In this document: positions 1-64,000 of the stretch, piece by piece
Numbering within the stretch: the first letter of the stretch is position 1
Layout of the letters: the number at the start of each line of letters is the position of its first letter
Origin: Phycisphaerae bacterium
GTDB lineage: Bacteria > Planctomycetota > Phycisphaerae > Sedimentisphaerales > Anaerobacaceae
NCBI GenBank assembly: GCA_030604525.1
Contig: JAUVVQ010000004.1
Location: forward strand, 1 to 64,000
DNA: 64,000 nucleotides
Reading direction: 5' to 3'
The notes under the pieces: model-generated
What the model saw: the letters and a program-made list of their open reading frames with translations, nothing else
Database searches by the model: none
What the model was told of the DNA's origin: nothing
Program-made: the position numbers and the translations under genes

Positions 1-843
1 CCACACACCCTCTTGTTGTGGACACTAACAGTAGGAGTCTCGGTAGGAGTACCAGCTGTCGTCGAAGGAGAAAATTTTCCGACCAATTGACTCCGCTCGC
101 TGTCGGATTGCGCCCTATCGGAAATGCTATCTGGTAAATTGTCTTGCTGCGCTAAATACATGGAACTTTTCCACAGGTTTCCACATTATCTTAAAAAAAT
201 TATCAAACTAATTGTACTTTACTCAGCATCTGCTAAAAATACTCTTAAGTTTTCACACGAACTCTCGATAAATTTAAAAGGGTTCTGCGCTGAAAACACT
301 TTCGGTAAGTTTAAGACGGTAGTTAACAAAAAAAGATTTGAAGCTTAAAAAAATTACTCAATAACAAGGCTTCGACAAACTGGGTCCTATAATTGTTTAG
401 CAATACCGGTATCGAGCAAATAAGCTCCGGCGAATTCCGGTGAAGAAGTGTGGTTATCGCTGCTTAGATTCCGCTGTCCGTGGATAGTAATACAAAGGCA
501 AATGAAGGGCAAGATGTATCTTGTCAGGATTTTCACTATTTATCCTATAATTTTCAGGTGTGAGCCCCTGCAAACTTAAGAGAACGGAAGCTTTTTGCTT
601 TTACAATTTAATTGCGAGTTTCAAACAAACAGTGTTAAGATTTGCTCAGGATTATAATGGGCAAAAAAAATTAGTCAACGAATGAAACAAGACCGTATCT
701 GAAGTTAATCGGTCCCTATGTTGATAGTGGAGATTATTTGTCTTTACCGGCTTCTGCTGATTTGGTATATTCGCCGCACTATTTAAGGTATTTTAAGGAG
801 TGTATAAACCGGGTCAGAAATTTTTGGTTCAAAAAAGGTGGTT
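1..843. other. Left-edge region with no recognised gene
   Basis: No convincing coding sequence is visible. Plus frame 1 is open from the edge to a TGA at 88-90 and reads as a hydrophobic stretch (HTLLLWTLTVGV), so it could be the tail of a gene starting outside the window, but nothing identifies it. The 74-aa ORF at 124-348 has no ribosome-binding site and no recognisable sequence. A TATAAT at 653-658 could be the -10 of the promoter for the operon starting at 844; no good -35 is seen. Short self-complementary stretches occur near 430-445 but match no RNA family I know. Confidence 0.4.
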
Positions 844-1623
844 ATGGATTTTAAAGACAAGAGAGTTTTGGTAACAGGAGCGGCTGGGGCTATTGGCAAA
901 GGCGTAGCAGAAGGATTCTGCAAAGCAGGAGCGAGGGTTTTTGTTACCGATATTGACCGGAAAGGACTCGATAGTACTGTCGAGGAAACGGGGGCGCAAG
1001 GAGAATGTCAGGGTTTGGCTGCTGATGTGACAAAAGAATCTCAGGTCAAGGCCGTGGTTGAAGGGGCGTCGAAGTTTTTCAACGGACGAATCGATATTCT
1101 TGTTAATGTAGCGGGCATAATCGGCTCTTGTCCTATCGAGGAGATGACCGAAGAGGTCTGGGATAATATGTTTGCGGTAAACTGCAAGGGGACGTTTTTC
1201 TTTATAAAAAATGTTGTCCCGCTGATGAAGCGTCACAAGTACGGCAGGATAATTAATTTTTCATCTAAATCAGGCAAGACCGGTTCGGCACTTTTAAGTC
1301 ACTATTCTTCGGCAAAGGCGGCGATAATCGGTTTGACTCAATCGCTGGCGTATGAGCTGGCGGATTTTGGTATCACCGTGAACTGCTTATGTCCGGGCAT
1401 CACCGAGAGCACCGGTGTCTGGAGCACTGTTTCGGCAGGTTATGTAAAAGGGATGGGACTTCCGATTGAAGAGGTTGTCAAGAAGTTTACCGCCAAAGTT
1501 CCGCTTAAAAGATTAGCAAAAGTTGAAGATGTAGTTGCGGTGACGATGTTTCTTGCCTCAAAAGGGGCGGCTTATATGACCGGTCAGGCGATAAATGTTA
1601 CCGGCGGAAGAGAAATGCATTAA
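844..1623 (+). CDS. SDR-family NAD(P)-dependent oxidoreductase
   Basis: This is a classical short-chain dehydrogenase/reductase of about 259 residues. The N-terminal Rossmann motif TGAAGAIG is at about 11-18, a VNVAG motif follows in mid-protein, and the catalytic Tyr and Lys are in YSSAK; the C-terminus carries the usual MTGQAINVTGG. The ORF track starts at GTG 838, but ATG 844 sits just after AAGGTGG and is the better start. It opens a co-directional operon with deoC, a zinc dehydrogenase, a second SDR, a carrier and a sugar kinase, so it probably oxidises or reduces a sugar or polyol intermediate. The exact substrate cannot be read from the sequence. Confidence 0.88.
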   Translation: MDFKDKRVLVTGAAGAIGKGVAEGFCKAGARVFVTDIDRKGLDSTVEETGAQGECQGLAADVTKESQVKAVVEGASKFFNGRIDILVNVAGIIGSCPIEEMTEEVWDNMFAVNCKGTFFFIKNVVPLMKRHKYGRIINFSSKSGKTGSALLSHYSSAKAAIIGLTQSLAYELADFGITVNCLCPGITESTGVWSTVSAGYVKGMGLPIEEVVKKFTAKVPLKRLAKVEDVVAVTMFLASKGAAYMTGQAINVTGGREMH

Positions 1624-1660
1624 TCATTTTAAAACTTTAAATAAACACAGGAGTGTAAAA

Positions 1661-2329
1661 ATGTACACCAGAGAACAAGTTGCGAAAACGATTGACCATG
1701 CGGTTTTGAAGCCATTTTCGACCGATGCGGATATTATTGCCGGCTGCAGGATGTGTGCGGAGCGTGGTGTCGGATGTTTTTGCGTAAGGCCTACCGATGT
1801 TTCGCTGGCAGCTAAGGAGCTTAAAGACAGCACAACAGTTGTTTCTGCGGTGATAGGTTTTCCACATGGCAGTAACCGGCCCGAGGTAAAGGCACGTGAA
1901 GCTAAACTGGCAATCGAAGACGGGGCAAGTGAGCTGGATATGGTTATGAACATCGGCAAATTTCTCTCCGGTGATTATGATTTTGTCCGGAAGGATATCG
2001 AAGCGGTAGTTGAACAGGGTAAAGAACATAAAGCTATTGTTAAGGTTATCCTTGAGATTTGCTATCTTTCCGATGAGCAGATTGCCAGGGCCTGTAAGCT
2101 TGCGGAAGCGGCGGGTGCTGATTTTGTCAAGACCTCGACCGGTTTCGGTGACGGGCCTGCGACGCCTGAAGCGATTGATATTATGATGAAGACGGTTGGT
2201 AAAACGATGGGTGTTAAAGCTGCCGGTGGAGTCCGGTCGTATGAAACCGCGGTTGCTTACCTGGAACAGGGCTGTAAAAGACTCGGTGTTGCTTCAACCG
2301 AAGCTGTATTAGATGGAGCTCCGGAATGA
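1661..2329 (+). CDS. deoC: Deoxyribose-phosphate aldolase
   Basis: A class I aldolase of the DeoC family (222 aa, the usual length). DeoC splits 2-deoxyribose-5-phosphate into glyceraldehyde-3-phosphate and acetaldehyde in the cytosol. The Schiff-base lysine is K157 in FVKTSTGFG and the second active-site lysine is K186 in GVKAAGGVR; the substrate-side ELDMVMNIG motif is also present. The ORF track begins upstream at 1595, inside the preceding gene. The ATG at 1661, after an AGGAG, gives the normal N-terminus (MYTREQVAKTIDHAVL). It overlaps the next gene by the ATGA arrangement. The operon has no thymidine phosphorylase or phosphopentomutase, so the substrate may come from a route other than nucleoside breakdown. 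Confidence 0.93.
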   Translation: MYTREQVAKTIDHAVLKPFSTDADIIAGCRMCAERGVGCFCVRPTDVSLAAKELKDSTTVVSAVIGFPHGSNRPEVKAREAKLAIEDGASELDMVMNIGKFLSGDYDFVRKDIEAVVEQGKEHKAIVKVILEICYLSDEQIARACKLAEAAGADFVKTSTGFGDGPATPEAIDIMMKTVGKTMGVKAAGGVRSYETAVAYLEQGCKRLGVASTEAVLDGAPE

Positions 2330-3375
2330 AAGAGAAGATGAAGGCTGTGGTATATCATTCGCCGGGCGATATCAGAGTTGAAGAGGTTGCTGTTCCGTCC
2401 TGTGGTCAAGATGAGATTCGCATAAAGATAGAGGCCTGTGCGGTATGCGGGACTGATTTGAAGTCGTATTTGCACGGCAATCCTCGGATAAAGGCCCCGC
2501 AGGTGATGGGGCATGAATTTACGGGACTGATTGATACGATTGGTGAGAATGTAGAAGGATTTTCAATTGGTGACAGGATTGTTATGGCCACTTCCATTTC
2601 CTGCGGTGAGTGTTTTTATTGCAAAAGGGGGTGGCGTAATCTATGTGTGAATTTAGCTCCGATGGGTTTTAGTTTTCCCGGCGGCATGACAGAATTTACC
2701 ACAATCCCCGGGCGTGCTTTGCAGAACGGTCATGTTGTGAAGGTTCCTGCGGATGTAAAGCCGGAGCATGCCTGTCTGGCGGAGCCGTTAAGCTGTGCGG
2801 TAAATTGTGCTCAGAGCTGCGATATACGTCGGGGTGATACTGTTGTTGTCGTTGGAGCGGGGCCTATGGGGATTATGAACGCCTGTATCGGGCGGCAGTT
2901 CGGCGCCGGCAAGATTATTTTGGCTGAGATAAATGAGGTTCGGCTGAAGCAGGCGAAAGATTTCGATTTTGATTTGGTTATTAATTCCGCCAACGAAGAC
3001 CTTGTTAAAGTCGTCAAAGATGCAACCGGTGGTATTGGTGCTGATGTAGTTATAGTAGCGGCACCGGCGGCCCAGCCGCAGGAGCAGGCGTTGGATTTGG
3101 TAAGAAAACACGGCACGGTTTGCCTTTTTGCATCTCTGCCTTCGAGTGAAAGTGTGCTGTCACTTGACAGCCGAACGATACATTACGGTGAGATAACCGT
3201 GATGGGGACGAGCGATTCAACCGATTCTCACGTCAAAAAAGCGGTAGAGCTGATAAGCAGCGGTTCTATGCCGACCGAGAAAATCGCAAGTCATATTCTT
3301 GGGCTGGAAGAGATTTTCAAGGCATATAAGCTGATGCAGAGCGGCGAAGCCCTGAGAGTGGTACTGAGGCCGTAA
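2326..3375 (+). CDS. Zinc-dependent alcohol/polyol dehydrogenase (MDR family)
   Basis: A 349-aa medium-chain dehydrogenase of the sorbitol/threonine dehydrogenase type. Catalytic zinc ligands are seen as C41 (AVCGTD) and H63-E64 (GHEF). The structural zinc site has four cysteines with canonical spacing (C93, C96, C99, C107 in CGECFYCKRGWRNLC). The NAD-binding motif is VVGAGPMG. The start overlaps the deoC stop (ATGA), which implies translational coupling. It probably interconverts a polyol or alcohol and a ketose/aldehyde within this operon. The substrate is not predictable by eye; galactitol-1-phosphate or L-iditol dehydrogenases are related. Confidence 0.88.
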   Translation: MKEKMKAVVYHSPGDIRVEEVAVPSCGQDEIRIKIEACAVCGTDLKSYLHGNPRIKAPQVMGHEFTGLIDTIGENVEGFSIGDRIVMATSISCGECFYCKRGWRNLCVNLAPMGFSFPGGMTEFTTIPGRALQNGHVVKVPADVKPEHACLAEPLSCAVNCAQSCDIRRGDTVVVVGAGPMGIMNACIGRQFGAGKIILAEINEVRLKQAKDFDFDLVINSANEDLVKVVKDATGGIGADVVIVAAPAAQPQEQALDLVRKHGTVCLFASLPSSESVLSLDSRTIHYGEITVMGTSDSTDSHVKKAVELISSGSMPTEKIASHILGLEEIFKAYKLMQSGEALRVVLRP

Positions 3376-3391
3376 AAAGGAGGTAATTTTT

Positions 3392-4174
3392 ATGGATTTA
3401 AACCTTAAAGACAAGGTTGTTCTGGTGACCGGAGGTTCTCGCGGTCTTGGCAAAACTATATGTATGGTTCTGGCCTCCGAGGGCGCAAAGGCGGCGGTAA
3501 ATTACTATCGTAACGCTGAGAAAGGTGTAGATTTGGTAAAAGAAGCTGAGGCGGTTGTCCAGGAAATAAAAGATACTTACGGTGTAGAGTCGCTGGCTGT
3601 CGGCTGTGATGTTTCCATAGAATCGGATGTAATAGAAATGTTTGACCTGATAGCGGAGAATCTTGGCGAGCTGGATGTCCTTGTCAACAACGCTGCGGTT
3701 TGTCCGACGTGCAAGGTTCATAAAATGTCCGAGCAGATGTGGAGCGAGACGATTCGGACTAATTTGACCGGCACGTTTTTTACCAGCCGAGAACTCGTAA
3801 AGAGATTGCTGGCGGCAGAACGTCAGGGACGAATTGTCAACATTGTTTCTCAGGCAGCTTTTCGCGGTTCGACTACCGGCCATGCGCCTTATGACGCCAG
3901 TAAGGGCGGGATAGTGTCATTTACTATTGCTTTAGCGAGGGAGGTTGCTCAGAAAGGTATTTGTGTCAATGCGGTAGCTCCCGGAATGATAAGGACGGAG
4001 ATGGTTGCCAAGGTGTTAAAGGAAAACGAAGAGAAGTATCTGAACCGTATTCCTCTGCATCGAATTGCTGAGCCGAAAGATGTTGCCGATGTAGTGGTAT
4101 TTATGTCGTCAGAGAGAGCGTGCTATATGACCGGTGCCACAGTGGACGTTACCGGCGGTATATTGATGCGTTAA
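3392..4174 (+). CDS. SDR-family oxidoreductase (second copy in operon)
   Basis: A 260-aa classical SDR similar to 3-oxoacyl-ACP reductase/glucose dehydrogenase folds. TGGSRGLG lies at 13-20, VNNAA marks the active-site strand, and the catalytic YDASK is present; the C-terminus ends in the standard MTGATVDVTGG. A strong AAAGGAGG precedes the ATG, and the gene follows the zinc dehydrogenase by 16 bases. Compared with the first SDR of the operon it has an extra loop after the first helix (NYYRNAEKGVDLVKEAEA). Two SDRs plus one MDR suggest consecutive redox steps on one carbon skeleton, for example epimerisation by oxidation and reduction. That is inference. Confidence 0.86.
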   Translation: MDLNLKDKVVLVTGGSRGLGKTICMVLASEGAKAAVNYYRNAEKGVDLVKEAEAVVQEIKDTYGVESLAVGCDVSIESDVIEMFDLIAENLGELDVLVNNAAVCPTCKVHKMSEQMWSETIRTNLTGTFFTSRELVKRLLAAERQGRIVNIVSQAAFRGSTTGHAPYDASKGGIVSFTIALAREVAQKGICVNAVAPGMIRTEMVAKVLKENEEKYLNRIPLHRIAEPKDVADVVVFMSSERACYMTGATVDVTGGILMR

Positions 4175-4198
4175 AAGATTTTACTTGGAGGTATGATT

Positions 4199-5479
4199 AT
4201 GTCCTCAATGCCGGTCAGTGTAAGAATCCGTTTGAGTGGAATGATGTTCCTTCAATATATGATGTTTGCGGTTTTCTGGCAGCCGTTAGCAGACTACCTG
4301 AATAAGATGAATATGAGCGGCACTCAGATGTCGTTCATTTTGGGCTCAATGGCAATTGGTTGCCTGGTTTCGCCGATTATAGGAATGATTGCCGACCGTC
4401 ATTTTGCAAGCGAGAAGGTTTTGTTTGTGCTGAATTTAGTGGGTGCGGTTTTGCTGTTTTGGGCAGCTAAGCAGCGTGATGTGACGATGGTGTTCATAAC
4501 CCTGCTGCTTTATATGCTCTGCTATATGCCGACGTGGGGACTGACCAGTGCGATAGCAATGTCGAACAGTCCGTCGGAGAAATTTCCTCAGATTCGGGTG
4601 TTTGGCTCAATCGGCTGGTTTGCATCTGGGATATTCGGATTGGTAGGATTAACCATCTTTAATACGAAAATAGACGGCAGTGTCATACCTCTATACTGTG
4701 GTGCGGCGACAAGTTTTGCGGCAGCGATATTGGCTTTGACCCTGCCGCATACCCCGCCTCCAGCGAAAGGTCAAAAAGCATCAGTTATTGACGCCTTAGG
4801 TCTTCGTGCGTTTTCGCTGATGAAGGATTTTCAGTTTACACTGTTTATAATTATTACATTGTTGGTGATGATACCGTTTTCGGTTTATTGGTCGTATTTT
4901 TCTATATATTTAGGAGATAAAGGATTCAAGCTTTACGCCGGGACAATGAACTGGGGACAATTTGTAGAAATGTTTGTTATGGTTAGCGTTCCAGTAGTAT
5001 TGGCAAAGATAGGTATTAAATGGGTAATGAGCATCGGTCTTGTGGCTTTGTTATCGCGTTATTTGTTTTTCCTTTTCGGCAATGTGTACGACCAGTATTG
5101 GATGATTTACGCTGGAATTCTTGTCCACGGGGTAATATTTGCTTTCTTCTTTGTGGGCGGTCAGATTTACGTTGACAAAAAAGCGCCGAAAGAGATTCGT
5201 GCGCAGGCCCAGGGACTTTTGTTTCTCCTGTCTTTTGGTGTGGGATTGCTTTCTGGAACTTTTATATACGGTAAACTTATCGAGGTTTATACGATGGAAG
5301 AGGCGACTGGAACGGTTTGCAACTGGCGTCCGATATGGCTGATTACAACAGTTATTTCAGCGGCATTGCTGGCTGTTTTTGTAATATTCTTCCGGGATAA
5401 GATAGAAGTGGAGCAACGGTCAGAAGAGCAGGTTTCGGTGGTGCCGGAGCAGATTGGTTCTGAATCGCAAGGTCAGTAG
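4199..5479 (+). CDS. MFS transporter, nucleoside:H+ symporter (NupG-like) family
   Basis: A polytopic membrane protein of about 426 residues with roughly twelve hydrophobic segments. It resembles the nucleoside:H+ symporter family (NupG/XapB): MFLQYMMFAVFWQP near the N-terminus, CYMPTWGL, and FPQIRVFGSIGW, which matches the FPPIRIWGTIGF region of NupG from memory. GGAGG lies 7 bases before ATG 4199 and only 1 base before ATG 4193, so the later start is preferred. It sits between the second SDR and the FGGY kinase and is probably the uptake system for the operon's substrate. Family members also carry non-nucleoside sugars, so the cargo is uncertain. Confidence 0.85.
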   Translation: MSSMPVSVRIRLSGMMFLQYMMFAVFWQPLADYLNKMNMSGTQMSFILGSMAIGCLVSPIIGMIADRHFASEKVLFVLNLVGAVLLFWAAKQRDVTMVFITLLLYMLCYMPTWGLTSAIAMSNSPSEKFPQIRVFGSIGWFASGIFGLVGLTIFNTKIDGSVIPLYCGAATSFAAAILALTLPHTPPPAKGQKASVIDALGLRAFSLMKDFQFTLFIIITLLVMIPFSVYWSYFSIYLGDKGFKLYAGTMNWGQFVEMFVMVSVPVVLAKIGIKWVMSIGLVALLSRYLFFLFGNVYDQYWMIYAGILVHGVIFAFFFVGGQIYVDKKAPKEIRAQAQGLLFLLSFGVGLLSGTFIYGKLIEVYTMEEATGTVCNWRPIWLITTVISAALLAVFVIFFRDKIEVEQRSEEQVSVVPEQIGSESQGQ

Positions 5480-5504
5480 CGAAGAAAGTGTTGGAAGGAA
5501 AGAA

Positions 5505-7022
5505 ATGTCGAAGTATTTAATGGGCATAGATAACGGCGGAACGGTATCAAAGGCGGCGCTCTTTGACCTTCAGGGTAAAGAGATAGCGGTTGCGTCTCGG
5601 AAGACGGGACTTCTTACACCGAAACCCGGCTGGGCTGAACGTGACATTGAGCAGATTTGGCAAGCTGCCGCTGAAGCTATAAAGGAAGTGGTGAGCAAAT
5701 CTGGTGTTGCCGCAGATGAAATCATCTGTGTTGCTCCTACCGGTCACGGCAACGGTTTATATCTGGTTGATGAAAATGGTAAGCCGGTTCGAAATGCTAT
5801 TATGTCAATGGACAGCCGGGCCAGAGGATATATAGATAAATGGCAGCAGGAAGGTATAGATAAAGCAATTCGCCCGAAAACGATGCAGAGCATCTGGCCT
5901 GCCCAGCCGAATGCGCTGCTTGCCTGGATGCGTGATAATGAGCCGGAGATAATGAAGAAAGCCGGCTGGGTACTTATGTGCAAGGATTTCATCCGGCTTC
6001 GATTGACCGGTGAAATTTATGCGGAGCTGACGGATTTTTCAGGCACGAGCTTGATGAACGTCGGTACCGGTGAATATGACGATGAAGTACTTGAGGCGTT
6101 CGGGATTTCTGATATGCGTCGATTGCTCCCACCGCTTAAGAAGACGGCTGAGATTTGCGGTCAGGTTACATCCGAGGCGGCGGAGCAGACAGGCCTTAAA
6201 GAAGGCACGCCGGTGGCGGGGGGTATGTTCGATATCGATGCCTGCGGGCTTGCATCCGGTATTGTAGATGAAAGCCAGTTGTGTATGGTGGCGGGAACCT
6301 GGGGTAACAATCAGTATATATCTAAAAAGGCGGTTATTGACGGGGTGTTTATGACATCCTGTTACAGTATTCCGGGTTATTATTTAATGCTGGAGGGCAG
6401 TCCGACCTCGGCCAGTAATTTTGAATGGTTTATTAACCAGTTTTTCCAGGCGGAACAAGAATCGGCGAAAGATGGGGGCAGAAGCGTTTATCAGCTTTGC
6501 AACGAGCTGGTTGCGTCGGTTCAGCCGGAGGAGAACGATATTATATTTTTACCATTTTTGTACGGCTCGAATGTGAATCCCGATGCCAGGTCATGTTTTA
6601 TCGGGCTGGAGGGTCGGCATAAGCGTGAGAATGTGCTGCGTGCGATTTATGAGGGCGTGGTGTGTTCGCATATGACGCATGTTGAAAGATTACTTAAGTT
6701 CCGCGATATGCCTGAGAGAATTCGCCTTACCGGCGGCGCAGCGCAAAGCAAGGTCTGGGTGCGGATTTTTGCTGATTTTTTCCAGAGACCGGTAGAGATA
6801 CCTGAAGGCACTGAACTGGGTGCGTTGGGTGCTGCGATTGCAGCTTCGGTGGCAGTGGGATGTTATGACAGCTACGAGGATGCTATCAATCAGATGGTTA
6901 GTTTCTCAAAACCCCAGGAGCCCGACTCACAGAGAAAAGCTCTTTATGCCGCCAAGTACCATCGCTACAAGAAGGCGCTTTCCGCTTTAGATCCGTTCTG
7001 GGAGGAGCTCAAAAGTCAGTAA
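5505..7022 (+). CDS. FGGY-family carbohydrate kinase (LyxK/xylulokinase-like)
   Basis: An ATP-dependent sugar kinase of 505 aa, normal for FGGY kinases. The N-terminal phosphate-1 motif is GIDNGGT; PGWAERD, GHGNGLYL and LPPLKKTAEICG resemble E. coli L-xylulokinase LyxK from memory. The C-terminal lobe carries RLTGGAAQSKVW and ELGALGAAIAA. The ORF track starts at 5454 inside the MFS gene; ATG 5505 after GGAAGGAAAG gives the expected start MSKYLMGIDNGG. As last gene of the operon it probably phosphorylates the imported sugar or ketose before aldol cleavage. Xylulose, L-xylulose, ribulose or erythritol are all possible for this family. Confidence 0.87.
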   Translation: MSKYLMGIDNGGTVSKAALFDLQGKEIAVASRKTGLLTPKPGWAERDIEQIWQAAAEAIKEVVSKSGVAADEIICVAPTGHGNGLYLVDENGKPVRNAIMSMDSRARGYIDKWQQEGIDKAIRPKTMQSIWPAQPNALLAWMRDNEPEIMKKAGWVLMCKDFIRLRLTGEIYAELTDFSGTSLMNVGTGEYDDEVLEAFGISDMRRLLPPLKKTAEICGQVTSEAAEQTGLKEGTPVAGGMFDIDACGLASGIVDESQLCMVAGTWGNNQYISKKAVIDGVFMTSCYSIPGYYLMLEGSPTSASNFEWFINQFFQAEQESAKDGGRSVYQLCNELVASVQPEENDIIFLPFLYGSNVNPDARSCFIGLEGRHKRENVLRAIYEGVVCSHMTHVERLLKFRDMPERIRLTGGAAQSKVWVRIFADFFQRPVEIPEGTELGALGAAIAASVAVGCYDSYEDAINQMVSFSKPQEPDSQRKALYAAKYHRYKKALSALDPFWEELKSQ

Positions 7023-7037
7023 ATGCTGCTGTTTTCT

Positions 7038-7089
7038 ACATTCAGGCGAAATAAGCGGTTCTGCTGCGGATTTTATGTTTCCTGAATGT
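7038..7089 (+). terminator. Long-loop inverted repeat after the sugar operon
   Basis: ACATTCAGG (7038-7046) is repeated inverted as CCTGAATGT (7081-7089) with a 34-base loop, 15 bases after the kinase stop. There is no U-tract, so it could be a stabilising 3' structure or a Rho-type end rather than an intrinsic terminator. Confidence 0.3.
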
Positions 7090-7165
7090 TGGAGCGATTG
7101 GTAAAGAACTGCAAAATCGTAGTAGGGTTTTAATTGGCCGGAGTTAGGTATTATGCGTTTTTTTG

Positions 7166-7194
7166 TTGAAAAAGAGCTTGATTTGAGCTAATAT
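7166..7194 (+). promoter_or_regulatory. Candidate sigma-70 promoter for the sigma-factor gene
   Basis: TTGAAA (7166-7171), 17-base spacer, TAATAT (7189-7194); an overlapping TATAAT at 7192-7197 would give a 20-base spacer. The predicted start point near 7200 leaves a short leader before GTG 7225. Confidence 0.4.
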
Positions 7195-7224
7195 AATGTT
7201 TTTGGCTAAAAATAGGGAAATATA

Positions 7225-7851
7225 GTGGGAAAAAACGGAGTTTCCAGGGAACAGAAGGCAGATTTATCTCATCTTAATGGTGAAAAGCGGGAAAAGAATG
7301 TTCGTAGAGATGGCCAAATGGATGGATATGAAAGGATCGTGTCCCGCTTGAAGGCAGGGAGCCGGGTAGCGGCTTCTGAGCTTGTTGATGTTTTTTATAA
7401 GCAAATATTTATTTATATGCGACGGCTGGGTCACAGTTCTCAGACAAGTGAAGACCTGACTCAGGAGGCTTTTCTGCAGATTTGGCAGCATATCGGACAG
7501 CTTCGAAACAGCAGGGCTCTGAATAGCTGGATATATAAAGTGGCGAACAATGTTTCCAGACTCTATTGGCGAAGGCATAAAGACAAAATTCCTGAGGAGC
7601 TGGATGAGAAGATTTTAAAGAGCGATGGCAAAAGCAGCGTCTCGGTAGCTGAGGAAAATGAGCAGGTTATGCAGGTCAAGGCATCTGTTGCTAAACTTCC
7701 GTTGAAATTAAGAGAGGCGGTTGTATTACATTATATGCAGCATTTGACTATTTCAGAAGCGGCGCAAGCGATGGGAATCAGGGAAGGAACTTTTAAAAGC
7801 AGGTTGGGCAGGGGCTTGGATAGACTGAGGAAGCAGATAATTAAAGGTTGA
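7225..7851 (+). CDS. Sigma-70 family (ECF-type) RNA polymerase sigma factor
   Basis: A 208-aa sigma factor with region 2 (EDLTQEAFLQIWQHI, then SWIYKVANNV) and region 4 with a helix-turn-helix (LTISEAAQAMGIREGTFKSRL). It lacks regions 1.1 and 3, as ECF factors do. The GTG start at 7225 follows AGGGA at good spacing; the sigma fold itself begins at about residue 32 (MDGYERIVSRL, ATG 7318), so the first 30 residues are a charged extension or the true start is later. The next gene starts one base after the stop and encodes a membrane-anchored protein, the standard sigma/anti-sigma layout. The regulated genes are unknown; the neighbouring pseudopilin is a candidate. Confidence 0.87.
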   Translation: MGKNGVSREQKADLSHLNGEKREKNVRRDGQMDGYERIVSRLKAGSRVAASELVDVFYKQIFIYMRRLGHSSQTSEDLTQEAFLQIWQHIGQLRNSRALNSWIYKVANNVSRLYWRRHKDKIPEELDEKILKSDGKSSVSVAEENEQVMQVKASVAKLPLKLREAVVLHYMQHLTISEAAQAMGIREGTFKSRLGRGLDRLRKQIIKG

Positions 7852-7852
7852 A

Positions 7853-8395
7853 ATGATGGAAAATAAAGAATTGGAAGAAGTGCTGAACAGGTTAGCGGAT
7901 GCAACGGAGGAGAACCCGTCTGTCGGTCTCGCTGAGCAGATTAAGGAACAAATACCGCATGCGTTTCCGCACCATCGAGGGCTGAGCACTATCAACATTA
8001 TGATTGATTTGAGGATAAGCCGGCTTGCGGCAGCGGCAGCGATAATTATCACTGTCATTGTGTGTGCCGGTTTTCTAAGTAATAAAACAGGTGCAAACAA
8101 TATCTACCACGATAGTAAGGTTTTGTTACAATACTGGCTGGGTGGTGAGAGCAAAAGCGGGAATGAAATCAGCGTTGCTCCTTCTGAGTTATACAAGCGC
8201 CTGGTGCCGAAAAATAAAGATGTCGTATATTATGGCGATATTGTCGAGCCGGGCGATGGTGAGGCAATTTTGATGTACTGGAAACTTTCTGACGGCGAAT
8301 ATAAAGTGGTTTTTGGTGATTTGAAGATTAAGAAATGTGCCGTAGAAGAGCTGTTGAAATTGCAGTCCAGGATGTTGGAGAAGAGAGCAAAATAA
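7853..8395 (+). CDS. Membrane-anchored protein paired with sigma factor (putative anti-sigma)
   Basis: A 180-aa protein with a soluble N-terminal segment of about 60 residues, one transmembrane helix (AAAAAIIITVIVCAGFL) and an outside domain with no fold I recognise. It starts one base after the sigma-factor stop, with AAAGG just before the ATG (an alternative ATG lies at 7856). Gene order and topology fit an anti-sigma regulator: the cytoplasmic part would hold the sigma factor and the outer part would sense a signal. No zinc-binding HxxxCxxC anti-sigma motif is seen, so the role rests on context. Confidence 0.6.
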   Translation: MMENKELEEVLNRLADATEENPSVGLAEQIKEQIPHAFPHHRGLSTINIMIDLRISRLAAAAAIIITVIVCAGFLSNKTGANNIYHDSKVLLQYWLGGESKSGNEISVAPSELYKRLVPKNKDVVYYGDIVEPGDGEAILMYWKLSDGEYKVVFGDLKIKKCAVEELLKLQSRMLEKRAK

Positions 8396-8512
8396 GAAAG
8401 CGTTTTTTGGCGGAGATAGTTATTGCCCGTTGAGAGAAGAAAATCCAAAGAGCTTGTTGATGGAGAGTTAAGTTTCCGCTGCGATTTGTCAGTACTGTTT
8501 GGAGATGAGAAT

Positions 8513-8542
8513 TTGTTAAATTTTATTCACTTTAACTATAAA
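8513..8542 (+). promoter_or_regulatory. Candidate promoter of the pseudopilin gene
   Basis: TTGTTA (8513-8518), 18-base spacer, TATAAA (8537-8542). Overlapping the -10, AAAGGAGG (8540-8547) is an orphan Shine-Dalgarno-like sequence without a good ORF behind it. Confidence 0.3.
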
Positions 8543-8630
8543 GGAGGTAAAACAAAAAGCAGATGTTGATTGTGTTTGAAGTTTTATGTTAATGACGGCA
8601 AAAATTTGAAATTCAAAAAGGAGAATTATT

Positions 8631-9557
8631 ATGACACACTCCAAAAAGGGTTTTACACTTATCGAGCTTTTGGTAGTAATTGCCATTATCGCGCTTTTGA
8701 TGTCTATTTTGGCGCCTGCCCTTACGAAGGTAAGAGAGCAGGCAAAAAATGCATTATGTATGTCTCGACTTCACCAGTGGGGAGCAATCTTCAATATGTA
8801 TGCGGAGGATAATAACGGTCATCTAACCGGTTTTCATGAAGTGAAAACCGGTGATAAAACCTATGCTCCGCCGGGTGCCAATATTGACGGCTTTCATGAG
8901 CATTGCTGGGTGCCGAGATTACATCATTTTTACGCTGAGAAGATAAAATACACACAAGTGAGCGGACAATGGAAAGCCCAGACAGCGAACTGGAAGTTTT
9001 GTATGTGCCCTGCGACAAACAAGACCTAGCTTGACGGCGAATTCGCCGGTCCAATGACCGGCTGGGACTTCAGGTGGGTACAGGAATACGCTGACCAGGA
9101 GTATTATTCCTATTATGATTCTGCATTCGGCAGCTATGGTAAAAACTCCTGGGTTACTGAGTCAGTGCTCAATGGAAACACAACTCCCTCTATGTGGTAT
9201 GACCTTGCGACGTTAGCCTGGCACAACACGCGTGTAAGGGGAACCGGCAGGATACCGCTTTTCGGCGACTGTACTATGATGGGCGGTTTCCCCGAGCCCA
9301 CAAATGGGGTTCCTGGTGTAGCTTATCGTGAGCCGATGCAAGGCGATGGCGAAATAAACCGATGGTGCATAGACCGGCACAACCTGAAGATCAACATGGT
9401 TTTCCTCGATTTTACCGTCAGACAAGTAGGCCTCAAGCAACTCTGGCAGTTATACTGGCATCGCAACTGGGACCTGAGTTTAGCACCTGACCCCAGAAAC
9501 CCGGAGCTATGGTCGAGCTGGATTTGGCCTTCGCCTGTAATAGAATTAGGATTTTAA
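8631..9557 (+). pseudogene. Type II secretion-type pseudopilin with one in-frame TAG
   Basis: The reading frame is continuous from ATG 8631 (good AAGGAG) to TAA 9557, 309 codons, except for a single TAG at 9027-9029. The first part has the prepilin cleavage and methylation motif KGFTLIELLVVIAIIALL followed by the long hydrophobic helix. The second part, listed in the ORF track as 9054-9557, has the C-terminal RHNLKINMVFLDF, a variant of the H-X9-DG pilin tail of Planctomycetes. The interruption falls in CMCPATNKT-stop-LDGEF, a region that in relatives is an ordinary CPM/ATKT segment, and no frameshift is present. It could be a recent nonsense allele, a sequencing or assembly error, or readthrough. 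A terminator follows the second part. Confidence 0.75.
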
Positions 9558-9580
9558 GATATTAAGAATGAGCAGGGATA

Positions 9581-9605
9581 AGGCCGGCATTAATGCCGGC
9601 CTTTT
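9581..9605 (+). terminator. Rho-independent terminator after the pseudopilin gene
   Basis: AGGCCGGCAT pairs with ATGCCGGCCT across a minimal loop and is followed by TTTTTAT. It lies 24 bases after the stop and is also usable from the opposite strand, where the HTH-receiver gene ends. Confidence 0.85.
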
Positions 9606-9641
9606 TATCTGTAAATGAAGGGCTGATTTGGCAAGTTGGAT

Positions 9642-10220
9642 TTAGTAAATAATCGCGGTCGCTTCCTCAATTGTTTTTATGACCTCCTCAACGGGGGAGG
9701 ATTTGGTTACGTAAGCGTCGAAGCCCTTCTGTAGAAGTGCGGAAGCTTCTGAGTCGTTTAGCGGGTTTACTATGGCAATTATTTTTACCGTTTGCAGTTC
9801 CCGGTCTGAACGGATGCTTTTAGATATTTGTTTTGCTTCAATATCTTCTGAGAGCAGATTTATCAGCAGCACATGGGGGACAAATCGCTGAGCAATCATT
9901 CCAGTCTCAAAAGTGTTTGAGACAGATTGCACTTCATAGTTTCCTTTTTCTTTTAAACCCTGCTCCAGGTTTGATGTGTCCTCTTTGTTGCTATCTACTA
10001 TAAGCACTCTAAGTTTCCCGATTAGCAGACCTGTCAGAGGCATATCATGGGTTTTCATAAATCTAACCAGGTTGTTCAGAGGTATGCGTCTATCCTTGCT
10101 TCCGGGAATTCGATAGCCTTTTAGCTGTCCCTTGTCGAACCATTTAGAAACAGTTCGAGGTGCAACATTACATATTTTGGCTACTTCGCCGGTTGTTAAT
10201 ACATTTTTACCTTTTGACAT
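9642..10220 (-). CDS. HTH (AlpA/MerR-like) DNA-binding protein with degenerate receiver domain
   Basis: About 192 aa from ATG 10220, which follows a GGGGGAAA; the ORF track extends 27 residues upstream without support. Residues about 7-60 are an excisionase/MerR-type helix-turn-helix (LTTGEVAKICNVAPRTVSKWF, then DRRIPLNNLVRFMK). Residues about 68-190 are a CheY-like receiver (KLRVLIVDSNKED). The phosphoacceptor position reads VLLINLL where a receiver has D, and the switch threonine region reads AIVNP; only the distal lysine (VTKSSP) is kept. It therefore probably does not accept phosphate by the normal route and may act as a constitutive or ligand- or partner-controlled regulator. No histidine kinase is nearby. 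Confidence 0.82.
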   Translation of the reverse strand: MSKGKNVLTTGEVAKICNVAPRTVSKWFDKGQLKGYRIPGSKDRRIPLNNLVRFMKTHDMPLTGLLIGKLRVLIVDSNKEDTSNLEQGLKEKGNYEVQSVSNTFETGMIAQRFVPHVLLINLLSEDIEAKQISKSIRSDRELQTVKIIAIVNPLNDSEASALLQKGFDAYVTKSSPVEEVIKTIEEATAIIY

Positions 10221-10510
10221 ATTGCATTTCCCCCTTAATTTTAGCACCACAACAGTCGCTAATTCGGCCATTTTAAGGGTTTTTATAACCTCCAGATACA
10301 AATAACAGTTTAAATTACCAATAAATACGTTTCTATTTTGTTATACGTCCCATAAGCGATTTTAGACGAGATGAAATGTATTAAATTTATGTTAAGGTCA
10401 GGAGCTTTGGCGTGCTGGTATAGGCGGAATAAAATGCCTTTGATTTGTGCTTTTAAAACAGTTAGAATGCACATCAGAAGGTTTTAGATAGTTTTAGACA
10501 AGGAGCCGTT
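10221..10510. other. Divergent intergenic region, regulator / DegT aminotransferase
   Basis: 290 bases between the divergent HTH-receiver gene and the aminotransferase gene. It is AT-rich. AAGGAG directly precedes ATG 10511. No clear promoter pair, riboswitch or repeat is visible. Confidence 0.4.
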
Positions 10511-11632
10511 ATGCAAATTTATCTTTCCAGACCTGATATAGTAGAGCAGGATATTCAGGCGGTTTGTGAAGTTCTTCGGAGCCCCAATCTCTCTCTCGGT
10601 CCGAAACTTGGCCAGTTCGAAAGAGCTTTTGCCGAATACATTGGTCGAAAAAGATGTGTGGCTGTCAACAGCGGAACCAGCGGTCTGTTTCTATGCCTGA
10701 GTGCTTTGGGCATCGGGGCGGGCGATGAGGTGATTACCACGCCGTTTACTTTTATCTCGTCGGCAACATCGATTATGATGACCGGAGCCAGGCCTGTTTT
10801 TGTTGATATTGACCCGAGGAGCTTGAATATAAACCCGGAGAAGATTGAGAGCAAAATAAACGAGAGCACCAAAGCGATATTGCCTGTTGAGATTTTCGGC
10901 AATCCGAGAGGTATTGAAGAAGTTTGCAGCATTGCCCAAAAGCATAATCTGGCCGTTGTTGAAGACAGTTGTGAAGCCCTCGGCTCGGCGGTAAATAACA
11001 AAAAGGCAGGCGGCTTCGGCGAGATGAGTGTCTTTGCTTTCTATCCTAATAAACAAATAACCACCGGTGAGGGGGGAGTTATTCTTACCGATGACGATGA
11101 TTTGGCTGACTTGTGTCTTTCACTTCGCAACCAGGGAAGGGGCAAAAAGGGCGAATGGTTAAACCACGAGCGACTGGGTTATAATTTTCGGCTCAGTGAC
11201 ATCAATTGTGCTCTCGGAATCTCCCAGCTTGGCAGGATTGGCCAAATCATTGAGAAAAGAAGCCAGGTTGCCAGATGGTATCAGGAAAATCTCGCGGATG
11301 ACGAGAGGTTAATCGTTCCGACGGAACCGGATGGGTGCAGGATGAGCTGGTTTGTCTTTGTTGTCCGTCTCAGGGAAAGCTTCTCTCGTGACCAGCGTGA
11401 TGAGGTCCTTCGGGTTATGACAAAGGCAGGCATACAGGTGAGCAACTATTTCTCTCCCCTTCACTTGCAGCCGTTTGTTGCTGACGAATTCGGTTACAAA
11501 AACGGTGATTTCCCTGTTACAGAGGCCGTTTCTGAAAGGACGATTGCTTTGCCGTTCTATAATAATCTTAGCAGGGAAGAAGTCAAAACCGTTTGCGGAA
11601 ATCTGAAAGATGTATTGGCCAAGGTAGAATAG
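10511..11632 (+). CDS. DegT/DnrJ/EryC1/StrS family aminotransferase
   Basis: A PLP-dependent sugar aminotransferase of 373 aa, the usual length. These enzymes transfer an amino group to a keto-sugar nucleotide in cell-envelope or O-antigen synthesis. Visible motifs are NSGTSGLFLCL (phosphate binding), TPFTFISSATSI, the aspartate/glutamate in VVEDSCEALGS, and the Schiff-base lysine in FYPNKQITTGEGG. The AAGGAG before ATG 10511 supports the start. It stands alone between unrelated genes. Which nucleotide sugar it acts on cannot be told; some members are instead regulators or dehydratases. Confidence 0.88.
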   Translation: MQIYLSRPDIVEQDIQAVCEVLRSPNLSLGPKLGQFERAFAEYIGRKRCVAVNSGTSGLFLCLSALGIGAGDEVITTPFTFISSATSIMMTGARPVFVDIDPRSLNINPEKIESKINESTKAILPVEIFGNPRGIEEVCSIAQKHNLAVVEDSCEALGSAVNNKKAGGFGEMSVFAFYPNKQITTGEGGVILTDDDDLADLCLSLRNQGRGKKGEWLNHERLGYNFRLSDINCALGISQLGRIGQIIEKRSQVARWYQENLADDERLIVPTEPDGCRMSWFVFVVRLRESFSRDQRDEVLRVMTKAGIQVSNYFSPLHLQPFVADEFGYKNGDFPVTEAVSERTIALPFYNNLSREEVKTVCGNLKDVLAKVE

Positions 11633-11698
11633 CAGTGATTTGGAATTAGCCGTATATATCATATACTTTATTGGTGCAGGCGAAGATTTTTTTGATTT

Positions 11699-11711
11699 TC
11701 AGCCGATAAAA
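11699..11711 (+). promoter_or_regulatory. Sigma-28-like promoter element (copy 1)
   Basis: TCAGCCGATAAAA contains GCCGATAA, identical to the sigma-28/FliA -10 consensus. GAAGATTT lies 12 bases upstream, near the expected -35. The same 13 bases occur at 23903, both times about 100-210 bases upstream of a plus-strand gene and followed by GGAGAATGG. The function is inferred. Confidence 0.3.
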
Positions 11712-11904
11712 AGGTCTTTAAATCTGGTATTCTGGGGAGAATGGAGCCGCAGAAATTTGAAGTGTTTTAAGTCTGTCCGGCTGACTGCACGTTGAGAATA
11801 ATTCGAGCTGTTATTTGGAAAATGGTATTTTGTTTTATACAATTTAGGTGAAACAGCTTTAAATGCCAGGGAAGGTGAACGCGTTTTAGAAGGGGGAGAA
11901 GCCG

Positions 11905-12171
11905 ATGGGTTGGAGAACGAAGCTTGTATTTTTGCTAGTTGTGTTTTTTGCTGGTTTTATAACGGGTATTTATTGTCTTTCTCCAGTGACGGATGAACAG
12001 AGGGCCGAGGTTTCTTCTAAAGGGTTTATTTATTCAGCCCTGAAGTCAGATGAATTTGCAAAGTCTTTTAATAGCGGCATTCATAAGTGTATCAGTTTCA
12101 GCAAGGATGCCGTCAAGCAGACCGGCGAATACTTACATACTAAAATCGAGGATTACAAAAAGGACAGTTAA
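11905..12171 (+). CDS. Small single-pass membrane protein, unknown function
   Basis: 88 aa with an N-terminal transmembrane helix or uncleaved signal anchor (LVFLLVVFFAGFITGIYCL) followed by a 60-residue polar, lysine-rich outer segment. It has a good Shine-Dalgarno (AGAAGGGGGAG) and an upstream sigma-28-like element about 200 bases away. I recognise no family. A pair of perfect hairpins follows it. The clear ribosome site and hydrophobic start argue that it is real. Confidence 0.6.
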   Translation: MGWRTKLVFLLVVFFAGFITGIYCLSPVTDEQRAEVSSKGFIYSALKSDEFAKSFNSGIHKCISFSKDAVKQTGEYLHTKIEDYKKDS

Positions 12172-12241
12172 GTGGTTTGTCATAATGCCATTGTTGTTTT
12201 AATTGATAGCAATTGCATATACGCTTAACAGGAGGAGGTAT

Positions 12242-12451
12242 ATGCGACGAATTTGGCCGTGGTTTCCGCCGAACCACGGCCATTTTGCTGCGCTGCAAAG
12301 AACGCTGCCGAACAAATTGCCCGGCAGCGTTGACTTTATTTCTCAATTGAAGTCTATAACAAAATTGTTACTCTTCGTCCGGTACTATTTTTGCACCTTC
12401 CGGAATTTCAAACTTGAAAATCCCTTCCGGTATAGTGACATTATATTCTAA
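12242..12451 (+). CDS. Doubtful short ORF with very strong ribosome site
   Basis: ATG 12242 follows AGGAGGAGGTAT, one of the strongest Shine-Dalgarno sequences in the window, and opens a 69-codon frame (MRRIWPWFPPNHGHF...). Against it: both perfect hairpins lie inside it, and its 3' third is antisense to the end of the next gene. It may be a leader-like peptide or chance. Confidence 0.2.
   Translation: MRRIWPWFPPNHGHFAALQRTLPNKLPGSVDFISQLKSITKLLLFVRYYFCTFRNFKLENPFRYSDIIF
12255..12281 (+). terminator. Perfect 10-bp hairpin
   Basis: GGCCGTGGTT and AACCACGGCC form a 10-bp stem with a 7-base loop, then ATTTTGC. It lies between two convergent genes and probably ends transcription from the small membrane protein gene, although the U-tract is weak. 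Confidence 0.5.
12301..12331 (-). terminator. Second perfect 10-bp hairpin
   Basis: AACGCTGCCG and CGGCAGCGTT pair over 10 bp with an 11-base loop, 36 bases after the stop of the minus-strand anti-sigma-like gene. It is probably a terminator serving that gene. U-richness is only moderate on either strand. Confidence 0.5.
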
Positions 12452-13192
12452 GCTATCTATTCTTTTGACGCCTTCGTCAGGATCGCATTTGAGCGCTTCC
12501 ATATCAATTGGCAATTTCGTCTCGGGATCAATGCGGAAAATATACTCCTTTTCCCCAATGTTTCCTTGAGCGAGAGTACACATATGAACACGAATTACTT
12601 CCTGTTGGAGATCTTCATCAAATTGGAAATGGAATTGTAACTCACCATGGTGTTGTTGCACCCAATTGACCAAATCTTCAAAAAAGTGGGAAAAACGTAC
12701 TTCGGATGCGGGGACATATTTGCTTCGGATTCTCACAAGATTTTTATCTTTGTAGTAGTAATAGGTCGCCTGGGGGGTTCCCACAATCAAAAAATTGCCC
12801 TGATCTGCATAATAATATTCTTCCCGGCCCGTCTCAGGATTTATCTGAACCCAAATTTCTCCCGGACTATTATCCCAATTGGTACAATATGCGTGTACTG
12901 AATGAATAGAACGCATTGCTTCAATTGTTTGCTCAATGGCATAGGCGGGGGCGACTGAGTAATTTAGAATTGTAACAATAGATGCGACAATTAGTAAGAC
13001 TGCTGCCGCTACGGCTAATTTTGTAATTGGCTTATTCATAATCATTCTCCAGATTTGTATTTGCCGAGGAGGGCGGTTTGACAGCGCATCAAGCAGGTCT
13101 TTTTCGAGCTTGTCGCGATGGCTGGGGTCAGGGGTGTCATCGAACTGAATTCCACGAATAAAATCTTCGAATCTTTTTTCTTTATCAGTCAT
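12368..13192 (-). CDS. Membrane-anchored LolA-like protein paired with sigma factor
   Basis: 274 aa. A cytoplasmic N-terminal part of about 50 residues (KRFEDFIRGIQFDD) is followed by one transmembrane helix (KLAVAAAVLLIVASIVTIL) and a beta-rich outer domain of about 190 residues. The outer domain has the look of LolA/RseB-type lipoprotein-carrier folds (YAIEQTIEAMRSIHSV, then FRIDPETKLPIDM). GGAGG precedes the ATG, and the start lies three bases after the stop of the sigma-factor gene. By order and topology it is a putative anti-sigma factor whose outer domain senses envelope state. Sequence families of this kind are common in Planctomycetes; direct evidence of sigma binding is lacking. Confidence 0.65.
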   Translation of the reverse strand: MTDKEKRFEDFIRGIQFDDTPDPSHRDKLEKDLLDALSNRPPRQIQIWRMIMNKPITKLAVAAAVLLIVASIVTILNYSVAPAYAIEQTIEAMRSIHSVHAYCTNWDNSPGEIWVQINPETGREEYYYADQGNFLIVGTPQATYYYYKDKNLVRIRSKYVPASEVRFSHFFEDLVNWVQQHHGELQFHFQFDEDLQQEVIRVHMCTLAQGNIGEKEYIFRIDPETKLPIDMEALKCDPDEGVKRIDSLEYNVTIPEGIFKFEIPEGAKIVPDEE

Positions 13193-13195
13193 TTT

Positions 13196-13867
13196 TCAAA
13201 CCTCCTGCTGGGCGGAAGTAATTTTCTTTCGCAGTTTTGCAAGTGCTCTTGCTAATTGGCTGCGTATGGTTCCGTTACTGCTGCCCAAAACCTCGGCAAT
13301 TTCGGTTAGTTTCAAATTTTCAAAAAAACGCAGTGTGATGATAGTTTGGTATCTTGGCCTTAGCTCGAACATCACTTGTTTTAAAAGAGCGATTCTTTCA
13401 GATTTATTTGATGATTTCAGACAGTTGGCGGCCTGGTTATCAGCATTATTAAATGCCTTTTTTAAAAAGCTTTTTCTGCGAATGGTTTTCCTGAAGCAGT
13501 TATTGACTTCATTGGTTGCGATTTTATAGAGCCAGCTGCGAAACTCTCGTTCATTGCCTCTGAAGCGGTCGAAATTTTCGACAACACTTAGAAATACCGT
13601 TGACGTTACGTCCTCGGCTGTTTGTCTTTCGAACAATCGATGGACGCAGTAACGAAGGACTGCATCGTAATGCCGGTGATACAACCTAGCAAAGTCCACA
13701 AGGTTATTGCGTGCTTTGGCTATTAACTGAGCTTCATTCACCGGACGCCCGTTTTCGTTTAAGCTAATGTTTGTTCTCCACAGATTTTTTGAACCGGTAC
13801 AACTATCATCACAATTATAAATGCGCAGAAAGACAAAACGTGGCAAAAAATAAAAAAATCCTGCCAC
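13196..13867 (-). CDS. Sigma-70 family (ECF-type) sigma factor
   Basis: Region 2 is clear (YDAVLRYCVHRLFERQTAEDVTSTVF, FRSWLYKIATNEVNN), as is region 4 (KLTEIAEVLGSSNGTIRSQLARAL). The ORF track start (GTG 13867) touches the DUF434 stop but adds about 40 residues with no sigma homology; an internal GTG at 13741 (VNEAQLIAKARNNL) is an alternative. It is transcribed after the DUF434 gene and directly before its anti-sigma-like partner, with a 3-base gap. Targets are unknown. Confidence 0.82.
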   Translation of the reverse strand: MAGFFYFLPRFVFLRIYNCDDSCTGSKNLWRTNISLNENGRPVNEAQLIAKARNNLVDFARLYHRHYDAVLRYCVHRLFERQTAEDVTSTVFLSVVENFDRFRGNEREFRSWLYKIATNEVNNCFRKTIRRKSFLKKAFNNADNQAANCLKSSNKSERIALLKQVMFELRPRYQTIITLRFFENLKLTEIAEVLGSSNGTIRSQLARALAKLRKKITSAQQEV

Positions 13868-13868
13868 A

Positions 13869-14585
13869 TTATGACAGGTTTACTATGTAAGCTTTATGGA
13901 GCTTGCTCTCGATAATGTTTCGGGTCAGATTGGCCCATTGCTGACAACCGTCGAGTATAACACTATCGCTGCTGACCACAGTCAAGTCACTTTTTATCAG
14001 TCTGGCATCTGGGCTGTTAAGGAGTTCGATTTCCCATTTCCATTTGTTTTCGTGCGCCAGTTGTTCGATAAGTTTTTTGAGTCGTCCGCTGTTGGATACC
14101 GGCCTATCCAGAAGCCAGAGCGTTTTGCCGGCGTGGATTTCTTTTAAGAATTTGCCAGTAAGTTCAATAGCGGGGATAGTTTCGGTAACTTTGCGGTATG
14201 TTCCGTGTATGCTTGCTAAATCGCGGAAGCATCCGTCACATCCTTTGAAGATTACTCCGCCTGCCATAGCCGCCTCGATGGTGATTAAAAGGTTGTATCC
14301 GTCAATGACGATGTTCTGCTGCTTTAACCGGGATGGTTCGACCATTTTCTTTTTCCTTGATGCTGATTGTTGGTCTGAACAGGCGCTTCGCATAATCGCC
14401 AGCCGTTGTCTTTCGGTAAGCCCGAATTTGTCACCTACCAGTTTAAGAGAGCTTTTCTGAGCATAACCTTTGGTAAGCAGTAGAGAATAATCTTCCAGAG
14501 CTTGACGCAAGCCAGCTATATTTGCGGGACAGAAAAGTTTCGCATCGTTTGGATGCGGTCCTCTATGCGTTCGTTTATCAGGCAT
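13869..14585 (-). CDS. DUF434/DUF5616 family protein
   Basis: 238 aa. The N-terminal half (about 1-60) resembles DUF434 (HPNDAKLFCPANIAGLRQALEDYSLLLTKGY). The C-terminal half (about 85-235) has IVIDGYNLLITIEAAMAG and a LLDRPVSNSGRLKKLI strand, giving a PIN/NYN-like alpha/beta look with conserved aspartates (IDGYN, LLDRP, SSDSVILDG). It could therefore be a nuclease-like protein; no function is established that I know of. AGGAA precedes ATG 14585. It is the first gene of a three-gene run with the sigma pair. Confidence 0.75.
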   Translation of the reverse strand: MPDKRTHRGPHPNDAKLFCPANIAGLRQALEDYSLLLTKGYAQKSSLKLVGDKFGLTERQRLAIMRSACSDQQSASRKKKMVEPSRLKQQNIVIDGYNLLITIEAAMAGGVIFKGCDGCFRDLASIHGTYRKVTETIPAIELTGKFLKEIHAGKTLWLLDRPVSNSGRLKKLIEQLAHENKWKWEIELLNSPDARLIKSDLTVVSSDSVILDGCQQWANLTRNIIESKLHKAYIVNLS

Positions 14586-14727
14586 ATATTCCTGCTTTTA
14601 CTTAACCTCTTATCAGCTTGTATAATAAGTTACAACAGGACGGTTGACAAGCTTCGAGAAAAACAAATTGACATTAACTGCGTGTGCATCTAACATTAGA
14701 TTTTTAGAGATTTTGTAAGGTCTGAAG

Positions 14728-15585
14728 ATGCCCAGTCACAATTTATCGCGTATAAAGATAGATGATTTGGATATAATCGGCTATTCGATTGCCGGCGAAG
14801 AGACCGTTGTCGCAATGCCGCAGCTGGATGTCTGCTTCGATATCGGCAAAGCTCCTGAACAGGTTATCTCCATAAATAATATTCTGCTTACACACGGGCA
14901 TATGGATCATTCTGCCGGTATTGCTTATTATCTGTCCCACAGGAATTTCTGCGGGCAAAAACCCGGCACTATTGTAGCGCCGCAAAATATGATAGCAAAT
15001 ATGAGGAAGATAATCAACGTCTGGGGGAAGCTGGACGGCAACGAAATACCGGCTAATCTTGTGGGCGTAAAACCCGGCGACGAATACAACATCAAGCCCA
15101 ATTTAATAGCGAGGGTCTTTCCAACCAAACACAGCAGGGGCTCTGTCGGGTTCAGCGTGATAGAAAAGAGAAAAAAGCTAAAACAGGAATACATAGAGCT
15201 TAACAGCCGACAGATAGTAGAGCTGAAAAGGCAGGGCGTCGAGATTGATTATCCTCTTGAAATACCGATTGTTACCTACCTTGGTGACACTCAGTATGTT
15301 GATTTCTCACAATTGAATTACATCAAAGAAAGCAGAATACTCATTGCCGAATGTACTTTTTATGAAACCGAGCACAGCGGCAGGGCTGAGGCGGGTAAGC
15401 ATATGCATATCAAGGAATTTACTAATCTTTTGGAAGACCTGGACAATGAGCATATCATTATCACCCATACTACTCAGCGGACACCTATGCGTGAAATACG
15501 AAGGATATTAAAAGAGACCCTCTCGCCGCAAATACACGGCAAGATTATACTGCTTATGGACAAGAGACCAGGTTTGAGGGGTTGA
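14728..15585 (+). CDS. MBL-fold hydrolase, RNase Z-like
   Basis: 285-aa metallo-beta-lactamase-fold enzyme. The metal-binding signature is LLTHGHMDHSAG (HxHxDH), with a further FPTKHSRGSVGF histidine, YLGDTQYVDF aspartate and IIITHTTQR histidine in the expected order, which fits ribonuclease Z-type proteins. Compared with RNase Z (about 300-330 aa) the tRNA-binding exosite arm is replaced by a helical KKLKQEYIELNSRQIVELK segment. It may process tRNA 3' ends or another phosphodiester. It is monocistronic and divergent from the DUF434 gene. Confidence 0.8.
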   Translation: MPSHNLSRIKIDDLDIIGYSIAGEETVVAMPQLDVCFDIGKAPEQVISINNILLTHGHMDHSAGIAYYLSHRNFCGQKPGTIVAPQNMIANMRKIINVWGKLDGNEIPANLVGVKPGDEYNIKPNLIARVFPTKHSRGSVGFSVIEKRKKLKQEYIELNSRQIVELKRQGVEIDYPLEIPIVTYLGDTQYVDFSQLNYIKESRILIAECTFYETEHSGRAEAGKHMHIKEFTNLLEDLDNEHIIITHTTQRTPMREIRRILKETLSPQIHGKIILLMDKRPGLRG

Positions 15586-15618
15586 TATTAGATGAGTTGT
15601 TGCGGCTTGATTGTTTAC

Positions 15619-15661
15619 CCAAACTGTAAAGAGTTGTCCGTAAAGCTAAACTTCAGTTTGG
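15619..15661. promoter_or_regulatory. Inverted repeat upstream of nagB fusion
   Basis: CCAAACTG (15619-15626) and CAGTTTGG (15654-15661) are perfect 8-bp inverted copies, centre to centre 35 bases apart, ending 33 bases before the nagB start. They could be an operator or the end structure of the MBL gene. Confidence 0.25.
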
Positions 15662-15694
15662 TCTAAAGTAACTGAGAATTGGAGTGCAGAAAAA

Positions 15695-17593
15695 ATGGAT
15701 AACAATATGGAACGAGTGCCTGTAAAGATTTTTGAGGACTCGGAACAGGTTTGCAAAGTTATAGCCACACGCATTGCGGGTTTGGTACGTGATTCTTCGA
15801 AAAAGGGTAAAGAAGCTGTGCTGGGCCTGGCAACGGGTTATACCACAATTGGTATATACACAGAGTTGATTCGAATGCACCAGCAGGAAGGGCTTGACCT
15901 TTCTAACGTAGTTACTTTTAACCTTGATGAATACTGGCCGATTGAACCGACAAGCATACAGTCATATCATTATTGGATGAACCTCAACTTCTTTGACCAT
16001 GTAAACATTCCTCAGCGTAATATCCACATCCCTTCAGGGACGGTGCCTGAGGCTGAGCTGGAGGCCTACTGTCGCAGGTATGAACAATCAATAAGGGACG
16101 CCGGCGGAATTGATTTGCAGATTCTCGGAATTGGCCGAAGCGGGCACATCGGCTTTAATGAGCCTGGCTCACCGCGCGACAGCCGAACACGCCGAATTCA
16201 GTTGGACAGAATTACTCGTATGGATGCCGCCGGTGATTTCTTTGGTGTGGAGAATGTCCCTCGAATGGCTGTTACAATGGGGGTTGGAACCATTATAGAA
16301 GCTCATGAAATCATCCTTTTGGCTTTGGGTGAGCACAAGGTGGATATAATTCGGCGTGTTGTTGAGGATGAAATATCCAAGGACGTAGCCGCCAGTTTCC
16401 TTCAGGAACACCCTGATGTTACGTTCTATCTGGATGAGGCAGCAGCGGCTGAATTAATCCGTATGTCTACTCCGTGGCTTACCGGGCAGTGCAGTTGGGA
16501 TGAGCTCTTGGAGCGCAGGGCCGTGATATGGTTGGCCGGGAAAACCAAAAAGCCGATTCTTAAGCTGACCGAAGAAGATTACGCAGAAAATAGTTTAGGT
16601 AACTTAATCCGGGCTCTTGGAAGGGTCTACGATATTAATCTTAATGTATTCCGACGGATGATGAAAACCATTACCGGCTGGCCGGCCGGCAAAGGGCAGT
16701 CTAAAAGAATTCTGATTCTCAGCCCGCACCCTGATGATGACGTGATATGTATGTCGGGAACGATGATGCGGTTGGTTGAACAAGGCCACAACGTGCACAC
16801 AGCGTGTATGGTTAGTGGACATCTGAGCATCTACGACCATGATGTTCTGCGTCACGCTGAGTTCGTGAAGGAATTCAACAAAATTTTCAAGCTGACACCA
16901 GAGCAAACCATCGTTATTGAAGAACACATCGAGAATTATCTCCGGGGCAAAAAGATGACAGATACAGACACACCTGAAATACAGCAAATTAAGGCGCTTA
17001 TCCGCCGGACGGAAGCTATTGCAGCTTCAAAGTTCTGCGGCATCCAGGTTAAAAATATCCATTTTTTGGATTTGCCCTTTTACAAAACCGGAACTGTGCA
17101 GAAGCTTTCGGTCGGACCAAAAGACATTTCAACCGTTTGTGAATTACTGGAGGAAGTTCAGCCGCAAATGATATTCACCGCCGGCGATTTGTCAGACCCT
17201 CACGGGACTCATCGATTGTGTTTGAAGATTTTTCTTCAGGCATTGGATAAATACTCACATATTGAAAATGTTCGGCGGGATATATGGTTGTATCGCGGGG
17301 CCTGGCAGGAATGGACGCCGGAGCTGATTGATATGGCAGTGCCCTTATCCCCCGATGAATTGCGAAAAAAACGATTTGCTATTTTCCGGCACGAAAGTCA
17401 GAAAGACCGAGCAATGTTTCCCGGTCCCTATGACGACAGGGAATTCTGGCAGCGAGCCGAGGAACGCAATATGGCTACAGCCGCAATATATAATGCTCTT
17501 GGACTGCCTGAATATCATGCCATTGAGGCTTTTGTCCGCTGGCCGGTGCAGCGCTCATTGCAGGCAGCGTCTCAATTAAGCCATGCCCCGTGA
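15695..17593 (+). CDS. nagB: Glucosamine-6-phosphate deaminase fused to PIG-L/LmbE-type deacetylase domain
   Basis: 632 aa. Residues about 8-270 are NagB, which converts glucosamine-6-phosphate to fructose-6-phosphate and ammonia: ATGYTTIGIY, FNLDEYWPI and GIGRSGHIGFNEPGSP. In E. coli NagB the position before GH is aspartate; here it is serine, a form I associate with the long NagB subfamily. Residues about 340-630 are a LmbE/PIG-L domain with the metal motif SPHPDDD and a later DPHGTHR. Such domains remove N-acetyl groups from sugars, so the fusion could deacetylate GlcNAc-6-phosphate and deaminate the product in one polypeptide; this is inference. The gene stands alone. Confidence 0.88.
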   Translation: MDNNMERVPVKIFEDSEQVCKVIATRIAGLVRDSSKKGKEAVLGLATGYTTIGIYTELIRMHQQEGLDLSNVVTFNLDEYWPIEPTSIQSYHYWMNLNFFDHVNIPQRNIHIPSGTVPEAELEAYCRRYEQSIRDAGGIDLQILGIGRSGHIGFNEPGSPRDSRTRRIQLDRITRMDAAGDFFGVENVPRMAVTMGVGTIIEAHEIILLALGEHKVDIIRRVVEDEISKDVAASFLQEHPDVTFYLDEAAAAELIRMSTPWLTGQCSWDELLERRAVIWLAGKTKKPILKLTEEDYAENSLGNLIRALGRVYDINLNVFRRMMKTITGWPAGKGQSKRILILSPHPDDDVICMSGTMMRLVEQGHNVHTACMVSGHLSIYDHDVLRHAEFVKEFNKIFKLTPEQTIVIEEHIENYLRGKKMTDTDTPEIQQIKALIRRTEAIAASKFCGIQVKNIHFLDLPFYKTGTVQKLSVGPKDISTVCELLEEVQPQMIFTAGDLSDPHGTHRLCLKIFLQALDKYSHIENVRRDIWLYRGAWQEWTPELIDMAVPLSPDELRKKRFAIFRHESQKDRAMFPGPYDDREFWQRAEERNMATAAIYNALGLPEYHAIEAFVRWPVQRSLQAASQLSHAP

Positions 17594-17596
17594 CCC

Positions 17597-17638
17597 GTGC
17601 GCAGGCAGAAGGTTTTTGCGCATCTATTTCTTTTTTTT
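17597..17638 (+). terminator. Terminator of the nagB fusion, overlapping the opposing gene
   Basis: TGCGCA (17598-17603) pairs with TGCGCA (17617-17622), followed by CTATTTCTTTTTTTT. The U-tract doubles, on the other strand, as the AAA codons for the C-terminal lysines of the pRiA4b-type gene. Confidence 0.55.
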
Positions 17639-18178
17639 CAAGCACGAGTTAATCTCATCCAGGTCAAATTCTTCCGGGTCGAATTCGCCTGCCCACTCCA
17701 ACAGTTCCCGAGACTCAGGGTCGTCAGGATGCTCGAGCGCTTCCAGCAAATCGTAATAGCCCCACGGCCCACCGCAATCTTCAGGCGGACATGCCCGTTT
17801 ACCAGTCACACAAATGGGGTATCGTTTTCCTTTTTCTGCTTCTATAATTTTCTCTACCAACAGCTCATGTTCCCAGTTGTCTCCAAAATCATATGTGTAT
17901 AGGAACTTTACTTTCTCTGCATGAATTACTTCGGACAGTTTTACCTTTCTTTCGTTTATGGTTTTGTCATAGAAATCAAGCGGGTCTGAGAATTTATCCT
18001 GTGGCAGACCATAACGCTGCCCATCGCTTTCGAACTCGTGCAGGTGGTAATTTTCCCAGCCCATCACAACTTGTAGAATCTCATGAAGCTTATGTAAAGT
18101 TATATTGTCATGCACCTGAATTCTCCTCCATATCGGCGGACGAATATCCCTAAGCTTTACTTTAATTTGGTAAATCAT
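17624..18178 (-). CDS. Plasmid pRiA4b ORF-3-like family protein
   Basis: 184 aa matching the PRiA4_ORF3 family: IYQIKVKLRDIRPPIWRRIQV at the start, LHKLHEILQVVMGW, HEF, FLYTYDFGDNWEHELLVEKI and CPPEDCGGPWGY. The family is widespread on plasmids and chromosomes; no biochemical role is known to me. A strong AAAGGAG precedes ATG 18178. The protein ends in an acidic segment and four lysines. It follows GH130 by 32 bases but is probably a passenger in that transcript. Confidence 0.88.
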   Translation of the reverse strand: MIYQIKVKLRDIRPPIWRRIQVHDNITLHKLHEILQVVMGWENYHLHEFESDGQRYGLPQDKFSDPLDFYDKTINERKVKLSEVIHAEKVKFLYTYDFGDNWEHELLVEKIIEAEKGKRYPICVTGKRACPPEDCGGPWGYYDLLEALEHPDDPESRELLEWAGEFDPEEFDLDEINSCLKKKK

Positions 18179-18210
18179 TTGCTCGCTCCTTTTACTTTAT
18201 TAGAGATATC

Positions 18211-19146
18211 TTACTTTGGTTTTCTCGAATCGGACAGGCAAAGTTCCACAAGCTCATCAATTACCGCTGTCCCGGCACAGAGTACCTTATCTGCGGCGCC
18301 CCAGTAAAGTTTCAATGTTCCATCTTCTTCCGGCACGGCACCGCAGCAGAACACCACATTTGGCACGTATCCGACTGTCTCAGAGGAATCTTCCGGCTGC
18401 AGAATCCAGTTGTCAGCGACACCTAAAACTTTGTCCGGCTCATCGAGCTTGTGCAAAGCTACGCCGAGCCGGTAAACAGCTCCCGCCATTGTTTTGAAAG
18501 CGCCGTGATAAATATTCAGCCAGCCCTTATCTGTTTTGATTGGCGGGGCACCCGGGCCTATTTTCATTTCGTCCCAGTGATATGCAGCCGGCTTTATTAT
18601 AAGTTTTGATTGGCCCCAGTGAATCAAGTCAGGTGAATAACTTATCCAGATTGACCACGGGTTTATGTTGGTATGCGGCCGGTCTAATCTGGCGTATTTT
18701 CCGTTGATTTTCTCAGGGAATAGAACGGCATTTCGATAGTCCGCCTGGGTGATAAAGGCCACTCTTTCGACCGATTCGAAGTCCATAGTTTTTGCCAATC
18801 CTATGCGAACGCCATATTCGGAATATGCACTGTATGTGATGTAATAGGTGCCTTCTAATAGGGTAATGCGTGGGTCCTCGATGCCGAACTTTTCGTATTC
18901 CGCAAATCCCGTCTGACTGCTTGCTGTCATAAACGGCTCTGGACGGACCTTGAATTTGAAGCCGTCTTCGCTTTCGGCAATCCCGATTATCGAGCGACCG
19001 GTATCAAGATGAGAGCGGAAAAGCATAATATATCGCTCTTCCTGCTTTACTACACCGGCATTATGAACCGTCTCGACCTTGTATGGAACGTCTTCTTTAG
19101 TAAGTATGGGATTATTCTCAAAACGGCTAACAATATTTTTACTCAT
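18211..19146 (-). CDS. Glycoside hydrolase family 130 (mannoside phosphorylase-type)
   Basis: 311 aa, five-bladed beta-propeller of the GH130 family, whose members phosphorolyse or hydrolyse beta-mannosides. Motifs are NPILTKEDVP at the start, FRSHLDTGRSIIGIAES, and IEDPRIT with the general-acid aspartate, followed by GPGAPPIKTDKGWL. The start overlaps the end of the GT4 gene by 4 bases (ATGA), so the two are translationally coupled. Coupling to a glycosyltransferase suggests turnover or synthesis of a mannose-containing glycan rather than diet-derived mannan. Phosphorylase versus hydrolase cannot be decided by eye. Confidence 0.88.
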   Translation of the reverse strand: MSKNIVSRFENNPILTKEDVPYKVETVHNAGVVKQEERYIMLFRSHLDTGRSIIGIAESEDGFKFKVRPEPFMTASSQTGFAEYEKFGIEDPRITLLEGTYYITYSAYSEYGVRIGLAKTMDFESVERVAFITQADYRNAVLFPEKINGKYARLDRPHTNINPWSIWISYSPDLIHWGQSKLIIKPAAYHWDEMKIGPGAPPIKTDKGWLNIYHGAFKTMAGAVYRLGVALHKLDEPDKVLGVADNWILQPEDSSETVGYVPNVVFCCGAVPEEDGTLKLYWGAADKVLCAGTAVIDELVELCLSDSRKPK

Positions 19147-20192
19147 CCGGGACCTGCCTTTTCTGTTTCTCTTCTGAAGATTTCTTCATATACCTTTTCG
19201 TATTTTGCAACCATACGGTCAATAGTAAAGTTATCCTCGACATGCTGACGGCATTTTTCCCGCTCAATTTCTTCGATTTTGCCAATTGCCTGCACTGCTT
19301 CGTCTGTATTGTTTACCAAAAATCCGGTTTCCTTATCTGCGATGACCTCTCGGCAGGAGCCGAGGTCCATAGCGATTACCGGCACACCCGCTGCCATTGA
19401 TTCGACCATAACCAACCCAAACCGTTCCGGAATTGTGTTAAGATGAAGTACCGCAAAAGCTTCTTTCAGCAGGGTGTCCCGCTGGGGAGGATTAACCGAA
19501 CCGATGAATTTTATGGATGTGTTATTGATATGCGGTTTTATGAGTTTATCGAAATATTCCTGGTCCTGAATTATGCCTGCGATTATCAAATCCATACCGC
19601 TTTTTTTTGCAACTTCAATTGCGAGGTGAAATCCTTTATCGGGATGAATTCTTCCGTAAGCAACCAGCTTGTTACCTGCTGATTCCCTGAAGGTAAGGTT
19701 CCGAAGGTCTATGCCGTCATAAACGGTAGCCAGGTAGTCCAGCTCCCGGTCTCTGTCCGAATCACTTATCGAGACGAAGTAGGTGTCCTTATAACGGCGG
19801 TAAACCCGGAGTATATCCGGTGACGAGAAGCCGTGTATTGTCGTGAGCATCGGAGTATCAATAAGCCGGCTGTAAGTCAACGGAAGATAATCGAAGTTAC
19901 TGTGAATCAAATCGAACTCGTCCGAGTGTTCCATACAGAAGCAGATATGCAGGCAGGTGGATACCGAGGGTATTTGTGTTTTATCTTCTTCGTATCCTTT
20001 ATCGATGACGGCTTCTAATTTTGCTTTTGTTATAGAATCTTTTGTGGCAAATAAAGTAACGTTTTTCCAGCCGCGTGCAACCAGCCCTTCGGTGATATTA
20101 CTTGCGACGGTTTCCCAGGCACCGTATGCCCTCGGCGGTGTTCGCCAGGCCACAGGAGAAAGGATGGCTATACGCTTATCTTTTATGTCCAT
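19143..20192 (-). CDS. Glycosyltransferase family 4
   Basis: 349-aa GT-B fold enzyme. The acceptor domain starts with RIAILSPVAWRTPPRAYGAWE; the donor domain has LVAYGRIHPDKGFHLAIEVA, LNTIPERFGLVMVESMAAGVPVIA with the E-x7-E motif typical of retaining GT4 enzymes, and a GSCREVI loop. It sits 39 bases after the nucleotide-sugar dehydrogenase gene and overlaps GH130. It probably transfers a sugar from an activated donor to a glycan or lipid at the membrane or in the cytosol. Donor and acceptor are unknown. Confidence 0.87.
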   Translation of the reverse strand: MDIKDKRIAILSPVAWRTPPRAYGAWETVASNITEGLVARGWKNVTLFATKDSITKAKLEAVIDKGYEEDKTQIPSVSTCLHICFCMEHSDEFDLIHSNFDYLPLTYSRLIDTPMLTTIHGFSSPDILRVYRRYKDTYFVSISDSDRDRELDYLATVYDGIDLRNLTFRESAGNKLVAYGRIHPDKGFHLAIEVAKKSGMDLIIAGIIQDQEYFDKLIKPHINNTSIKFIGSVNPPQRDTLLKEAFAVLHLNTIPERFGLVMVESMAAGVPVIAMDLGSCREVIADKETGFLVNNTDEAVQAIGKIEEIEREKCRQHVEDNFTIDRMVAKYEKVYEEIFRRETEKAGPG

Positions 20193-20231
20193 CTTTGTGT
20201 ATCCAATAGTCCTTGAGATAGCGATTTTGGT

Positions 20232-21878
20232 TTAAGAGATACCCTTTTCTTTCTGGACTTGCTTTTTGATTCGCTGGATGTGTCCTCGCCCGAGCGCTTT
20301 GACTTCACAGCCGAGCTCGAAATAGCGGTGAATTTTGTCATCATCAAGGATACCGAAGCAGTCAATCACTGCCAGCGGTCCTGCCGCCCATTCGACGATT
20401 TTTTCAGGGTCAAGGTCTAAATAGGGTTTGTGAGGGACTGCAAGAATCATTGCTTTGGCCCCTTTAAGGGCTTTTTGAAGGTCATCCTGAATTCTGAGAT
20501 TTGCCAGGTCATCCTGATTTCTGAAGAACCTGGCAAGCGAGTGGCCTTTTGACGGGTAGGTCTCTTGATTTTCCAGCTCGTGCCAGTGTTTAACATAGGG
20601 GTCATGAACTCTGACTTTGGCTCCCATCTCAGCCAGCTTTCTTACTACTTTTTCCGAACCGCTGTAACGGGTGTCGCCGACATCCTGTCGGTAACTTGCT
20701 CCACATAAGAGCACGGGGGTATTAGCAACTATTTTGCCCATATTCCTCAGTGCATCTCTGGTCAGTTCCGCTGCGTGTATGCCTCGAGTGTCGTTAATGT
20801 CGATGGCGGCTGTGGTTATCTTGAATATATCGTCCTCGAATCCGAGTATATGTTTGTAAGCCCAGTAGCCGAGACCGCCGTCTTTCGGCAGACAGTATCC
20901 GCCTATACCAGGACCGGGAAAGATTATATTACTATGGGTAGGTCTTACTTTAATTGCCTTGATAACCTTGATTAAATCCACCCCATTGTGTTCAGCGAAT
21001 AAGCTCCACTCGTCGAGGAAGGCCAATATCGTTGCTCTAAATGAATTCTCCACGATTTTAGTTGTTTCTGATTCGATGGGTTTGTCCATCACTGTCAGGG
21101 GAAATTTTTCGGTATTAATCACTTCGTGCAGGAATTTTTCCACTCTTTTTTTTGCTTGTTCATTACATCCGGAACATACTCTCCAGAAATCCCGAATAGA
21201 TGAGACATAATTTTTTCCCGGCATAACCCGCTCGAAGCTGTGCGCCAGGAGCGGTTCGGAATCTATGTTTCTGTCGGCAAAGTTTTTTTTCATAATTGGC
21301 CAGGCCACATACTCTGTTGTTCCCGGCGCTACCGTGGTCTCTATCAATGTAAGGCAGTGGGCCGGTATCTTCTCTGCGATGGTTTGAATTGTATCTTCCA
21401 GGGCCTTCATCTCAACCTTTCCGGTGCGCATATTCCCCAGGTCATGCTTGGTATAATCACACTGAACGTCCACCACGACGCAGTCAGCAAGTTTCAGACA
21501 GTCATTATTATATGTAGCTACCAGCGTCTCTTTTTCAAGCACACAGCATTTAATCATAGGTTCAACCTCGGGGTCTTCTGCCTTTACAGGAGCCAGACCT
21601 TGATTAAGCAGCGGTATTTTCCAGTAGCTTCTTGTGCTTGGTCTTTGGCACCCGATAACGAATTTGGTGGGTTTCCCGCTCTTTTTATCTACCGTGTCGG
21701 CAACAATAGCCGCCATTACTGCTCCGACAAAACCGACCCCCATTACTATCACTATTTCTTTGCCGTCGGATTTTGCCTCCTCAGCAAGCGTTTTGATTCG
21801 CTCAAATTCCGCATCGTATTCTTCGGGTTTGGGGATGGGAAATTTTTCCCCGGCCGGACTTGCTGAATATTCGGTCAT
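20232..21878 (-). CDS. UDP-glucose/GDP-mannose dehydrogenase family protein, long form
   Basis: 548 aa, about 100 longer than typical. These enzymes oxidise a nucleotide sugar C6 to the uronic acid in two NAD-dependent steps. The Rossmann start is VIVMGVGFVGAVMAAIVAD at about 43; the middle has TLIETTVAPGTTEYVAWP, ESETTKIVENSFRATILAFLDE, and the catalytic cysteine in GGYCLPKDGG; the C-terminal domain has VLLCGASYRQDVGDTRYS and KVRVHDPYV. Extra length lies in the N-terminal 40 residues and in an insert after the Rossmann motif (DKKSGKPTKFVIGCQRP). It heads the GT4-GH130 group, so its product probably feeds an envelope glycan. The nucleotide sugar used is unknown. Confidence 0.87.
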   Translation of the reverse strand: MTEYSASPAGEKFPIPKPEEYDAEFERIKTLAEEAKSDGKEIVIVMGVGFVGAVMAAIVADTVDKKSGKPTKFVIGCQRPSTRSYWKIPLLNQGLAPVKAEDPEVEPMIKCCVLEKETLVATYNNDCLKLADCVVVDVQCDYTKHDLGNMRTGKVEMKALEDTIQTIAEKIPAHCLTLIETTVAPGTTEYVAWPIMKKNFADRNIDSEPLLAHSFERVMPGKNYVSSIRDFWRVCSGCNEQAKKRVEKFLHEVINTEKFPLTVMDKPIESETTKIVENSFRATILAFLDEWSLFAEHNGVDLIKVIKAIKVRPTHSNIIFPGPGIGGYCLPKDGGLGYWAYKHILGFEDDIFKITTAAIDINDTRGIHAAELTRDALRNMGKIVANTPVLLCGASYRQDVGDTRYSGSEKVVRKLAEMGAKVRVHDPYVKHWHELENQETYPSKGHSLARFFRNQDDLANLRIQDDLQKALKGAKAMILAVPHKPYLDLDPEKIVEWAAGPLAVIDCFGILDDDKIHRYFELGCEVKALGRGHIQRIKKQVQKEKGIS

Positions 21879-22200
21879 TGTAAGTACCTTTCTAATACTG
21901 TCAGTATTCTTAGTATTTTTACGCTGCTTTACTAAATCGGCTCATGTCGTGCCAGCTGATGGTCTATACTTAAATCTGAAAGAAATCGTCACCAGTTTAG
22001 CAATAATGTTTTTCCCTATCAAACTTTTTCTTTTCGGTGCACAGCGTGGTGTATATTGTAGTGGCTGGTTATGTGCTTTTGATTATTTTAAGAGGGGTGA
22101 ATTTCTTTAACGCTGGTTATAGATATTGCGTGTAAAATATTTTCGATGGATAATAAAAGAGATGGAATTATTTATCGGACAGGGTTGTCTCATTTTGCTT
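21879..22200. other. Intergenic region, nothing recognised
   Basis: About 320 bases between two minus-strand genes. AAAGG lies 9 bases upstream of the dehydrogenase start. I see no clear terminator, repeat or RNA; the ORFs here are antisense shadows. Confidence 0.4.
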
Positions 22201-22527
22201 TTACTCAAGCGGCTTTGGCTCTGCAACCTTTCGGTAGCCGATTGCCTTTATTACTTCCAGCACTTCAGTCCAGGTGGGAAAGGGTCTGTCATTATTACGT
22301 TTATAGTTATCAATGGCCTTGATAAACTCAAATTGTTCGTCGGTCATATTACCTTCTTCAGCCGCTTTGCGCTCAGGACTTAGGCGTTTGCCCGGCCCTC
22401 TGCGGCGTTCTAATCCGGACCTTTTTTCCTCACCGTTTTTACGAATATCTATACCCGAGCGTCTGTCCACAACACTTCGCTGGTCTTTTTTGTTACTGTT
22501 CTGTTCTTTGGATTGCTCTTGACTCAT
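22201..22527 (-). CDS. Small charged protein with RRxG repeats, unknown function
   Basis: 108 aa, rich in Arg, Lys and Glu. The N-terminal half has a repeated arginine-rich motif (VDRRSGIDIR, SGLERRRGPGKR); the C-terminal part is predicted helical (MTDEQFEFIKAIDNYKRNN, TWTEVLEVIKAIGYRKVA). RRSGxDRR-type motifs are common in small delta-proteobacterial and Planctomycete proteins of unknown role. No strong Shine-Dalgarno is seen. It is co-directional with the DUF2007-like gene 81 bases upstream. Confidence 0.6.
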   Translation of the reverse strand: MSQEQSKEQNSNKKDQRSVVDRRSGIDIRKNGEEKRSGLERRRGPGKRLSPERKAAEEGNMTDEQFEFIKAIDNYKRNNDRPFPTWTEVLEVIKAIGYRKVAEPKPLE

Positions 22528-22608
22528 TTGGATTCTCGCATTCTCAGCACATTGGTTGTTGTAATTTCAGTTCAAACTCTCGTAAACAGTTTTGTAAATT
22601 CACGGATT

Positions 22609-22938
22609 TTAACCTTGAAACTCCTCGTCGAAGACATCTGCGTCGTAATCATCGTCGGGCTCCTGCTCAATCGCATAGTCGTAAAAATCATCATAGGCAT
22701 CCTGTGATTCTATGATGACATGGGCTTCGTCCAGATATTCTTCGGGAACCATTAAGGCGTAACCGGTTTCCCTGTTTTCGGTTGTTTCATTTACTTCAAT
22801 AACGGTTACCGGTATATCATCGTTTTTCAGCAATGATTCGTAGGTTTTGGCTTCTTCGATGTCGTCAGCGACCGTTACAGTTACGAGGTCTTTCGTATCT
22901 GTCTGTGATTTTTTGTCCTTTTTGTTATATTTTGACAT
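22609..22938 (-). CDS. DUF2007-like putative signal-transducing protein
   Basis: 109 aa. Residues 18-80 (LVTVTVADDIEEAKTYESLLKNDDIPVTV...ALMVPEEYLDEAHVIIES) match the DUF2007/ACT-like pattern of a small ferredoxin-like fold; the C-terminal 30 residues are very acidic (EQEPDDDYDADVFDEEF). GGGGAG precedes the ATG. The gene is divergent from the histone gene. Function unknown. Confidence 0.65.
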   Translation of the reverse strand: MSKYNKKDKKSQTDTKDLVTVTVADDIEEAKTYESLLKNDDIPVTVIEVNETTENRETGYALMVPEEYLDEAHVIIESQDAYDDFYDYAIEQEPDDDYDADVFDEEFQG

Positions 22939-23290
22939 TTTTTACTCCCCGGAAAAATATCACAATATTTATGGTATCTGTTTGTCATATTTTTTTCTTT
23001 ATAAGCCCTTTCGTCAAAAGATACACAAGGAATTATTTAAAAATCTTAAATTTTTCCCGTATTTATTATAATTATTCCTCTAAATATTTATATGCTCATT
23101 TTCGTCTATCGGTTTGATAATAATAAAAATTTAAGGTTAAAGGGTTTTTTCCCTTGCAAAACTTCGGGAGATTGTTTAAAAACCTTTCCAAGCCCTTAGA
23201 AATGGTATAAAAAAGGGCTCAAATGAGGTTCCCGACTGGAAGGAATCGTATTCGAAATACTAAATATTATATTAACAAGGAGGCTTTGTA
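22939..23290. promoter_or_regulatory. AT-rich divergent promoter region with inverted repeat
   Basis: 352 bases between the DUF2007-like gene and the histone gene. AGCCCTT (23191-23197) and AAGGGCT (23213-23219) are inverted copies that frame GGTATAAAA; TATAAA at 23206-23211 is a plausible histone -10. A further short hairpin AAGGG-TTTTTT-CCCTT lies near 23140. AAGGAGG precedes the histone ATG. Confidence 0.35.
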
Positions 23291-23473
23291 ATGGCGGATA
23301 AAGAATCTTTAGTTGTGGCAAGTAAGGTAAAGGCGTACATTAAAAGCAATGATATGATGACCTCGTCTGATGCCTTGGGGGCACTTAGCGATGCTGTATA
23401 TAGTTTGCTTGATGCAGCTATAAAACGCACCAAGGCCAACAAAAGGAGAACAGTTAAAGCCCAGGATGTATAA
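23291..23473 (+). CDS. Single-fold bacterial histone (Bdellovibrio HBb/Bd0055-like)
   Basis: 60 aa, the length of one minimal histone fold. The helix pattern is alpha1 (LVVASKVKAYIKSN), a short loop, a long alpha2 (SSDALGALSDAVYSLLDAAIKRTKANKR) and alpha3 starting at VKAQDV. The RRTVKAQD segment carries the R-T-x4-D arrangement of archaeal histones (HMfB has RKTIKAED). The N-terminal LVVASKVK resembles the Bdellovibrio histone as I remember it. Such proteins form dimers and bind DNA. AAGGAGG lies just upstream and a strong terminator follows, fitting a monocistronic, well-expressed gene. Confidence 0.85.
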   Translation: MADKESLVVASKVKAYIKSNDMMTSSDALGALSDAVYSLLDAAIKRTKANKRRTVKAQDV

Positions 23474-23553
23474 GGGTAAGCAGAAGCGTCTGATTTTGCT
23501 CTTTAAGGTTTTGCAAATTTGATAAGTAATTGATTAGATGTTTCGTGGATATT

Positions 23554-23592
23554 TAAGCCGTCCAGTGTTTTGCTGGGCGGCTTACTCTTTTT
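23554..23592 (+). terminator. Rho-independent terminator of the histone gene
   Basis: TAAGCCGTCCAG pairs with CTGGGCGGCTTA (one G-T) over 12 bp with a 7-base loop, followed by CTCTTTTT. Confidence 0.88.
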
Positions 23593-24022
23593 GGCAGTTG
23601 CGAAGCTGGTAGTTCCCCCTGGAAAAACAGTTCTTTTTAAATCTTCACCGAGAGCTATATTTGTTGCAAAGGTTATATACCGGACTTTGCTGCGAGGCGT
23701 AGAATTAATATGACAATATTTCGAAGTGTTGGATTACAAAATAACAGTTGAATCTCAGCCCGTAAAATTCCCATTAGTAACCTCAAAAACGACTTTTTGA
23801 CAAAAAAATTTGAACTAAAAAATCAGAAAAAACCGATGATTATGTAAAGAACCTCAAAAAAGCCCGTTTTTTTGGTTTATTGCAATTAAGACTGTTCTAC
23901 TCTCAGCCGATAAAATGCGTATCTTAAGTGGAGAATGGGAACGGGTTATAGGAATTGGGGCAAATGTAGTCCCCATTGTACTGAGCTGAAACTGTCTACG
24001 AGATTACTAAGAAGGAGTTTTT
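23593..24022. other. Upstream region of the glucan operon with sigma-28-like element (copy 2)
   Basis: 430 bases without a gene. TCAGCCGATAAAA (23903-23915) contains GCCGATAA, and TAAGACTG lies exactly 11 bases upstream (23887-23894), the FliA-type spacing; the element is about 110 bases before the GT gene. A TTGACA at 23797-23802 has no matching -10. AAGGAG precedes ATG 24023. Confidence 0.35.
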
Positions 24023-25321
24023 ATGAGAGTTTTGATGTTAGGCTGGGAATTTCCGCCTTTTATAAGTGGTGGGTTAGGTACTGCCTGCTACGGCTTGACG
24101 AAGGCGATGAGTCAGCTTGGCATTAAGGTAACTTTTGTTCTGCCGAAACAGGTAGATGGAGATTACGCAACCCATGTCAAATTGCTTACTCCTGGTTCAA
24201 AAGGAGCCGTTTCTGACGAATTTTCAGGGTTAGAAGGGTGCAAAAATATCAGTTTTCGGACTATCGGCTCACCCCTGAGGCCGTATTCTACCCCGGAGTT
24301 TTACCGGCAGAGTATTGAGCGGATGTTGGAGCGCACTGGGAAAAAGAATAAAGATATACCACAAAACTGGCAGTTTGAGGGGATAGATTACAGCGGCGAT
24401 ATGTATACGGAGGTTCATCGATATGCCGCCCTTGCCAACAATTTGGCAAAGGACGAAGAATTTGACATCATTCACGCTCACGACTGGATGACTTACCCGG
24501 CAGCGATAGCCATAGCTGGGCTGACGGGGAAACCCCTCGTAGTTCATATCCATTCCACTGAATTCGACCGCAGCGGTGAGCACGTCAATCAGATGATTTA
24601 CGATATTGAGAAGAAGGGCTTTTATTCAGCAGACAAGATAATTGCTGTAAGCCATTTTACTCGCAACATACTTATAAGCAGATATGGAGTCCCGGGTGGC
24701 AAAATTGAGGTAGTTTATAACGGCGTGGAGCGGAACGGAACCGATAACTGGCCTCTTGAGAAAAGCGGCATACAAAAGGATGAGAAAATAGTTCTTTTCC
24801 TGGGACGTATTACCATGCAGAAAGGACCGGAGTATTTTCTGCAGGCCGCCCAAAGAGTGCTTAGCGTGATGGATAATGTCAAGTTCGTAATGGCCGGCTC
24901 GGGAGACCTTGCTCATAGAACGATTGAAATGGCTGCCGAGCTTGGTATCGGAGATAAAGTCCTCTTTACGGGTTTCCTCAGAGGCGATGATGTCAAAAAG
25001 ATATATCAAATGGCTGACCTCTATGTTATGCCTTCTGTCTCCGAACCGTTTGGTATCGCACCTTTGGAGGCACTCGATAACGATGTGCCCGTGATTATCA
25101 GCAGGCAAAGCGGTGTCTCGGAGGTCCTGGTACATGCTTTAAAGGTTGATTTCTGGGATGTCGATGAGATTGCGAACAAAATTGTTGCAGTTTTAAAACA
25201 TCCTCCTCTGCAGATTACTTTGAGAAATTACGGGAACTTCGAAGTAAGAAAACTGCGATGGAGCGAAAGCGCTGCAAAGTGTGCAAAAATTTATGAGCAA
25301 ATGCTTACTCCGGTAGGATAA
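24023..25321 (+). CDS. GT4/GT5-like glycosyltransferase (glycogen-synthase type)
   Basis: 432 aa GT-B enzyme. The N-terminus MRVLMLGWEFPPFISGGLGTACYGL is the starch/glycogen-synthase catalytic-domain start with the ADP-glucose-type GG loop, then IIHAHDWMTYPAAIAIA. The C-terminal donor domain has VLFLGRITMQKGPEYFLQAA and MPSVSEPFGIAPLEALDNDVPVI (E-x7-E). It stands first in a run with GH57 and GH133 genes, so it probably extends an alpha-1,4-glucan from a nucleotide glucose. A maltosyl or trehalose-type activity cannot be excluded. Confidence 0.85.
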   Translation: MRVLMLGWEFPPFISGGLGTACYGLTKAMSQLGIKVTFVLPKQVDGDYATHVKLLTPGSKGAVSDEFSGLEGCKNISFRTIGSPLRPYSTPEFYRQSIERMLERTGKKNKDIPQNWQFEGIDYSGDMYTEVHRYAALANNLAKDEEFDIIHAHDWMTYPAAIAIAGLTGKPLVVHIHSTEFDRSGEHVNQMIYDIEKKGFYSADKIIAVSHFTRNILISRYGVPGGKIEVVYNGVERNGTDNWPLEKSGIQKDEKIVLFLGRITMQKGPEYFLQAAQRVLSVMDNVKFVMAGSGDLAHRTIEMAAELGIGDKVLFTGFLRGDDVKKIYQMADLYVMPSVSEPFGIAPLEALDNDVPVIISRQSGVSEVLVHALKVDFWDVDEIANKIVAVLKHPPLQITLRNYGNFEVRKLRWSESAAKCAKIYEQMLTPVG

Positions 25322-25327
25322 GCATCT

Positions 25328-25347
25328 CCTGCCTAAGGAAAGGCAGG
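25328..25347 (+). other. Intercistronic hairpin
   Basis: CCTGCC and GGCAGG form a 6-bp stem with an 8-base loop between the GT and GH57 genes, with no U-tract. It may tune mRNA stability or relative expression. Confidence 0.35.
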
Positions 25348-25372
25348 TCAATTTATAAGGAGATAAATAAGG

Positions 25373-26620
25373 ATGGCTTCTGTTTGTTTCTACTTTCAAG
25401 CGCATCAGCCGATGCGGTTAAGACATTACACCGTCTTTGACAAGCACCACAATTATTTTGATGACCGGGGGAATGCGGCTATTTGCAGGAAAGTAGCTAA
25501 CAAGTGTTATCTGCCTGCCAATCGGTTGATGCTGAAATTAATCAGAAAGCATCAGGGAAGATTTAAAATCGCCTACGGAATAACAGGAGTGCTGCTCGAA
25601 CAGATTATCTCTTTCGCTCCGGAGGTTATGAGCACTTTTGACGCCCTGGCTGAAACCGGATGTGTCGAGTTCCTCGGTGAAACATATTATCACAGCTTGA
25701 GCTTTTTGTACTCCAAAGAAGACTTTTTGGAGCAAGTCAAAAAACACTCCAGCACTATTGAATCTTATTTTGGCCAGAAACCCAGAGTATTCAGAAATAC
25801 TGAGCTGATTTATAACAATGAGTTAGCTGCGTTTATTGAATCCCTCGGGTTGTTTGATGCGATAATAACCGAGGGAGCTGACCATATTCTCGGCTATCGA
25901 AGCCCCGATTTCGTTTACCGGCCAAAAGGGTGCGAAAAATTAAAGCTCCTGTTGAAAAATTACTCGCTCAGTGACGACATCGCTTTCAGGTTCTCTAACC
26001 GGGATTGGAAGCAATGGCCTTTGACCGCTGATAAATTTGCGAGATGGGTAAACAAAGTAAATGGAAATGGTAATGTGGTCAATCTGTTTATGGATTATGA
26101 AACTTTCGGTGAGCATCAGTGGAAAGATACCGGTATTTTTGACTTCTTAAAGCACCTGCCGGATGAAATCCTCAAACATCCTGATAATGATTTCAAAACC
26201 CCTACCGAGGTGGTGAACTCATATCCCCCAATGGACGAAGTTGATGTCCCTAATCTGATAAGCTGGGCTGATACGGAAAGGGACACGTCGGCCTGGATTG
26301 GAAATGCTATGCAGTCAAATGCTATTCACGAACTATACCGGCTTGAGGACGAAATTAAAAAAACTGCTGATAAAAAAATCATAGAAGACTGGAGGAAATT
26401 GCAAATATCGGACCATTTTTACTATATGTGCACCAAGTGGTTTGCCGATGGTGACGTGCATAAATATTTTAATCCTTATGATTCGCCTTATGATGCTTAC
26501 ATAAATTATATGAATATCCTGAGTAATCTCAAAATGCGCTGTTTTTTGCATAAGGATTTGAAGAAAGTCCAGCGTCTTTTTGAAAATAGAAAATCACAGC
26601 CTGAAACTGTTATCGCTTAA
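25373..26620 (+). CDS. Glycoside hydrolase family 57 (alpha-amylase/4-alpha-glucanotransferase type)
   Basis: 415 aa. GH57 start pattern VCFYFQAHQPMRLRHY (conserved HQP), later FRNTELIYNNEL with the probable catalytic glutamate and LFMDYETFGEHQ with the probable acid/base aspartate. It lacks a signal peptide, so it acts inside the cell. AAGGAG precedes the ATG. Between a glycogen-synthase-like GT and a debranching enzyme it probably trims, disproportionates or branches glycogen. GH57 includes all three activities and the sequence does not decide among them. Confidence 0.88.
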   Translation: MASVCFYFQAHQPMRLRHYTVFDKHHNYFDDRGNAAICRKVANKCYLPANRLMLKLIRKHQGRFKIAYGITGVLLEQIISFAPEVMSTFDALAETGCVEFLGETYYHSLSFLYSKEDFLEQVKKHSSTIESYFGQKPRVFRNTELIYNNELAAFIESLGLFDAIITEGADHILGYRSPDFVYRPKGCEKLKLLLKNYSLSDDIAFRFSNRDWKQWPLTADKFARWVNKVNGNGNVVNLFMDYETFGEHQWKDTGIFDFLKHLPDEILKHPDNDFKTPTEVVNSYPPMDEVDVPNLISWADTERDTSAWIGNAMQSNAIHELYRLEDEIKKTADKKIIEDWRKLQISDHFYYMCTKWFADGDVHKYFNPYDSPYDAYINYMNILSNLKMRCFLHKDLKKVQRLFENRKSQPETVIA

Positions 26621-26680
26621 TAGGTTTTCTGCCCACTGTAGATAATTAAATTTTTTGAGAGCTTTTTCCGGTAAAAGATT

Positions 26681-28735
26681 GTGTTGACTTTAAAAAGAGA
26701 TAAATGTGCAGAGTTGATTTCTATACCGATAGATGGTCAGCCGCCGGAAAATTTGTTAAGCAGGGAGTGGCTTCTAACTAACAGCCGAGGCGGTTATTCA
26801 TCCTCTACGATTATCGGCTGCAATACGCGAAAGTATCACGGATTGCTCATAGGGTCACTTGCCCCGCCTGTCCACAGGATAATGGCACTTAGCCAGTGTC
26901 TTGAGATGTTGATTTTAAATCCTCAAGCCGCCGGTTCCGACGGGCAGAATAAGAAACAGGTTTACAATCTTACTACTTTCGAGTTCGAAGGGCGGATATT
27001 TCCCAAAAGCTTTAACTACATAGACAAATTTCGCCGTTATTTAGGCGTGCATTTTGACTATAAATTCCCCGAAGTCGAAATTACTAAATCGATATATTTA
27101 CATCCTGAATCTGATGTAGTTGTAGTTGTTTATGATTTTACTCGTCTCTCCGGTCCTTTGAAATTTATTTTGCGCCCCTTTATCGGTTTAAGAGACTTCC
27201 ACACTCTTCAGAAGTCCTATGCTCCGCTTTACTCTGTCGATTTTTCTGACGGTTTATTAGTTCGGCACAATGTGCCTGGAAGCTGTGAGCTGGTTCTAAA
27301 TGCCCCGAAAATGAAATATGTAAAAGACCAGTGCTGGTGGTTCGATTTCCTGTATCGCAACGAAAAACAAAGAGGATATGAATATACCGAGGATTTATGG
27401 ACTCCGGGATTTTATAATTGTGTTCTTGATTCACCGACTCAAATCATCTTCCATGCGGGCTTATATGGACCGGACGACTCAAAAGGTGACTTCAGGGCGA
27501 AAACTGATATTAAGAAAATCAAACAGGATTTATATAAGAAGCAGAAATCGGCAATGGAATCCGTCGATACGAAAGATGAAAATTTGAAGGAGCTCTTTTT
27601 GGCTGCTGACCAGTTCATCGTAAAAAGACAGACCAGGGATGCCTCTGAAACAACTATTGTAGCCGGCTTTCCCTGGTTTGCTGATCTGGGAAGAGATGCC
27701 TTTCTGTCGCTGCCCGGCCTGATGCTTGAGAACGGGAGATACGAAGAGGCAAAATCTCTTCTGTCATACTTCGCACAGGCCGTGGATAAAGGGATGATTC
27801 CGAACCGCTTCGATGAGCATAATCATAAATTGCATTTCAACAGTGTCGATGGCTCTTTGTGGTTTATCAATGCAGCTTTCCAGTATTTAAATAAAACGGC
27901 GGATTTCAGAACCTTCTCACAGGATTTTCTGCCCGCAATCCGCTGGATTGTTGACTCTTATAACAAAGGCACCCGCTTTGGTATTCATGCGGACAAAGAC
28001 GGGCTTATCACCGCAGGGGATGAAAATACCCAGCTTACCTGGATGGATGCAAAATACGACGGAGCAGCTTTTACGCCCAGATTTGGAAAAGCGGTTGAAG
28101 TCAACGCACTTTGGTATAGCGCCCTTCGCCAGCTTGTGGATTTGTATGCGGCTCGTGACAAAGCCGCTCAAAAATCTTATAAATCTTTGGCGGATACAGT
28201 TGAAAACAGTTTCAGAAAAGTTTTCTGGAACGAATCTGCCGGGTATCTCAACGATTGCATCTTCCCGGATGGTTCAGTTGATGCTGCTCTAAGACCCAAT
28301 CAAATATTCGCCGTTTCATTGGCATTTTCTCCGTTGACAGACGAGCAGAAAAAAGCTGTTGTCAACATTATCGAAGAAAAACTGCTTACCCCCTTTGGTC
28401 TTCGAACTTTAGACCCTTCGGATAAAAGATATAAAGGCACGTGTACAGGTTCACAAAAAGAGCGTGACCAGGCATATTATCAGGGAACGGTCTGGCCTTA
28501 CCTGATAGGCCCGTTTGTTGAAGGGTATCTGAAAGTGAATCATTTCAGCAAGCGGAGTAAGAGGAATGCTGCCGGGTTCATCCAGCCGCTTATTCGGAGC
28601 TTAACTCAGGACGGCTGCGTAGGTAACCTCTCCGAAATTTACGATGGCGACAAACCGTATCACCCCAGGGGCTGTATCGCTCAGGCCTGGAACGTAGCGG
28701 AGCTTATAAGAGCATACCGACTGGTCAAAAGCTGA
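26681..28735 (+). CDS. Glycogen debranching enzyme (amylo-alpha-1,6-glucosidase, GH133)
   Basis: 684 aa, GTG start. The N-terminal beta domain has NSRGGYSSSTIIGCNTRKYHGLLI, the standard start of the archaeal/bacterial GDE family; the C-terminal (alpha/alpha)6 barrel has GFPWFADLGRDAFLSLPGL, TWMDAKYDG, ALRPNQIFAVSL and YYQGTVWPYLIGPF. It hydrolyses alpha-1,6 branch points of glycogen in the cytosol. It follows GH57 in the same orientation by 60 bases, so the three genes form an alpha-glucan metabolism unit. Confidence 0.92.
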   Translation: MLTLKRDKCAELISIPIDGQPPENLLSREWLLTNSRGGYSSSTIIGCNTRKYHGLLIGSLAPPVHRIMALSQCLEMLILNPQAAGSDGQNKKQVYNLTTFEFEGRIFPKSFNYIDKFRRYLGVHFDYKFPEVEITKSIYLHPESDVVVVVYDFTRLSGPLKFILRPFIGLRDFHTLQKSYAPLYSVDFSDGLLVRHNVPGSCELVLNAPKMKYVKDQCWWFDFLYRNEKQRGYEYTEDLWTPGFYNCVLDSPTQIIFHAGLYGPDDSKGDFRAKTDIKKIKQDLYKKQKSAMESVDTKDENLKELFLAADQFIVKRQTRDASETTIVAGFPWFADLGRDAFLSLPGLMLENGRYEEAKSLLSYFAQAVDKGMIPNRFDEHNHKLHFNSVDGSLWFINAAFQYLNKTADFRTFSQDFLPAIRWIVDSYNKGTRFGIHADKDGLITAGDENTQLTWMDAKYDGAAFTPRFGKAVEVNALWYSALRQLVDLYAARDKAAQKSYKSLADTVENSFRKVFWNESAGYLNDCIFPDGSVDAALRPNQIFAVSLAFSPLTDEQKKAVVNIIEEKLLTPFGLRTLDPSDKRYKGTCTGSQKERDQAYYQGTVWPYLIGPFVEGYLKVNHFSKRSKRNAAGFIQPLIRSLTQDGCVGNLSEIYDGDKPYHPRGCIAQAWNVAELIRAYRLVKS

Positions 28736-28867
28736 ACCGACCTGCCTAAATAGTTGATTTTTCATCTAAGCTGGATACACTATAGTTGCGCCTTGACTTC
28801 TCGGTCTTGGCCGTCTTAATAATAGGTTAAAACAATTTATTAAACCTGTGTTTTTAAGGGGACTAAA

Positions 28868-30361
28868 ATGCCGACTAAAAAAAGTTTCTTTAACATCCTC
28901 CTCTTTGCGTTGCTAACCTTTGCTTTTGTAGTTTCTTTGGCTTCTGCGGATACCGCCTGTATTTTAACTCCCAAGCCATCCGACGCACCCCAAATCAACG
29001 GGCCCGAAGTTTTCGGCGTAAGACCGCAAAACCCCTTTTTATTTACCATCCCGGCTACCGGCAAACGCCCTATGAGATTTTCTGTACAAAACCTCCCTAA
29101 AGGACTGTCCATCGAGGAAAATACAGGGCACATAACCGGCTCAATAGAGCAAGAGGGTGATTGTAATGTTACATTGCAGGCCGGAAATGAAATGGGAACG
29201 GCAAAAAAAACCTTGAAAATTAAAGTTGGTGACACGATAGCTTTGACTCCGCCGATGGGATGGAACAGTTGGAACTGCTGGGGATGTGCAGTAGATGACC
29301 AAAAGATTCGAGCTGCGGCGGATGCAATGGTCTCAACCGGACTTATTAATCACGGCTGGTCTTATATCAATATCGACGACTGCTGGCAGTGTGGAGAAAA
29401 CAAAAGAGAGCCGGACACCGGAGAGATTCAAACCAACGAGAAGTTTCCTGATATGAAAGCTCTGTGTGATTATGTCCACAGCAAGGGGCTGAAAATTGGT
29501 CTTTACACCGATTGCGGCACGATGACCTGCGGTGGATACGAAGGAAGCAAAGGACACGAATCGCAGGATATAATGACCTATGCCAAATGGGGCTTTGATT
29601 ATGTTAAAATCGATTGGTGTCATACCGAAGGGATGCAGCCCCGACGAGCTTACAAAAAATTCGGCGATGCTATTGGAAAAGCACCGAGAGATATCGTTTT
29701 TAGCATTTGTAACTGGGGCGAACAAAAACCCTGGATGTGGGGTAAGTCGCTCGGCGGCAACCTGTGGAGAACCACCGGCGATATTACAGATACCTGGGAT
29801 AGTATGTCGGGTATCGGATTCAGCCAGGATGAGCTTTACAAATTCGCAAAGCCGGGACACTGGAACGACCCGGATATGCTTGTTGTAGGAAGGGTCGGCT
29901 GGGGACCAAACCTGCACCAAACAAAATTGACGCCCGATGAACAATACACCCACATAAGTTTGTGGTGTTTGCTTTCATCTCCATTACTGCTCGGCTGTGA
30001 CTTAACGCAACTGGATGATTTTACTATGAATTTGCTCACAAATGATGAAGTGCTGGCAATTAACCAGGACCGGCTCGGCAAAGGAGCAAAACCGGTTGTA
30101 ATAAATCAGTTACCCGGCGGAGAAAGCACACAAATCTGGGTAAAATATTTACAGGATGGCGCAAAAGCTGTCGGCTTGTTCAACCTCACTGATGAAAAAA
30201 AACAGGTTTATGTAAACTGGGAAAGACTTGATATCAAAGGGAAACATAAAGTCCGTGACCTCTGGAGACAAAAGGATTTAGGTCTTTTTGAGCGAAGCTT
30301 CAAAACGGAAGTCAATCCGCACGGAGTGGAGATGATAAAGATATCAGCACAATCCGGCTGA
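28868..30361 (+). CDS. Secreted alpha-galactosidase-like GH27 with N-terminal Ig domain
   Basis: 497 aa. A signal peptide (ILLFALLTFAFVVSLASA) is followed by a putative Ig-like domain (about 35-120; RFSVQNLPKGLSIEENTGHITG) and the GH27 barrel: LTPPMGWNSWNCWG, YINIDDCWQ, the nucleophile in YVKIDWC and the acid/base in WNDPDMLVVG, with a C-terminal beta domain. GH27 removes terminal alpha-galactose, or alpha-N-acetylgalactosamine or beta-arabinopyranose in some members. It acts in the periplasm or outside, probably on galactomannan or raffinose-type sugars. GGGG precedes the ATG. It is not clearly part of the glucan unit. Confidence 0.9.
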   Translation: MPTKKSFFNILLFALLTFAFVVSLASADTACILTPKPSDAPQINGPEVFGVRPQNPFLFTIPATGKRPMRFSVQNLPKGLSIEENTGHITGSIEQEGDCNVTLQAGNEMGTAKKTLKIKVGDTIALTPPMGWNSWNCWGCAVDDQKIRAAADAMVSTGLINHGWSYINIDDCWQCGENKREPDTGEIQTNEKFPDMKALCDYVHSKGLKIGLYTDCGTMTCGGYEGSKGHESQDIMTYAKWGFDYVKIDWCHTEGMQPRRAYKKFGDAIGKAPRDIVFSICNWGEQKPWMWGKSLGGNLWRTTGDITDTWDSMSGIGFSQDELYKFAKPGHWNDPDMLVVGRVGWGPNLHQTKLTPDEQYTHISLWCLLSSPLLLGCDLTQLDDFTMNLLTNDEVLAINQDRLGKGAKPVVINQLPGGESTQIWVKYLQDGAKAVGLFNLTDEKKQVYVNWERLDIKGKHKVRDLWRQKDLGLFERSFKTEVNPHGVEMIKISAQSG

Positions 30362-30414
30362 GGCCGAACGATTTTCCCGCTCCCCGCGCAAATAATAAAT
30401 GCCGGCTTGCTAAA

Positions 30415-31203
30415 TCAAAGAGTTTTTTTAACATCGCTGATAAATTTGCTGATTTCTGCCAGCATCTTATCTTTGCTGCCTAAATTTTCCTCTATAATTT
30501 TTACTATTCTTGAGCCGATTATCACACCGTCGGCGCCGAGTTTTGCAATCGATGCTGCGTGCTCGGGCTTGCTGATGCCGAAACCTACGCATACCGGCAC
30601 CTTTGTTAATCTCTTCAGCTTGTTCAAAAATCCCTCTACCAAACCGGAAAGCTTATCCCTGCTGCCCGTTACACCCAGAAGTGAAACTGCATATATAAAC
30701 CCCGTGGTTTTCGAAGCAATCTGCTTTATTCGCTCATCCCTGGTATTGGGTGTGGCCATAAAGACGGTCTCAAGACCTGCCGCCCTGGCTGGTTCGATTA
30801 TTTCATCTGCATCATTAATATTCAAATCGGCAATTAAAACACTGTTCACTCCCGCCCGGGCAAAATCCTCGAAGAATTTTTCCTTCCCGTATTGATAAAC
30901 CAGATTGTAATACATCAAAAGCCCAATCGGTATATCTTTATATGCTTTGACCTTGCCGATAAACTCGCGGGCCTTTTTAACGTTCATACCGTTCTTTGCG
31001 GCTCTAATATCCGCCTTTTGAATAGTAGGGCCGTCCGCAATAGGGTCGGAAAAAGGAATACCAAGCTCAAGTATATCGGCTCCTGCATCAATCGATGCCT
31101 TTACTATCGAGAGACTCGTCTGCAAGTCCGGGTCACCGATTACAAAAAATGGAACCAATGCCGTTTTGGTCTCTGAAAATACCTGCTTGTATGTTCGCAT
31201 CAA
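30415..31203 (-). CDS. trpA: Tryptophan synthase alpha subunit
   Basis: 262 aa TIM barrel. It releases indole and glyceraldehyde-3-phosphate from indole-3-glycerol phosphate. Motifs are VIGDPDLQTSL, ADILELGIPFSDPIADGPTIQKA with the catalytic glutamate and aspartate, and VGFGISKPEHAASI with the phosphate-binding loop nearby. GAGG precedes the ATG. It is the last gene of the trp operon, 37 bases after trpB. Its substrate needs TrpC, which is not in this operon. Confidence 0.95.
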   Translation of the reverse strand: MMRTYKQVFSETKTALVPFFVIGDPDLQTSLSIVKASIDAGADILELGIPFSDPIADGPTIQKADIRAAKNGMNVKKAREFIGKVKAYKDIPIGLLMYYNLVYQYGKEKFFEDFARAGVNSVLIADLNINDADEIIEPARAAGLETVFMATPNTRDERIKQIASKTTGFIYAVSLLGVTGSRDKLSGLVEGFLNKLKRLTKVPVCVGFGISKPEHAASIAKLGADGVIIGSRIVKIIEENLGSKDKMLAEISKFISDVKKTL

Positions 31204-31240
31204 ATATTACCTCACTGTAATTATCAAAATCCCTTTATAT

Positions 31241-32416
31241 TTATCCGGCGGGACGGCACTGTTCCACAATCCCCACATCTTTGTCACCGCGTCCGGAAAG
31301 ATTTACCACCACTATGGCCTCGCCGTCTAATTTTCCTTTTTGACTGCGAAGATACGCCAAGGCGTGTGAGCTTTCCAATGCCGGTAAAATACCCTCCGTT
31401 TTGCAAAGCAGCTCGAAGGCATCGAGAACATCTGTGTCTTCAGCAGCCACGTATTCAGCCCTGCCGCTGTCTTTCAGGAGACAGTGTTCCGGCCCCACAC
31501 CCGGATAATCAAGACCGGCGCTTACCGACTCGGTCTCGTAAATCTGTCCTTCTTCATCCTGTAGTAAATAAGACTTTGCTCCGTGAAGTATGCCAACTTT
31601 GCCTTTGAGAAGAGTTGCTGCATGTTCTCTGGTTTTGATTCCCTTACCGCCTGCTTCGACGCCGATTAATCTTACGTCCTTGTCGTCAATAAAGCTGGAG
31701 AAAATACCTATCGCATTGCTTCCACCGCCCACGCAGGCAACAATCAAATCAGGTAATCTGCCTAATTGCTCAAGGCATTGTGCTTTTGTTTCTTTGCCGA
31801 TACAGGTTTGAAACTCTCTGACAATTGTAGGATATGGATGTGGTCCGCAAACCGAACCGAAAAGATAAAAGGTATCAGAAACAGTGCTTGTCCAGTAGCG
31901 CAGTGCTTCGTTGATAGCGTCCTTCAATGTTCCTGTGCCGCCTTCGACCTCGATAACTTCCGCTCCGCAAAGTTTCATCTTATGGACGTTCACGCTTTGA
32001 CGAACGATGTCGGTTGAACCCATAAATACCTTTGTATCAAATCCGAAAAGCGATCCGACCATCGCCGTTGCTAAACCGTGCTGACCTGCACCGGTTTCTG
32101 CTATCAGTTTGCTTTTGCCCATATATTTTGCCAGCAGTCCCTGTCCCAGCGTGTTGTTCATCTTATGAGCTCCTCCGTGCAGAAGGTCTTCGCGCTTCAG
32201 ATAAACCTTAAAACCAACTTGCTCGCTGAACCTTTTTGCATAATACAAAGGAGTTGGCCGGCCGGCGTAGGATTTTAAAAGCTGCTTCAGCTCTTGCGAG
32301 AATTGTTCATCCTGGTAGAAACGGTAAAACGCATCCTCTAATTCCTCAAGTGCCGGCATCAAAACCTCCGGAACGTAAAAGCCGCCATAAGTTCCAAATC
32401 TGCCCGTATGTTTCAT
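31241..32416 (-). CDS. trpB: Tryptophan synthase beta subunit
   Basis: 391 aa PLP enzyme joining indole and serine to tryptophan, of the TrpB1 type that pairs with TrpA. The PLP lysine is in [12 protein letters not shown], followed by AETGAGQHG, the phosphate-binding VGGGSNAIG and the C-terminal [17 protein letters not shown] precedes ATG 32416. It is 15 bases after trpF. Confidence 0.97.
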
Positions 32417-32431
32417 AATTACCCCTTGTTT

Positions 32432-33055
32432 TTATCCGCGTAAATGTTGTATATTATCGAATAACTGTTTCATTTTTTTCTTATCTTTCCTGCCCGGCTC
32501 GCTTTCTATTCCACTGCATACGTCTATACCATATACACCCAGCTTGACAGCTTTTGCGGCATTATCCGGATTTATCCCGCCTGCAAGAAAAACACGTTTG
32601 TTTATATGACCGATTATATTCCAGTCAAAAGTCAGGCCGGTTCCGCCGTATTTGCTCGGGTCGAATGCATCAAGTAAAATCGCATCGGTAAAGTATTCTT
32701 CAGCTTTGTCAACGTCCTTTTGTTTTTTAACGCGAATGGCTTTCATTATTTTGACGTTATGATTAAGAAATTCCTTACAAAATGCCGGTTCCTCATCACC
32801 GTGAAGCTGCACCCAGTCCAGTTGGCAGCGGTCAGCAGTCTCCATAATTTCATCCAGCTCGGCGTTTACAAAAACGCCCACAATATCCGTAAAGGCCGGC
32901 AGCTTATCGATAATCCTGGCTGCATCTTCCGGACTAATGTAACGGGAACTGCCTGGATAAAAATTAAAACCCAGTAGGTCCGCTCCCATATCTATCGCCG
33001 CCCTGGCGTCCTCATAGGTGGTAATCCCGCAAATTTTGACCTTTACTATTAGCAT
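32432..33055 (-). CDS. trpF: Phosphoribosylanthranilate isomerase
   Basis: 207 aa single-domain TIM barrel carrying out the Amadori rearrangement in tryptophan synthesis. The catalytic cysteine is in VKICGIT and the aspartate in LLDAFDPSKYGGTG; LAGGINPDNA and GIDVCSGIESEPGRKD are the phosphate-binding loops. No strong Shine-Dalgarno; it starts 40 bases after trpD. In many bacteria trpC lies here and is sometimes fused to trpF; in this operon it is absent. Confidence 0.94.
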   Translation of the reverse strand: MLIVKVKICGITTYEDARAAIDMGADLLGFNFYPGSSRYISPEDAARIIDKLPAFTDIVGVFVNAELDEIMETADRCQLDWVQLHGDEEPAFCKEFLNHNVKIMKAIRVKKQKDVDKAEEYFTDAILLDAFDPSKYGGTGLTFDWNIIGHINKRVFLAGGINPDNAAKAVKLGVYGIDVCSGIESEPGRKDKKKMKQLFDNIQHLRG

Positions 33056-33095
33056 CTTTTAATCTTTCCGACTATCAAATTTCCTTTATAGAGTG

Positions 33096-34115
33096 TCAAC
33101 CTTTATTTGAGATGGCAATAAGTTTTTCAAGGCACCCTATCGCCTTGCCATCTGTGATGGATTGCTCTGCCATTTTAATCGCTGATTCGAAATCATCAAC
33201 CAAATTCGCTACAATAATGCCCGCTGCGGCATTGACGACTACGATATCTTTTCTGGCTCCTTTTTCCTTCCTTATAAGTATATCCTTGATAATTCTCGCA
33301 TTCGTATATGTGTCACCGCCTTTGAGTTCCTCAAGTGACACTTTTTTAATGCCGAAATCTTCAGGGTTAAACTCCTTTGTCTTTATTTCCCCCTCCTTTA
33401 ATGTCCTCATCTTGGTAAGTCCACTAATGCTTATCTCATCCATCCCGTCGCTGTGAACCACCATCGCCCGCTTAGCTCCTAAAAGCTTATGCGTCTCGAT
33501 TATGCTGTCCAGAAGATGCTCACCGTAAACCCCCATTACCTGTGACTTGACGCCGGCGGGATTAGCCAAGGGACCAAGTATATTAAAAGCTGTTCGGAAG
33601 TCTAAACTTTTGCGAATCGGCTGAACAAATTTCATCGCCGGATGAAATTTTGGGGCAAACATAAAGCCGACATGTGCTTCTTTTATGCACTTTGCCACAA
33701 CCTCCGGCTCAGCATTAATTTTCACTCCAAGCTTTTCCAGGACGTCCGCTGAACCGCATTTGCTGGTGATACTGCGGTTGCCGTGTTTGGCTACATACGC
33801 CCCCGCACCAGCTGCAACCAGAGCCGCTGCAGTGGATACATTAAATGTTTTTACGCTTGCTCCACCTGTCCCGCAGGTGTCGATGAGGTTATCGACATCG
33901 ACTTTTACCGCTACCGCATGTTCACGAAGTGATTTTGCAAAGCCCGCAATCTCTTCTGGCATCGCTTGCTTAATACGCATCGCCGCCAGAAAAGCGGCTA
34001 TTTGAACATCTGCAACTTCTCCTTCGAAAATCGTATCCAGAAGCCCCTTGGCCTGTTCGAAGGTAAGGTCATTCTTCTCCAGAATAATGTCAAGATATTC
34101 GGTTATTGTCGCCAT
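33096..34115 (-). CDS. trpD: Anthranilate phosphoribosyltransferase
   Basis: 339 aa, normal length. It joins anthranilate to PRPP. Motifs are DTCGTGGASVKTFNVSTA (PRPP-binding CGTGG), KHGNRSITSKCGSADVLEKLGV, and FNILGPLANPAGVKSQVMGVY, with VHSDGMDEIS. GGGAGAAAA precedes the ATG. It starts 13 bases after trpG. Confidence 0.96.
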   Translation of the reverse strand: MATITEYLDIILEKNDLTFEQAKGLLDTIFEGEVADVQIAAFLAAMRIKQAMPEEIAGFAKSLREHAVAVKVDVDNLIDTCGTGGASVKTFNVSTAAALVAAGAGAYVAKHGNRSITSKCGSADVLEKLGVKINAEPEVVAKCIKEAHVGFMFAPKFHPAMKFVQPIRKSLDFRTAFNILGPLANPAGVKSQVMGVYGEHLLDSIIETHKLLGAKRAMVVHSDGMDEISISGLTKMRTLKEGEIKTKEFNPEDFGIKKVSLEELKGGDTYTNARIIKDILIRKEKGARKDIVVVNAAAGIIVANLVDDFESAIKMAEQSITDGKAIGCLEKLIAISNKG

Positions 34116-34128
34116 AATTTTCTCCCTT

Positions 34129-34728
34129 TTATTTTTTCGTTTTCTGAGCTATTTGCAGAATATTTTCGATTATTTTACCGCCGGCCGGCGTAAGAATACT
34201 TTCCGGATGAAACTGAACGCCGTATATCGGCAGCTCCTTGTGCTCTATGCCCATTGGTATTCCTTCAAACTCAGCAGTCCTCTCAAGACAATCGGGCAGC
34301 TTAACTGCGCAGAGACTATGATACCGTCCTGCCTGAAGCGGATTTTCCAGCCCGGCGAATATCCCCCGTTCATTGTGATTTATCCTGGAGCCCTTGCCGT
34401 GCATCGGCTGCGGGGCGTGTCCGATTTCTCCGCCGAAATACTGAACTATTGCCTGCATACCAAGGCACACTCCGAAAATCGGCAGCTTGTCTTTAAAGTA
34501 ATCTATTGCCGAAAGTGTTACCCCCGCTCCATCCGGAGTTCCGGGACCGGGTGATATTATCAAAAGCTCCGGGGCAAATTCTTCCGCTATCTGCTTTAAC
34601 TCCTCCAAAGGAGTGTCCGCTCGATACACCCTCGCCAGAGAATCTCTCTTACAGAAATCATCGACAAGATTATAAGTGAACGAATCGAAGTTATCAATAA
34701 ACAATACTTTTTTTTTCTCTTTTTCCAT
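34129..34728 (-). CDS. trpG: Anthranilate synthase component II (glutamine amidotransferase)
   Basis: 199 aa class I glutamine amidotransferase supplying ammonia to TrpE. The nucleophile is in FGVCLGMQAI, and the His-Glu pair is in YGVQFHPESIL; the oxyanion loop is ISPGPGTP. AGGGGA precedes the ATG. It is 15 bases after trpE. It could also serve PabB, but the context makes the trp role clear. Confidence 0.95.
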   Translation of the reverse strand: MEKEKKKVLFIDNFDSFTYNLVDDFCKRDSLARVYRADTPLEELKQIAEEFAPELLIISPGPGTPDGAGVTLSAIDYFKDKLPIFGVCLGMQAIVQYFGGEIGHAPQPMHGKGSRINHNERGIFAGLENPLQAGRYHSLCAVKLPDCLERTAEFEGIPMGIEHKELPIYGVQFHPESILTPAGGKIIENILQIAQKTKK

Positions 34729-34743
34729 TTCTATCCCCTGTCG

Positions 34744-36342
34744 TTAATTGCCTCGAATCGCCCGCAGGCACGAATTCGCTTTATGCCGGGTCTCTTCAAA
34801 TTCCGTCTTCGGCACGCTGTCGTGAACTATCCCCGCTCCCACGCGAATGTAAGCTGTATGGTCCTTTACCTGTAGACTCCGTATTGTTATACAACTATCG
34901 AACTGTCCGTCAACGGTTAAGTACATAACCGCTCCGCCGTAATAACCGCGCTTGCTTTTCTCAAGCTCGCGAATTATCTTCATCGCCTCAATCTTCGGCG
35001 CTCCCGTAAGCGTGCCCATATTCATTGTTGCAAGATAGGCGCTTAATGCGTCCAGCTCGGAAGAAAGCTCGCCTTTGACGTTGCTTACAAGGTGCTGGAC
35101 GGACTCATATTTTTCCACTGTAAGAAGTTCCGTTACCACTCTGCTTCCCGGCTTGGCTACCCTCGCTATATCGTTCCTCGCCAAATCCACCAGCATCATA
35201 TGCTCCGCTAATTCCTTTCTGTCGAGTTTTAGCTCCGCCTCATATCGGAGGTCTGTATCGGCATCGATTTTATCCCCCATCCGCCCGCGTGGTTTTGTTC
35301 CTGCTATAGGCCTGATTTCCACATACCGGCGGTCGCCACCGCTGACACGAAGATTCAGCTCCGGACTAGAACCCATCATTATCGTATTCGGCGTGCTGAG
35401 ATAAAACATATAAGGCGAGGGATTCAGTTTCCTTAACCGCTTGTAAACATCCAGCGGCTCATCGAGGCAGGGCTCTGTTATTGTTCGGCTAAGCACCACC
35501 TGAAAAATGTCACCATCCAGGATGTGTCCCTTGGCATTTTTTACCATATCTTCGTATTCATCCTGTTCGGTATCCGTCGAAGCCGCAGCCGGCTCGCCTT
35601 GGTATCTTTGACTGGTAGGTTGCTCGAATCTTGATATGTTAAAATAGTAATCAAAGCAACCCTGTGCCTCCTCGATAGCCGCCTGTCGGTCTCCGTTGGT
35701 TATCATTACATTGACTATGATATAACCCTGATTGTGCTCGTGGTCCATCAGAAAAATATTATCAGCAAAGTAAAGCTCGTAATCCGGATTTTTCAGAACA
35801 TCTTCTTTACTGCCGGGAAGCTTTTCAAACTGGTCTATAAAATCATAGCTGATTGCCCCCAGCAGACCGCAGGTGACACGGAACGGCTTGCTTGCCAGAC
35901 GAAACGCAAATGCCACCGCTCGTAAAACATCCATCTGGTTGGTGCTCTTAAGACGGGTATGCTCATCCACCATTTCTTCCTCCCGTTTGATTCGACCGGT
36001 TATGTTTTCTTTGCCGAATTCAATTTCTTTGCAGAATGAAAACCGCTCCTTGCCTGTCGTCCCCAGATATTTTATCATCCGCCTGCCGGTTTTAGTCAGT
36101 GACTTGATGAGAAACTTATCATCTTTGCCGGTTATATAAAGTGCCGGGTTGGCCGTCCCGAAGGTAAGCGCCTTCGTGCCGGTTAAATACTCTCTTGATT
36201 CGAACAAACAGCAGTTCTTCGCCTGGCCGTAATCGCTTAGCTTGGCAAAGAAATCCACCGGCTCATCCATCTTTATCTGTTTTACAATCGGTATGATTTG
36301 ACCGCTTCGGGCACTTTCTATTATCTTTTTGTAGCTTTCCAT
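34744..36342 (-). CDS. trpE: Anthranilate synthase component I
   Basis: About 532 aa; converts chorismate to anthranilate with ammonia from TrpG. The chorismate-binding half is clear: IRPIAGTKPRGR, VDLARNDIARV, ESVQHLVSNVKGEL, TLTGAPKIEAMKII and IRVGAGIVHDS. Near the N-terminus LFESREYL corresponds to the LLES tryptophan feedback site. The ORF track start (36408) lies inside the attenuator terminator; ATG 36342 follows GAGG at 9 bases and gives the normal MESYKKIIESA start. It is the first structural gene, controlled by the upstream attenuator. Confidence 0.95.
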   Translation of the reverse strand: MESYKKIIESARSGQIIPIVKQIKMDEPVDFFAKLSDYGQAKNCCLFESREYLTGTKALTFGTANPALYITGKDDKFLIKSLTKTGRRMIKYLGTTGKERFSFCKEIEFGKENITGRIKREEEMVDEHTRLKSTNQMDVLRAVAFAFRLASKPFRVTCGLLGAISYDFIDQFEKLPGSKEDVLKNPDYELYFADNIFLMDHEHNQGYIIVNVMITNGDRQAAIEEAQGCFDYYFNISRFEQPTSQRYQGEPAAASTDTEQDEYEDMVKNAKGHILDGDIFQVVLSRTITEPCLDEPLDVYKRLRKLNPSPYMFYLSTPNTIMMGSSPELNLRVSGGDRRYVEIRPIAGTKPRGRMGDKIDADTDLRYEAELKLDRKELAEHMMLVDLARNDIARVAKPGSRVVTELLTVEKYESVQHLVSNVKGELSSELDALSAYLATMNMGTLTGAPKIEAMKIIRELEKSKRGYYGGAVMYLTVDGQFDSCITIRSLQVKDHTAYIRVGAGIVHDSVPKTEFEETRHKANSCLRAIRGN

Positions 36343-36390
36343 AACTTTATCCTCAAAATCAACCTGCCGAAGGCGGGCCTCAGAACTCAT

Positions 36391-36425
36391 AAAAAAAAAG
36401 CAACCCATCCTTCCAGCAGGTTGCT
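36391..36425 (-). terminator. trp attenuator terminator with alternative antiterminator
   Basis: On the minus strand AGCAACC (36425-36419) pairs with GGTTGCT (36405-36399), followed by nine U. The 5' arm overlaps ACCTGC (36421-36416), which can instead pair with GCAGGT (36470-36465); that GCAGG can in turn pair with CCTGC (36488-36484) just after the leader Trp codons. These are the mutually exclusive 1:2, 2:3 and 3:4 hairpins of a classical attenuator. Confidence 0.88.
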
Positions 36426-36455
36426 CTTCTAATTTCTACGAATTTTTATAGCAAA

Positions 36456-36530
36456 TTAACGCATACCTGCCAGCATATGTCCTGCAGGCCACCACCAGTT
36501 CATAGTATTTATGCGATTAATCTGCCTCAT
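36456..36530 (-). CDS. trpL: trp operon leader peptide with three tandem Trp codons
   Basis: A 24-codon ORF ending 36458-36456 that contains MNWWWPAGHMLAGMR; the three TGG codons are at 36497-36489. It is too short for the ORF track. ATG 36530 would be nearly leaderless relative to the predicted transcript start; the inner ATG 36503 would give a 15-aa peptide about 30 bases into the transcript, close to the 14 aa of E. coli TrpL. Neither start has a strong Shine-Dalgarno. Ribosome stalling at the Trp codons would mask segment 1 and favour the antiterminator. Confidence 0.85.
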   Translation of the reverse strand: MRQINRINTMNWWWPAGHMLAGMR

Positions 36531-36539
36531 AACATATAC

Positions 36540-36568
36540 ATTAAAACAATTATCACGGCTTTTGTCAA
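36540..36568 (-). promoter_or_regulatory. trp operon promoter
   Basis: On the minus strand TTGACA (36568-36563), a 17-base spacer, and TTTAAT (36545-36540): six and five matches to the sigma-70 boxes. The predicted start is near 36533, just before the leader ORF. Confidence 0.8.
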
Positions 36569-36616
36569 GATTTATCTGAAAAAAATCTTTTCTTGAACTA
36601 AATTTATCCTCAAGCT

Positions 36617-36645
36617 TGACAAAGGTATTTTTTTAGCTTAGGATT
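36617..36645 (+). promoter_or_regulatory. Candidate kdsB promoter
   Basis: TTGACA (36617-36622), 17-base spacer, TAGGAT (36640-36645). It is divergent from the trp promoter; the -35 boxes are about 50 bases apart. Confidence 0.55.
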
Positions 36646-36691
36646 CCTGAGCAGTAGTATTTATTAACTCTACTGCCGGGAAAAAAGAAAA

Positions 36692-37462
36692 GTGAAAATT
36701 ATTGTCTGTATTCCTGCTCGTTACAGTTCTACCAGATTCCCAGGAAAAGTTCTCGCTAAAGATACCGGCAAATTCCTCGTTCAGCATACCTATGAGAGGG
36801 CGTTGCAGGCAAAAACGCCCGATAACATTATCATTGCTGCGGATAATCAGAAAATCGTCGATGCCGCTGAATCCTTCGGTGCCGAAGCCGTTCTTACCTC
36901 AACCGAGCATAAAAGCGGCACCGACCGAATCGCCGAAGCCGTATCGAAAATCCAGGCCGATATCGTCATAAACCTCCAGGCGGACGAGCCGGAAATAGAG
37001 CCGGAAAATATCGATTTCCTGGCACAGCTTCTAATAAAAACTCAAAACTCAAAACTCAAAACTGAGAACTATCAAATGGCTACCCTCGCCGCTGAATTCG
37101 AGAATAAAGAACAAATCGCCGACCCCAACATCGTAAAAGTTGTAACGGATTCCAGCGGAAGGGCGATTTATTTTTCACGAGCTCCCATACCATACGATAG
37201 AGAAACCGGCGGAGTCGGAAATCAGTCGCTCTATCTGCGGCACATCGGAACATACGCCTATCGAAAAGACTTCCTGATGAAAATCACCGCATTGCCGCAG
37301 ACGAAACTTGAAAAAATCGAAAAGCTCGAACAGCTCCGTGCAATCGAAAACGGATTTGCCATACTCGTTGGAAAAGTGAAACACACCTGCGATGGTATAG
37401 ACACGCCAGAACAATACAAAAGTTTCGTCGAACGCTGGTTAAAAAATATGACAAAAAAATAA
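36692..37462 (+). CDS. kdsB: 3-deoxy-manno-octulosonate cytidylyltransferase (CMP-Kdo synthetase)
   Basis: 256 aa, GTG start. It activates Kdo with CTP for lipid A-core synthesis, so the cell should have LPS. Motifs are IPARYSSTRFPGKVL, the VLTSTEHKSGTDRIAEA loop, INLQADEPEI and YFSRAPIPYDR, with HIGTYAYRKDFL. Residues about 115-126 (KTQNSKLKTENY) are an insertion encoded by a heptamer repeat. It lies 81 bases before pyrG, whose product CTP is its substrate; the kdsB-pyrG pair also occurs in other bacteria. Confidence 0.95.
   Translation: MKIIVCIPARYSSTRFPGKVLAKDTGKFLVQHTYERALQAKTPDNIIIAADNQKIVDAAESFGAEAVLTSTEHKSGTDRIAEAVSKIQADIVINLQADEPEIEPENIDFLAQLLIKTQNSKLKTENYQMATLAAEFENKEQIADPNIVKVVTDSSGRAIYFSRAPIPYDRETGGVGNQSLYLRHIGTYAYRKDFLMKITALPQTKLEKIEKLEQLRAIENGFAILVGKVKHTCDGIDTPEQYKSFVERWLKNMTKK
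37037..37064 (+). repeat. Heptanucleotide tandem repeat within kdsB
   Basis: Three perfect copies of AAAACTC and a fourth ending in G. The unit is not a multiple of three, so slippage would shift the kdsB frame. Confidence 0.8.
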
Positions 37463-37543
37463 TATCGACAGCGGTTTTTGCAGGAAGTATTTATTAAACT
37501 AAACAAGCACTATGAACTTTTAAATGTTGCTGAGGAAAAGTAG

Positions 37544-39304
37544 ATGGCAAAAGAAAACGATTTGTTGGCTTCGGTAAGTGATACTTCAACTGACAGCGAA
37601 TTCTTCTCACCCGTTCCCGAAGGGTATAAAAAGGGCAGAACAAGATACATTTTCGTTCTTGGAACTGTCATAAGCGGGCTGGGCAAAGGGATATTCTCTT
37701 CCTGCCTGGCAAAACTTATGCAGGACAAGGGGCTTAAAGTTGCTCCTATAAAACTCGAAGGATACCTAAACATCGATTCGGGTACTCTCAATCCGTTCCG
37801 CCACGGCGAGGTCTTCGTTCTCGATGACGGTATGGAATGCGATATGGACCTGGGAACCTATGAAAGAATGCTGAATAAAAAATTGAGCAGAGATAACTTC
37901 GTAACCAGCGGACAGGTATTCAAGTCGGTCCTCTACAAAGAGCGGCACGGCGATTACCTCGGCAGGGACGTCCAGATGATACCGCATGTCACCGGGGAGG
38001 TTAAATTGAAACTCAGAAACCTTGCTATGAAAACCAAAGCTGACATTGTCTTTATTGAAATCGGCGGTACCGTCGGCGACCTCGAAAACGCCTACTATAT
38101 CGAAGCTATGCGGCAGCTCGCTTATGAAGAAGGGCCCAACAGCTGCTGCTTTGTTGCTTTAACTTATATTCTCGAACCCGAAACCCTCGGTGAGCAAAAG
38201 TCAAAAGCCGCTCAGTTAGGAATAAAGCAGTTGATGCAGTGTGGTATCCAGCCGCACATCATCGCCTGCAGAGCGACGAATCCCGTAAATGAAAAAGCTC
38301 GGCAAAAAATCAGCATCTACAGCAGCGTCCCGATGGAAAGAGTTCTTTCTCTGCCGGACTCGGCCAGTGTCTATATGATTCCTTCTATGTTAAGAGACGC
38401 AAATCTCGACTTCCAGGTCTTGAAATTATTGAAAATTGAAGACAGAATAAATCTTAGAAATGAACGAAAGGAATGGGCCAAATGGTGCGATTTTACCGAC
38501 AAAATCGAAGCCGACAGGAAAAAAATAACCATCGGTATCACCGGCAAATACACTTCCGTCCGTGACAGCTATGCTTCCATAATAAACGCTCTTGAACACG
38601 CCGGTATCGCACTTGGAGCTGATATCGATATCAAATGGGTTCCAACTGGAGAGATAAATGCTGAAAATGTCTCTGAAAATCTTGCCGATGTTGATGGTAT
38701 CATTGTTCCCGGCGGCTTCGGTACCAGAGGTGCGGAAGGGAAAATCCAATGTACTAAATACGCCAGAGAAAACAATCTTCCCTTTCTGGGACTTTGTTTT
38801 GGTTTTCAGATGGCTGTTATCGAGTTCGCCAGAAACGTCTGCGGGTTAAAAGATGCGAACACCACTGAGATTAATGGAGACTGTAAAGAGCCCGTAATTG
38901 GTATCCTCCCTGAGCAAAAGAAAATTGAAGGTCTCGGCGGAAATATGCGGCTCGGAGGCAGAGATATAAAGTTAAAACAAGACACCATCGCATGGGAGCT
39001 CTTTGGCAAAGCCGAGACTGTTAGAATGAGATTCAGACACCGATATGAAGTTGACCCTATATACATCGAAACACTTGAAAAAGGCGGACTTGTATTCTCC
39101 GGTAAAGCGCCCGAACACCCGATTATGCAAATCCTCGAATTGCCTGACCATCCTTTCTTTATTGGAACTCAGGCGCATCCTTGTCTGACCTCACGTCCTC
39201 TGAGCCCTCAACCTATGTTCGTCGGATTGGTCGCTTCTGCTATGAAGAAAAGATACCCCGAAAAAAAATTGCCCGGCCCGGTCGATGCTGTTAAAAAGGT
39301 CTAA
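37544..39304 (+). CDS. pyrG: CTP synthase, divergent form
   Basis: 586 aa, about 40 longer than E. coli PyrG, with a 30-residue N-terminal extension. It aminates UTP to CTP. The synthase domain is recognisable (RYIFVLGTVISGLGKGIFSS, HGEVFVLDDGMECDMDLGTYER, EIGGTVGDLENAYYIEA) but deviates at usually strict sites: GTVISGLGKG for GGVVSSLGKG, KLEGYLNIDSGT for KFDPYINVDPGT. The glutaminase domain keeps the nucleophile (LGLCFGFQMA) and the histidine (TQAHPCLTSRPLSP), but the triad glutamate of canonical HPEF is cysteine. It may use ammonia or an altered triad. GAGG precedes the ATG. Confidence 0.88.
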   Translation: MAKENDLLASVSDTSTDSEFFSPVPEGYKKGRTRYIFVLGTVISGLGKGIFSSCLAKLMQDKGLKVAPIKLEGYLNIDSGTLNPFRHGEVFVLDDGMECDMDLGTYERMLNKKLSRDNFVTSGQVFKSVLYKERHGDYLGRDVQMIPHVTGEVKLKLRNLAMKTKADIVFIEIGGTVGDLENAYYIEAMRQLAYEEGPNSCCFVALTYILEPETLGEQKSKAAQLGIKQLMQCGIQPHIIACRATNPVNEKARQKISIYSSVPMERVLSLPDSASVYMIPSMLRDANLDFQVLKLLKIEDRINLRNERKEWAKWCDFTDKIEADRKKITIGITGKYTSVRDSYASIINALEHAGIALGADIDIKWVPTGEINAENVSENLADVDGIIVPGGFGTRGAEGKIQCTKYARENNLPFLGLCFGFQMAVIEFARNVCGLKDANTTEINGDCKEPVIGILPEQKKIEGLGGNMRLGGRDIKLKQDTIAWELFGKAETVRMRFRHRYEVDPIYIETLEKGGLVFSGKAPEHPIMQILELPDHPFFIGTQAHPCLTSRPLSPQPMFVGLVASAMKKRYPEKKLPGPVDAVKKV

Positions 39305-39382
39305 GAAAGCAAAACAGTTACTTCTCCTCCGGCGATTTGCCGGCGAAGTTCACTTTGACCTCGACCTGTTCTTTCAGCTCAT

Positions 39383-39772
39383 TTACTTGTTTTTGAGCTC
39401 TTCAATTTGCTTTTTTAGTTGTTCATTTTCTTCCCTGAGCTGTTTATTTTGCTCTCCGAAGCTGCTGGCCATACTCACCATCATATCGTTTATTTCATCA
39501 CCAAATTCGGTATTAAACTTTGCTCTTAAATCCTCGTTTTGATTTTTTAAATCATTTACTACTTTTTTCTGTTTAAGAAGCTCTTTCTGGTAGGTGTTCT
39601 TTCGAGTTTCAAGCTGAGCTTTTAATTCCTGAATTTCCTGCTTCAACTGTAAGTTTTGAGCCCCCACTAACTTGGCCTGCCTAGTATTGATTGCTTCCTT
39701 TTTTTCACAGCCCGCTGACAAAACGAAAGCAACCACCGCTGCAAAGAACAACCTGGTCATTATTCTTTTCAT
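39383..39772 (-). CDS. Coiled-coil lipoprotein
   Basis: About 129 aa from ATG 39772, which follows AAAGGA; the ORF track start is five codons earlier. A lipoprotein signal (LFFAAVVAFVLSAGC) is followed by an almost continuous heptad-type coiled coil (LQLKQEIQELKAQLET..., LREENEQLKKQIEELKN). It is probably anchored in the outer or inner membrane. It may be structural, like Lpp, or an adaptor; there is no domain beyond the coil. It ends 79 bases from pyrG, which is convergent. Confidence 0.75.
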   Translation of the reverse strand: MKRIMTRLFFAAVVAFVLSAGCEKKEAINTRQAKLVGAQNLQLKQEIQELKAQLETRKNTYQKELLKQKKVVNDLKNQNEDLRAKFNTEFGDEINDMMVSMASSFGEQNKQLREENEQLKKQIEELKNK

Positions 39773-39830
39773 ATTGTATCCTTTCATATTAGAGTTATTC
39801 TCGTTCTTGATAAGCTATTTTCTTTTATTA

Positions 39831-41294
39831 TTAACCACCCAGGCCCGCCGTAACAGATATATCTTTCATATCGAAGGAATCGGGATTTTCCACCGACACC
39901 TTTATGAACCTGACACTTGCGTCCAGCGTAAAGGTTTTTATGCAATGCCGGCCTGGTTGAAAACCTTTGGCGGATACGGCGGAACCTGAAGTATCGTAAT
40001 TAACACCATCTGAACTGCCTCGAATATGCAGCAAAATCGGCTTCGTTGCTGACCGAGCATAACTGCATTCTAATGTAAGAGAAGCTTTTGTTACATTACC
40101 AAAACTAATCATAGGCGAGTCTGACAATTTAGTTTTCTGACCCGCACCAAGCGAATCGATTCTCAATACGGGCATATCGAAATTAAAGGGCCTTTGCGTG
40201 ACAAGTACCTGAACGCCGAGATTTTCAATCCACGGATTCCTCTCGCCCTCATATCTTTCAGGCCTTAAAGTATGATAAAGATAGATAAAGGGCAGCTCGA
40301 TTATCGCATGAACCTCTGCAAATGCTGCTGCATTCGGATTTGCCTGCCGACTGGCAACAGGATTAAGCCCATATTTGTACCACTTAAATCCGTCAAAGCT
40401 GTATGCGTAACCGATACTTTCAAGCCGGGGACCATACGACCTCGTTCCTCCATAGAACATATGAAACATCCCGTTGTTATACAGAACTTCAGCTTCAGAG
40501 ATTCCGCCGTCGTCCCAGTCGCCGGGACTGCCTTTTACCATAAGAGGATTGCCTTTATATTTTTTAAACGGTCCTTCCGGCTTCTCTCCGATAGCTACCG
40601 CTACGGGGCTGTAATCGCTGTGATAATAAAGAGAGTGAGACTGACCGGAAATCGGGTGAGCACTGTAAATACGGTACTTCCCGTTTATCTTGACTACACC
40701 GCCTACATATCCGAAGTCGTCGAGTACAGGATTGCCCTCGTATTTTTTCCACGGCCCCAATGGATGCTTGGCAGTAGCCAAACCGACACACCAGCCCTTA
40801 TGCTCTGGTGAGCTGCCGACACCTGAATACCACATATAATATGTATTATCTTCTTCATCTTCTGCTCTGACCACCATCGCACAGGCAACGGCCTCACTAT
40901 CCCAACTGCCCCGGGGGCCTGTATCCAGTATCGGCTTGTCACCATATTTTTTGAAAGGACCAAGAGGATGCTCTGAGCTTGCTACCCCAAGCCGATATCC
41001 TTTACCGGCTCCGCAGGCGTGATAATAAAAATAATACATCCCCTCATCTTCGAATGCGTCAGCCGCCTCTAAAATTTTATCATCCCAACTGCCTTCAGGA
41101 CCCGGAGTTATGATGGGATTAGGCCCCGGTATTTGAATAAGGATGCTTCCTGCAAGAATCTTATTGTGATTTAGCTGCTGGTCTTTAGACACTGTCCGCA
41201 ACTTTCCATCTTTAGCTGTATTTGTCTCACACCCGAAGTTCAGAAAAATTACTGCTGCTGTTAAAAACAACACTTTCCAGTATGGCTTTTTCAT
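39831..41294 (-). CDS. Lipoprotein with GH43/GH32-type five-bladed propeller and C-terminal beta domain
   Basis: About 487 aa from ATG 41294 (AAGG upstream). Lipobox VIFLNFGC. Repeated propeller blades read PNPIITPGPEGSWDD, PILDTGPRGSWDSEA, GNPVLDDFGYVGG and SPGDWDDGGISEAEVLY; acidic residues recur in the positions used by clan GH-F/J enzymes. The last 100 residues form a beta-sandwich (LTLECSYARSATKPILLHIRGSSDGVNYD) like carbohydrate-binding or F5/8-type modules. It is probably a surface or periplasmic glycan hydrolase; substrate unknown. Some relatives are annotated only as glycosidase-like. Confidence 0.75.
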   Translation of the reverse strand: MKKPYWKVLFLTAAVIFLNFGCETNTAKDGKLRTVSKDQQLNHNKILAGSILIQIPGPNPIITPGPEGSWDDKILEAADAFEDEGMYYFYYHACGAGKGYRLGVASSEHPLGPFKKYGDKPILDTGPRGSWDSEAVACAMVVRAEDEEDNTYYMWYSGVGSSPEHKGWCVGLATAKHPLGPWKKYEGNPVLDDFGYVGGVVKINGKYRIYSAHPISGQSHSLYYHSDYSPVAVAIGEKPEGPFKKYKGNPLMVKGSPGDWDDGGISEAEVLYNNGMFHMFYGGTRSYGPRLESIGYAYSFDGFKWYKYGLNPVASRQANPNAAAFAEVHAIIELPFIYLYHTLRPERYEGERNPWIENLGVQVLVTQRPFNFDMPVLRIDSLGAGQKTKLSDSPMISFGNVTKASLTLECSYARSATKPILLHIRGSSDGVNYDTSGSAVSAKGFQPGRHCIKTFTLDASVRFIKVSVENPDSFDMKDISVTAGLGG

Positions 41295-41351
41295 AACCTT
41301 ACCTTTCACATTAAGCTCTTTTTAAAATTTTGGGCTTAAAACAATTTTTTC

Positions 41352-42227
41352 CTATTCAAATAAAATCTTCAACTTTTCTTTATCTGCCGTGTCAATTTGA
41401 TTTTGGTCAGTCCATACAGCTAAATCCAGACTTTTCCTGCACTGACATTCTGAGAAAACCAGTCCCTTTTCATTTGTTAAAACATTCTTTATCAACCTTA
41501 GGCAATTCTCTGTTGCCTTTTCCATATTTGATATAATCTCTTCCAGCAGTGATTGTTTATCTTCACCTTCTTTACGAGGTCGCCAGCAGTCGTAGTCACT
41601 TACCAGAGCCACCAATGCATAGCACATCTGAGCTTCCCGGGCTAATTTCGCTTCCGGCATAGCCGTCATTCCTATCAAATCAGCTCCCCAGAAACGATGC
41701 ATCAGCGATTCGGCACGCGTGGAAAACTGCGGCCCCTCCATACACACATACGTTCCCTTTGAATGTGTTAAAACACCTATCTGTTCAGCTTTATTGCCTA
41801 ATATCCCTCGAACTCTGCTGCAAGTCGGCTCTGACATCTCGCAGTGAACCGCACCAAATCCTTCAAAGAAGCTTCCCTCTCGTTTGTAGCTCTTATCAAT
41901 AAACTGGTCAACCAGCACCAAATCGCCGGGGACTATCTGTTCGTTCAGCGAACCTACTGCTCCGCTTGATATAACTGTTCTGACGCCGAGCTCCTTTAAC
42001 GCAAATATATTAGCCCTGTATGGAATCTCGCTTGGCGAAAGCTTGTGCCCTGAACCGTGACGGTTTAAGAAAGCAACCCTATTTGAACCAATATTACCTA
42101 ACAGAACTTCTCCGCTGGGTTTGCCGAAAGGCGTCCGGGGCTTGACACTCTCCGCTCCGGAGAGCTGCTCTGATAAAGCTTCGCCAAGCCCTGTCCCGCC
42201 GAGTATCCCTACGATATTTTCCACCAT
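41352..42227 (-). CDS. mtnP: 5'-methylthioadenosine phosphorylase family (PNP superfamily)
   Basis: 291 aa. It phosphorolyses methylthioadenosine to adenine and methylthioribose-1-phosphate. Motifs are VGILGGTGLGEAL, FLNRHGSGHKLSPSEIPYRAN, ISSGAVGSLNE, YVCMEGPQFSTRAES, IGMTAMPEAKLARE and VSDYDCW. The DYDCW aspartate favours 6-aminopurine nucleosides, as in MTAP rather than inosine-type PNP. GGAGG precedes the ATG. The C-terminal 30 residues after the PNP core (cysteine-containing ECQCRKSLDL) are extra. Confidence 0.9.
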   Translation of the reverse strand: MVENIVGILGGTGLGEALSEQLSGAESVKPRTPFGKPSGEVLLGNIGSNRVAFLNRHGSGHKLSPSEIPYRANIFALKELGVRTVISSGAVGSLNEQIVPGDLVLVDQFIDKSYKREGSFFEGFGAVHCEMSEPTCSRVRGILGNKAEQIGVLTHSKGTYVCMEGPQFSTRAESLMHRFWGADLIGMTAMPEAKLAREAQMCYALVALVSDYDCWRPRKEGEDKQSLLEEIISNMEKATENCLRLIKNVLTNEKGLVFSECQCRKSLDLAVWTDQNQIDTADKEKLKILFE

Positions 42228-42370
42228 AAAAACGCCTCCATTTATCAGCTTCGTTATACTAATCGCTTCGAACCAAATTTACAAATAGTTTTTGGCGGAG
42301 ACTTGAGAACAAACTTTGATTTTCAAGTATGTTTTTTTATCCGTTTTTTTTTGTGGGGGGCAGGAAACAA

Positions 42371-42399
42371 TTGACTCCTGCTTTGCTTTGTATTAAAAT
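42371..42399 (+). promoter_or_regulatory. Promoter of the propeller/secretin gene
   Basis: TTGACT (42371-42376), 17-base spacer, TAAAAT (42394-42399). It gives a leader of about 105 bases and shows that the interrupted gene behind it keeps an intact-looking promoter. Confidence 0.6.
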
Positions 42400-42512
42400 C
42401 CCTGGTTCGTGTTTTAACATAGGATTATTGCTCAAAACCGGGGTAATCACAATCAGCTGTTTATTTGGATACTAATTTAGATGGATAAATCAAATGACTT
42501 CATACATATCGG

Positions 42513-45125
42513 ATGACTGGAATATTGTTGTTTTTGCTCTTCATCGACCTGACGTTTTCGAAACCGGCCCAGGCTAAGTTCATTGCTGATGGCCTGACAG
42601 TTACTCCTTTGACCGATGATGGCCGCTCCACAGCAGCAGGATACTCCTACCATGGGGATTGGACAGCTTTTCTGCGAGAAGAATCCAGCACACAGAAGCA
42701 GTTGATGATTATGAAATCAGATGGTTCAAATGCCAGGGCTGTTACACCTCTCGGAAATACATTCTTCATCGAATGGTCATGGGATGACACAAAAATTTCC
42801 TATGAGTTTTCAAGTGCAGCGGATAGCCAGAGTCAGGCTCAGGTTTATATCTATGACCTGAATACGAAGAAAGCGATGTCTGTTTCTGCGCCTTATACAA
42901 GATACGCTTTAGACGAGGATGATGGGCCTTTCTTCTCGCTCGACGGTAAATATGTTGCGTATAATGTTCGCGTAGGACCTGCGGTTAGCAGCGGGTCTTC
43001 AAGGACTTATCAGTTATGGATAGCCAATGTGCAGTCCGGCAAATACTGGCAAATTTTGCCTGGTAGAAGCAGGACAGTGGAGTAAAGGTGGAGTTTTTTA
43101 TTGCCCTCCCGACTTTGCATAAGAACAGAAGGAGCCTCGGGTGCTTTTGATATCGCAACTGTTAACCCTGATGGCAGGAAGCTGTTTATGCTTACAGATG
43201 TCGGTGCTCAGTCCATCGGTACAAATAACCCAAGATGGAGTCCTACCGGGGAATGGATTGCATTTACAAGTAACATTGATATGACCCAGACCGAAAGGGA
43301 ACTGAGAAGATAGGATTGCTGGATTGCCAGGCCGGACGGCACCGAAGCCAGGAATCTTACAAACGCCACCTCTGCTTCGACTGAAGAGCAACTTGATATT
43401 AATGAGCTCTACTGGTCCTGGGATGGACGATGGATACTGGGAGGAGGCCGTAGATTTGACTCGCAGGGCAATCGAATCGATGCATTGTATTTAATTGACC
43501 CCGTAAACGGTGGATACCGCATCATCTATACATCATATCCGAGGCTGGACAGTAAATATAGCTGGCTCCGAGCTATAGACTGGTCCTATGACAGCAAAAA
43601 AATTGCCGTAGTAATGTCACGAATGACAGTCAGAAATTGGTCTGGACAACCAGACTATGAACGTTCGCAATCCATCCTAAGCATTTATGATATCCAAACG
43701 GGAAAACTCGAGGACATCCTCGCCTATGATGAAGACCAGGACCGAAAGAATATCCTCACTGCCTCTCAAAGCATGCGATTCAGAGATATTTCTTTTTCAC
43801 CTGATAATCGTTCCATTCTACTAACAGTCGCTGATATTATCAGTGCCGATGACAAAGTCTATCAGCCTGATGTTTACCGGCTGGATTTGCCTGACCGGTT
43901 AATCTCACCAGTCGCTTCACAAAATGTCGAACCGCCCGTAGGAGGTGGCGAAAAAATACCTGTAATTGCATATAATGATAAAACAACCCAAATAGCAACA
44001 TCAGAAGACTCTTCCGCCGCCGAGCAGGCAGAACAGTCGGAAGAAGAAAAAAAACTGCATATCACTGACACCGATTTTCTAACAACTACAATAAAACCGA
44101 TGCACATGACTGTTGAAGAAACCGCTGCTTCGCTTTCTTCTGAATACGGCAACTATTTTACGACTAATCCTGCAAGAAATGTTATTCTCTTTAAAGGCCC
44201 GGAGAATATTCTAAAATCTTTACGCAGCGACCTGGAGATGATTGACACGCCCTCGCCTCATATTCTGGTTGATATGCTTGCAATCGAACTTTCTGATGAG
44301 GCAAACCGTCGACTTGGGCTTGACTGGACCTACGCCGAAGGATATTTCGCATTATTCCAGCCGGGGGGAAGCACTGTTCAGAAATATCCTCACATTGACA
44401 CCGATGAAGATTACCGAGCTGGTTTCCCAAGTGGTGCACTGGACAGCTTGAATACCATACCAGGGGTTGGGCAGACCTTTTATCGGGGCGTTGGAAGGTT
44501 GCCGCGTGAATTTTACATCCGCCTTAATGCCTTGATACAAAACGGAAAAGGAACCATTTTGGCAAATCCTCGCACTGTTGCAATGAGCGGCAAAGAATCA
44601 CTTATTCAGATTAGAAAGACCCTGAATTATTTCTTTAACGAGGGTTTTGATGTCTCAGGACGACCCGTCGTTAAAAAAAGTGATATTACTGCCGATACTG
44701 AGGGTAGAATCACTTCCATACTTCTTTCCGATGGAAGAATAGATCTAAAAGTGGATGTCAAAGTCGGTAACTTTACCTTTACTTCAGATGCCGGCCTGCC
44801 CGAGCTAACCACCAGGCAGTCAACCACAGAGGTCGATGTCCACAATGGCGAAACCCTTATCCTCGGAGGCCTAAGACAGTAGGAAATGAGCAACACTACT
44901 ACAAAAGTCCCTTTCCTTGGAGACTTGCCACTGATTGGACCGCTTTTCCAGAAAAAGGAAAAAAGCGTTCGCAACAGCGTCCTTACCATCCTTATTACTC
45001 CACAGATAATGAATCATGATAATCCCATACCTGATTGGCCTACTCTCAATGAGGAAGATTGGGAAATAGTTCCTATTATGAAGGATGGGCTGTTAGAAGA
45101 AAAAAATGACAAATCGGAAAACTAA
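42513..45125 (+). pseudogene. TolB-propeller/secretin protein interrupted by three in-frame stops
   Basis: One continuous frame of 871 codons, shown in the ORF track as four pieces, all in the same phase. The stops are TAA 43083-43085, TAG 43311-43313 and TAG 44880-44882. A signal peptide (LLFLLFIDLTFSKPAQA) is followed by TolB/WD40-like blades (SDGSNARAVTP, NPDGRKLFMLTD, RPDGTEARNLT), a short N-domain (SPHILVDMLAIELSDEANRRLGL) and the secretin core (NGKGTILANPRTVAMSG, EVDVHNGETLILGGLR, TTKVPFLGDLPLIGPLF). Both TAGs fall inside conserved segments that continue in frame. No frameshift is needed. It may be a young pseudogene, a sequence error, or a recoded gene. Confidence 0.75.
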
Positions 45126-45185
45126 CCTTCCCAGCATTTTTATTCTATCCCGGGACATATTCAACTTTGGTATAATTATAATACA

Positions 45186-46172
45186 ATGGGCTTAGAGAAG
45201 AAAATAAAACAAAAAGCATCCGAATTGGGCTTCGATATTGTCGGTATAACAGATGCCTCTGCTATCGGAGCCGCTCATCGAAATTTACTTGCCGACTGGC
45301 TAAAAGATGGATTTGCAGCTAATATGAATTATATGCACCGAAATTTCGAGAAGCGCATCAACCCCGCAAAGCTTCTGGAAAATGCTGAATCGGTTATCTG
45401 TCTTGGCCTGAACTACAAACCAAAATCCCGAAAACAGAATATTACCGATAAAAAAGAGCCGACCGGTAAAGTCGCAGATTATGCCTGCTATGAAGACTAT
45501 CACAATTTCATAAAAGGGCAGTTGAGAAATTTAACCGAATTCATAACCTCCATAACCAGTCAGCCCGTGAAATTTAAAATCTGCGTTGACTCTGTCCCCC
45601 TGGCGGAAAGAGCCCTGGCCGAAAGGGCGGGACTGGGCTTCATCGGAAAAAACCGTATGCTTATCAACTCTCAGTTAGGATCGCAAATCTTTCTTGCTGA
45701 AATCATCACCACTCTAAAACTAAAAAAAGACAAACCCATCATGCCCGACTCCGAAAAGAATAATGAATCTCGAAAGCCCGTTGAGCCAGGATGTTTAAAT
45801 TGTAACCGGTGCGTTGATGCCTGTCCCACCGGTGCGCTCCGGCCTGACGGCCGGTTGGATGCAGAAAAATGTATCAGTTATCTAACCATAGAATACAAAA
45901 AGCAAATACCCTACGAAGTAGCCGGGAAAATGGGAAATCGGCTCTTCGGCTGTGACCGTTGCCTTCTTGCCTGCCCGTATCAAAAAAATGCGCCTTGCTG
46001 TAAAAATGATAGAATAAAATTTTACCCCGACAGAATGGAAATCAGCTTACAGCATATATTGACTTTAAATGATGCGGATTTTAAAACCGAATTTGCTGAT
46101 TCCCCAATCAAACGCACCGGCCTTGACGCTTTAAAAAGAAATGCAAAAATCTGCCTTAGCAATCTGAAATAG
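45186..46172 (+). CDS. queG: Epoxyqueuosine reductase
   Basis: 328 aa. It makes the last step of queuosine synthesis in tRNA, using cobalamin and two 4Fe-4S clusters. Motifs are YACYEDYHNFIKGQL, DSVPLAERALAERAGLGFIGKNRML, the first cluster CLNCNRCVDACPTGAL and the second CDRCLLACPYQ. The length is slightly short of the usual 370 because the C-terminal HEAT-like part is absent. Two TATAAT boxes (45171-45182) lie right before the ATG, suggesting a leaderless or very short-leader transcript. It is single in its orientation. Confidence 0.93.
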   Translation: MGLEKKIKQKASELGFDIVGITDASAIGAAHRNLLADWLKDGFAANMNYMHRNFEKRINPAKLLENAESVICLGLNYKPKSRKQNITDKKEPTGKVADYACYEDYHNFIKGQLRNLTEFITSITSQPVKFKICVDSVPLAERALAERAGLGFIGKNRMLINSQLGSQIFLAEIITTLKLKKDKPIMPDSEKNNESRKPVEPGCLNCNRCVDACPTGALRPDGRLDAEKCISYLTIEYKKQIPYEVAGKMGNRLFGCDRCLLACPYQKNAPCCKNDRIKFYPDRMEISLQHILTLNDADFKTEFADSPIKRTGLDALKRNAKICLSNLK

Positions 46173-46192
46173 CTATTCGCTTATAAACAATA

Positions 46193-47221
46193 CTAAGGCG
46201 CCAGAAAGGCATCCGCTTCACAGGAGGGAACTTCAATACCTTTATAGATTTCGGTATTGCGGAGCGTAAATATATCATCGTTGGAAATATCTGTATGACG
46301 GGTTTTTATGAATTTAACACTGCCGTCCGTGAACAAAACATTCTGCCCTCTGCGATTGTGATTGATGCTGTTAAGATGTGCGAGTTTCTTGTCAAGTTTA
46401 AGTTTGAGCTCACTGGAATAGTCGTCCGGCAGCGTCTCGAAAAGCGGATTCATATCAGCCATCAATACCTTCCGACCGGTCATCCCGTTAGAATTTGTTT
46501 TTGGACATCTTAGTCGAATACTGTAAGTTATGTAGTTCCTATTCGGAAAATCGTTGTGCTTTCGAAGCTCTGTAAGGTCAAGAGCTGTTTGGCAGGAAGA
46601 CGTACCCGGACAAATAAATTCTTGCGGTTTCACATATCCCCCTTTTACTAAAAGCCATATATGACGCGTATTGGAAACATTTTCGTTCCCTTGATAACCG
46701 ACCTTCCACCACGGTTGTCCTTGTGATGTTGCTACCATCGGAAGCTTGTCATTGTGTTCGATTGTGTAATTGCTTAAGCCCTGATATATCCTGCTCAATT
46801 GCATCTGGCATGCCTGCTGAAAGGATTTTTGACGAACAAATTTAGTAGAGCTGAAAAAGACTCCTGCAAAAAAAAGTATCACCGCTGCTGCTGTAAGAAC
46901 TTTACCCAGATTTCGCAAAAAAGGATTTTGTACTTCTACGCTCTGCGACTGTTCATTTGCAAGCAGCTCTTCAAGGCGATTGTGACTTGCCCTGGAGAGT
47001 TCCTTAAGACGAGATGCCGTCTGTTCAACCAATTCTTCCGGACAGGATTCAACCTCAACCGCTTCAAGGGGGGATAAAGCCGATTTGAGCCTGAAGTTAA
47101 TCTCAGCCGCCTCTTCATTGGAGAATATCAACTCTTCTGCTTTTGCGCTTGCTGCTTCGTTTGTCAGGCCTAAGTTGTAATCAAATATCAGATGTTTTTG
47201 TTCATTACTTAACGGCTTCAT
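46193..47221 (-). CDS. Membrane-anchored protein with pilin-like H-X9-DG domain, paired with sigma factor
   Basis: 342 aa. The N-terminal cytoplasmic part (about 1-105) looks like an anti-sigma domain (EQKHLIFDYNLGLTNEAASAKAEELIFSNEEAAEINFRL), then one transmembrane helix (VLTAAAVILFFAGVFF). The outer part (about 130-342) resembles a pseudopilin head without the pilin helix: QACQMQLSRIYQGLSNYTIEHNDKLP, FICPGTSSC, and NHNRRGQNVLFTDGSVKFIK, the H-X9-DG motif of Planctomycete pilins. The start overlaps the sigma-factor stop (ATGA). The chimera suggests a sigma factor controlled by a sensor that shares the fold of secreted pseudopilins. That is inference. Confidence 0.75.
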   Translation of the reverse strand: MKPLSNEQKHLIFDYNLGLTNEAASAKAEELIFSNEEAAEINFRLKSALSPLEAVEVESCPEELVEQTASRLKELSRASHNRLEELLANEQSQSVEVQNPFLRNLGKVLTAAAVILFFAGVFFSSTKFVRQKSFQQACQMQLSRIYQGLSNYTIEHNDKLPMVATSQGQPWWKVGYQGNENVSNTRHIWLLVKGGYVKPQEFICPGTSSCQTALDLTELRKHNDFPNRNYITYSIRLRCPKTNSNGMTGRKVLMADMNPLFETLPDDYSSELKLKLDKKLAHLNSINHNRRGQNVLFTDGSVKFIKTRHTDISNDDIFTLRNTEIYKGIEVPSCEADAFLAP

Positions 47222-47871
47222 TTATTTTTCTTGCTCCCAAGCATTGCCTTCCAGTCTTTGCTGAAACGCCCCACAGCCGTGTGCAGGCGGCTTTTAATTG
47301 TACCGATAGGTATACTTAAAATATCTGCCATTTGTTTGTAAGAAAATTTATTAAAATATGATAGAATTAAGATTTCTCGAAGATTTTCCGGCATATTCGC
47401 TATAATCCGCCTTACTTGTAAAGCCATCTCACCTTTTTCAAGCTCCTCGTAAGGGGGGTTGTCCTCGGAATCCAGCATGTTCAGCATATCCTCGAATGAC
47501 ATTTCCTCGTTATTGGTTGTCTGGCCTATGGGTATTGCTGATGTTCGTTGTTGCTTTCTAAGAAAATCCTTGGCCTTATTCGCCGCAATCGTGAATAACC
47601 AGGGATGTAAAGGACGAGACACATCAAAACTGGCTCGACTTGTATAAAGCTGAATAAAGGTCTCCTGAAACACATCTTCCACAAGGTCGTTGCGGTTCAG
47701 AAATTGGGAAAGGAAAGAGTATAAGCTTTTGCGATAACGTTTTACCAGTTCGCGGAATGCATCTTCTTCGCCTGCGCAGAAGCGCTCGAAAAGTTCACTA
47801 TCTGTTTGCCTCTTCGGTACTGATGTCATAATTAAAAATCTATATTCAGCTAAATGGTATCTGTTGCACAA
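47218..47871 (-). CDS. Sigma-70 family (ECF-type) sigma factor
   Basis: 217 aa by the ORF track, about 203 if ATG 47829 (MTSVPKRQTDSELFERF) is used; there is no decisive Shine-Dalgarno. Region 2: NDLVEDVFQETFIQLYTSRASF, PWLFTIAANKAKDFLRK. Region 4: FSYKQMADILSIPIGTIKSRLHTAV. It is cotranscribed and translationally coupled with the pilin-like anti-sigma candidate. A 15-base palindrome (AGCATATTATATGCT, 47994-48008) lies upstream. Confidence 0.88.
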   Translation of the reverse strand: MCNRYHLAEYRFLIMTSVPKRQTDSELFERFCAGEEDAFRELVKRYRKSLYSFLSQFLNRNDLVEDVFQETFIQLYTSRASFDVSRPLHPWLFTIAANKAKDFLRKQQRTSAIPIGQTTNNEEMSFEDMLNMLDSEDNPPYEELEKGEMALQVRRIIANMPENLREILILSYFNKFSYKQMADILSIPIGTIKSRLHTAVGRFSKDWKAMLGSKKNK

Positions 47872-48129
47872 CCACTATTTACTCTTCTGCGTGCTGCTCT
47901 GCGAAGTAACTCCGAATCCATTTTTTTGCTTGCTGCCCCTGCTTACACCGGACTTACCTCATTGCTTTTCGCTTTCCGCAACAAAAACTAAACAGCATAT
48001 TATATGCTATTTATAGGCAAATCAAAAAGGTTATTTACTCTTTTTGGCCTAATTTCTGATATATCCCTGTTAGGAAAACTGCAAAATCAGGATGGACCTT
48101 GACCTCATAGAGCTGACTCAGTCACGGGT

Positions 48130-48291
48130 TTATTGAGTGTTTTTGTGATGATTTTCAAGTTCCTTCTTAAGACAATTTAATAAAACATCTTGTAACTTGT
48201 GTAATTCCAAAAGGCATTTTACGTACTCTGATATGCTAGAATACTTCTCTGTCGGTTTGTTTTTATCTTTTCTTTTTTTGGCACCTGGCAT
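48130..48291 (-). CDS. Small basic/helical protein divergent from the repressor
   Basis: 53 aa, below the ORF-track limit. ATG 48291 follows AAGGAG at 7 bases. It begins MPGAKKRKDKNKPTEKYSS and continues as an amphipathic helix (YVKCLLELHKLQDVLLNCLKKEL). A lysine-rich start plus a leucine-rich helix would suit a small DNA- or protein-binding factor, but there is no family match. Its promoter would overlap that of the LexA-like gene. Good ribosome site and sensible composition argue for a real gene. Confidence 0.5.
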   Translation of the reverse strand: MPGAKKRKDKNKPTEKYSSISEYVKCLLELHKLQDVLLNCLKKELENHHKNTQ

Positions 48292-48304
48292 TGAATTCTC
48301 CTTC

Positions 48305-48332
48305 TTGACAAAATTTACAAAAAGAGTAAAAT
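48305..48332 (+). promoter_or_regulatory. Promoter of the LexA-like repressor gene
   Basis: TTGACA (48305-48310), 16-base spacer, TAAAAT (48327-48332). The predicted start near 48339 is followed at once by CATAAAAGCG and the phased repeats. Confidence 0.6.
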
Positions 48333-48367
48333 AGTTTTCATAAAAGCGGTAAAGGTAAAGATATTAA

Positions 48368-48439
48368 CGCAAAAGCGAACAACTGCAAGAAAAATATTCG
48401 CAAAAACGTAAAATTATGCAAAGTTTTGACGAAAAAGCG
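48368..48439 (+). promoter_or_regulatory. Three phased CG(C/A)AAAA(G/A)CG repeats (candidate operator)
   Basis: CGCAAAAGCG at 48368, CGCAAAAACG at 48399 and CGAAAAAGCG at 48430: starts exactly 31 bases apart twice, about three helical turns, so all three face one side of the DNA. A weaker CATAAAAGCG sits at 48339. They run from the transcript start into codons 5-8 of the repressor gene and could mediate autorepression. Confidence 0.55.
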
Positions 48440-49501
48440 ATAATTAAGCGTCTGATTAGCTTACGGGAACAATTTGCCGGCCTGCGAGGAAAGAGTAGAT
48501 TTGCCCGAGCTCTCGCCATAAGTCCTTCTACATACAGCTATTATGAAAAAAACAGAATACCCCCAATAGAAGTCCTGGTTAAGACCTGTGAAATTACCGG
48601 CACTGACTTGCAATGGCTTCTAACCGGTAAAAAATCAATAAATTTACCCTCTGAAGAACAAAATATCCCGGAATCAACACAATATTCTTCGCTTTTGCGT
48701 AAATTAAAGCTCCTGTTATCTGCTAATCCGCAGTTAGCCATATCCGTTTCAGCTTTTCTCGATTTGTTATATGAAAAAAACAATATCGAAAAAAATATTC
48801 AGCAAAAAAGTTTTCCCCAGGCAAAAGCTGAACAGGATGAAAAGATTTTTGCTCACAATCAACATCCTGCCCTGGACAATAACACGGGCGAATCGAACCT
48901 TGAGGAAATACCAAAAGCTCAGGGAAAAGAAACGAGACCGGGCTGGATACCTGTACTGGGAAGAACCGCTGCCGGGATAATTCATTTGTGGGAGCAGACC
49001 GTTATGCCGGAATCAAATAACGCTGTAACTCAACTTGACCAGCTGGTAAAAAAACACATTGGAAAATCCGTCGTCGCTTCCTCTCAAGGCAGGGTAACTG
49101 TTGATTTACAGGCAAGAAAATTACTGCAAAAACTCAAAACTGAACAAATCAATCTCATACAGGTTGAACCCGATACTGACCAGGAAATCGTCGAATTCAT
49201 CGAGAGCAGCCAGATTTATTCTGTTTATCCCGATTGCTTCGCCTTAAGAATTGACGGTGAAAGTATGGCTCCAAGAATAAACGACAATGACATCGTAATC
49301 TTGAGTCCATCAGTAACTGCAAAACAGGGACAGATTGCGGTTGTAAAATTAGCTGACCAAATCGGAGTTACCTGCAAATTTATAAGACAGGCGGATGACA
49401 AAATACACCTCATCCCTGTTAATGAAGATTACGATACTAAAATCGTAAAAAAAGATGACTTGCTCTGGGCATTAGCCGTCCTGTGTCACGTTCGAATATA
49501 A
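48416..49501 (+). CDS. LexA/CI-like transcriptional repressor with S24 peptidase domain
   Basis: 361 aa, longer than LexA (about 200) or CI (237). The N-terminal XRE-type HTH (about 20-65) reads RFARALAISPSTYSYYEKNRIPP and LVKTCEITGTDLQWLLTGK. A long linker (about 75-175) contains GWIPVLGRTAAGIIHLW, with an Ala-Gly typical of the autocleavage site. The C-terminal S24 domain has CFALRIDGESMAPRINDNDIVI (Ser nucleophile in GESM) and TCKFIRQADDKIHLIPVN (Lys of the Ser-Lys dyad). It should self-cleave when activated by RecA or a similar co-protease. There are no phage genes next to it, so it may be a cellular stress regulator or a domesticated phage repressor. Confidence 0.85.
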   Translation: MQSFDEKAIIKRLISLREQFAGLRGKSRFARALAISPSTYSYYEKNRIPPIEVLVKTCEITGTDLQWLLTGKKSINLPSEEQNIPESTQYSSLLRKLKLLLSANPQLAISVSAFLDLLYEKNNIEKNIQQKSFPQAKAEQDEKIFAHNQHPALDNNTGESNLEEIPKAQGKETRPGWIPVLGRTAAGIIHLWEQTVMPESNNAVTQLDQLVKKHIGKSVVASSQGRVTVDLQARKLLQKLKTEQINLIQVEPDTDQEIVEFIESSQIYSVYPDCFALRIDGESMAPRINDNDIVILSPSVTAKQGQIAVVKLADQIGVTCKFIRQADDKIHLIPVNEDYDTKIVKKDDLLWALAVLCHVRI

Positions 49502-49538
49502 TATAATTTCAAGCCCTTTCATATATTTATCCGAAATT

Positions 49539-49868
49539 ATGCCCGGCGTCTTTACTGCAGAAACCCTATCACCCAAATCCATAAGCTTATTGCTGAATCC
49601 TGAGGATAAAGACACAATAGAATCACTCCGGGGTGAAATAAATGGTATGCTGAAAAAAGCAAATCGGGTAGCTGTTAAAGGAAAGGATTTTACTTCAAAG
49701 ATACTTTGCAGACAGCTTGGCCTATCCGTCGGGAATATTCCAAAGAAACGGCGAAATTATTACAACCTGCTCCATCCGTCGCTATCCCTGCGGATTCTTT
49801 ATATCAAGTATCCTTTTACAGCGGGGACATTTGATTTTATCTTTCTTGTAATTCGGAGGGACCTTTAA
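49539..49868 (+). CDS. Possible small protein, tail antisense to htpX-like gene
   Basis: 109 aa. The first 80 residues look protein-like (LNPEDKDTIESLRGEINGMLKKANRVAVKG, CRQLGLSVGNIPKKRRNYY), but the last 29 overlap the opposite-strand metalloprotease gene. It begins 38 bases after the repressor stop, and no clear Shine-Dalgarno is seen. No family is recognised. Confidence 0.35.
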   Translation: MPGVFTAETLSPKSISLLLNPEDKDTIESLRGEINGMLKKANRVAVKGKDFTSKILCRQLGLSVGNIPKKRRNYYNLLHPSLSLRILYIKYPFTAGTFDFIFLVIRRDL

Positions 49869-51029
49869 TTTCAGGCCGCATACACAGGTCAAAAACAAAA
49901 AGCCGTTAACCTTGCGCATTATGTCACCGACCTGATGAAGCTGTCGCTCCACCTTCTCCTGCCTCTTTGCTCCGATGCTTGCCTGTCGCTGTTCTATTTT
50001 ATCTTGCGTAAAAGCGCTTGCCGGCACGACTGTTCTTTTACTGCCCGTGCTTTTCTGATAGGAAGCGGAATAGTCCTTAAAACCTGCTCCGCCTGACATA
50101 TTCCTCAATATGCTTATCCTTTCGGAAATAGGGGGGTGGGTACTCGTCAAATTCGACAGCTTCCTCTGTCCTTTCTTCTTAAGCGGGTTGACGATATACA
50201 TCGGTGCTGTCACCTTATTCACCGAGGATAGCTGGGGCGATGGGTCGTTGGAAATCTTCTCAAGAGCCGATGCAAGACCATCCGGATAACGTGTCAACCT
50301 CGCCGCTCCCGCATCCGCAAGATACTCACGCCTTCTTGACAACGCAAAATATAAAAGATAAGCCATTATCGGCGCAAGAATAGCCACAGCAATTGCTATG
50401 ATAAGCATCACAAGCTGCGCCTGACCCCCGCCTCCTCTTCCACCTGCTGAATAACGTCGCTGGGAACCCGTCATAGAACTGAAAAACATTCCCCGAAGAA
50501 ATACCTGAGAAAGCAATACTATTGAGCCCAGCATTATACCCGCAACCGTCACAAAAAGTATGTCACGGTGCAGAATATGGCTAATCTCGTGGGCGATAAC
50601 ACCCTGAAGCTCGTCTCGATTCAATCGGCCAAGCAAACCCGCTGTCACTGCTACCGATGCACTTTGGGGACTCCGACCGGTGGCAAAAGCGTTCGGTGCC
50701 GGGTCATTTATAATATAAATCTTCGGCATCACTGGAAGAGACGATGCTATCCTCATCTCTTCGACTACATTAAAAAGCTGGGGATGAATATCATGCGTTA
50801 CACGCTTGGCCTTGCTGGCGGCAAGCAGTATCTGGTCTCCTGACGATAAACTGATTAACATCAGAATTACCGCTATGCCTGATGCAATTAAAAGACCGAA
50901 TACGCCCCCATTGGGCCCAAAAAAAACAACCCCAATAAAATATCCCAGAACAAGGAGGACCAGCGTCATCAAAACCATCAGGATGACGGAGTTCCTCTTA
51001 TTTACCCGTATCAACTCCCACATTGTCAC
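49782..51029 (-). CDS. htpX: HtpX-like M48 metalloprotease with C-terminal zinc ribbon
   Basis: 415 aa, longer than HtpX (about 290). Four hydrophobic segments are visible (two at the N-terminus, two after the active site). The zinc site is IAHEISHILHRD (HExxH) with the later REYLADAGAARL glutamate. The C-terminal tail has FLTCVCGLKLKVPPNYKKDKIKCPRCKRILDI, a CxC...CxxC zinc-ribbon-like end not found in E. coli HtpX. It cleaves misfolded membrane proteins on the cytoplasmic side. GTG 51029 and ATG 51023 are alternative starts. It is 126 bases after lemA, its common partner. Confidence 0.88.
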   Translation of the reverse strand: MTMWELIRVNKRNSVILMVLMTLVLLVLGYFIGVVFFGPNGGVFGLLIASGIAVILMLISLSSGDQILLAASKAKRVTHDIHPQLFNVVEEMRIASSLPVMPKIYIINDPAPNAFATGRSPQSASVAVTAGLLGRLNRDELQGVIAHEISHILHRDILFVTVAGIMLGSIVLLSQVFLRGMFFSSMTGSQRRYSAGGRGGGGQAQLVMLIIAIAVAILAPIMAYLLYFALSRRREYLADAGAARLTRYPDGLASALEKISNDPSPQLSSVNKVTAPMYIVNPLKKKGQRKLSNLTSTHPPISERISILRNMSGGAGFKDYSASYQKSTGSKRTVVPASAFTQDKIEQRQASIGAKRQEKVERQLHQVGDIMRKVNGFLFLTCVCGLKLKVPPNYKKDKIKCPRCKRILDIKNPQG

Positions 51030-51155
51030 TTAGCTTTTTGTAATTTAAAATCAGAGTTTCCTGCTTTAACTTTATACCAATAGTGCCGCACTTAAAACGA
51101 CCCTTTAGTGCATATTACAAATCTGCTGAAAAGCTGCTGGTGCTGTAAAGATTCG

Positions 51156-51737
51156 CTATTCGGTTTTTTCCTGTTTGTCGGTTGAAAAGTCAACCTTTGG
51201 CACCTCGCGTTCTGCCGCTGTCTTTATTTCGAAGAAGTCACGCTTGCCAAACGAAAACATCCCGGCTATCACGTTCGAAGGAAACACCTGAATCTTGTTG
51301 TTAAAGAACAGCACCTGGTCGTTATAGCTTTGCCTGGAAAATGAAATCTTATTCTCCGTGCTGGCCAGCTCCTCCTGGACGGATAAAAAATTCTGATTAG
51401 CTTTGAGGTCCGGATAGTTTTCCACCACAAGCATAAAATTACTCAGCGCATCCCCGAGAGAACCCTCTGCTTGAGATGACTCAGAGACACTCTTGGCATT
51501 CATCGCCTGACTTCTCGCATTTGTAATCGCCTCGAACGTCCCGCGCTCGTGCTGCATATATCCTTTCGCTGTCTCAACAAGGTTCGGTATCAAATCGTGC
51601 CTGCGCTTCAGTTGAACGTCAATCTGCGACCAGGCATTGTCCACCTGATTGCGAAGGCGGACAAGGGAATTGTACATCGTGATTACAAAGAGCACCACCA
51701 GAACTAAAATTACACCAACTACAATCAGGGTATTCAT
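51156..51737 (-). CDS. lemA: LemA family membrane protein
   Basis: 193 aa. One N-terminal transmembrane helix (LIVVGVILVLVVLFVITMYN) and a helical-bundle domain: LVRLRNQVDNAWSQIDVQLKRRHDLIPNLVETAKGYMQHE is the LemA signature. AAGGAG precedes the ATG. LemA and HtpX genes are often adjacent; a role in membrane or envelope homeostasis is presumed. Confidence 0.93.
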   Translation of the reverse strand: MNTLIVVGVILVLVVLFVITMYNSLVRLRNQVDNAWSQIDVQLKRRHDLIPNLVETAKGYMQHERGTFEAITNARSQAMNAKSVSESSQAEGSLGDALSNFMLVVENYPDLKANQNFLSVQEELASTENKISFSRQSYNDQVLFFNNKIQVFPSNVIAGMFSFGKRDFFEIKTAAEREVPKVDFSTDKQEKTE

Positions 51738-51786
51738 TTAAAGCTCCTTCTTGACAGTTTCTTAAAATAAGAAATTAATTGTTTTA

Positions 51787-51882
51787 TTATTTCTTCTTAA
51801 GTATCAAGGCCACCACAAGTAAAGCAGCTCCACCGACAATCAATATCCAGTATAATGTACTCATACCAATTAATGTATTCAT
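51787..51882 (-). CDS. 31-residue single-helix membrane peptide
   Basis: Too short for the ORF track. MNTLIGMSTLYWILIVGGAA and onward: one hydrophobic helix ending in KKK. AAAGGA lies at good distance before ATG 51882. It sits between galM and lemA on the same strand and may be cotranscribed with lemA-htpX. It could be a small membrane regulator, but no family is recognised. Confidence 0.5.
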   Translation of the reverse strand: MNTLIGMSTLYWILIVGGAALLVVALILKKK

Positions 51883-51924
51883 AACTTAATTCCTTTCATT
51901 AAATCGATAATCTCATTCATAATT

Positions 51925-53061
51925 TTATTTGGTTGAAAATTTTAAAACCGCTGTATGCTCGTATTTTTCGCCCGGTTTCAGGACCACGGAAGGGAAATGT
52001 GGCTTATTAGGCGAATCCGGAAAATGCTGCGTCTCGAGAGCAAATGCCCAATGTTTATTATAAACTGTCCCTTTGCCCTTGTTGCTCCCGTTAAGGAAGT
52101 TGCCGGAATAAAATTGTATCCCCGGTTCAGTTGTGAAAACCTGCATCATTCGCCCCGACCCTTTCTCGTAAACCTCCGCAGCAAGACTAAGGGCTCCACG
52201 CTCCGGCTTATTCAGCACAAAGTTATGGTCATAACCGCCTTTGACCTGGTCGATTCGTGCTCCAATTGCCGTTGGCTTCCTGAAATCCAGAGGTGTCCCT
52301 GATACCGACTTGATTTCGCCTGTCGGTATAAGATTTTTATCTACAGGCGTATAAAAGTCAGCGTTCAGCATTAGTTTATGACTCAGAATGTCACCGGATG
52401 ACTGACCTGCAAGATTGAAATAACCATGGTGGGTGATATTCAGTACTGTGGCCTTATCCGTTTTGGCTTCGTAATTTATCTTCAGCTCATTATTATTCGT
52501 TAGGGTATATATTACCGTGCAGTTTAACTGCCCGGGGTATCCTTCTTCACCGTCGGCACTCGTATATGAAAGCTTCAATGCCGGACCTTCATCTGTCTCC
52601 ATCGGCTCCGCTTCCCATAACACCTTATCAAATCCCTTCGTGCCTCCGTGAAGATGATTTATCCCCTTCTCGTTCTTCGCAAGCGTATATTCCTTGCCGC
52701 CAAGAGTAAATTTGCCGTCGGCGATACGGTTCGCATATCGTCCCACTATCGCTCCAAAATAGGGCGAATTCGCAATATATTTATCAAGCGACTTATACCC
52801 CAGTACTATGTCATCCAAATTCCCATCCCTGTCCGGAACGTGAAGTTCGGTAACAATCCCACCGTAGTTTGTTATTTTTATGGTCAATCCGTTAGCGTTC
52901 CTCAGCGTATACAAATCTGCTTCTTGCCCGTCTTTTGTCGTTCCGAAGACCTCTTTTTTGATATCCATTTTTTCTCGACCTTTCACTGTTGTAACAATTG
53001 CTGCATTAACACCTGCCACAGTGACAATAACCGCCAGGGTAACAAGATACTTTAGTTTCAT
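51925..53061 (-). CDS. galM: Aldose 1-epimerase (galactose mutarotase), exported
   Basis: 378 aa. A signal peptide (LKYLVTLAVIVTVAGVNAA) precedes the GalM beta-sandwich: KITNYGGIVTELHVPDRDGN, YFGAIVGRYANRIADGKFTL, HLHGGTKGFDKVLW, NITHHGYFNL with the catalytic histidine, GYDHNFVLN, and PGIQFYSGNFLNG; the catalytic glutamate is in FALETQHFPDSPN. It interconverts alpha and beta sugars, here in the periplasm because of the signal. AAAGGAA precedes the ATG. Confidence 0.93.
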   Translation of the reverse strand: MKLKYLVTLAVIVTVAGVNAAIVTTVKGREKMDIKKEVFGTTKDGQEADLYTLRNANGLTIKITNYGGIVTELHVPDRDGNLDDIVLGYKSLDKYIANSPYFGAIVGRYANRIADGKFTLGGKEYTLAKNEKGINHLHGGTKGFDKVLWEAEPMETDEGPALKLSYTSADGEEGYPGQLNCTVIYTLTNNNELKINYEAKTDKATVLNITHHGYFNLAGQSSGDILSHKLMLNADFYTPVDKNLIPTGEIKSVSGTPLDFRKPTAIGARIDQVKGGYDHNFVLNKPERGALSLAAEVYEKGSGRMMQVFTTEPGIQFYSGNFLNGSNKGKGTVYNKHWAFALETQHFPDSPNKPHFPSVVLKPGEKYEHTAVLKFSTK

Positions 53062-53112
53062 TATAATTCCTTTCTGAAAAATATACCTGATGTTTTTAAA
53101 ATTTCAAGTCAT

Positions 53113-53511
53113 TTACTCTTCTTCAGTACCGAACATCCCTGACAATATCTTCTGAATTTTACTCTCTTTGTCAAGCTTGGCTTTGGTTAAAATATCCTTC
53201 AGTTCGCCTTTATCGAACCACAGGCCGTCGTTCTTTCGGCACTTATCTATAAGCACCCGGCTGTCACCCTGCCCGACTGATACCTTATACATTTTCTTGA
53301 AACATATCGGGCACTTCCGGGCCTTTTCACGGGATTGCTTATCAACTTCAAAGGATTCAAGAAGCTCCTTCGCCTGGCTGGCGTCCTTTAAAAGCAATTC
53401 AAGCTCGCCTGCATCAAGCCAGATACCGCCGCAGCCAACACAATAGTCTATCTCTACATCTTCAAGCTCAAGTGTTATCATCGCATTGTCACACACCGGA
53501 CAATCCATCAT
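53113..53511 (-). CDS. Protein with two TFIIB-type zinc ribbons
   Basis: 132 aa. Two similar modules: CPVCDNAMITLELEDVEIDYCVGCGGIWLDAGELELLL and CPICFKKMYKVS...DKCRKNDGLWFDKGELKDIL. The first has all four zinc cysteines; in the second the third and fourth positions are reduced to one cysteine (DKCRKNDG). The family (zf-TFIIB) is common in bacteria with unknown function. GAGG precedes the start. Confidence 0.85.
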   Translation of the reverse strand: MMDCPVCDNAMITLELEDVEIDYCVGCGGIWLDAGELELLLKDASQAKELLESFEVDKQSREKARKCPICFKKMYKVSVGQGDSRVLIDKCRKNDGLWFDKGELKDILTKAKLDKESKIQKILSGMFGTEEE

Positions 53512-53762
53512 CTGTCCTCTCTGTTATTTAAATTATTTTGGAAATATACTACCTGCTTTGGCAACGCAAGTCAAGAATTCCATCAAAAGAAACTTGCCCT
53601 GATATATATTCCTTTATCCTGCTGATTATTGCTTTGACATAGTCGCTATAATTAAGAGCGGGACAGCTTATTTACAACAGATTTTGAATCCGATAGGACC
53701 TGAGCGATACGCTGCCGTTTTTTCTTTGTATATTCCGATATCCCTGTTTATACTCATATCCT

Positions 53763-54227
53763 ATGAAAACAAGAAAGGCAAAAATAACGGATGCCGGTCG
53801 AATACATTCCCTGGTTACCAGCTACGCCGAGCAGGACAAAATGCTGTTCCGCTCAATGGCGGATATTTATGAAAACCTTCAGACGTTCATAGTTACCGAG
53901 CTTGACGGTGAGGTGGTCGGCTGCTGCTGTCTCAATGTCATCTGGGCTGACCTCGCCGAAATAAAATCACTGGCCGTAAACCCAGCACATAAAGGAGAAG
54001 GAATTGGAACATCGCTCGTAAACACTGCCTTAAAACAGGCCGGAGAACTCGGCCTGCAGAAAATCTTTGCACTTACTTTAGAACCGGATTTCTTCAAAAA
54101 AATGGAATTTGAAGATATCCCAAAAAAACAATTGCCTATGAAGGTGTGGAAAGACTGCGCAAAATGCCCAAAGCAGCAAAACTGTGATGAAGTTGCGGTT
54201 ATAAAAGTCCTTAAACCGAAGGACTGA
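53763..54227 (+). CDS. GNAT N-acetyltransferase, ArgA-like short form
   Basis: 154 aa. The acetyl-CoA site is IKSLAVNPAHKGEGIGTSLV (Q/RxxGxG/A type), after DGEVVGCCCLNVIWADLAEI. The C-terminal MKVWKDCAKCPKQQNCDEVAV with its cysteines is typical of single-domain N-acetylglutamate synthase-like proteins. It may therefore make N-acetylglutamate for arginine synthesis, but no arg genes are near and the substrate is inferred. Confidence 0.82.
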   Translation: MKTRKAKITDAGRIHSLVTSYAEQDKMLFRSMADIYENLQTFIVTELDGEVVGCCCLNVIWADLAEIKSLAVNPAHKGEGIGTSLVNTALKQAGELGLQKIFALTLEPDFFKKMEFEDIPKKQLPMKVWKDCAKCPKQQNCDEVAVIKVLKPKD

Positions 54228-54255
54228 GCGTCCCGACAAATCCCCGCCTGAAAAA

Positions 54256-55218
54256 TTATCCTACCTGACGGCGTTGAAAAAATGCTATCGCTAAAAGTAA
54301 AACAGCCCCAGAGTAGCACAATGCGTAACAACTGCTTATTGCAATGTATTGAAACGGAATCTGACTGCCTTCGTGTATGGCGTCGCTTATCCAGAAAATC
54401 TGAAGATTAGGTATCAAAAAGTAAATTGCTTTTGCCCACAGATGACTCTTTGCAAGCTCACCGAATGCCCAGTCCGTTATCAGACCAAGAAGAAAAATAC
54501 CTACACAGCAAAGCAACGTGATAATTATATTAAACCTCGTCGAAAACGCTATCGCCAGAGACGTGATTATCAAAACCGCCAAAAACAAAAGCAGCACTCC
54601 ATACACATCCAGAGAATTTATCCCGTTACCGGCTGGATTGAACTGCCAGTGTTTGTCTATAAAAGACAAAATCGCTATATCTATCGTGCCGATTATGCCG
54701 AACATCACGACTGTTGTAGAAGTAAACTTCCAGTCGTAAGCATAATTGAAAAAAGCACTTAGAAGAAATACCACACCTACGCCGGCACCGCCTAATATTA
54801 TAACCGTCCAGTCGGGCTTATCCATCGCTTCCGTTAGAACACCATGCCGAATAGCCATAAGAAGGGTGATACCGCATATATAATGGGCTAAAGCAACCGC
54901 GGCTGCCACACCAACAAACTTCGATATTATGAATGTCGGGCGGCGGATGGGCTTGCTCAAAACCGTTGTTATCGTCTTGTTTTCGATTTCATCTGCCACC
55001 GCCCCGGATGCCGAGAAAATTGCTATGAACAAGCTGGATAGAAATAGCGTAGAGAGACCTATCTCGCGTAGAAATTTGTCGTCATTGCTCATTGTATATA
55101 AACATATAGATGGACTGATAAACATTAAAAAAAGCGATGCAAAGATTATTATTGCGTAAATTGGCTGGCGGAGCGTCTCGATAAATGTGTTTTTGGTCAG
55201 AGCAAGTAATTTGCTCAT
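54256..55218 (-). CDS. ABC-2 type transporter permease
   Basis: 320 aa with about six hydrophobic segments. KNTFIETLRQPIYAIIIFASL and SASGAVADEIENKTITTVLSKPIRRPTFIISKFVG are the standard ABC-2/NatB-like start (regulatory-loop ENKTI-TVLSKP). It resembles the permease at 62955 (NTIRQAV, KQKQIFTVLTKPIRRSQLLLGK). No ATP-binding gene is adjacent in its orientation; it may use the ATPase at 61708. Confidence 0.8.
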   Translation of the reverse strand: MSKLLALTKNTFIETLRQPIYAIIIFASLFLMFISPSICLYTMSNDDKFLREIGLSTLFLSSLFIAIFSASGAVADEIENKTITTVLSKPIRRPTFIISKFVGVAAAVALAHYICGITLLMAIRHGVLTEAMDKPDWTVIILGGAGVGVVFLLSAFFNYAYDWKFTSTTVVMFGIIGTIDIAILSFIDKHWQFNPAGNGINSLDVYGVLLLFLAVLIITSLAIAFSTRFNIIITLLCCVGIFLLGLITDWAFGELAKSHLWAKAIYFLIPNLQIFWISDAIHEGSQIPFQYIAISSCYALCYSGAVLLLAIAFFQRRQVG

Positions 55219-55394
55219 TTGTTTAACTTTCGTTTAATAATTTAAAGGTAAATATCTATTCCGTTTTTTTGTTAGTTTTTTCTATGCACAACTTTTTTTT
55301 ATGTTATATTTGAAAATTCATTTTTTGTAAAGAACAAGTACCTGTATCAATGATACTATTATTAAAAGCGTTTGTTCACAAATAGGTTAAGCAG

Positions 55395-57446
55395 ATGACA
55401 ATATCTTCAAAACGTGCTGAATATGTTGCGGTAGCGTCGCTGATTTTGAGCATTATCTTTTTCATTTTAGCTTTGCTTCTCGGCCGCTGGAGCGGGTTTC
55501 TTGCACTATATGCCGGCAGTTGGCTTATCTTTAATGCCGTCTTAATCTGGCTGGCACTCCTTATCCAATTCCATCAGAGAGCGCTCGCTGAGCAGGAAAA
55601 ACTCGACATCTCCCAGATGAAAAAAACGCAGAAAGACTCTGACATCTTTGAGCAGGAAAGCGAAAAGCAATCAGTCTTTAACATCGCTCAGAAAAGACTG
55701 CAGCTTTTGGAAAAATGGTTCCTTCCTGTTTTCGCCGGTATCATCGCTGCTTATCAAATCGTTATCGGTTTCTATCTCTTAAGAGTAGCTCTTCTGCCGG
55801 ATGTCCAGATACAACAGCCGCTGCTCTGTGCCATCGTGGCAACCGCTATTGCTTTTGTAAGCTTCCTGTTCTCAAGATATGCCACAGGGATGTCCGCACA
55901 ACGGCAGTGGAAACCTTTAAGAGCCGGAGGAAGCATCACTCTCTCTGTCTCGGTCGTTTGCTTTCTTGTAGCAATCTCGCTCGCTCTGCAGGTTTTTAAC
56001 TACCCGGTCGGACTAAATATCCTTAATTACTTTATTCCCGTGCTGCTTGTTATCCTTGGTTTTGAGACTGCCCTTAATATTGTCTTTAACATTTATCGGC
56101 CCAGAATAAAAGGACAATACAACAGGGCGGCTTTTGATAGTCGCCTCTTGGGTATTGTAAACGAGCCGGGTGAGATTCTACATACCGTCGCTGGGACTAT
56201 CGACTATCAATTCGGATTCGAAGTCTCTCAAACCTGGTTTTATAAGCTCATCGCAAAAGCAATACTGCCTCTCATCTTTTTTGCTGCACTGGTCCTCTAT
56301 CTTTCCAGTTCCATTGTTGTCATAAACTCGGATGAGCAGGCAATTATTGAAAGATTTGGAAATCCCATCACTCAAAAAGGAAATGTAAGACTGCGAGAGC
56401 CGGGGCTGACCTTAAAATACCCCTGGCCTATAGATATTGCAAAGAAATATCCCACCAGGAAAATCGCTCAATTAAATGTCGGATTTATACCGAAAGCTGC
56501 AAAAGACAAAGTCGGTTATGGCCCGCTGCTGTGGGGCAAAGAACACTATGAAAAAGAATACGACCTGCTCGTTGCCAGCAGGCAGACCGCCGGAACATTG
56601 ACCGAAGGAGCCGTCCCCGTCAGTCTCGTTACTGCTGCCGTTCCCGTCCAGTACAGGGTAAAAAACTTATATAAATTCCTTTATAATCATTCCCAGCCGG
56701 AAAAAATCCTCGAAGATATTTGCTACAGGCAGTTAACAAAGTTCGCCGCCGGCTCCACCATTGAAGTGGATACCGAAGAAGACCTCCAGCACAGCCTCCT
56801 GGGTGCCGGAAGCAACGAAGCTAAAAAAATCTTGAGCGAAAAAATTCAGCAGGAAGTGGACGAGTATGACCTCGGAATCGATATCGTCTTCGTTGGAATC
56901 CAGGGTATTCACCCGAATCCGCAGGTCGCACAGGATTATCAGAAAGTCATCGGAGCCGTCCAGAAAAAACAGGCCGCCATACTAAATGCCCAGGCGAACA
57001 GAAACCTGATTTTAAGCAAGCTTGCCGGCTCTGTACAGGAAGCAAATCAGCTATATCAGCTCACTGCCGAATACCACGAAGCTAAAAACAACCCCGACTC
57101 GAAGAAAAAACTCCAGCTTGCTGAAAAACTCGACAATGCCTTCAAACGGGCAAAAGGCGATATCTTCAAAACTCTAAGGTCTGCTCAAAGCTATGCTTTC
57201 CAAAAAACCACTTTGTCACAGGCAAAGGGAGTTCGCTTCAAGGGACAGTTAAAAGCCTTCAGAGCAAACCCAGATTACTATAAAAAACTCCAGAGAATAA
57301 ACGTTTACGAAGATGCCCTGGAAAATATCAGGAAATTTGTCATCGTCTCCGACCCGAACAGTAAAGAAAACTTCGTTGTTGACCTTCAGGAAAAATTGAC
57401 TCCTGATTTATATAAAGATATTTTAGGTGAGGATAACACAAAATGA
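55395..57446 (+). CDS. Large polytopic SPFH/HflK-like protein
   Basis: 683 aa, far larger than HflK (about 420). Residues 1-300 contain about seven hydrophobic helices (for example VASLILSIIFFILALLLG, AIVATAIAFVSFLFS, LIFFAALVLYLSSSIVVI). From about 305 an SPFH/band-7 domain follows (NSDEQAIIERFGNPI, GLTLKYPWPIDIAKKYPTR, VQYRVKNLYKFLYNH), then a long helical tail (ANRNLILSKLAGSVQEANQLYQL). SPFH proteins form ring or cage assemblies in membranes and modulate FtsH-type proteases. Its stop overlaps the hflC start (ATGA). A fusion of a polytopic module with an SPFH domain is unusual. Confidence 0.82.
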   Translation: MTISSKRAEYVAVASLILSIIFFILALLLGRWSGFLALYAGSWLIFNAVLIWLALLIQFHQRALAEQEKLDISQMKKTQKDSDIFEQESEKQSVFNIAQKRLQLLEKWFLPVFAGIIAAYQIVIGFYLLRVALLPDVQIQQPLLCAIVATAIAFVSFLFSRYATGMSAQRQWKPLRAGGSITLSVSVVCFLVAISLALQVFNYPVGLNILNYFIPVLLVILGFETALNIVFNIYRPRIKGQYNRAAFDSRLLGIVNEPGEILHTVAGTIDYQFGFEVSQTWFYKLIAKAILPLIFFAALVLYLSSSIVVINSDEQAIIERFGNPITQKGNVRLREPGLTLKYPWPIDIAKKYPTRKIAQLNVGFIPKAAKDKVGYGPLLWGKEHYEKEYDLLVASRQTAGTLTEGAVPVSLVTAAVPVQYRVKNLYKFLYNHSQPEKILEDICYRQLTKFAAGSTIEVDTEEDLQHSLLGAGSNEAKKILSEKIQQEVDEYDLGIDIVFVGIQGIHPNPQVAQDYQKVIGAVQKKQAAILNAQANRNLILSKLAGSVQEANQLYQLTAEYHEAKNNPDSKKKLQLAEKLDNAFKRAKGDIFKTLRSAQSYAFQKTTLSQAKGVRFKGQLKAFRANPDYYKKLQRINVYEDALENIRKFVIVSDPNSKENFVVDLQEKLTPDLYKDILGEDNTK

Positions 57447-58354
57447 AAAATTTAGCGTTTGTAGTTTTTATAATATTGATTGTCCTTGTTTTATCGCTCT
57501 ACCTGGTTTGCTTCCAGGTCAGAGAAACTGAATCAGCTCTCGTGACCAGATTCGGGAAGACGCAAAGAGTTATCCGGAAACCCGGCCTGGGTATTAAATG
57601 GCCCGCTCCAATAGAAAGATTATACAAATTCGACTCAAGATGGAGAGTTCTCGATGCCGACCTTAATGAAACAACCACAAAAGGGGCGGTGCCTATCATT
57701 GTAAATACCTACGTAGTATGGAAAATTGCCGACCCGCTCGCTTTCTTCAACGCACTGGGAACCGTCAGAGAGGCCAAGTTAAAACTCTTAAATCAAATAA
57801 GCGACTCGCAGAATAGAGTCATCGGTCAGCACGCCTTTGGAGAATTTGTTAACAGCGATAAATCAAAAATCAAATTCCAGGAAATCGAGGAGCAGATGCG
57901 CCGGGAGCTCACCAAAGCGATCGGCAACGATTACGGCATAGAAGTCAATCGGCTGGGTATAAAACAACTTAATATTAACAAAGATGTCACCAAAGACGTC
58001 TTCGCAAGAATGAGAGCCGAAAGAAACAGAAGAACACAGGCCACCATAGCTCAGGGAAATGCTCTGGCAAACACAATACAAAGCGATGTCGATGCCAAAA
58101 GAACTGAGCTGCTCGCCGCTGCTGAAGCCAAAGCAAAAGCTATAAAAGGACAGGGTGATGCCGAAGCCGCTCAATTTTACAAAATGTTACGGGAAGACCC
58201 CCAGCTTGCTATGTTCCTGCGGGACATCGAAGCGCTCAAAAAAACGCTTGAGAAAAGGTCCACCATCGTGCTCAGCGCCGATACCGAGCCGTTCAAACTC
58301 TTAAAACGATTGCCAGATATATCACCGAAAGACCCTAATAAAATTAGTGACTGA
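57443..58354 (+). CDS. hflC: FtsH protease modulator HflC
   Basis: 303 aa. One N-terminal transmembrane helix (FVVFIILIVLVLSLYLVCF), SPFH domain (RETESALVTRFGKTQRVIRKPGLGIKWPAPIERLYKFD), and a coiled-coil tail (RAERNRRTQATIAQGNALAN, AAAEAKAKAIKGQGDAEAAQFYK). In E. coli HflC joins HflK to cage FtsH. It overlaps the polytopic SPFH gene by four bases and precedes hflK, the reverse of the E. coli order. Confidence 0.93.
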   Translation: MKNLAFVVFIILIVLVLSLYLVCFQVRETESALVTRFGKTQRVIRKPGLGIKWPAPIERLYKFDSRWRVLDADLNETTTKGAVPIIVNTYVVWKIADPLAFFNALGTVREAKLKLLNQISDSQNRVIGQHAFGEFVNSDKSKIKFQEIEEQMRRELTKAIGNDYGIEVNRLGIKQLNINKDVTKDVFARMRAERNRRTQATIAQGNALANTIQSDVDAKRTELLAAAEAKAKAIKGQGDAEAAQFYKMLREDPQLAMFLRDIEALKKTLEKRSTIVLSADTEPFKLLKRLPDISPKDPNKISD

Positions 58355-58380
58355 CCCTTTAAAAGAGTATTTATAAAAAA

Positions 58381-59667
58381 ATGCCGGAACAGAAAGACAA
58401 AAACAAACAAATAGAACCGCAAAAAGAAGAGCAGAATACCGACAGCCCGCTCGATGCCGCCTCGAAGTCGCTCTCCGACGCCTTGAGAATCAGCTTCGGT
58501 ATCTTAAAAGTTATTATCTTTATCCTACTTGTCCTTTTCCTTGCCTCAGGATTTAGAACCATCGAGCCGGATGAAAGGGCGCTCGTCTTGAGATTCGGGA
58601 AAATAACCGGCGAAGGCGAAGCAAGAATCCTCGAACCGGGCCTGCATTGGTCTTTCCCCTATCCGATTGATGAAGTGGTAAGAATCCCCGTCGAAAAAAA
58701 GGTCAGTCTCCCCGTAAACTCATTCTGGTATTACCAGAATCCCGCTGAATTGCTGCCGGAGGGACCAAGAACCAGGCCCCGTTACGAGCCGACACTGGAC
58801 CCCATCAAGGATGGATACTGTATTACCAGAAGCGCTGAAGAGGCCTTCGCCTCTGACGCTGGTTCCGGAAGCGACTACAATATCGTGCACAACAAATGGC
58901 AGCTCATATACCAAATCAACCAGCCCGAGAGGTTCTTCAAAAATATGTTTGTCGAGAAAGTGAATCCGGGACAAAAATACTTCGACGTTATAAAACAAAG
59001 CCTGAAATCACTCCTGAGACAGCTACTTGAGGATGCTGTGACAATTACTATGGTAAACTATACTATTGATGAGGCACTGTTCTCAAAACAACAAAGCATC
59101 ACAAATGAGGTCAAAACCCGCCTGCAGGAAAAACTCGACCGGATTCAAAGCGGCATAAAAGTTACCTCCATTCAGCTTACCGCCTCCTCATGGCCTCGAC
59201 AGGTCGACCGGGCTTTCCAGGCCTCCATACAGGCAAGCCAGGCCGCTCAACAATCTATAAGCAACGCTAAAGGATATGCCGAAAAGACCCTTAGTAAAAC
59301 CGCAGGGACCGTCGCTGAAGAACTCCTCGACGTCACAAAGGGGAATAAAAATGTCTCCGACCAGCAGGAAAAAGCCCTTTGGAATCAACTTGCAGGAGAC
59401 GCTCAAGCAATTATCGCTAAAGCTCGGGCATACAGAAAAACTGTCGTCGAAAACGCAAAAGCTAACAGTGACTACCTCAAAAGAATTCTCCCCGAATATC
59501 GCAAAAGACCAAAACTGGTCCTTCAGGAAATTTACCAGGATACGATTGAAACTGTCCTCAACAATGCTGATGAAAAAATAATTATTCAGCCGACTCAAGG
59601 TTCAAAAAATGTTGAGATAAGAGTTCTGATAAACAGAGACCCGACAATAAAACCGCAATCGCAGTAG
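58381..59667 (+). CDS. hflK: FtsH protease modulator HflK
   Basis: 428 aa. A polar N-terminus (PEQKDKNKQIEPQKEEQN) precedes one membrane helix (LKVIIFILLVLFLASGF). The SPFH domain reads RTIEPDERALVLRFGKITGE, LEPGLHWSFPYPIDEVVRIP, NKWQLIYQINQPERFFKN, and VTSIQLTASSWPRQVDRAFQAS. A helical C-terminal tail follows. The usual glycine-rich N-terminus of proteobacterial HflK is replaced by a charged one. It probably partners HflC and the polytopic SPFH protein in one ring. Confidence 0.92.
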   Translation: MPEQKDKNKQIEPQKEEQNTDSPLDAASKSLSDALRISFGILKVIIFILLVLFLASGFRTIEPDERALVLRFGKITGEGEARILEPGLHWSFPYPIDEVVRIPVEKKVSLPVNSFWYYQNPAELLPEGPRTRPRYEPTLDPIKDGYCITRSAEEAFASDAGSGSDYNIVHNKWQLIYQINQPERFFKNMFVEKVNPGQKYFDVIKQSLKSLLRQLLEDAVTITMVNYTIDEALFSKQQSITNEVKTRLQEKLDRIQSGIKVTSIQLTASSWPRQVDRAFQASIQASQAAQQSISNAKGYAEKTLSKTAGTVAEELLDVTKGNKNVSDQQEKALWNQLAGDAQAIIAKARAYRKTVVENAKANSDYLKRILPEYRKRPKLVLQEIYQDTIETVLNNADEKIIIQPTQGSKNVEIRVLINRDPTIKPQSQ

Positions 59668-59716
59668 AAAAAGTAAAACAGTATTAATCCGGATTATTAA
59701 AGGTTTGTAAAAAAAT

Positions 59717-61666
59717 ATGGCTCATCAACATCTACATTTTAAAGAAGACTTTGCCGCTGAGCATACGCACGGCAAACAGATAAGAGTCAGTATCGCTTTG
59801 CTCGGAACTTTAGCAGGGGGGGTATTACTGATAAACAGTATCGTCTCTCCAATCTTTTTTGGAGAAGAAAGATTCAATACTGAAATCCTTGCTATGATGG
59901 GGGCTATTCTCCTCGGCGCCCCAATCGTCTGGTACGCAATCTTGGCCCTGTTGAAAGGCGAGTCGCATATGGATGAGCTGGCTGCACTCGCTATCGTCGC
60001 CGCCTTCGCTACGCAAAACTATGTAAGCGCAGGTCTTATCGGGTTCTTTATGCTCTTAAGCCAGCTTGTCGAAACGCGAACCGCCCTTGGTGCTCGGGCT
60101 TCTATTGAGTCCCTTATTCGGCTTACTCCGAAACAGGCAAATCTTATACAGGCCGACGACTCTGAAAAAGAAGTGAAGGTAAGTGATTTAAAAACCGGCG
60201 ATATGGTCCGCGTAAGACCCGGTGATAACATCCCGGTAGATGGTGAAGTAACAACGGGACTTAGCTCTGTAAACGAAGCTACCATAACAGGAGAATCGCT
60301 GCCTGTTGACAAGGTCCCGGGCATGAGGGTCTTTGCCGGGACAAGCAACCTTACAGGCGCTGTCGATATCAAAGTTACAAAAGCTGGAAAAGATACAACT
60401 CTTGGGAAAGTCCAGTCACTCATTATGCAGGCCGAGCAGACTAAAATCCCTATGATGAGGATTATCGACCGATACGTCAAATGGTATGTCCCGACTATTC
60501 TGATGATTGCTGCAATCGTTCTTTTCTTTACCAGAAACATCAACCAGGCAATAACCATACTGGTTATATCCTGCCCCTGTGCTTTGATTTTGGCGGCACC
60601 TACCGCAATGGTAGCGGCTATCTCCGCCGCCGCCCGGCTCGGCGTCCTCATAAAAAACGTCGCCGACCTTGAGGTCGCCGGAAAACTGACTTCTATGGTC
60701 TTTGACAAAACGGGTACTGTCACTACCGGTCGTCTTTACGTAACAAAACTCACTCCCGCAGAAAATATCGAACCTGAACAATTGCTGACCGTCGCCGCTT
60801 CCGCAGAAAAAATGAGTAAACACCCCGCCGCAAGAGCCTTGCAGGAAGTTGCAAAAGAGGCCAATCTAAATTTAAAAAATTCGGAGAATTTCAAGGAAAC
60901 TCCCGGTAAAGGTGTTACCGCTGAACTCGATGCTTCTATGATTATGGTCGGAAGAGAATCTTTCCTGAAGGAAAACAATGTTGATATGAACAACATCCCG
61001 GCTCCTTCTATGCACGAAGAGCAGGGCTTTAGCACTCTCTATGTCGCTAAAGACAAAAAATGCATCGGATGGATAGGCATGCAGGATAAAACAAGACCGG
61101 AAGCAAGACACGCTGTAAAAGAGCTCTTCGATTTGGGACTGAAAAAAATCACTATGCTTACCGGTGATAAAACGGAAGTTGCAAACAGGGTTGCTGCTGA
61201 ACTCGGTTGCTCTGATTACAAAGCTCACTGTCTCCCGCAGGATAAACTCGCAATTGTAAGGCAGTTAAAGGAACAAGGACACAGCGTCGCCGTGATTGGG
61301 GACGGCATAAACGACGCACCGGCTCTCGCCGCCGGCGACCTCGGTATCGCTATGGGAGCAGCCGGCAGCGATGTCGCTATAAACTCCGCCTCTATCGCAT
61401 TGATGAGCAACGACTTAAAAAGAGTCCCGTTCCTCATCCGGCTGTCAAGAAACACAAGGTCCGTTATTAACCAGAACCTTGCTTTAGGCGTATTCTTCAT
61501 TATCATTGGAATATCTTTATCTTCTTTTATCCTGCCTACTATAGCAGCGGTTATGCACTTTTTGATATCGATAATCATTGTATTTAACAGTGCCAGACTT
61601 ATCAGACACGGTGAAGAGCTCGAATATGCAACCACAGCAACCACAACAACCACAGAGCAGGTATAA
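59717..61666 (+). CDS. P1B-type heavy-metal translocating ATPase
   Basis: 649 aa. A His-rich N-terminus (AHQHLHFKEDFAAEHTHGKQ) replaces the usual HMA domain. Motifs in order are TITGESLPVDK, the transmembrane metal site SCPCALILAAPTA, the phosphorylation site DKTGTVTTG, KMSKHPAAR (the HP motif), and GDGINDAPAL. The last membrane helices read LALGVFFIIIGISL and AAVMHFLISIIIVFNSARL, lacking the Lys and Asp that mark zinc/cadmium pumps and the Cu-pump YN/MxxS pattern. The metal is therefore unclear. It follows hflK by 49 bases. Confidence 0.88.
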   Translation: MAHQHLHFKEDFAAEHTHGKQIRVSIALLGTLAGGVLLINSIVSPIFFGEERFNTEILAMMGAILLGAPIVWYAILALLKGESHMDELAALAIVAAFATQNYVSAGLIGFFMLLSQLVETRTALGARASIESLIRLTPKQANLIQADDSEKEVKVSDLKTGDMVRVRPGDNIPVDGEVTTGLSSVNEATITGESLPVDKVPGMRVFAGTSNLTGAVDIKVTKAGKDTTLGKVQSLIMQAEQTKIPMMRIIDRYVKWYVPTILMIAAIVLFFTRNINQAITILVISCPCALILAAPTAMVAAISAAARLGVLIKNVADLEVAGKLTSMVFDKTGTVTTGRLYVTKLTPAENIEPEQLLTVAASAEKMSKHPAARALQEVAKEANLNLKNSENFKETPGKGVTAELDASMIMVGRESFLKENNVDMNNIPAPSMHEEQGFSTLYVAKDKKCIGWIGMQDKTRPEARHAVKELFDLGLKKITMLTGDKTEVANRVAAELGCSDYKAHCLPQDKLAIVRQLKEQGHSVAVIGDGINDAPALAAGDLGIAMGAAGSDVAINSASIALMSNDLKRVPFLIRLSRNTRSVINQNLALGVFFIIIGISLSSFILPTIAAVMHFLISIIIVFNSARLIRHGEELEYATTATTTTTEQV

Positions 61667-61707
61667 GCAAAAAACTCCTCTTATTGCTATTGCACGAGAT
61701 AGAAATT

Positions 61708-62958
61708 ATGGATTATGCTGTCGAAACTATTGACTTAACAAAAGTATTTTCCGACTGGTGGGGAAGAAACAAAATTTACGCAGTGGACGATTTAAACCTC
61801 AAGGTTAATTACAACGAAGTCTATGGCCTCCTTGGACCGAACGGTTCCGGGAAAACCACTACTTTGAAAATGCTCCTCAATCTGTTGTACCCAACAAAGG
61901 GAAAGACTATTCTGCTCGGGGCAAGCAGCTCTGACCCCAAAATCAGTGCACGTATCGGATATATGCCGGAGGAATCATACCTTTACAGATATCTAAACGC
62001 CAGAGAAACTCTGAATTTCTATGGAAGTCTCTTCAAATTGCCGTCCAAAATCAGGAAAATGCGAACCGAATCCTTGCTCGATATGGTCGGTTTAAAAGCT
62101 GTCGCCAACAGGCCCGTCGGCACCTTCTCAAAAGGTATGGCAAGAAGAATCGGGCTTGCACAGGCACTTATTAACGACCCCGAGCTGCTTATACTTGACG
62201 AGCCGACCACTGGTCTTGACCCCATGGGGACAAGGCAAATGAAAGACCTCGTTTTGAAACTCGCAAAAAGAGGAAAAACCATCCTGCTCTGCAGTCATCT
62301 GCTGGCGGATGTCGAAGATATCTGTGACAGAATCTCAATACTGTACGACGGCCAAATCCAGACAGAAGGAAAGGTCAAGGATTTGCTCCGACAAACAAAC
62401 AAAAAACAAATCACTACCGGTAATCTCAGCGATACTGCAATACAGAAAATAAAACAACTCGTCGAAAAAGAAAATGCCGAATGCAGCATCTCTTCCCCTG
62501 TCGAAAAACTTGAGACCTTTTTCATCAAAACTGTAATCACTGCCAGAAAACAACGAAAAGTAACAAGCGGGGCGGTTGCTGACTCCGAAAACGCTATCGC
62601 TGACTTCCTTGTTGAAGAGCAAAAAGAAGAATTAAAACGTGCTGAAATCCTTGATAAACTTGTCTCAACTGATGTCTCTACGGAACAAAAAGCCGAACCT
62701 GCAAAAGCTGAAGAAGCGGTCAAAATGGAAAAGACCCTGGTAGCCGACAGGGAGCTGCTCGAAAATTTAACTAAACTTCCCGATACATCAACAGCCCAGC
62801 CGACTCACGCCAAACAGAAAGCCGAGCCGGTCGAAACCGATACCATCTCAGCCGGTGAACAAGCAAAAAATCTCCTCGACCAGCTTACCGGGGAAAAAGA
62901 ATCTCAAAATGATGAACAGCAGAAAAAAGGCAATCCTGACAAGGATTCTGAAAAATGA
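61708..62958 (+). CDS. ABC transporter ATP-binding protein with long charged tail
   Basis: About 416 aa. Residues 1-240 are an ABC ATPase of the NatA/CcmA type: Walker A GPNGSGKTT, ABC signature FSKGMARRIGLAQ, Walker B LLILDEPTTGLD and the H-loop LLCSHLL. Residues about 240-416 are an unusual low-complexity Glu/Lys/Ala-rich tail (VEEQKEELKRAEILDKL, AEEAVKMEKTLVADRELLENL). The ORF track starts at TTG 61684; ATG 61708 (MDYAVETIDLTKVF) is more likely. Its stop overlaps the permease start (ATGA), so the two form one transporter. Confidence 0.87.
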   Translation: MDYAVETIDLTKVFSDWWGRNKIYAVDDLNLKVNYNEVYGLLGPNGSGKTTTLKMLLNLLYPTKGKTILLGASSSDPKISARIGYMPEESYLYRYLNARETLNFYGSLFKLPSKIRKMRTESLLDMVGLKAVANRPVGTFSKGMARRIGLAQALINDPELLILDEPTTGLDPMGTRQMKDLVLKLAKRGKTILLCSHLLADVEDICDRISILYDGQIQTEGKVKDLLRQTNKKQITTGNLSDTAIQKIKQLVEKENAECSISSPVEKLETFFIKTVITARKQRKVTSGAVADSENAIADFLVEEQKEELKRAEILDKLVSTDVSTEQKAEPAKAEEAVKMEKTLVADRELLENLTKLPDTSTAQPTHAKQKAEPVETDTISAGEQAKNLLDQLTGEKESQNDEQQKKGNPDKDSEK

Positions 62959-64000
62959 GTAGAATCTGGGCAGTAGCTAAAAATACTATCAGGCAGGCCG
63001 TGCGTCTGAAAACCGTCGCCTTTCTGGTTCTTGCCTTGCTTGTCGTTCTTCTGTTAATGGGGGAAAACGCATCGGGGGACGGCACCCTGAAAGGCCGGCT
63101 CCAGACTTTTGTAAGTTATTCTTTCTCCCTTACCTCTTTGGTATTATCAGTCTTCACTATCGGGCTGATTGTCTATTCACTCACTAACGACATAAAGCAA
63201 AAGCAGATTTTCACCGTCCTCACAAAACCGATTCGAAGGTCTCAGTTGCTTTTAGGTAAACTCCTCGGCGTTTTTATCTTGGATTTTATCCTGCTTGCCA
63301 TCTTTTCCTTTACAATATATGCCATCGCCGAATTGACTCCCAGGTTCATTAACACTTCTAAGCAGGAGCTAAACAGGGCGAAAAACGAATTTTTTACCGC
63401 AAGAATGAAACTCACCCCACAGAAAGTTGACGTCTCCGAAAAAGTCCGGAAAATGTATCAGGAAATGAAAAAGAGCGGAAAACTGCAGCAGAAATTCCCC
63501 AATATGTCTCAAGAAGCAATCATCAGAATCCTTACCTGGAGGCAGGAACAATGGACCAGGGCTGTTGCTCCGGGACAAGAGTTAATCTGGGAGTTTCAAA
63601 ATGTAAAACCACTCGAAGATGCTCAATCGCTCTTCCTCAAATACAAATATGATGTCTCGGTAAATCCCGCAGATTTAAAGGTCACCGGCGCGTGGTTCGT
63701 CGGCGATTTGAGACAAATACAGTATGGAGCAAAAGTGCAAACTCCTGTCCATGAGTTTGCAAGGAAAGAATTAATTCGTACCTATTATGAGGAAGAGGTG
63801 CCCTCTAATGTCGTTGCCGATGATGGATATCTCGCAGTCGGTTTCCTCAGTCCGCCACTGAATATTACTACTATACTGTTCCCGGAAGACTATTTGCAGC
63901 TCCTCTATAAAGCGGACACGTTCACCGCTAATTTCATAAGGGCTTCGCTGCTCATTTTGTTCAGATTAACTCTCCTGGCCTGCCTGGGTATATTCGCCGC
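62955..64000 (+). CDS. ABC-2 type permease, partial at right edge
   Basis: Starts at ATG 62955, overlapping the ATPase stop, and stays open to the window end (348 codons visible); absent from the ORF track because it has no stop. N-terminal membrane helix TVAFLVLALLVVLLLMG; a second helix pair surrounds KQKQIFTVLTKPIRRSQLLLGK. A large outside domain (about 130-310) contains a charged helix (SEKVRKMYQEMKKSGKLQQKFP) and beta segments, and helices resume at ASLLILFRLTLLACLGIFA. It is the membrane half of an exporter of unknown cargo. Confidence 0.85.
   Translation, partial: MSRIWAVAKNTIRQAVRLKTVAFLVLALLVVLLLMGENASGDGTLKGRLQTFVSYSFSLTSLVLSVFTIGLIVYSLTNDIKQKQIFTVLTKPIRRSQLLLGKLLGVFILDFILLAIFSFTIYAIAELTPRFINTSKQELNRAKNEFFTARMKLTPQKVDVSEKVRKMYQEMKKSGKLQQKFPNMSQEAIIRILTWRQEQWTRAVAPGQELIWEFQNVKPLEDAQSLFLKYKYDVSVNPADLKVTGAWFVGDLRQIQYGAKVQTPVHEFARKELIRTYYEEEVPSNVVADDGYLAVGFLSPPLNITTILFPEDYLQLLYKADTFTANFIRASLLILFRLTLLACLGIFA

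Follow-up and report, generated by a model that had tools for sequence, protein, structure and literature searches.

The 60-amino-acid protein encoded at positions 23291–23473 of the window (the whole 64,000-nucleotide stretch of DNA analyzed here) is a histone and, judged by its residues, belongs to the face-to-face (FtF) class and not to the Bdellovibrio-type dimers. Our favored reading, to which we give a probability of roughly 0.8, is that this alpha3 FtF histone forms a ring tetramer, winds some 60 bp of DNA around itself in the manner of the Leptospira perolatii histone HLp, and acts as a general chromatin protein beside HU. The histone fold, the FtF residues, the distribution, the synteny and the loss described below are established by computation. 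The gene and its ribosome binding site are located as follows:

23291–23473, plus strand: FtF-type histone gene (sequence, profile and fold searches; residue mapping to HLp)
23279–23285, plus strand: Shine-Dalgarno sequence AAGGAGG (sequence; GGAG kept in the leaders of relatives)

The open reading frame starts with ATG, encodes a single histone fold, and is the only histone gene in its own genome. Codon differences from two relatives (L002 and L003) comprise 26 synonymous and 12–14 non-synonymous changes; the reading frame is real and constrained at the protein level. The strong ribosome site claimed by the sequence-only reading is indeed present, with AAGGAGG directly 5′ of the histone ATG. 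In an AlphaFold2 model of the monomer, helices span residues 10–19 and 26–49 and are followed by a short C-terminal turn at 56–58. R46, N50 and R52 are the tetramer residues, and R52 and D59 make up the RD clamp. The R-T-x4-D pair picked out earlier was also found, with R52, T54 and D59 giving the motif R-x-T-x4-D, and all three residues are invariant in the alignment of relatives.

That this is a single-fold histone in a bacterium, as first proposed from the letters of the sequence, is upheld by concordant sequence, profile and fold searches. In a PDB sequence search the best match with a solved structure was HLp (9QT0; E 9.5e-17, ungapped over 58 residues), followed by the Bdellovibrio histone HBb (E 1e-5) and the archaeal FtF histone HTkC (E 1.1e-4), and a profile built from 42 relatives matched HLp at 1.1e-28. 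The AlphaFold2 monomer (pLDDT 83.6, pTM 0.59) has the expected helices, and the top PDB folds returned for it, HLp, HBb and HTkC, are all histones, each at a probability of 1.00. It shows the features by which FtF histones are recognized, a histone fold in which alpha2 is short and alpha3 truncated. Its rmsd to HLp is 3.5 Å, a moderate fit that is probably due to the histone having been modeled as a lone monomer.

Curated family models do not name the protein. Histone families were matched, but no Pfam or NCBIfam model scored above its own cut-off: CBFD_NFYB_HMF reached 15.1 bits (cut-off 21.4), Pfam Histone 14.2 (cut-off 26.4), and NCBIfam archaea_histone 15.5 (cut-off 50). We rejected naming the protein by these matches, since every one lies under its cut-off; the curated histone models cover the FtF bacterial group poorly. 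The same scores are what could be said for the protein being a short helical member of some other family, such as I/LWEQ, the best Pfam match by E-value. The Pfam and NCBIfam matches are weak throughout (E 0.02–0.05), however, with histone families among them, and the protein is kept across an order. The non-histone reading, which we regard as having next to no chance, is already refuted by the sequence, profile and fold searches, all of which returned histones.

Which class of histone the protein belongs to turns on residues at the tetramer interface. FtF histones form a torus-shaped tetramer and carry conserved R48 and N52 (profile numbering), both of which are absent from bacterial dimers, according to a published survey (PMC11390915). 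In HLp the tetramer network joins R49, S52 and N53 with F63, T61 and R55 (PMC12701072), and the ungapped alignment places R46, A49, N50, V60, Q58 and R52 at these positions. The arginine and asparagine of the FtF interface, R48 and N52 in the profile and R49 and N53 in HLp, thus have their counterparts in R46 and N50, a pair that 77 of 80 relatives retain. The residues with which HLp touches DNA (A13, S14, K15, K17, K21, T27, G29, T56 and T57; PMC12701072) correspond to A10, S11, K12, K14, K18, T24, S26, R53 and T54. At most tetramer and DNA-contact positions the residue is identical or a close equivalent. Because R46, N50 and R52 are present, and Bdellovibrio-type dimers lack the first two, these residues place the protein in the FtF class.

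The competing assignment is a Bdellovibrio-type histone that stays a dimer and either bends DNA or coats it end-on. The fold is the same, HBb ranks second among the solved relatives, and bacterial dimers have also been reported from Planctomycetota. The earlier remark that the N-terminus resembles that of the Bdellovibrio histone holds insofar as an LVVxSKVK start is common to both proteins, but HLp is nearer than any other solved structure, and the tetramer positions hold FtF-type residues. The absence of the FtF arginine and asparagine that marks HBb-type histones is not seen here: R46 and N50 are both present, unlike in the bacterial dimers treated in PMC11390915, and the three relatives that depart from the pair, Spirochaetes/Treponema-labeled loci (L074, L076 and L077), carry N and D there. 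With the HLp score also far superior (9.5e-17 versus 1e-5), we consider a dimeric, Bdellovibrio-type histone unlikely.

On the FtF reading, two monomers would form the usual head-to-tail histone dimer, and a pair of such dimers would join as a ring-like tetramer, held together by contacts at the end of helix 2, in loop 2 and in the C-terminal turn (R46, N50 and R52). DNA would most likely be wrapped on the outside of this tetramer, about 60 bp per tetramer by analogy with Leptospira HLp, touching the start of helix 1 (A10, S11, K12, K14 and K18) as well as loops 1 and 2 (T24, S26, R53 and T54). The histone would then be a general, sequence-independent chromatin protein acting together with HU. 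From HLp we infer the tetrameric state in solution, the wrapping of about 60 bp, the abundance and the cellular role. Several findings weigh against this picture. The monomer model has a pTM of 0.59 and an rmsd to HLp of 3.5 Å; the hydrogen-bond network would be partly different, because HLp S52, T61 and F63 are A49, Q58 and V60 here; and the net charge of only +4 is low for the group, whose other members have a median of +8. The histone is also not indispensable everywhere, since a genus in the order does without the gene.

The place of the gene is fixed in most relatives, with two small conserved genes on one side and a cluster of glycogen enzymes on the other:

22201–22527, minus strand: divergent neighbor of 108 aa without a Pfam match (56 of the 80 histone loci have a homologue)
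22609–22938, minus strand: divergent neighbor of 109 aa without a Pfam match (53 of the 80 histone loci have a homologue)
24023–25321, plus strand: downstream starch-synthase-like glycosyltransferase (homologue in 53 of 80 loci; Pfam)
25373–26620, plus strand: downstream glycoside hydrolase family 57 (GH57) gene (homologue in 51 of 80 loci; Pfam)
26681–28735, plus strand: downstream glycogen debranching enzyme (homologue in 45 of 80 loci; Pfam)

Because the locus is fixed, gene order argues for vertical inheritance of the histone within the order; recent horizontal transfer of the window copy is unsupported for the same reason. Histones of the same group also occur in contigs labeled Falkowbacteria and Patescibacteria (L070 and L075), where transfer or binning error is possible. 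The fixed locus may or may not reflect a functional link to glycogen. Since the glycosyltransferase, GH57 and debranching-enzyme genes adjoin the histone in most relatives, the protein could be imagined as a locus-specific regulator, for example of these very genes, instead of a general chromatin protein. We hold this to be very improbable: HLp, the closest studied relative, has no DNA sequence preference and reorganizes the nucleoid (PMC12701072), the histone gene has its own terminator, and the genus without the histone keeps the neighboring genes.

The nearest public relatives are MAGs of Phycisphaerae, Sedimentisphaerales and Anaerohalosphaeraceae (Planctomycetota), the closest 30 or so being 74–82% identical, so the window’s genome probably belongs to Sedimentisphaerales. 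Within this order of uncultured planctomycetes, 90 of the 108 genomes carry the histone gene (59 of the 66 good ones). An even sampling of the class yielded 51 genomes with the histone, only 7 of them outside the order, and 99 of 195 genomes sampled from the phylum, roughly one in two, had some relative, weak matches included. HU is encoded in the window’s own genome and in 58 of the 61 relatives. In one genus (g32: G031 and G248–G255; loci L111, L113–L115 and L119–L122) none of nine sampled genomes has the histone, and one of these (G031) is 99% complete. Four of them (G031, G249, G254 and G255) retain both upstream neighbors together with the downstream glycosyltransferase in the usual arrangement, and the interval between shows no remnant of a histone gene. 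Because the flanking genes persist without it, this absence is a lineage-specific loss and not missing assembly.

In relatives, a block comprising a T-tract, TTGCAA and TGTAATAA is conserved about 90–160 bp 5′ of the histone start codon; its A/T-rich part ends in TTTTTTTGTTGCAA and is followed after about 17 nt by a TGTAATAA-like element (L002–L058). By its sequence, TTTTTTTGTTGCAA-N17-TGTAATAA reads as a putative −35 and −10 pair. A long form of the pattern had 10 exact matches in 61 genomes, all 10 at the histone gene, and a short 14-mer had 41 matches, 27 of which lie 86–156 bp before a matched histone start, while the reversed 14-mer gave about 8 matches in the identical genome set. The block is nearly histone-specific in the 61 genomes. 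It could act as a strong promoter that includes an upstream element, or a dedicated regulator could bind there. A degenerate copy occurs in the window at 23143–23182, with TTGCAA at 23154 and TAAAAA at 23177.

23154–23182, plus strand: proposed promoter, TTGCAA (−35), 17 nt, TAAAAA (−10) (in this genome, placed solely by alignment with relatives)
23191–23219, plus strand: inverted repeat AGCCCTT/AAGGGCT around TATAAA (23206) (no more than chance would give; probably part of the 5′ leader)
23554–23584, plus strand: intrinsic terminator hairpin, 14-bp stem, then CTCTTTTTGG (sequence; hairpins behind relatives)

It had been suggested that a TATAAA flanked by an inverted repeat marks the control region, and this did not survive analysis. 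Repeats of equal length (7-bp arms, here 23191–23197 and 23213–23219) arose in 106 of 200 shuffles, and we rejected the element as promoter or operator since the repeat is at chance level, is absent from relatives, and lies downstream of the aligned promoter at about 23154–23182. The TATAAA at 23206 is probably not a promoter and would lie in the leader, although, more simply, it could be an independent −10 box in the window’s genome. Three relatives (L004, L007 and L025) have extra, partly hairpin-forming sequence at the place of TATAAA, with nothing clearly in common with the window.

CsrA-like leader hairpins with AAGGAT-like GGA loops were seen in L005, L007, L014, L025, L033 and L046, each suggestive singly, and csrA is present in 31 of 31 good genomes. 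RNAalifold returned no consensus structure for the relatives’ leaders; leader hairpins ranked below 5% against shuffles in only 19 of 59, a figure inflated by four leaders that have no such hairpin; and the window’s own leader folds little better than its shuffles (z −0.80). Given the lack of a consensus and the z value of the window leader, we do not claim a CsrA-type hairpin combining a GGA loop with the Shine-Dalgarno sequence. A search for RNA families and tRNAs across the window found none. At the other end of the gene, the terminator attributed to it was recovered, as a 14-bp stem 81 bp 3′ of the histone stop followed by a T-rich stretch, and similar hairpins follow the histone gene in 33 of 65 relatives compared with 12 in the reversed control.

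The order bears on the question of what histones do in bacteria that also have HU. We see about an even chance that a DNA-wrapping histone and HU jointly organize the chromosome across the order, and that the histone’s own promoter block, fixed locus, vertical descent and clean loss make a natural comparison with and without it. Because one genus lost the histone and kept the surrounding genes, chromatin, genome size and expression can be compared with and without a wrapping histone.

Among solved histones, HTkC of the archaeon Thermococcus kodakarensis (9F2C) shares the FtF tetramer architecture and RxTxxxxD but is distant, at 38% identity in the fold alignment. HBb (Bd0055; 8CMP, 8FVX and 9EZZ) likewise has a single short histone fold, the LVVxSKVK start and the RD clamp, but is a strict dimer without the FtF-interface arginine and asparagine and is 42% identical in the fold alignment. 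HLp (9QT0, 9QT1 and 9QT2; PMC12701072) is about 55% identical in the fold alignment; its tetramer residues R49, N53 and R55, the RD clamp and most DNA-contact residues are kept here, whereas S52, T61 and F63 are replaced by A, Q and V, G29 by S26, and T56 by R53. The settings differ as well: the HLp gene adjoins SMC and MAP, the window gene has other neighbors, and the window’s genome has an HU gene, while L. perolatii is reported to lack HU and neither HU nor Dps is reported from Leptospira.

Relatives of the window protein have N-termini from 3 residues shorter to 34 residues longer, and 21 of 80 have an extension of at least 10 residues, in most cases lysine- and alanine-rich (up to 34 residues in L048, L064, L066, L073 and others, some with AAPAKK-type repeats); the window protein is tailless. 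Tails on bacterial FtF histones are already reported (PMC11390915). Histone genes are persistent in Planctomycetota (PMC10627809), and our literature search found no paper specifically on histones of this order. FtF histones from Planctomycetota are likewise already published (Schwab et al. 2024, PMC11390915), and the protein described here shares with them the phylum, the group, the R/N tetramer residues and RxTxxxxD; they are treated as a survey-level group, and the available text of that survey does not describe the locus in this order, the promoter block or the loss in one genus. To this known group our analysis adds order-wide presence, HU alongside, a fixed locus, a promoter block and loss in a single genus.
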